DNA from: Candidatus Omnitrophota bacterium | GTDB taxonomy: Bacteria > Omnitrophota > Koll11 > Aquiviventales > Aquiviventaceae | DNA: 10,228 nucleotides | Assembly: GCA_023247285.1 (NCBI GenBank) | Contig: JAHFGU010000042.1 | Span: forward strand, 1-10,228 | Direction: 5' to 3' | Position numbers and translations under genes: made by a program | Shown here: in pieces, positions 1 to 10,228 of the stretch | Layout: each line of letters starts with the position of its first letter | Position numbering within the stretch: position 1 is the first letter of the stretch | Notes under the pieces: generated by a model | Database searches by the model: none | What the model saw: the letters and a program-made list of their open reading frames with translations, nothing else | What the model was told of the DNA's origin: nothing

Positions 1-423
1 CACGTCGACGAAGGCGAGCGAAGCGCCGGCGTCCGCAAACCGCGCGATGACGCTCGGGACGAACTCGTTGGGCAGGTTCGGCAGCGCGATCAGCACCGCG
101 TCAAGCCGCCCGGCGAGCGCGACGACCTCGCCGATGGGGTCCGGGCTGTGGCGGGCGTCGACGCGCGGGGCCATGACAGCCACCCCGCCCTGCTCGGCCA
201 TCCGGGCGCTGCCGGCGCGCGCGCGCCACCCCTCGACCAGATCCCCGGAGAGCTGCGCGATCGCCTCCGTGTCCACGCCGTCAGGCGACTCCACGATGCC
301 GCGGCTGTCGCAGATCGCGCACAGGCGCAGCTCCCGCTTCATCCCGATGAGGCGGGCGGCGGCTTTGCCCAGCCCGCCGGCCCCGAGGACGGCGAGGCGG
401 ATCGGCGTGTCATGCTCGGTCAT
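1..423 (-). CDS. Rossmann-fold NAD(P)-dependent oxidoreductase, N-terminal part (saccharopine dehydrogenase-like), partial
   Basis: The first 141 codons of a minus-strand gene, cut by the left edge. The N-terminus shows a dinucleotide-binding fold: a beta strand (IRLAVLGAGGLGKAAARLIG, residues 8-27) with the glycine motif GAGGLG at 14-19, then a second strand ending in an acidic residue (LCAICD), as in NAD(P)-binding oxidoreductases. Near the edge LDAVLIALPNLPNEF resembles the strand after which Gfo/Idh/MocA, homoserine dehydrogenase and saccharopine dehydrogenase-like proteins bind cofactor or substrate. The catalytic part is outside the window, so the substrate is unknown. The start at 423 was chosen because it begins 7 residues before the first strand and has GAGGAT 9 bases upstream. 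An in-frame ATG at 459 would add 12 residues but has AGG only 2 bases upstream. The gene follows the LacI-type regulator gene in the same direction after a 143-base gap, so that regulator may control it (inference). Confidence 0.72.
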   Translation of the reverse strand, partial: MTEHDTPIRLAVLGAGGLGKAAARLIGMKRELRLCAICDSRGIVESPDGVDTEAIAQLSGDLVEGWRARAGSARMAEQGGVAVMAPRVDARHSPDPIGEVVALAGRLDAVLIALPNLPNEFVPSVIARFADAGASLAFVDV

Positions 424-432
424 GATGGCAGG

Positions 433-438
433 ATCCTC
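433..438 (-). promoter_or_regulatory. Shine-Dalgarno-like GAGGAT before the oxidoreductase
   Basis: GAGGAT on the minus strand ends 9 bases before the ATG at 423. The LacI-type gene has the same GAGGAT with the same 9-base spacing before its ATG at 1571, which supports both start choices. Here the ribosome site overlaps an out-of-frame ATG at 440 that opens a 6-codon reading frame stopping on the TGA that overlaps the true start. Confidence 0.5.
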
Positions 439-464
439 ATGGACGGCTGCAGCAGCCATCGCCT

Positions 465-506
465 AAATGCGCCCCAGAATGCACGTGAACATGGTAGGGC
501 GCATTT
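465..506. repeat. Perfect 10-base inverted repeat in the regulator-oxidoreductase gap
   Basis: AAATGCGCCC at 465-474 is matched exactly by its reverse complement GGGCGCATTT at 497-506, with a 22-base spacer. It lies about 40 bases upstream of the oxidoreductase start and 60 bases past the regulator stop. It could fold as an RNA hairpin in the leader or serve as a paired protein-binding site, for example for the adjacent LacI-type protein. No U-run follows it in the direction of transcription, so an intrinsic terminator is not well supported. Confidence 0.6.
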
Positions 507-511
507 CACTA

Positions 512-546
512 GAACCACCGTGCATGTTACGGTGCGTTGGTGGTTC
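512..546. repeat. Hairpin-forming inverted repeat after the LacI-type gene
   Basis: GAACCACC at 512-519 pairs with GGTGGTTC at 539-546. An alternative inner pairing, ACCGT at 517-521 with ACGGT at 529-533 around a 7-base loop, uses some of the same bases, so the two stems compete. The element begins about 20 bases past the stop of the regulator gene in the direction of transcription. It might slow 3' RNA decay, cause weak termination, or be an operator. There is no T-run beside it on the minus strand, so classical terminator function is doubtful. Confidence 0.5.
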
Positions 547-566
547 CATTGAGGGGGTCGAGCGCG

Positions 567-1571
567 CTACCGCTCCAGCCACGTCTGGCGGCACGAGTGG
601 CGTTCCACAAGCTTCGTTCCCAGCAGGGTTTTGGTCGGCTTGATCGCCTTGCCGCTCATATGCTTCATCAGGATGTCGGTGGCCAGCTCGCCGACCTGGC
701 TGAGCGGCTGCCACACCGTCGTGAGCGGCACCTTCGAGAACGAGGCGATGGGGCTGTCGTCGAATCCCACGACCGAGAGGTCCTCCGGCACGCGCAGCCC
801 CAGCTCGAGCGCGGTTTCAATCACGGTGACGGCCATCTCATCGCTGGCCGCGAAGATGGCGGTGGGACGCTGGGGATGCGTGAGCAGCCGCCGCGCCGGC
901 TCGCGCGCGGAGGCCCCGGTGTAGTCGCCGCGCTGCACGAAGTGGGGCTTGACCTCGAGCCCCTTGGCTTTCATCGCCTTGAGGTAGCCGTCCAGCCGCT
1001 CGATCCCGCAGGGGGTGCGCAGGTGGCCGGTGACGGTGGCAATCTCCCGGTGGCCCAGGGACACGAGGTACTGGACCACCGCTTCGCTGGCCGTGCGGTT
1101 ATCCACCGCCACGCAGTTGACCGGCAGCTCCTTGATGTAGTGCACCATCACCGCGCAGGGCACGTCCTGGTCGAGCACGGCATCCAATTGCTCCTCGTTG
1201 CCGTCGATATCGGCGAACAGGATCCCCTGCACTTGCGTGAGGTCAAGGAACGAGCGGCCGTCCGTGATGTGCAGCAGCAGGTTGAGCTTCAGCCGCTCGA
1301 CCGCAGTGCCGATGCCCTTGAGCAGCTCGGAGACGTGGAAGGAGTGGAACATATCGGCGAACCGGGGGATGACCAGGCCGATCGTATCGAGGCGCCCGGA
1401 GGCCAGCCGGCGGGCGTTTGGATTCGGCCGGTACTTCAGGCGCGTGATGGCGTCCAAGACGCGGCGGTGATTCTCCGGCGAGACGGTGGTCACCCCGTTG
1501 ATCACGCGCGAGACGGTCGTGGTCGACACGCCGGCGGCCTTGGCGACTTGCGCGATATCGACGCGCGTCAT
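567..1571 (-). CDS. LacI-family transcriptional regulator
   Basis: A 334-residue protein, the usual length of the family. Residues 3-26 form the N-terminal helix-turn-helix (VDIAQVAKAAGVSTTTVSRV, then INGV), with the family recognition-helix pattern TTTVSRV. NARRLASGR at 52-60 is the hinge helix, with the leucine (L56) that members wedge into the minor groove. TIGLVIP at 63-69 starts the periplasmic-binding-protein-like effector domain. Family landmarks follow: AIFAASDEMA and VPEDLSVVGFDDSPIA, then TTVWQPLSQVGELA near the C-terminus. It should act as a dimer in the cytoplasm and usually answers to a sugar or nucleoside; the effector cannot be told from sequence. It starts 24 bases after the second secretin with no terminator between, so it is probably on the pilus-type transcript, which is unusual for a LacI regulator. 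The oxidoreductase downstream is the other candidate target. The start has GAGGAT 9 bases upstream. Confidence 0.95.
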   Translation of the reverse strand: MTRVDIAQVAKAAGVSTTTVSRVINGVTTVSPENHRRVLDAITRLKYRPNPNARRLASGRLDTIGLVIPRFADMFHSFHVSELLKGIGTAVERLKLNLLLHITDGRSFLDLTQVQGILFADIDGNEEQLDAVLDQDVPCAVMVHYIKELPVNCVAVDNRTASEAVVQYLVSLGHREIATVTGHLRTPCGIERLDGYLKAMKAKGLEVKPHFVQRGDYTGASAREPARRLLTHPQRPTAIFAASDEMAVTVIETALELGLRVPEDLSVVGFDDSPIASFSKVPLTTVWQPLSQVGELATDILMKHMSGKAIKPTKTLLGTKLVERHSCRQTWLER

Positions 1572-1580
1572 GGAAGGCGC

Positions 1581-1586
1581 ATCCTC
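1581..1586 (-). promoter_or_regulatory. Shine-Dalgarno-like GAGGAT before the LacI-type gene
   Basis: GAGGAT on the minus strand, 9 bases before the ATG at 1571, inside the 24-base gap after the second secretin. An out-of-frame ATG overlaps its 3' end and opens a 4-codon frame whose TGA overlaps the regulator start (ATGA), the same layout as before the oxidoreductase. Confidence 0.5.
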
Positions 1587-1595
1587 GCGTGCGGC

Positions 1596-3179
1596 CTAGA
1601 ACTCTGGAGGCTCTTGCCGAGCGAGCTGTGACGCGGAGGAGTTCAGCAGGCGCGCGGTGACGAAGATGAGGAGGTTCGACCGCTCGACCGACGTGTCATC
1701 CTTGCGGAACAAGGGGCCCAGCACCGGCAGCGAACCGAGCACCGGTATTTGGGTCCGGGTTTTGGCCGTCGTGTCCTTCATGAGCCCCCCGAGCATGACC
1801 GTTTCCCCGTTCTCGATCACGACGCTGGTCTCGAGCTCGCGCGCGGTGAAGCGCGGCAGCGTCACTTCCCCGCCGAAGCTGTCGTCCGTTTTCTTCTCGC
1901 TGACCTCCGGCTTCAGCGCCAACGTGATGGTTTTTTGGTCCTGCCCCACGCTGGGGGTGACGTGCAGCATGATCCCCAGGTCTTTCGTGAGGAAGCCCTG
2001 CGGGACGTTGACGAACCGCGTTTCCTTCTTGCCGCTCACGGTGTCGAGGAAATCCCCGTCGCCGTTGAGATCCTCGCGCACGACCGAGGGCTGATAGCGC
2101 GTGGCGTACACGAACTCGGTCACGATCTTGATGGTGGCCGTCTGGTTGTTCAGCGCGGTCACGCGCGGCGCCGAGAGGGTCTTGGTTTTCTTGTTCTGCG
2201 CCAAGGCGTGCAGCACCGCCTGGTACTGGGTGCCAGTCAGGATCCCCTGCAGCGTGAGATTGAGGCCGTTGCCTGCGGTCTGGTTCGTGAAATCGGTGAA
2301 GTCGAACTTCGAGCCGCGGGCCAGCGTCGTCCCGGTGCTGGAGAACTGCAGCGAGGGGGCCTGGGTCGAGCCGTCCGGCGCGTCTTTCTTGGTCAGCGCC
2401 GCGTTGCCCGTCAGGGCCGCGTCAAACCCCCACTCGGCGGTATCGGTCATCGTGACTTCGATGAAGCGGGCCTCGATGAGCACCTGCTGCGGCAAGACGT
2501 CCAGCTCGGCCACCAGCCGCTCGATCTGCTGCAGGTAGTAGGGCGCGTGCGTGACGATGAGCGAGCCGCTGCGCTCGTCGAGCAGCATCGAGCTGCTCCC
2601 GACCTTGGGAATGACCTCGTCCAGCACGTTCTTGATGGTCTTCATCTCGCGCAGCGCCGTGGCCTGCAGCGCCACACTCTCGCGCGTGTCGGCCAGCGGC
2701 TCGAACGACGCCGACAGGCCAGGCCCTTGATTCAGCGCGTAGACCCGCGTCTCCATCGGCTCGGCGTCCATCTCATCCCGCGTGGCGATCCACAGGGCAT
2801 CGCCATCGAGGCGATAGAGCAGCCCCTGGCCTTTCAGGAGATATTCCAGCGCGCGGAAGAGCGGCATCTCCACCAGATGGATGGTCACCGGCTTGGCCAG
2901 CTCCTTCGCTTTTTCGGAGAGGAGGATGTTGAGCTTGGCGCTGTCCGCCAGAAAGCTCACCGCTGCCGCGAATTCCACCTCGGAAAAATCCGCGGTGACC
3001 GGCTGCAGCAGACGCTCGCGCAGCGTCATCTCCGCCGCGGACCCGACGGCAGGCGGGTCCTGCGGCCGGATCGCAGCGGCGACCACCGGCTGCGCCATGG
3101 CCGGCGGCGCCTGCGCCCCGGCTACCAGCGCGGCAACCAGGAGTGCCATGGCCCGGCGCGCGGCGGCACCCGCCGTCAT
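1596..3179 (-). CDS. Short secretin (GspD/PilQ family), second of a tandem pair
   Basis: A 527-residue outer-membrane secretin subunit. Residues 1-29 are a signal peptide (ARR, hydrophobic MALLVAALVAGA, cleavage after AMA before Q30). Residues 62-134 resemble an N0/STN domain, with the ending LYRLDGDALWIAT. Residues 143-230 form an N1-like ring domain (DERSGSLIVTHAPYYLQQIERL). From 231 the secretin core begins with QVLIEARFIEV and holds KTLSAPRVTALNNQTA, VMLGGLMKDT and the closing IPVLGSLPVLGPLFR followed by SNLLIFVTARLL. An acidic DxNxDGDxxD loop lies at 370-379. It lacks the coiled-coil/TPR front end of its neighbour. The ATG is one base after the stop of the larger secretin (TGATATG) and has no Shine-Dalgarno site, so it is probably translated by coupling. 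It may mix with the larger subunit in one ring, form its own channel, or cap a stack (inference). Confidence 0.93.
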   Translation of the reverse strand: MTAGAAARRAMALLVAALVAGAQAPPAMAQPVVAAAIRPQDPPAVGSAAEMTLRERLLQPVTADFSEVEFAAAVSFLADSAKLNILLSEKAKELAKPVTIHLVEMPLFRALEYLLKGQGLLYRLDGDALWIATRDEMDAEPMETRVYALNQGPGLSASFEPLADTRESVALQATALREMKTIKNVLDEVIPKVGSSSMLLDERSGSLIVTHAPYYLQQIERLVAELDVLPQQVLIEARFIEVTMTDTAEWGFDAALTGNAALTKKDAPDGSTQAPSLQFSSTGTTLARGSKFDFTDFTNQTAGNGLNLTLQGILTGTQYQAVLHALAQNKKTKTLSAPRVTALNNQTATIKIVTEFVYATRYQPSVVREDLNGDGDFLDTVSGKKETRFVNVPQGFLTKDLGIMLHVTPSVGQDQKTITLALKPEVSEKKTDDSFGGEVTLPRFTARELETSVVIENGETVMLGGLMKDTTAKTRTQIPVLGSLPVLGPLFRKDDTSVERSNLLIFVTARLLNSSASQLARQEPPEF

Positions 3180-3180
3180 A

Positions 3181-5616
3181 TCACGTGGTCGGCCCGCGCG
3201 GCATCAGCAGGCGCGCCGTAATGAAGATGAGCAGGTTTTTGCGCGTGCTGGAATTTTCGGTCTGGCGGAACAACGGCCCCAGCAGCGGCAAGTCGCCGAG
3301 CACCGGAAGCTTGGTCACGGTTTTGGCCGTCGTGTCCTTCATGAGCCCGCCGAGCATCACGGTCTCCCCATCCTGCATGACCGCGCTGGTCGTCAGCTTG
3401 CTCAAGGTGAACTCCGGCACCGACACCCCGCCCCCGAGGTCGCGAAATTGGCTGAACGCGCTGACCTCAGGCGCCAGGACCAGGGTGATCGTCTTCATGT
3501 CCCGCCCGACGCTGGGGGTCACATTCAGCAGGATGCCGATGTCGCGCTTCTGGAGGTCCTGCGGCACATTGGCGAATTCCGTCTCGCCGGCATCGTCGAA
3601 GTCGCCGTCGCCGTTGATGTCGAACTGGACCAGGGACACCTCGTACCGGGTTGGGTAGTTGAATTCCTCCACGACCCGGATGAGGGCGGTTTGGTTGTTC
3701 AGCGTCGTCACGCGGGGCGCCGAGAGGGTCTTGGTCTGCTTGGATTCTTTCAACAGGTGCAGCACCGACTCGAACTGGACGCCGGTCAGCACGCCTTCGA
3801 GGGTCAGGTTCAGCCCCTCGCTTTCGCGGGCCATGGCCGGGAACTTGAAGCCCGCACCCTTGGCGATCTGGTGGCCGGGGCCGTGGCTGTTTTCAGGCGT
3901 GACCTGCTTTGTCAGATCGACGGGGTTGTTCAGCACCGTTTCGAGGCCGAGGTGCTCCAGGTCGGTCGCCGTCAGCTCAATGAAGCGCGCTTCGATCAAG
4001 ACCTGGATGGGCGTGATGTCGAGCTGGGAGAGCAGCCGCTCGATGCTGGCGAGATTGTCCGCGGTGTTCGTCACGATGACCGCCCCGCTGCGCTCATCCA
4101 CGATGAACTTGCTGTCCGGCGGCTGGGGCGTCGAGTCCTGGATGAGCTTGGTGATGGATTCCATGGTCAGCGCCGGGTTCGGCTCCACTGCCGAGGTTTC
4201 CAGCGCTATCGGGCCCAGGCCGTTGTGCAGGAAGAACACCCGGGTTTCCATCGGCTCGTTGGAGAATTCCTCGGGCGTGGCAATGAGGATCGCGTCCTGT
4301 TCGACCCGGTAGGCCAGTGAAAGGCTCTTGGCCAGGTACTTGATGGCGTGCTCCAGCGGCAGCTGATCCACCTTGAGGGTCACCCGGCGGGTTTTGAGAT
4401 CTAACTGGGGGGACGGGATGATGCTGACGTTGGCGGTGTCGCTGAGAAAATCCAGCACGTCGATCAGCGCCACGTCGTTGAACTCGAAGCTAACCGGCTC
4501 GCGCAGTTTGGCGCTGACCCCCGGAGCGCCCTGCTGGAGCGTGGCGGACCCCCTATGCAGCGGAGGCAACGGGGGCAGCACCTGCGCCTTGAGCACGTCG
4601 TTGATCATCGCCTTCTCGTCACGCTCGATCTGCCGGGTGGTCCGGGCCTTCGCATCGTCCAGCTCGGCGAGCTTGACCTGCTCGAGCAGCTGCTGCGCCT
4701 CGCGGTTGCCGGGGTTTTGGACCAGCACGGCGGTCAGCAGCTTCGCGGCCAGCTCGTATTTGCGGTCCGCCAGGGCGTTCTTGGCGTACTTGATTTCCGT
4801 CTCGTGCTCGATGCGCTTCTGGACCAGCTGCTGCTCCAGGTCAGGCATGATCGCCCCGTGGGTTTCCGGCGCTTCCGCGCTGGCGCGCAGCCGCTGCTCG
4901 AAGCGCTTGAGGTCGGCCTGGGCAATGAACTGCTGCGCGGTCTTCACGAGGGGATGAGTCGGGTCAATGAGGGCCACCTGCTGGAAGAGCTCGACGGCCG
5001 CGGTGTAGTTGCCGCGGTTATACTCGGCGAGGCCCTTGCTGTAGAGCGCCTTCAGCTGGCGCTCGCGGGCCACCTGGAGCTGCCGCTGGGCTTCGCGGGA
5101 CCGCTCGACTTGCTGCCGCAGCTTTTCGCGTCCAAGCTGAATGGCCAGCTGCTGGGCTTCCAGCCGGAGCTGCTCGCGCTTGTGCTCTGCCTCGAGGCGG
5201 CGGCGCTGCTCGTCTCGCTCAGCGATCTGGTGCTGGCGTTCCGCGTCAGCTCCTCGGCGCTGCGCTTCCCGTTCAGCCGCTGCGCGCTGACGCGCGGCTT
5301 CTCGATCTGCTGCTTCCTGCTGCCGCCGCGCGTCGCGCTCGGCGGCCTCGCGGCGGCGCTGCTCCTCTTGCGCTGCGGCTTCGCGCCGCTGTTGTTCAAG
5401 ACGCGTGCGCGCCTCTTCCAGCAATTGTTTGGCCCGCTCGGCAAACCCTGTCTCGCCGGCGCGCGCCTGGGACTGAGCGGGCGCGGCCTGATCATCTGAC
5501 CTCGACGTGGCATCCGGCGCTTCCTGCTTGGCGGCCTGGTCGATCTTCCCTGCCCAGGCAACCCCGGCTCCCAGCAGCAGACTGAGCCCAACCAGAAGCC
5601 TCCGGGGGATGCGCAT
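3181..5616 (-). CDS. pilQ: Large PilQ-like secretin with N-terminal coiled coil and TPRs
   Basis: An 811-residue outer-membrane secretin. Residues 1-22 are a signal peptide (RIPRR, then LLVGLSLLLGAGVAWA, cleavage before G23). About 57-190 is a highly charged Glu/Arg/Gln/Ala coiled coil. TPR-like helix pairs follow at 188-222 (GLAEYNRGNYTAAVELFQQV) and 268-301 (ALADRKYELAAKLL). An N0/STN-like domain lies at about 373-447, an N1-like domain at 455-535 (DERSGAVIVTNTADNLASIERLL), and the secretin core at 536-803 (QVLIEARFIEL, KTLSAPRVTTLNNQTA, VMLGGLMKDT, LPVLGDLPLLGPLFR, NLLIFITARLL). Coiled coil plus TPR before the channel is not the classic PilQ layout with AMIN domains, but recalls the secretin of the Akkermansia pilus cluster (from memory). 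An acidic DxNxDGDxxD loop is at 666-675. It starts 5 bases after the coiled-coil gene, with no good ribosome site at normal distance, so coupling is likely. The symbol is by role and position. Confidence 0.93.
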   Translation of the reverse strand: MRIPRRLLVGLSLLLGAGVAWAGKIDQAAKQEAPDATSRSDDQAAPAQSQARAGETGFAERAKQLLEEARTRLEQQRREAAAQEEQRRREAAERDARRQQEAADREAARQRAAAEREAQRRGADAERQHQIAERDEQRRRLEAEHKREQLRLEAQQLAIQLGREKLRQQVERSREAQRQLQVARERQLKALYSKGLAEYNRGNYTAAVELFQQVALIDPTHPLVKTAQQFIAQADLKRFEQRLRASAEAPETHGAIMPDLEQQLVQKRIEHETEIKYAKNALADRKYELAAKLLTAVLVQNPGNREAQQLLEQVKLAELDDAKARTTRQIERDEKAMINDVLKAQVLPPLPPLHRGSATLQQGAPGVSAKLREPVSFEFNDVALIDVLDFLSDTANVSIIPSPQLDLKTRRVTLKVDQLPLEHAIKYLAKSLSLAYRVEQDAILIATPEEFSNEPMETRVFFLHNGLGPIALETSAVEPNPALTMESITKLIQDSTPQPPDSKFIVDERSGAVIVTNTADNLASIERLLSQLDITPIQVLIEARFIELTATDLEHLGLETVLNNPVDLTKQVTPENSHGPGHQIAKGAGFKFPAMARESEGLNLTLEGVLTGVQFESVLHLLKESKQTKTLSAPRVTTLNNQTALIRVVEEFNYPTRYEVSLVQFDINGDGDFDDAGETEFANVPQDLQKRDIGILLNVTPSVGRDMKTITLVLAPEVSAFSQFRDLGGGVSVPEFTLSKLTTSAVMQDGETVMLGGLMKDTTAKTVTKLPVLGDLPLLGPLFRQTENSSTRKNLLIFITARLLMPRGPTT

Positions 5617-5621
5617 GCGCG

Positions 5622-7325
5622 CTACTTGGCTGCCTCCGAAGGCTGCTGCTGGTTGGCTTTGTCAGGCTGCTGCAGCTGGGTTTCGTCGGGCTGCTGCAGT
5701 TTGGCTTCGTCGTCGACAACTTGCTGAAACAGCAGCATGGCGTGCTCGTAGTCGCCGCGCTGGAAGACGGTCATCGCGTTGGAAAACAGCCGCCCCACCC
5801 GGGCCGCATCCTGTTTGCGCATGGCGGCAGTCTTGGCCGCGACCATGTCATCCCGCAGCGTCTTGATGCGCGCCGCCTGCGCGGTGTCGTCCGCCTGCGC
5901 TTGGACCTGCTCCAGCGTACGCACGGCCTCATCGAACTGCCCGCGGCTGCCGAGCTCATTCGCTCGCGCGATGCCCTCTTCGATCCGCTTCGCCAGGGCC
6001 TGCGCTTCCTGCTGCTGCCGCAGCCGGTTGCGCTGGTATTGGAGCTCGAGGGCGCGCGAGAGCTGCAAGGCGAGCTGCCGCTCTCGCAGCACGCGGCGCT
6101 GCTCTGCGAGCTGGCGCTCCTGCCGGATCAGGGCAGCCATGCGCTGTTGGAGCGCTTCCAGGTCGGCGGCGATTGCCGGCGGCAGCGATGGCAGCGCTTG
6201 GCCCAACCACGCCAGGGCTTGCTCATTGTCGGAGGCATGCGGGTTCTGCAGGGCCTGCTCGAGCCGTGTGAGCGACGCGTCGCGCTGCCCGTGGAGATCC
6301 TTCACGCGCTGCAGCGCGGCCTCGAGCCCGCGGGCCGTATCCTCGGCGCGGGTCTTGAGCAGCGCATGGTGCTGCGTTGCCGTCATCCGGCGGTGATCGA
6401 GGTCCGCGAGCCGCTCGCGCGCCAGCGTGACCTGGGCATCTTCCTGTTCGCCGGTTTTGTGAAGCAGGTCTGCCATGCCCGAGCGCAGGCTGGCTTCTTT
6501 CAAGGTCAGCCGCCGCGCCGACTCGGTCGCGAATTGTTCCTGGAGCTTGGCGGCGAAATCTTGGCGCACGCGCGCAAGCTGGGCATCGCGTTCGCTTTCC
6601 AGCCGCGTGCGCTGCAGCTCCACCTCGCTCTCTTTCTTCTTCTTCACGACCGCCTCCTTGAGCGATTGCTGGATCGAAAGCGCCATCTGCGCATCCAGCC
6701 CGAGCCGGGAAAATTGGCTGCCGAGATTGTCGGTCAGGACGGAGAGTTCCTGCGTCGCCTGCTCGACCTCGCGCTCTTTGGCTACCAGGCCTTTGGTTAA
6801 GGCGGCGGTGATCGCTTCGGACTGGTGCGCCTGAAATTGCTGGACCTGCCTGGCGAACTCCTCCTGCTGCTCTTGGGTGATCGTCTGGCGCGCCTCAGCC
6901 AGCTGGCGCTCCAGCTTGGCTTCAAGGTTCTTGTGCAGCGCAGTGACGCGCTCGCGCGCCTGGCTATCCAGCGCGCTGAGCTCCTGCGCCTGCCGCTCGT
7001 GCTGCTCATCCAAGAGTTGCACCTCGCTGGCCGCGGCAGCGAGCTTGGAGGCGAAATCGTCATGCTCAATGCGGAGGCGGCGCACCGCCTCTTCGGTTTC
7101 AAGGCTGGTCTGCGCAACCTGCACCACCATGCGCAGCGTGGGGGCAATCGTTCGCGCTTCAGGGGGCACTTGGAGCAGGAAGGCCGGGGAAGGGGGCGGA
7201 TCACTTGCCGCGCTGTCCGCGGCCTGGGCGATGCAGGGCGCTGCGGCAAGCGCGGCAGCGAGCAACGCCCATCTCAATGGATCCTGATACGTGCAGCACA
7301 CTCGGCTCCGCTGCAGAGCCTTCAT
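5622..7325 (-). CDS. Unassigned periplasmic coiled-coil/TPR protein between pilP and pilQ
   Basis: A 567-residue protein I do not recognise as a named family. Residues 19-35 look like a signal peptide core with cleavage after AQA. C31 is not in a proper lipobox because P30 precedes it, so a lipoprotein is unlikely. Residues about 75-355 and 385-455 are long Gln/Glu/Arg/Ala-rich coiled coils, joined by a Pro-containing break near 360-385. TPR-like helix pairs follow at 448-481 (RGQFDEAVRTLEQV) and 509-540 (AMTVFQRGDYEHAMLLFQQV). The last of these closely matches the first TPR of the secretin encoded next (GLAEYNRGNYTAAVELFQQV). The tail is three 8-residue QQP repeats. The frame is open back to 7433, but ATG 7325, 16 bases after the pilP stop with AGG 7 bases upstream, puts the signal peptide near the N-terminus. 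It may be a periplasmic scaffold or secretin partner (inference). Confidence 0.85.
   Translation of the reverse strand: MKALQRSRVCCTYQDPLRWALLAAALAAAPCIAQAADSAASDPPPSPAFLLQVPPEARTIAPTLRMVVQVAQTSLETEEAVRRLRIEHDDFASKLAAAASEVQLLDEQHERQAQELSALDSQARERVTALHKNLEAKLERQLAEARQTITQEQQEEFARQVQQFQAHQSEAITAALTKGLVAKEREVEQATQELSVLTDNLGSQFSRLGLDAQMALSIQQSLKEAVVKKKKESEVELQRTRLESERDAQLARVRQDFAAKLQEQFATESARRLTLKEASLRSGMADLLHKTGEQEDAQVTLARERLADLDHRRMTATQHHALLKTRAEDTARGLEAALQRVKDLHGQRDASLTRLEQALQNPHASDNEQALAWLGQALPSLPPAIAADLEALQQRMAALIRQERQLAEQRRVLRERQLALQLSRALELQYQRNRLRQQQEAQALAKRIEEGIARANELGSRGQFDEAVRTLEQVQAQADDTAQAARIKTLRDDMVAAKTAAMRKQDAARVGRLFSNAMTVFQRGDYEHAMLLFQQVVDDEAKLQQPDETQLQQPDKANQQQPSEAAK
5641..5712 (-). 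repeat. Three tandem 24-base repeats at the 3' end of the coiled-coil gene
   Basis: Units at 5641-5664, 5665-5688 and 5689-5712 share GGCTGCTGC at their plus-strand start. Units two and three are nearly identical. Read on the minus strand they encode DEAKLQQP, DETQLQQP and DKANQQQP, an in-frame 8-residue repeat just before the C-terminus. Because the unit is a multiple of three, copy-number changes would lengthen or shorten the tail without breaking the gene. Confidence 0.85.
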
Positions 7326-7341
7326 GCGCGGCCTGCCCTGT

Positions 7342-7866
7342 TCACGGCTTGACTTCTGGTTGAGCCAATGATAATACCACCTCCTTGTTGGATTCTGCGT
7401 CCGATAATACCACTCGGTTTTCTTCGATGTCAAGCACTTTGAACCCTGTAACTTCTTGTCCGACTTCGAGAAAATACGTCTTCTTTACCGCGGCGTCTTC
7501 CAGAATTGCTCGGGTGCGCGTGCCCATGTTGATGCGGCCCTTGTAGACGAACTGCGGTGCCGGCGGCAGCCCGGCCGAGGGTCCGGCAGCGGCCCCGGTG
7601 GTGCGTGCCTGGGCCGCCGCAGCGCGCCGCGATGACGAGAACGGATTTGCCTGCACCGCTTTGTCAAGCATCTGGCTGGAGAGTGCCGGGGCATCTCGCA
7701 CCGTTTCGTCGGTCGGGTATTGCTGGGTCACCAGCTCCCATGCCTCCGGCTTGATCTCGTCGCGCGTGCCCTTCGCGATGCCGCGCTGCCAGGACCAGAC
7801 CCCGCCTGCCGCCAACGTCAAGAGGAGCGCCATGGCCATGGGAGTCAGAGGGGAGTCCGCGTTCAT
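7342..7866 (-). CDS. pilP: PilP/GspC-like inner-membrane connector protein
   Basis: A 174-residue protein. Residues 8-25 are a single N-terminal membrane segment (TPMAMALLLTLAAGGVWSW) with a short cytoplasmic end. A linker contains NPFSSSRR at 74-81, like the NPF/DPF motif before the homology region in GspC and PilP proteins. An Ala/Gly/Pro-rich stretch follows. Residues 105-168 form the small beta-rich domain (FVYKGRINMGTRTRAILED, LEVGQEV, FKVLDIEENRVVLSD) that in PilP and GspC contacts the secretin N0 region. True PilP is usually a lipoprotein; here the membrane anchor is GspC-like and no lipobox is seen. The start overlaps the stop of the PilO-like gene as ATGA. The last 120 or so bases are markedly less GC-rich than the rest. 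Assignment rests on fold pattern plus position between pilO and pilQ. Confidence 0.82.
   Translation of the reverse strand: MNADSPLTPMAMALLLTLAAGGVWSWQRGIAKGTRDEIKPEAWELVTQQYPTDETVRDAPALSSQMLDKAVQANPFSSSRRAAAAQARTTGAAAGPSAGLPPAPQFVYKGRINMGTRTRAILEDAAVKKTYFLEVGQEVTGFKVLDIEENRVVLSDAESNKEVVLSLAQPEVKP
7370..7413. repeat. 11-base direct repeat flanking a perfect anti-Shine-Dalgarno complement inside pilP
   Basis: GATAATACCAC occurs at 7370-7380 and again at 7403-7413 (plus strand), encoding VVLS twice on the minus strand. Overlapping the first copy, the minus strand reads AAGGAGGTG (7386 to 7378), a full complement to the 16S rRNA tail. No ATG or GTG lies at a useful distance after it. The TTG at 7368 is in the pilP frame 8 codons before its stop. 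It may be chance, or a ribosome loading or pausing site ahead of the next gene. Confidence 0.5.
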
Positions 7867-8741
7867 CGGGCGGGCGCGCGCTCCGTGGTCCGGCTTGCAG
7901 GCCGCTCCGGTTTCGCGGGTCCTGAAGGTTTCGGCCGCCCCTCGATGCGCCCGCGGCTTGTCGGCGGCTTCGCGCGCGGGGCAGCGGGTAGCGTGCTCGC
8001 GTCGTTGGCCGCCGCACCCGAGACGAGATACCGCCCCAGCAGCAGATCGGCGTCGAGGTCGCCGGCGTCCGTAGCACTGAGGCGCAGCGACAGCAGGTCC
8101 ATCATGGGCGTGGCGCGCTGTGCTGCCGCGAGCGTTTTCATCATGTCCGTCAAGGAGCCGGCGAAGCGCACGCGCACCGGCAGCTGCGTCAGAAAGGGAC
8201 CGCCCTCGCCTTGTTCGAACGCGGCCGTCGGATCCTCGATCTTCATCGAGGCCACGCGCTGAAGGCCTTGCGCGTACAGCAGCTCCGTCGCGTCCTGCAT
8301 GAGCGCCAGCTGCGCCAAGAGCCGCGGCACCGCATCCGGCGGCGGCAGGTCTTTCGGCAGGCCGAGGACCTCCGGCGGCTGCGCGCCGCGCGCCGTCGCC
8401 AGCCGCTCAATGGCGCGCTGCACTTCGTGGACCTGCTGCTGGAAATAGAGCTGCGGGTCGGCCTGCGCGTCCTCGGCCAGCGGTGGTGCGGCGACGACGG
8501 CCAGCCAATGCTGGTAGCGCCGCTCCAGCGCCGCGTGCCGGGCCGTGAGATAATTCATGACCTCCTGGTTGGGCGGGATTCCGCCGGTCAAGGTCAGCTT
8601 TTTCAAGGTGGCGCGCGTGCGCTGCACCTGGAGATCAATCTGGCGCAAATGGACCTGCCAGACCGCCACCGCCATGAGGGCTGCCACGACGCCGCCGGCC
8701 ACCGCCGCCCCGGCAGACAGCGCGCCTCGCGAGGCGCTCAT
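7863..8741 (-). CDS. PilO-like inner-membrane pilus protein, resembling the Amuc_1100 family
   Basis: A 292-residue protein. Residues 10-29 are one membrane segment (AGAAVAGGVVAALMAVAVWQ) after a short basic N-terminus. Residues about 32-118 are helical and suited to a coiled coil. LGLPKDLPPPDAVPRLLAQL at 127-146 and the following LLYAQGLQRVASMKIEDP recall the Akkermansia Amuc_1100 protein (from memory, not a search). Residues 186-242 (PVRVRFAGSLTDMMKTLAAA, LDADLLLGRYLVSG) fit the ferredoxin-like domain typical of PilO and GspM. The last 50 residues are a basic Pro/Ala/Arg-rich tail, probably disordered, not usual in PilO. The ATG overlaps the stop of the PilM-N fusion as ATGA, with GAGGAG 11 bases upstream. 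In the PilMNOP platform PilO pairs with PilN through the periplasmic domains. Here the partner would be the C-terminal half of the fusion (inference). Confidence 0.82.
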   Translation of the reverse strand: MSASRGALSAGAAVAGGVVAALMAVAVWQVHLRQIDLQVQRTRATLKKLTLTGGIPPNQEVMNYLTARHAALERRYQHWLAVVAAPPLAEDAQADPQLYFQQQVHEVQRAIERLATARGAQPPEVLGLPKDLPPPDAVPRLLAQLALMQDATELLYAQGLQRVASMKIEDPTAAFEQGEGGPFLTQLPVRVRFAGSLTDMMKTLAAAQRATPMMDLLSLRLSATDAGDLDADLLLGRYLVSGAAANDASTLPAAPRAKPPTSRGRIEGRPKPSGPAKPERPASRTTERAPAR

Positions 8742-10228
8742 CGCGCCGCCGGCTCCTCGACGGAGGGTGGACGCAGCGCGCGCTGCACTTGCACATTGAA
8801 CGCGATGGATTCCCGATCCCCCTCTTTCAGCACCGTGGTGGCCAGCGGCTTCACCGTGGTCAGGCCCGCGACACTCTTGAGCCGCTCGAAAAATTGCGTC
8901 ACCTCCTGGAACGTGCTCGCCCGGCCCTCAATCTGCCCTTCCAGCAGCGTGGCGGTCTTCGTCAACTGGACCGTCGTCAGCCACGCGGCATCCGGGAGGG
9001 CCTCGATGATCTTGACCAAGAGCTGCCCTGCGACCGCTGATTCGAACGCGGCCCCTTCGAGCTGGCTGGTGCGATCATAGAGATCCTGCTGCCGCTGGAG
9101 CAGCGCGCGCAGATCCGGCCGCAGCGATTGGTAGAGCTGCTCGCGGCGCGCCAGCACCTCGAGGACGCGCGCGCGCCGCCGCGTAATCCCCATCATCCCG
9201 ACCAGGCCGAAGACGAGTGCCGCCCCTGCCGCCAGCCCGGCGATGAGGTTCGCGAGGCGCCGCAGGCGTTCGGCCCGCGCCGCGTGCTGCTGGATCGCAA
9301 GCAGATTGAGCGGCATGCGCACGGGACCTGCGGCCTGAAGCGCCAGCCCCAGCGCCGCCGCCCAGCGCTGCGGCTCGCCCAGCCGCGTCCCGCTAGCCTG
9401 CACCATTGGCGGCGGCTCGAACCGGCGCATGGGGGTGGCGATCTGCGCGACGATCCTTGGCTCCAGGGCTTGCCACACGCCCGGATCGCCGACGACCCAG
9501 ATGACCTCTGGCATCGTGGAGAGCTGTCCCCGGAGGCCGTCCCACGCCGAGGCCGTTTCGGCGGCCAGCCCTGAGGCGTCCGCCGCTGAGACCGGGACGA
9601 CCGCGAGCCCGGCTTCCGACCAGACGATCCACTCCGCCGCCTCCGCGCCGAGCAGATGCAACAGCGCAGCTGCGGCGGCGCGCCCGGCCGGCGCGCGAGC
9701 CAGCGCCGCGTTCACGAGGGCCAGCGCGGTAAGCGAGACGGCAGCGACAGGCAGCTCGGCGTGGCGGCAGGGCCCCAACCGCTCCTCGAGGATGCTCCGG
9801 CGCACCGCGCCCACCACGGCGCTGGGGCTGGCGGATCCTCCGATGACGCCCGGGGGTGCTGACGTCCCTGGGCTGCCGAGGAGCCGATCCGTCCACGCGC
9901 GCGCGCGCGAGAACAGCGAGGGCTCTGCCGCGCCATCGAGGCCGATCCATTGGTAGTGCCAGGCCGCCTCGGCGAGCTCAAACGGCACGACCTGCTGCAG
10001 CTCGAACTGGACGCCGTACTGCGCGCGCTGCGCAGAGACCAGCATGGGGGTGACGACGGTGAGGATCGCGGACGTGCTGGGCAGGCCGAGCACGACGGGG
10101 GCGCCGCGCGGCAGGCGGCGCCGCAGTTGCATCAGCGGGTTGGCCAGCGCAGCCGGATTGGAGGCGTCACACGCGATCTCATGCGCGCCGCGGAGGATGG
10201 TGGCTGACCCTGTCCGTTCAAGGATCGC
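8738..10228 (-). CDS. PilM-PilN fusion (GspL-like) of the inner-membrane assembly platform, partial at the right edge
   Basis: The frame is open to the right edge (32 codons before the Met at 10132), so the N-terminus is missing. Numbered from that Met, 10-63 matches PilM: VVLGLPSTSAILTVVTPML, then YGVQFELQQVVPFELAEAAWHYQWIG. VIWVVGDPGVWQALEPRI at 210-227 and RWAAALGLALQ at 256-266 match the PilM C-terminal lobe. MPLNLLAIQQ at 273-282 is the PilN N-terminal peptide (INLLP-type) that normally docks into PilM. A membrane segment follows at about 294-314, then a coiled coil (316-360) and a PilN ferredoxin-like domain (375-452). PilM and PilN are usually separate genes; the fusion recalls GspL of type II secretion. 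The actin-fold phosphate loop looks degenerate (LLGAEA in place of DIGA). It heads the cluster as seen here; promoter and earlier genes lie outside the window. Confidence 0.9.
   Translation of the reverse strand, partial: AILERTGSATILRGAHEIACDASNPAALANPLMQLRRRLPRGAPVVLGLPSTSAILTVVTPMLVSAQRAQYGVQFELQQVVPFELAEAAWHYQWIGLDGAAEPSLFSRARAWTDRLLGSPGTSAPPGVIGGSASPSAVVGAVRRSILEERLGPCRHAELPVAAVSLTALALVNAALARAPAGRAAAAALLHLLGAEAAEWIVWSEAGLAVVPVSAADASGLAAETASAWDGLRGQLSTMPEVIWVVGDPGVWQALEPRIVAQIATPMRRFEPPPMVQASGTRLGEPQRWAAALGLALQAAGPVRMPLNLLAIQQHAARAERLRRLANLIAGLAAGAALVFGLVGMMGITRRRARVLEVLARREQLYQSLRPDLRALLQRQQDLYDRTSQLEGAAFESAVAGQLLVKIIEALPDAAWLTTVQLTKTATLLEGQIEGRASTFQEVTQFFERLKSVAGLTTVKPLATTVLKEGDRESIAFNVQVQRALRPPSVEEPAAR
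8753..8758 (-). promoter_or_regulatory. Shine-Dalgarno-like GAGGAG before the PilO-like gene
   Basis: GAGGAG on the minus strand, inside the 3' end of the PilM-N fusion, 11 bases before the ATG at 8741. The spacing is long, so coupling through the ATGA overlap probably matters more. Confidence 0.35.

Follow-up and report, generated by a model that had tools for sequence, protein, structure and literature searches.

A conserved tandem pair of complete secretins with two types of gate hairpin in Omnitrophota

Two complete secretins, encoded one base apart on a contig of Candidatus Omnitrophota bacterium, are kept together in many related genomes, and their most consistent difference lies in one place, the hairpin of the lower central gate. 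This consistent two-gate-type difference between the members of a coupled secretin pair is what is new here. We call the two proteins L and S, in the order in which they are read, and the window is the whole stretch of DNA analysed, 10,228 nucleotides long. The two very probably form a functional pair serving one machine, of a type II/Amuc_1098-like kind, in Omnitrophota; that they assemble together in one ring is a conjecture drawn from sequence comparisons, which we put forward tentatively.

Two complete genes

The S gene (1596..3179, minus strand) encodes 527 amino acids, with an apparent signal peptide, N0 and N1 domains and a full core, and without TPR; its gate is of the type that we call beta. 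The L gene (3181..5616, minus strand) encodes 811 amino acids, with an apparent signal peptide, a coiled coil, TPR-like helices, N0, N1 and a full core, and a gate of the alpha type. Both signal peptides were judged by eye only. The reading frames are open, with a single base between them, and the Secretin family PF00263 scores 131.9 bits on S and 131.5 bits on L, against a gathering cut-off of 27.5; Secretin_N is also above its cut-off in both. The STN (N0) domain reaches its cut-off in S only, L having a sub-threshold FecR_C match at that place, and the N0/N1 region is folded with high pLDDT in the models of both. The two cores share 46% of their residues over 491 positions (E 6e-126), far more than chance would give.

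The front end before N0 is found in L only: the model shows a long N-terminal helix, residues 61-200, followed by helical pairs at 204-346. In the profile search, the TPR matches in L are below cut-offs, and S has no TPR match. An earlier note, made from the letters of the window alone, had described two complete secretins one base apart, a coiled coil and TPRs in one member only, and no sign of a pseudogene; this picture is confirmed, with TPR-like helices in place of clear TPR matches. We reject a pseudogene for either member: neither reading frame is interrupted, and the two cores evolve slowly, with mean distances over 14 genomes of 0.41 and 0.45. The LacI-family (0.49) and BioU-like (0.39) genes are about as slow; distances of the comparison genes come from stop-to-stop frames in 8-12 genomes and are inflated, which makes the contrast with L and S a rough one.

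The models are of moderate quality (pLDDT 64 for S and 73 for L), Foldseek TM-scores are low, and only strand limits were read off them. The best Foldseek match of both is the Vibrio PilQ structure 6w6m; it likewise ranks first by sequence for S, and is the best secretin match of L. Curated subfamilies are another matter: S and L score 197.1 and 159.0 on TIGR02515 (type IV pilus PilQ, cut-off 284.35), 191.5 and 183.4 on TIGR02517 (type II GspD, cut-off 351.35), and 182.7 and 139.2 on NF042912 (the Amuc_1098 family, cut-off 750). All three curated cut-offs being missed, L and S are filed in none of these subfamilies.

The pair in related genomes

Those relatives found by the L and S searches that carry an organism name belong to Candidatus Omnitrophota, and the adjacent locus tags A3C53_02045/02050 and HY598_03595/03600 already show the pair in this group. 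A scan of a genome collection gives 77 loci, several of the closest coming from groundwater bins; in the closest loci, one HMM each for L and S finds L followed by S. Among 28 genomes of the order of genome G004, 17 contain S (E up to 1e-90), and all of these 17 also contain L. The two are neighbours on one contig in 14 of them; in G012, the contig of S starts with the tail of L, and in G007 and G016 both genes lie at contig ends.

The same question was put to 384 genomes sampled from the class. The family is present in 52, with both members in 36 and one member in 16, these counts resting on at most three scored candidates per genome (seven in another scan), so that further members could be missed. 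Adjacency is seen in 34 of the 36 genomes with both members; in G178 and G213, the start of S falls at a contig edge. The order and class surveys rule out a single-genome oddity. They also answer the check proposed by the earlier note, whether relatives keep the pair together, and neither of the contrary outcomes that it had named occurred: S is not confined to one genome, and it is not the case that the two members never occur together. One bin, G010, holds two L-S pairs on different contigs (L011 and L005), both with a LacI-family gene after them. Another secretin family, of about 400 residues, also forms tandem pairs in the same class, at G092:C12:10027-12188 and G145:C99:9291-11347.

The 16 genomes with a single member group together: 14 rows form a group with support 96/93 in the core tree, and G057 and G086 fall in the corresponding 10-row group, with support 98/93, of a second tree. 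Their reading frames are of at least 800 residues in 14 of the 16, the other two being cut by contig starts, and TPRs are shown in the single secretin of G082. From these long frames and TPRs, the latter known also from Amuc_1098, the long front end is probably ancestral. Giant single secretins of 2,096-2,333 amino acids also exist (L181, 5695-12687; G022 and G057), and the one that was scanned is TPR-rich.

Across the 34 loci, the ATG of S begins between -4 and +10 nucleotides from the stop of L in 26, with a four-nucleotide overlap in 11 of these; the start codons are predictions, and the remaining eight loci include cut or doubtful starts. A crude Shine-Dalgarno core precedes S in 5 of the 26. 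With such spacing, L and S are probably translationally coupled. A promoter-like site (TTGACA, 18, TATTAT; 11/12) lies at 7404-7433 on the minus strand, at the 3' end of the PilP-like gene and upstream of both the coiled-coil gene and the two secretin genes, and given this site, L and S may have a transcript of their own.

Two types of gate

The lower gate hairpin of L spans residues 652-692 (3541..3663, minus strand), with an acidic DINGDGDFDD loop and a short, alpha-type tip; that of S spans residues 357-397 (1989..2111, minus strand), with an acidic DLNGDGDFLD loop and a longer, beta-type tip. In relatives, first members have VQFDINGDGDFDDAGET-type hairpins and second members have VREDLNxDGDFxDxVxGxxETRFVN-type hairpins. 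Measured at S numbering 358-399, the gate segment is 38 residues long in each of the 34 first members (18/18 in the clade of the window, 16/16 in a second clade, clade B) and in 15 of 16 singles; it is 42-46 residues long in 31 of 33 second members (17/19 and 14/14, respectively). The DxNxDG-type motif is present in 81 of the 83 rows of the gate comparison, and has no match in the classical-type secretin of G004.

The location of the hairpin comes from a profile alignment, in which the stretch after S residue ~357 is left opposite residues 445-462 of Vibrio PilQ. According to the available text of PMC7545093, the lower gate hairpin of that protein holds S448 and S453, both within 445-462, and the function of the corresponding part of XcpD as a gate is described in the portion of PMC10550240 at hand.

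Similarity scores of the gate segment follow type rather than lineage. Writing A for the window clade, B for clade B, and 1 and 2 for first and second members, with groups of 14 and 11, the scores are 4.06 for A1-B1 and 3.21 for A2-B2, versus 2.54 for A1-A2 and 2.67 for B1-B2. Outside the two clades, the first member of G046 has an alpha gate and the second a beta gate; the second member of G027 has an alpha gate, and the first is of neither type; neither gate motif is found in a pair from Auribacterota. In G037, front end and gate type are combined the other way round: a 1509-residue TPR protein carries the beta gate, and a 521-residue protein the alpha gate. By segment score, the gates of both G037_1 and G046_2 are nearest to the beta type. 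The earlier note had located the difference between the two secretins in their front ends: this is true of the pair in the window, but with the swap in G037, and with TPRs in both members of the Auribacterota pair, it is the gate hairpin, and not the front end, that differs most consistently.

The neighbourhood and the machine

On the minus strand, the genes of the window follow each other in the order PilM/PilN-type, PilO-like, PilP/GspC-like, coiled-coil/TPR-like, L, S, LacI-family and BioU-like. The PilM/PilN-type gene (8738..10228, minus strand), cut by the window end, has a PilN match and a weak match to the Amuc_1101 family; the PilO-like gene (7863..8741, minus strand) is recognized by position and size, with no relevant Pfam or NCBIfam family; the PilP/GspC-like gene (7342..7866, minus strand) shows weak GspC matches, and its product is a candidate link from the platform to the secretin. 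The gene directly upstream of L (5622..7433, minus strand) encodes a coiled-coil/TPR-like protein whose true start is probably an ATG near 7324, judged by eye, and whose relatives are found in some loci only. A tRNA search gave none, and the plasmid comparison gave no near match.

The earlier note spoke of a pilus-type operon, but the system is nearer to a type II/Amuc_1098-like one than to a classical pilus. Upstream genes in G004 include T2SSF, a pseudopilin (N_methyl) and T2SSK above cut-off, and T2SSJ below; in G003, they include T2SSK and an Ig-like protein. The window ends before type II genes of the G004 kind, and its own GspC-like match is weak. In G004 and G015, the two genomes opened, a separate pilus-type cluster lies ~23-26 kb downstream, with its own secretin (identified by Pfam in G004) and, by eye, PilC-, pilin- and PilM-N-O-P-like genes; the GspE-type ATPases of G004 are in this cluster. 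Since the pilus cluster is separate, the system of the window is probably a type II/Amuc_1098-like machine, and not the classical pilus cluster. GspE is found in 6 of 24 single-secretin loci (G160, G241, G308, G311, G362 and G380) and in none of the 33 two-secretin loci, in both cases within the limited stretches fetched, and no second PilMN, PilO or PilP gene is seen beside a pair in the fetched loci.

A LacI-family regulator (567..1571, minus strand) lies directly downstream of S in the window, and where the contig continues beyond S, such a gene follows in the window clade (16 loci) and in clade B (13 loci). It also follows the single long secretins of G022, G057, G082 and G102, and is therefore present also without S; none is found at G027, G037 or the Auribacterota pair. 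The LacI-family and BioU-like genes are separated by a short gap, and several inverted repeats within it and next to it (442-552) are a possible operator or terminator. In several relatives, the LacI-family gene is followed by BioU-like, aminotransferase, AAA_26 (BioD-like), coiled-coil, EPSP synthase, MreB, MreC and PBP genes (L003, 12433-21488).

History of the two genes

The core tree contains 61 of 92 cores; the Auribacterota pair, and rows that were partial or nearly duplicated others, make up the 31 left out. The two members of the pair group together in the window clade with support 96/96, in G037 with 93/92 and in G027 with 99/91; in the second tree, the Auribacterota pair groups with 100/100. 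In clade B, first and second members form two separate groups whose sister relation is without support, the second members standing apart at 91/88 in the second tree.

Topology tests used 48 rows, without G027, G037 and G046. Forcing the second members of both clades together is disfavoured for the whole core (AU 0.042, a value that carries an IQ-TREE warning of too few replicates); this same-type joining is rejected for the barrel (AU 0.021) but not for the N part (AU 0.19), where the lineage tree is better by 11 log units, a difference that is not significant. Site by site, the signal for joining the second members comes from the gate and from several N-part stretches, and that for grouping by lineage from most of the barrel; the fully diagnostic columns number 6 for each topology. 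Segment scores outside the gate follow lineage in clade B, G037 and G027, but not in the N0 and N1 domains of the window clade, where A1-A2 is below A1-B1 (1.63 vs 2.48, and 1.88 vs 2.15). In barrel A, A1-A2 exceeds A1-B1 (2.09 vs 1.99); in barrel B, it again exceeds A1-B1 (2.87 vs 2.72) but is below A2-B2 (2.98).

The DNA similarity of the two genes was compared within and between genomes, in samples of 13 and 12 genomes. In clade A, it is 0.590 within versus 0.580 between (permutation p 0.0005), and 0.572 versus 0.543 at synonymous third positions (p 0.001); in clade B, the values are 0.616 versus 0.613 (p 0.07) and 0.488 versus 0.470 (p 0.0085). In clade A, one block, S 440-480, is conspicuous (0.682 vs 0.656, p 0.0015), as one of 20 tests there. 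Strong recent gene conversion is rejected: the within-genome excess is small, and much of it can be due to a shared base composition. We also reject mirror-tree co-evolution as a signal specific to the pair, since other neighbour genes correlate as well: distances of L and S correlate with r 0.74, those of L with PilMN, PilO, PilP, Ig and GspK at 0.73-0.94, and the partial correlation of L and S is 0.72, versus 0.71 for L-BioU and 0.87 for S-GspK.

Two histories fit these data: either the gene duplicated once, long ago, and the barrels were then kept alike, or it duplicated repeatedly and the gate type was regained. We favour one old duplication, because four lineages (the window clade, clade B, G046 and G037) have the longer gate with its similar motif.

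One ring or two

The best reading is that L and S are an old pair with a single platform gene set. The translation of S would depend on that of L, both being made together, and the two would insert in the same outer-membrane channel as a mixed ring. The TPR/coiled-coil part of L would provide arms extending to the inner-membrane platform or the peptidoglycan, or acting as a built-in pilotin; the two gate types would together seal the pore, possibly tuned by the binding of cations to the acidic DxNxDG loop; and S, having no front end, suggests that such a ring would need fewer arms than gates.

The barrels of secretins are sheets shared between neighbouring subunits. Parts that fit each other should therefore stay matched, the gate and the front end being allowed to differ, and co-assembly predicts that the barrels of a pair evolve alike while their gates differ. 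The barrel test, the single platform set and the touching start and stop codons point to co-assembly, without proving it. However, 16 of the 52 family-bearing genomes manage with one secretin. Similar barrels would also result from repeated duplication in which the gates converged, or from gene conversion between genes whose products do not co-assemble. Also against co-assembly are the segment scores of the window clade, which show no lineage rule, the within-genome DNA similarity only slightly above the between-genome one, the two separate groups formed by the members in clade B, and the equally high correlation of L with neighbouring genes. We consider rather unlikely the stronger claim of an obligate hetero-oligomeric secretin, kept across Omnitrophota with two kinds of gates in each ring and matched barrels, whose closure is perhaps cation-dependent through the DxNxDG loops.

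Nearly as likely as co-assembly are twin homomeric channels, and it is quite possible that a ring of L and a ring of S share one platform, or alternate on it, each with its own substrate or filament and a gate that fits its cargo. Each core is complete (N0, N1 and a full secretin domain) and could thus form a ring by itself; the consistently different hairpins, and the one platform gene set beside the pair, are in keeping with this. However, separate channels do not require touching or near-touching codons, nor joint retention in clades A and B, and they leave the lineage grouping of the barrels unexplained.

A recurrent, lineage-specific tandem duplication of a TPR secretin, kept for dosage or partial redundancy, with the second gate type arising by convergence or by exchange of the gate segment, seems improbable to us. 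It would account for the four pairs that group in trees, and for the rejected joining of second members in the whole core and in the barrel. It sits badly with the similar longer gate of the window clade, clade B, G046 and G037, with the gates of G037_1 and G046_2 being nearest to the beta type, and with the unsupported sister relation in clade B; G027 is a poor fit, its first member being of neither type. Finally, S could hardly be an assembly or plugging subunit (a decoy, a cap or a transient partner of L) that does not line the pore: its lack of a front end, and the rhizobial type III pair RhcC1/RhcC2, in which one of two neighbouring secretin genes is truncated according to the available part of PMC3459982, suggest the idea, but S has a full secretin domain, N0 and N1, and a core about as slow as that of L, unlike the truncated RhcC1.

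Comparison with known systems

In 27 genomes of the class of a Marinobacter (G388), none of 73 secretin matches lies within 4 kb of another, judged by eye, in agreement with the earlier statement that such loci normally encode one secretin. Among 29 genomes of the class of a Spartobacteria genome (G386), a tandem pair of full secretins is found in 2, G386, chosen for having one, and G434; G387 is a third case. Tandem secretins are rare in these samples, though not unique to the Omnitrophota group. Outside Omnitrophota, tandem pairs of two long secretins are seen at L030, L035 and G434, those of L030 (Spartobacteria) being 860 and 948 residues long.

Literature searches on such a pair (Omnitrophota with secretin, pili or tight adherence; two secretins, paralogues, hetero-multimers) gave, by title or start of abstract, no report among the matches listed, with subscription journals little covered; nor is there, by title among the matches listed, a bacterial-secretin paper offering a precedent for a mixed ring. 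To our knowledge, secretin machines are rings of one subunit. A pair conserved with two gate types would lend itself naturally to two questions: how a giant pore stays sealed, and whether subunits that have TPR arms can share a ring with others that lack them. It also offers a way into a secretion or pilus machine of Omnitrophota.

Pseudomonas aeruginosa has two GspD-type secretins, XcpQ and XqhA, both able to use one platform; unlike L and S, they are not known to form a coupled tandem pair. With PilQ of type IV pili (6w6m, 4av2) and GspD of type II systems, L and S share N0 and N1/N3-type domains, a barrel and a gate, but they differ in forming a tandem pair, in the acidic DxNxDG loop of the gate hairpin, and in their scores below the TIGR02515 and TIGR02517 cut-offs. 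In the available text of PMC4960237, Amuc_1098, the PilQ of Akkermansia, is a 907-residue protein with three TPRs fused to a secretin, and the TPRs are likened to pilotins. L resembles it by a front end with TPR-like helical pairs, and the window resembles its cluster by the PilM/PilN-type neighbour that weakly matches the Amuc_1101 family; unlike it, L and S reach only 139 and 183 bits against the cut-off of 750, and the same text mentions no second secretin. The nearest precedent among the matches listed is RhcC1/RhcC2: as far as the available part of PMC3459982 goes, rhizobia also have two secretin-family genes per system, there of type III, but RhcC1 has lost a large C-terminal part and RhcC2 comes from a Tad locus, whereas L and S are both complete paralogues.
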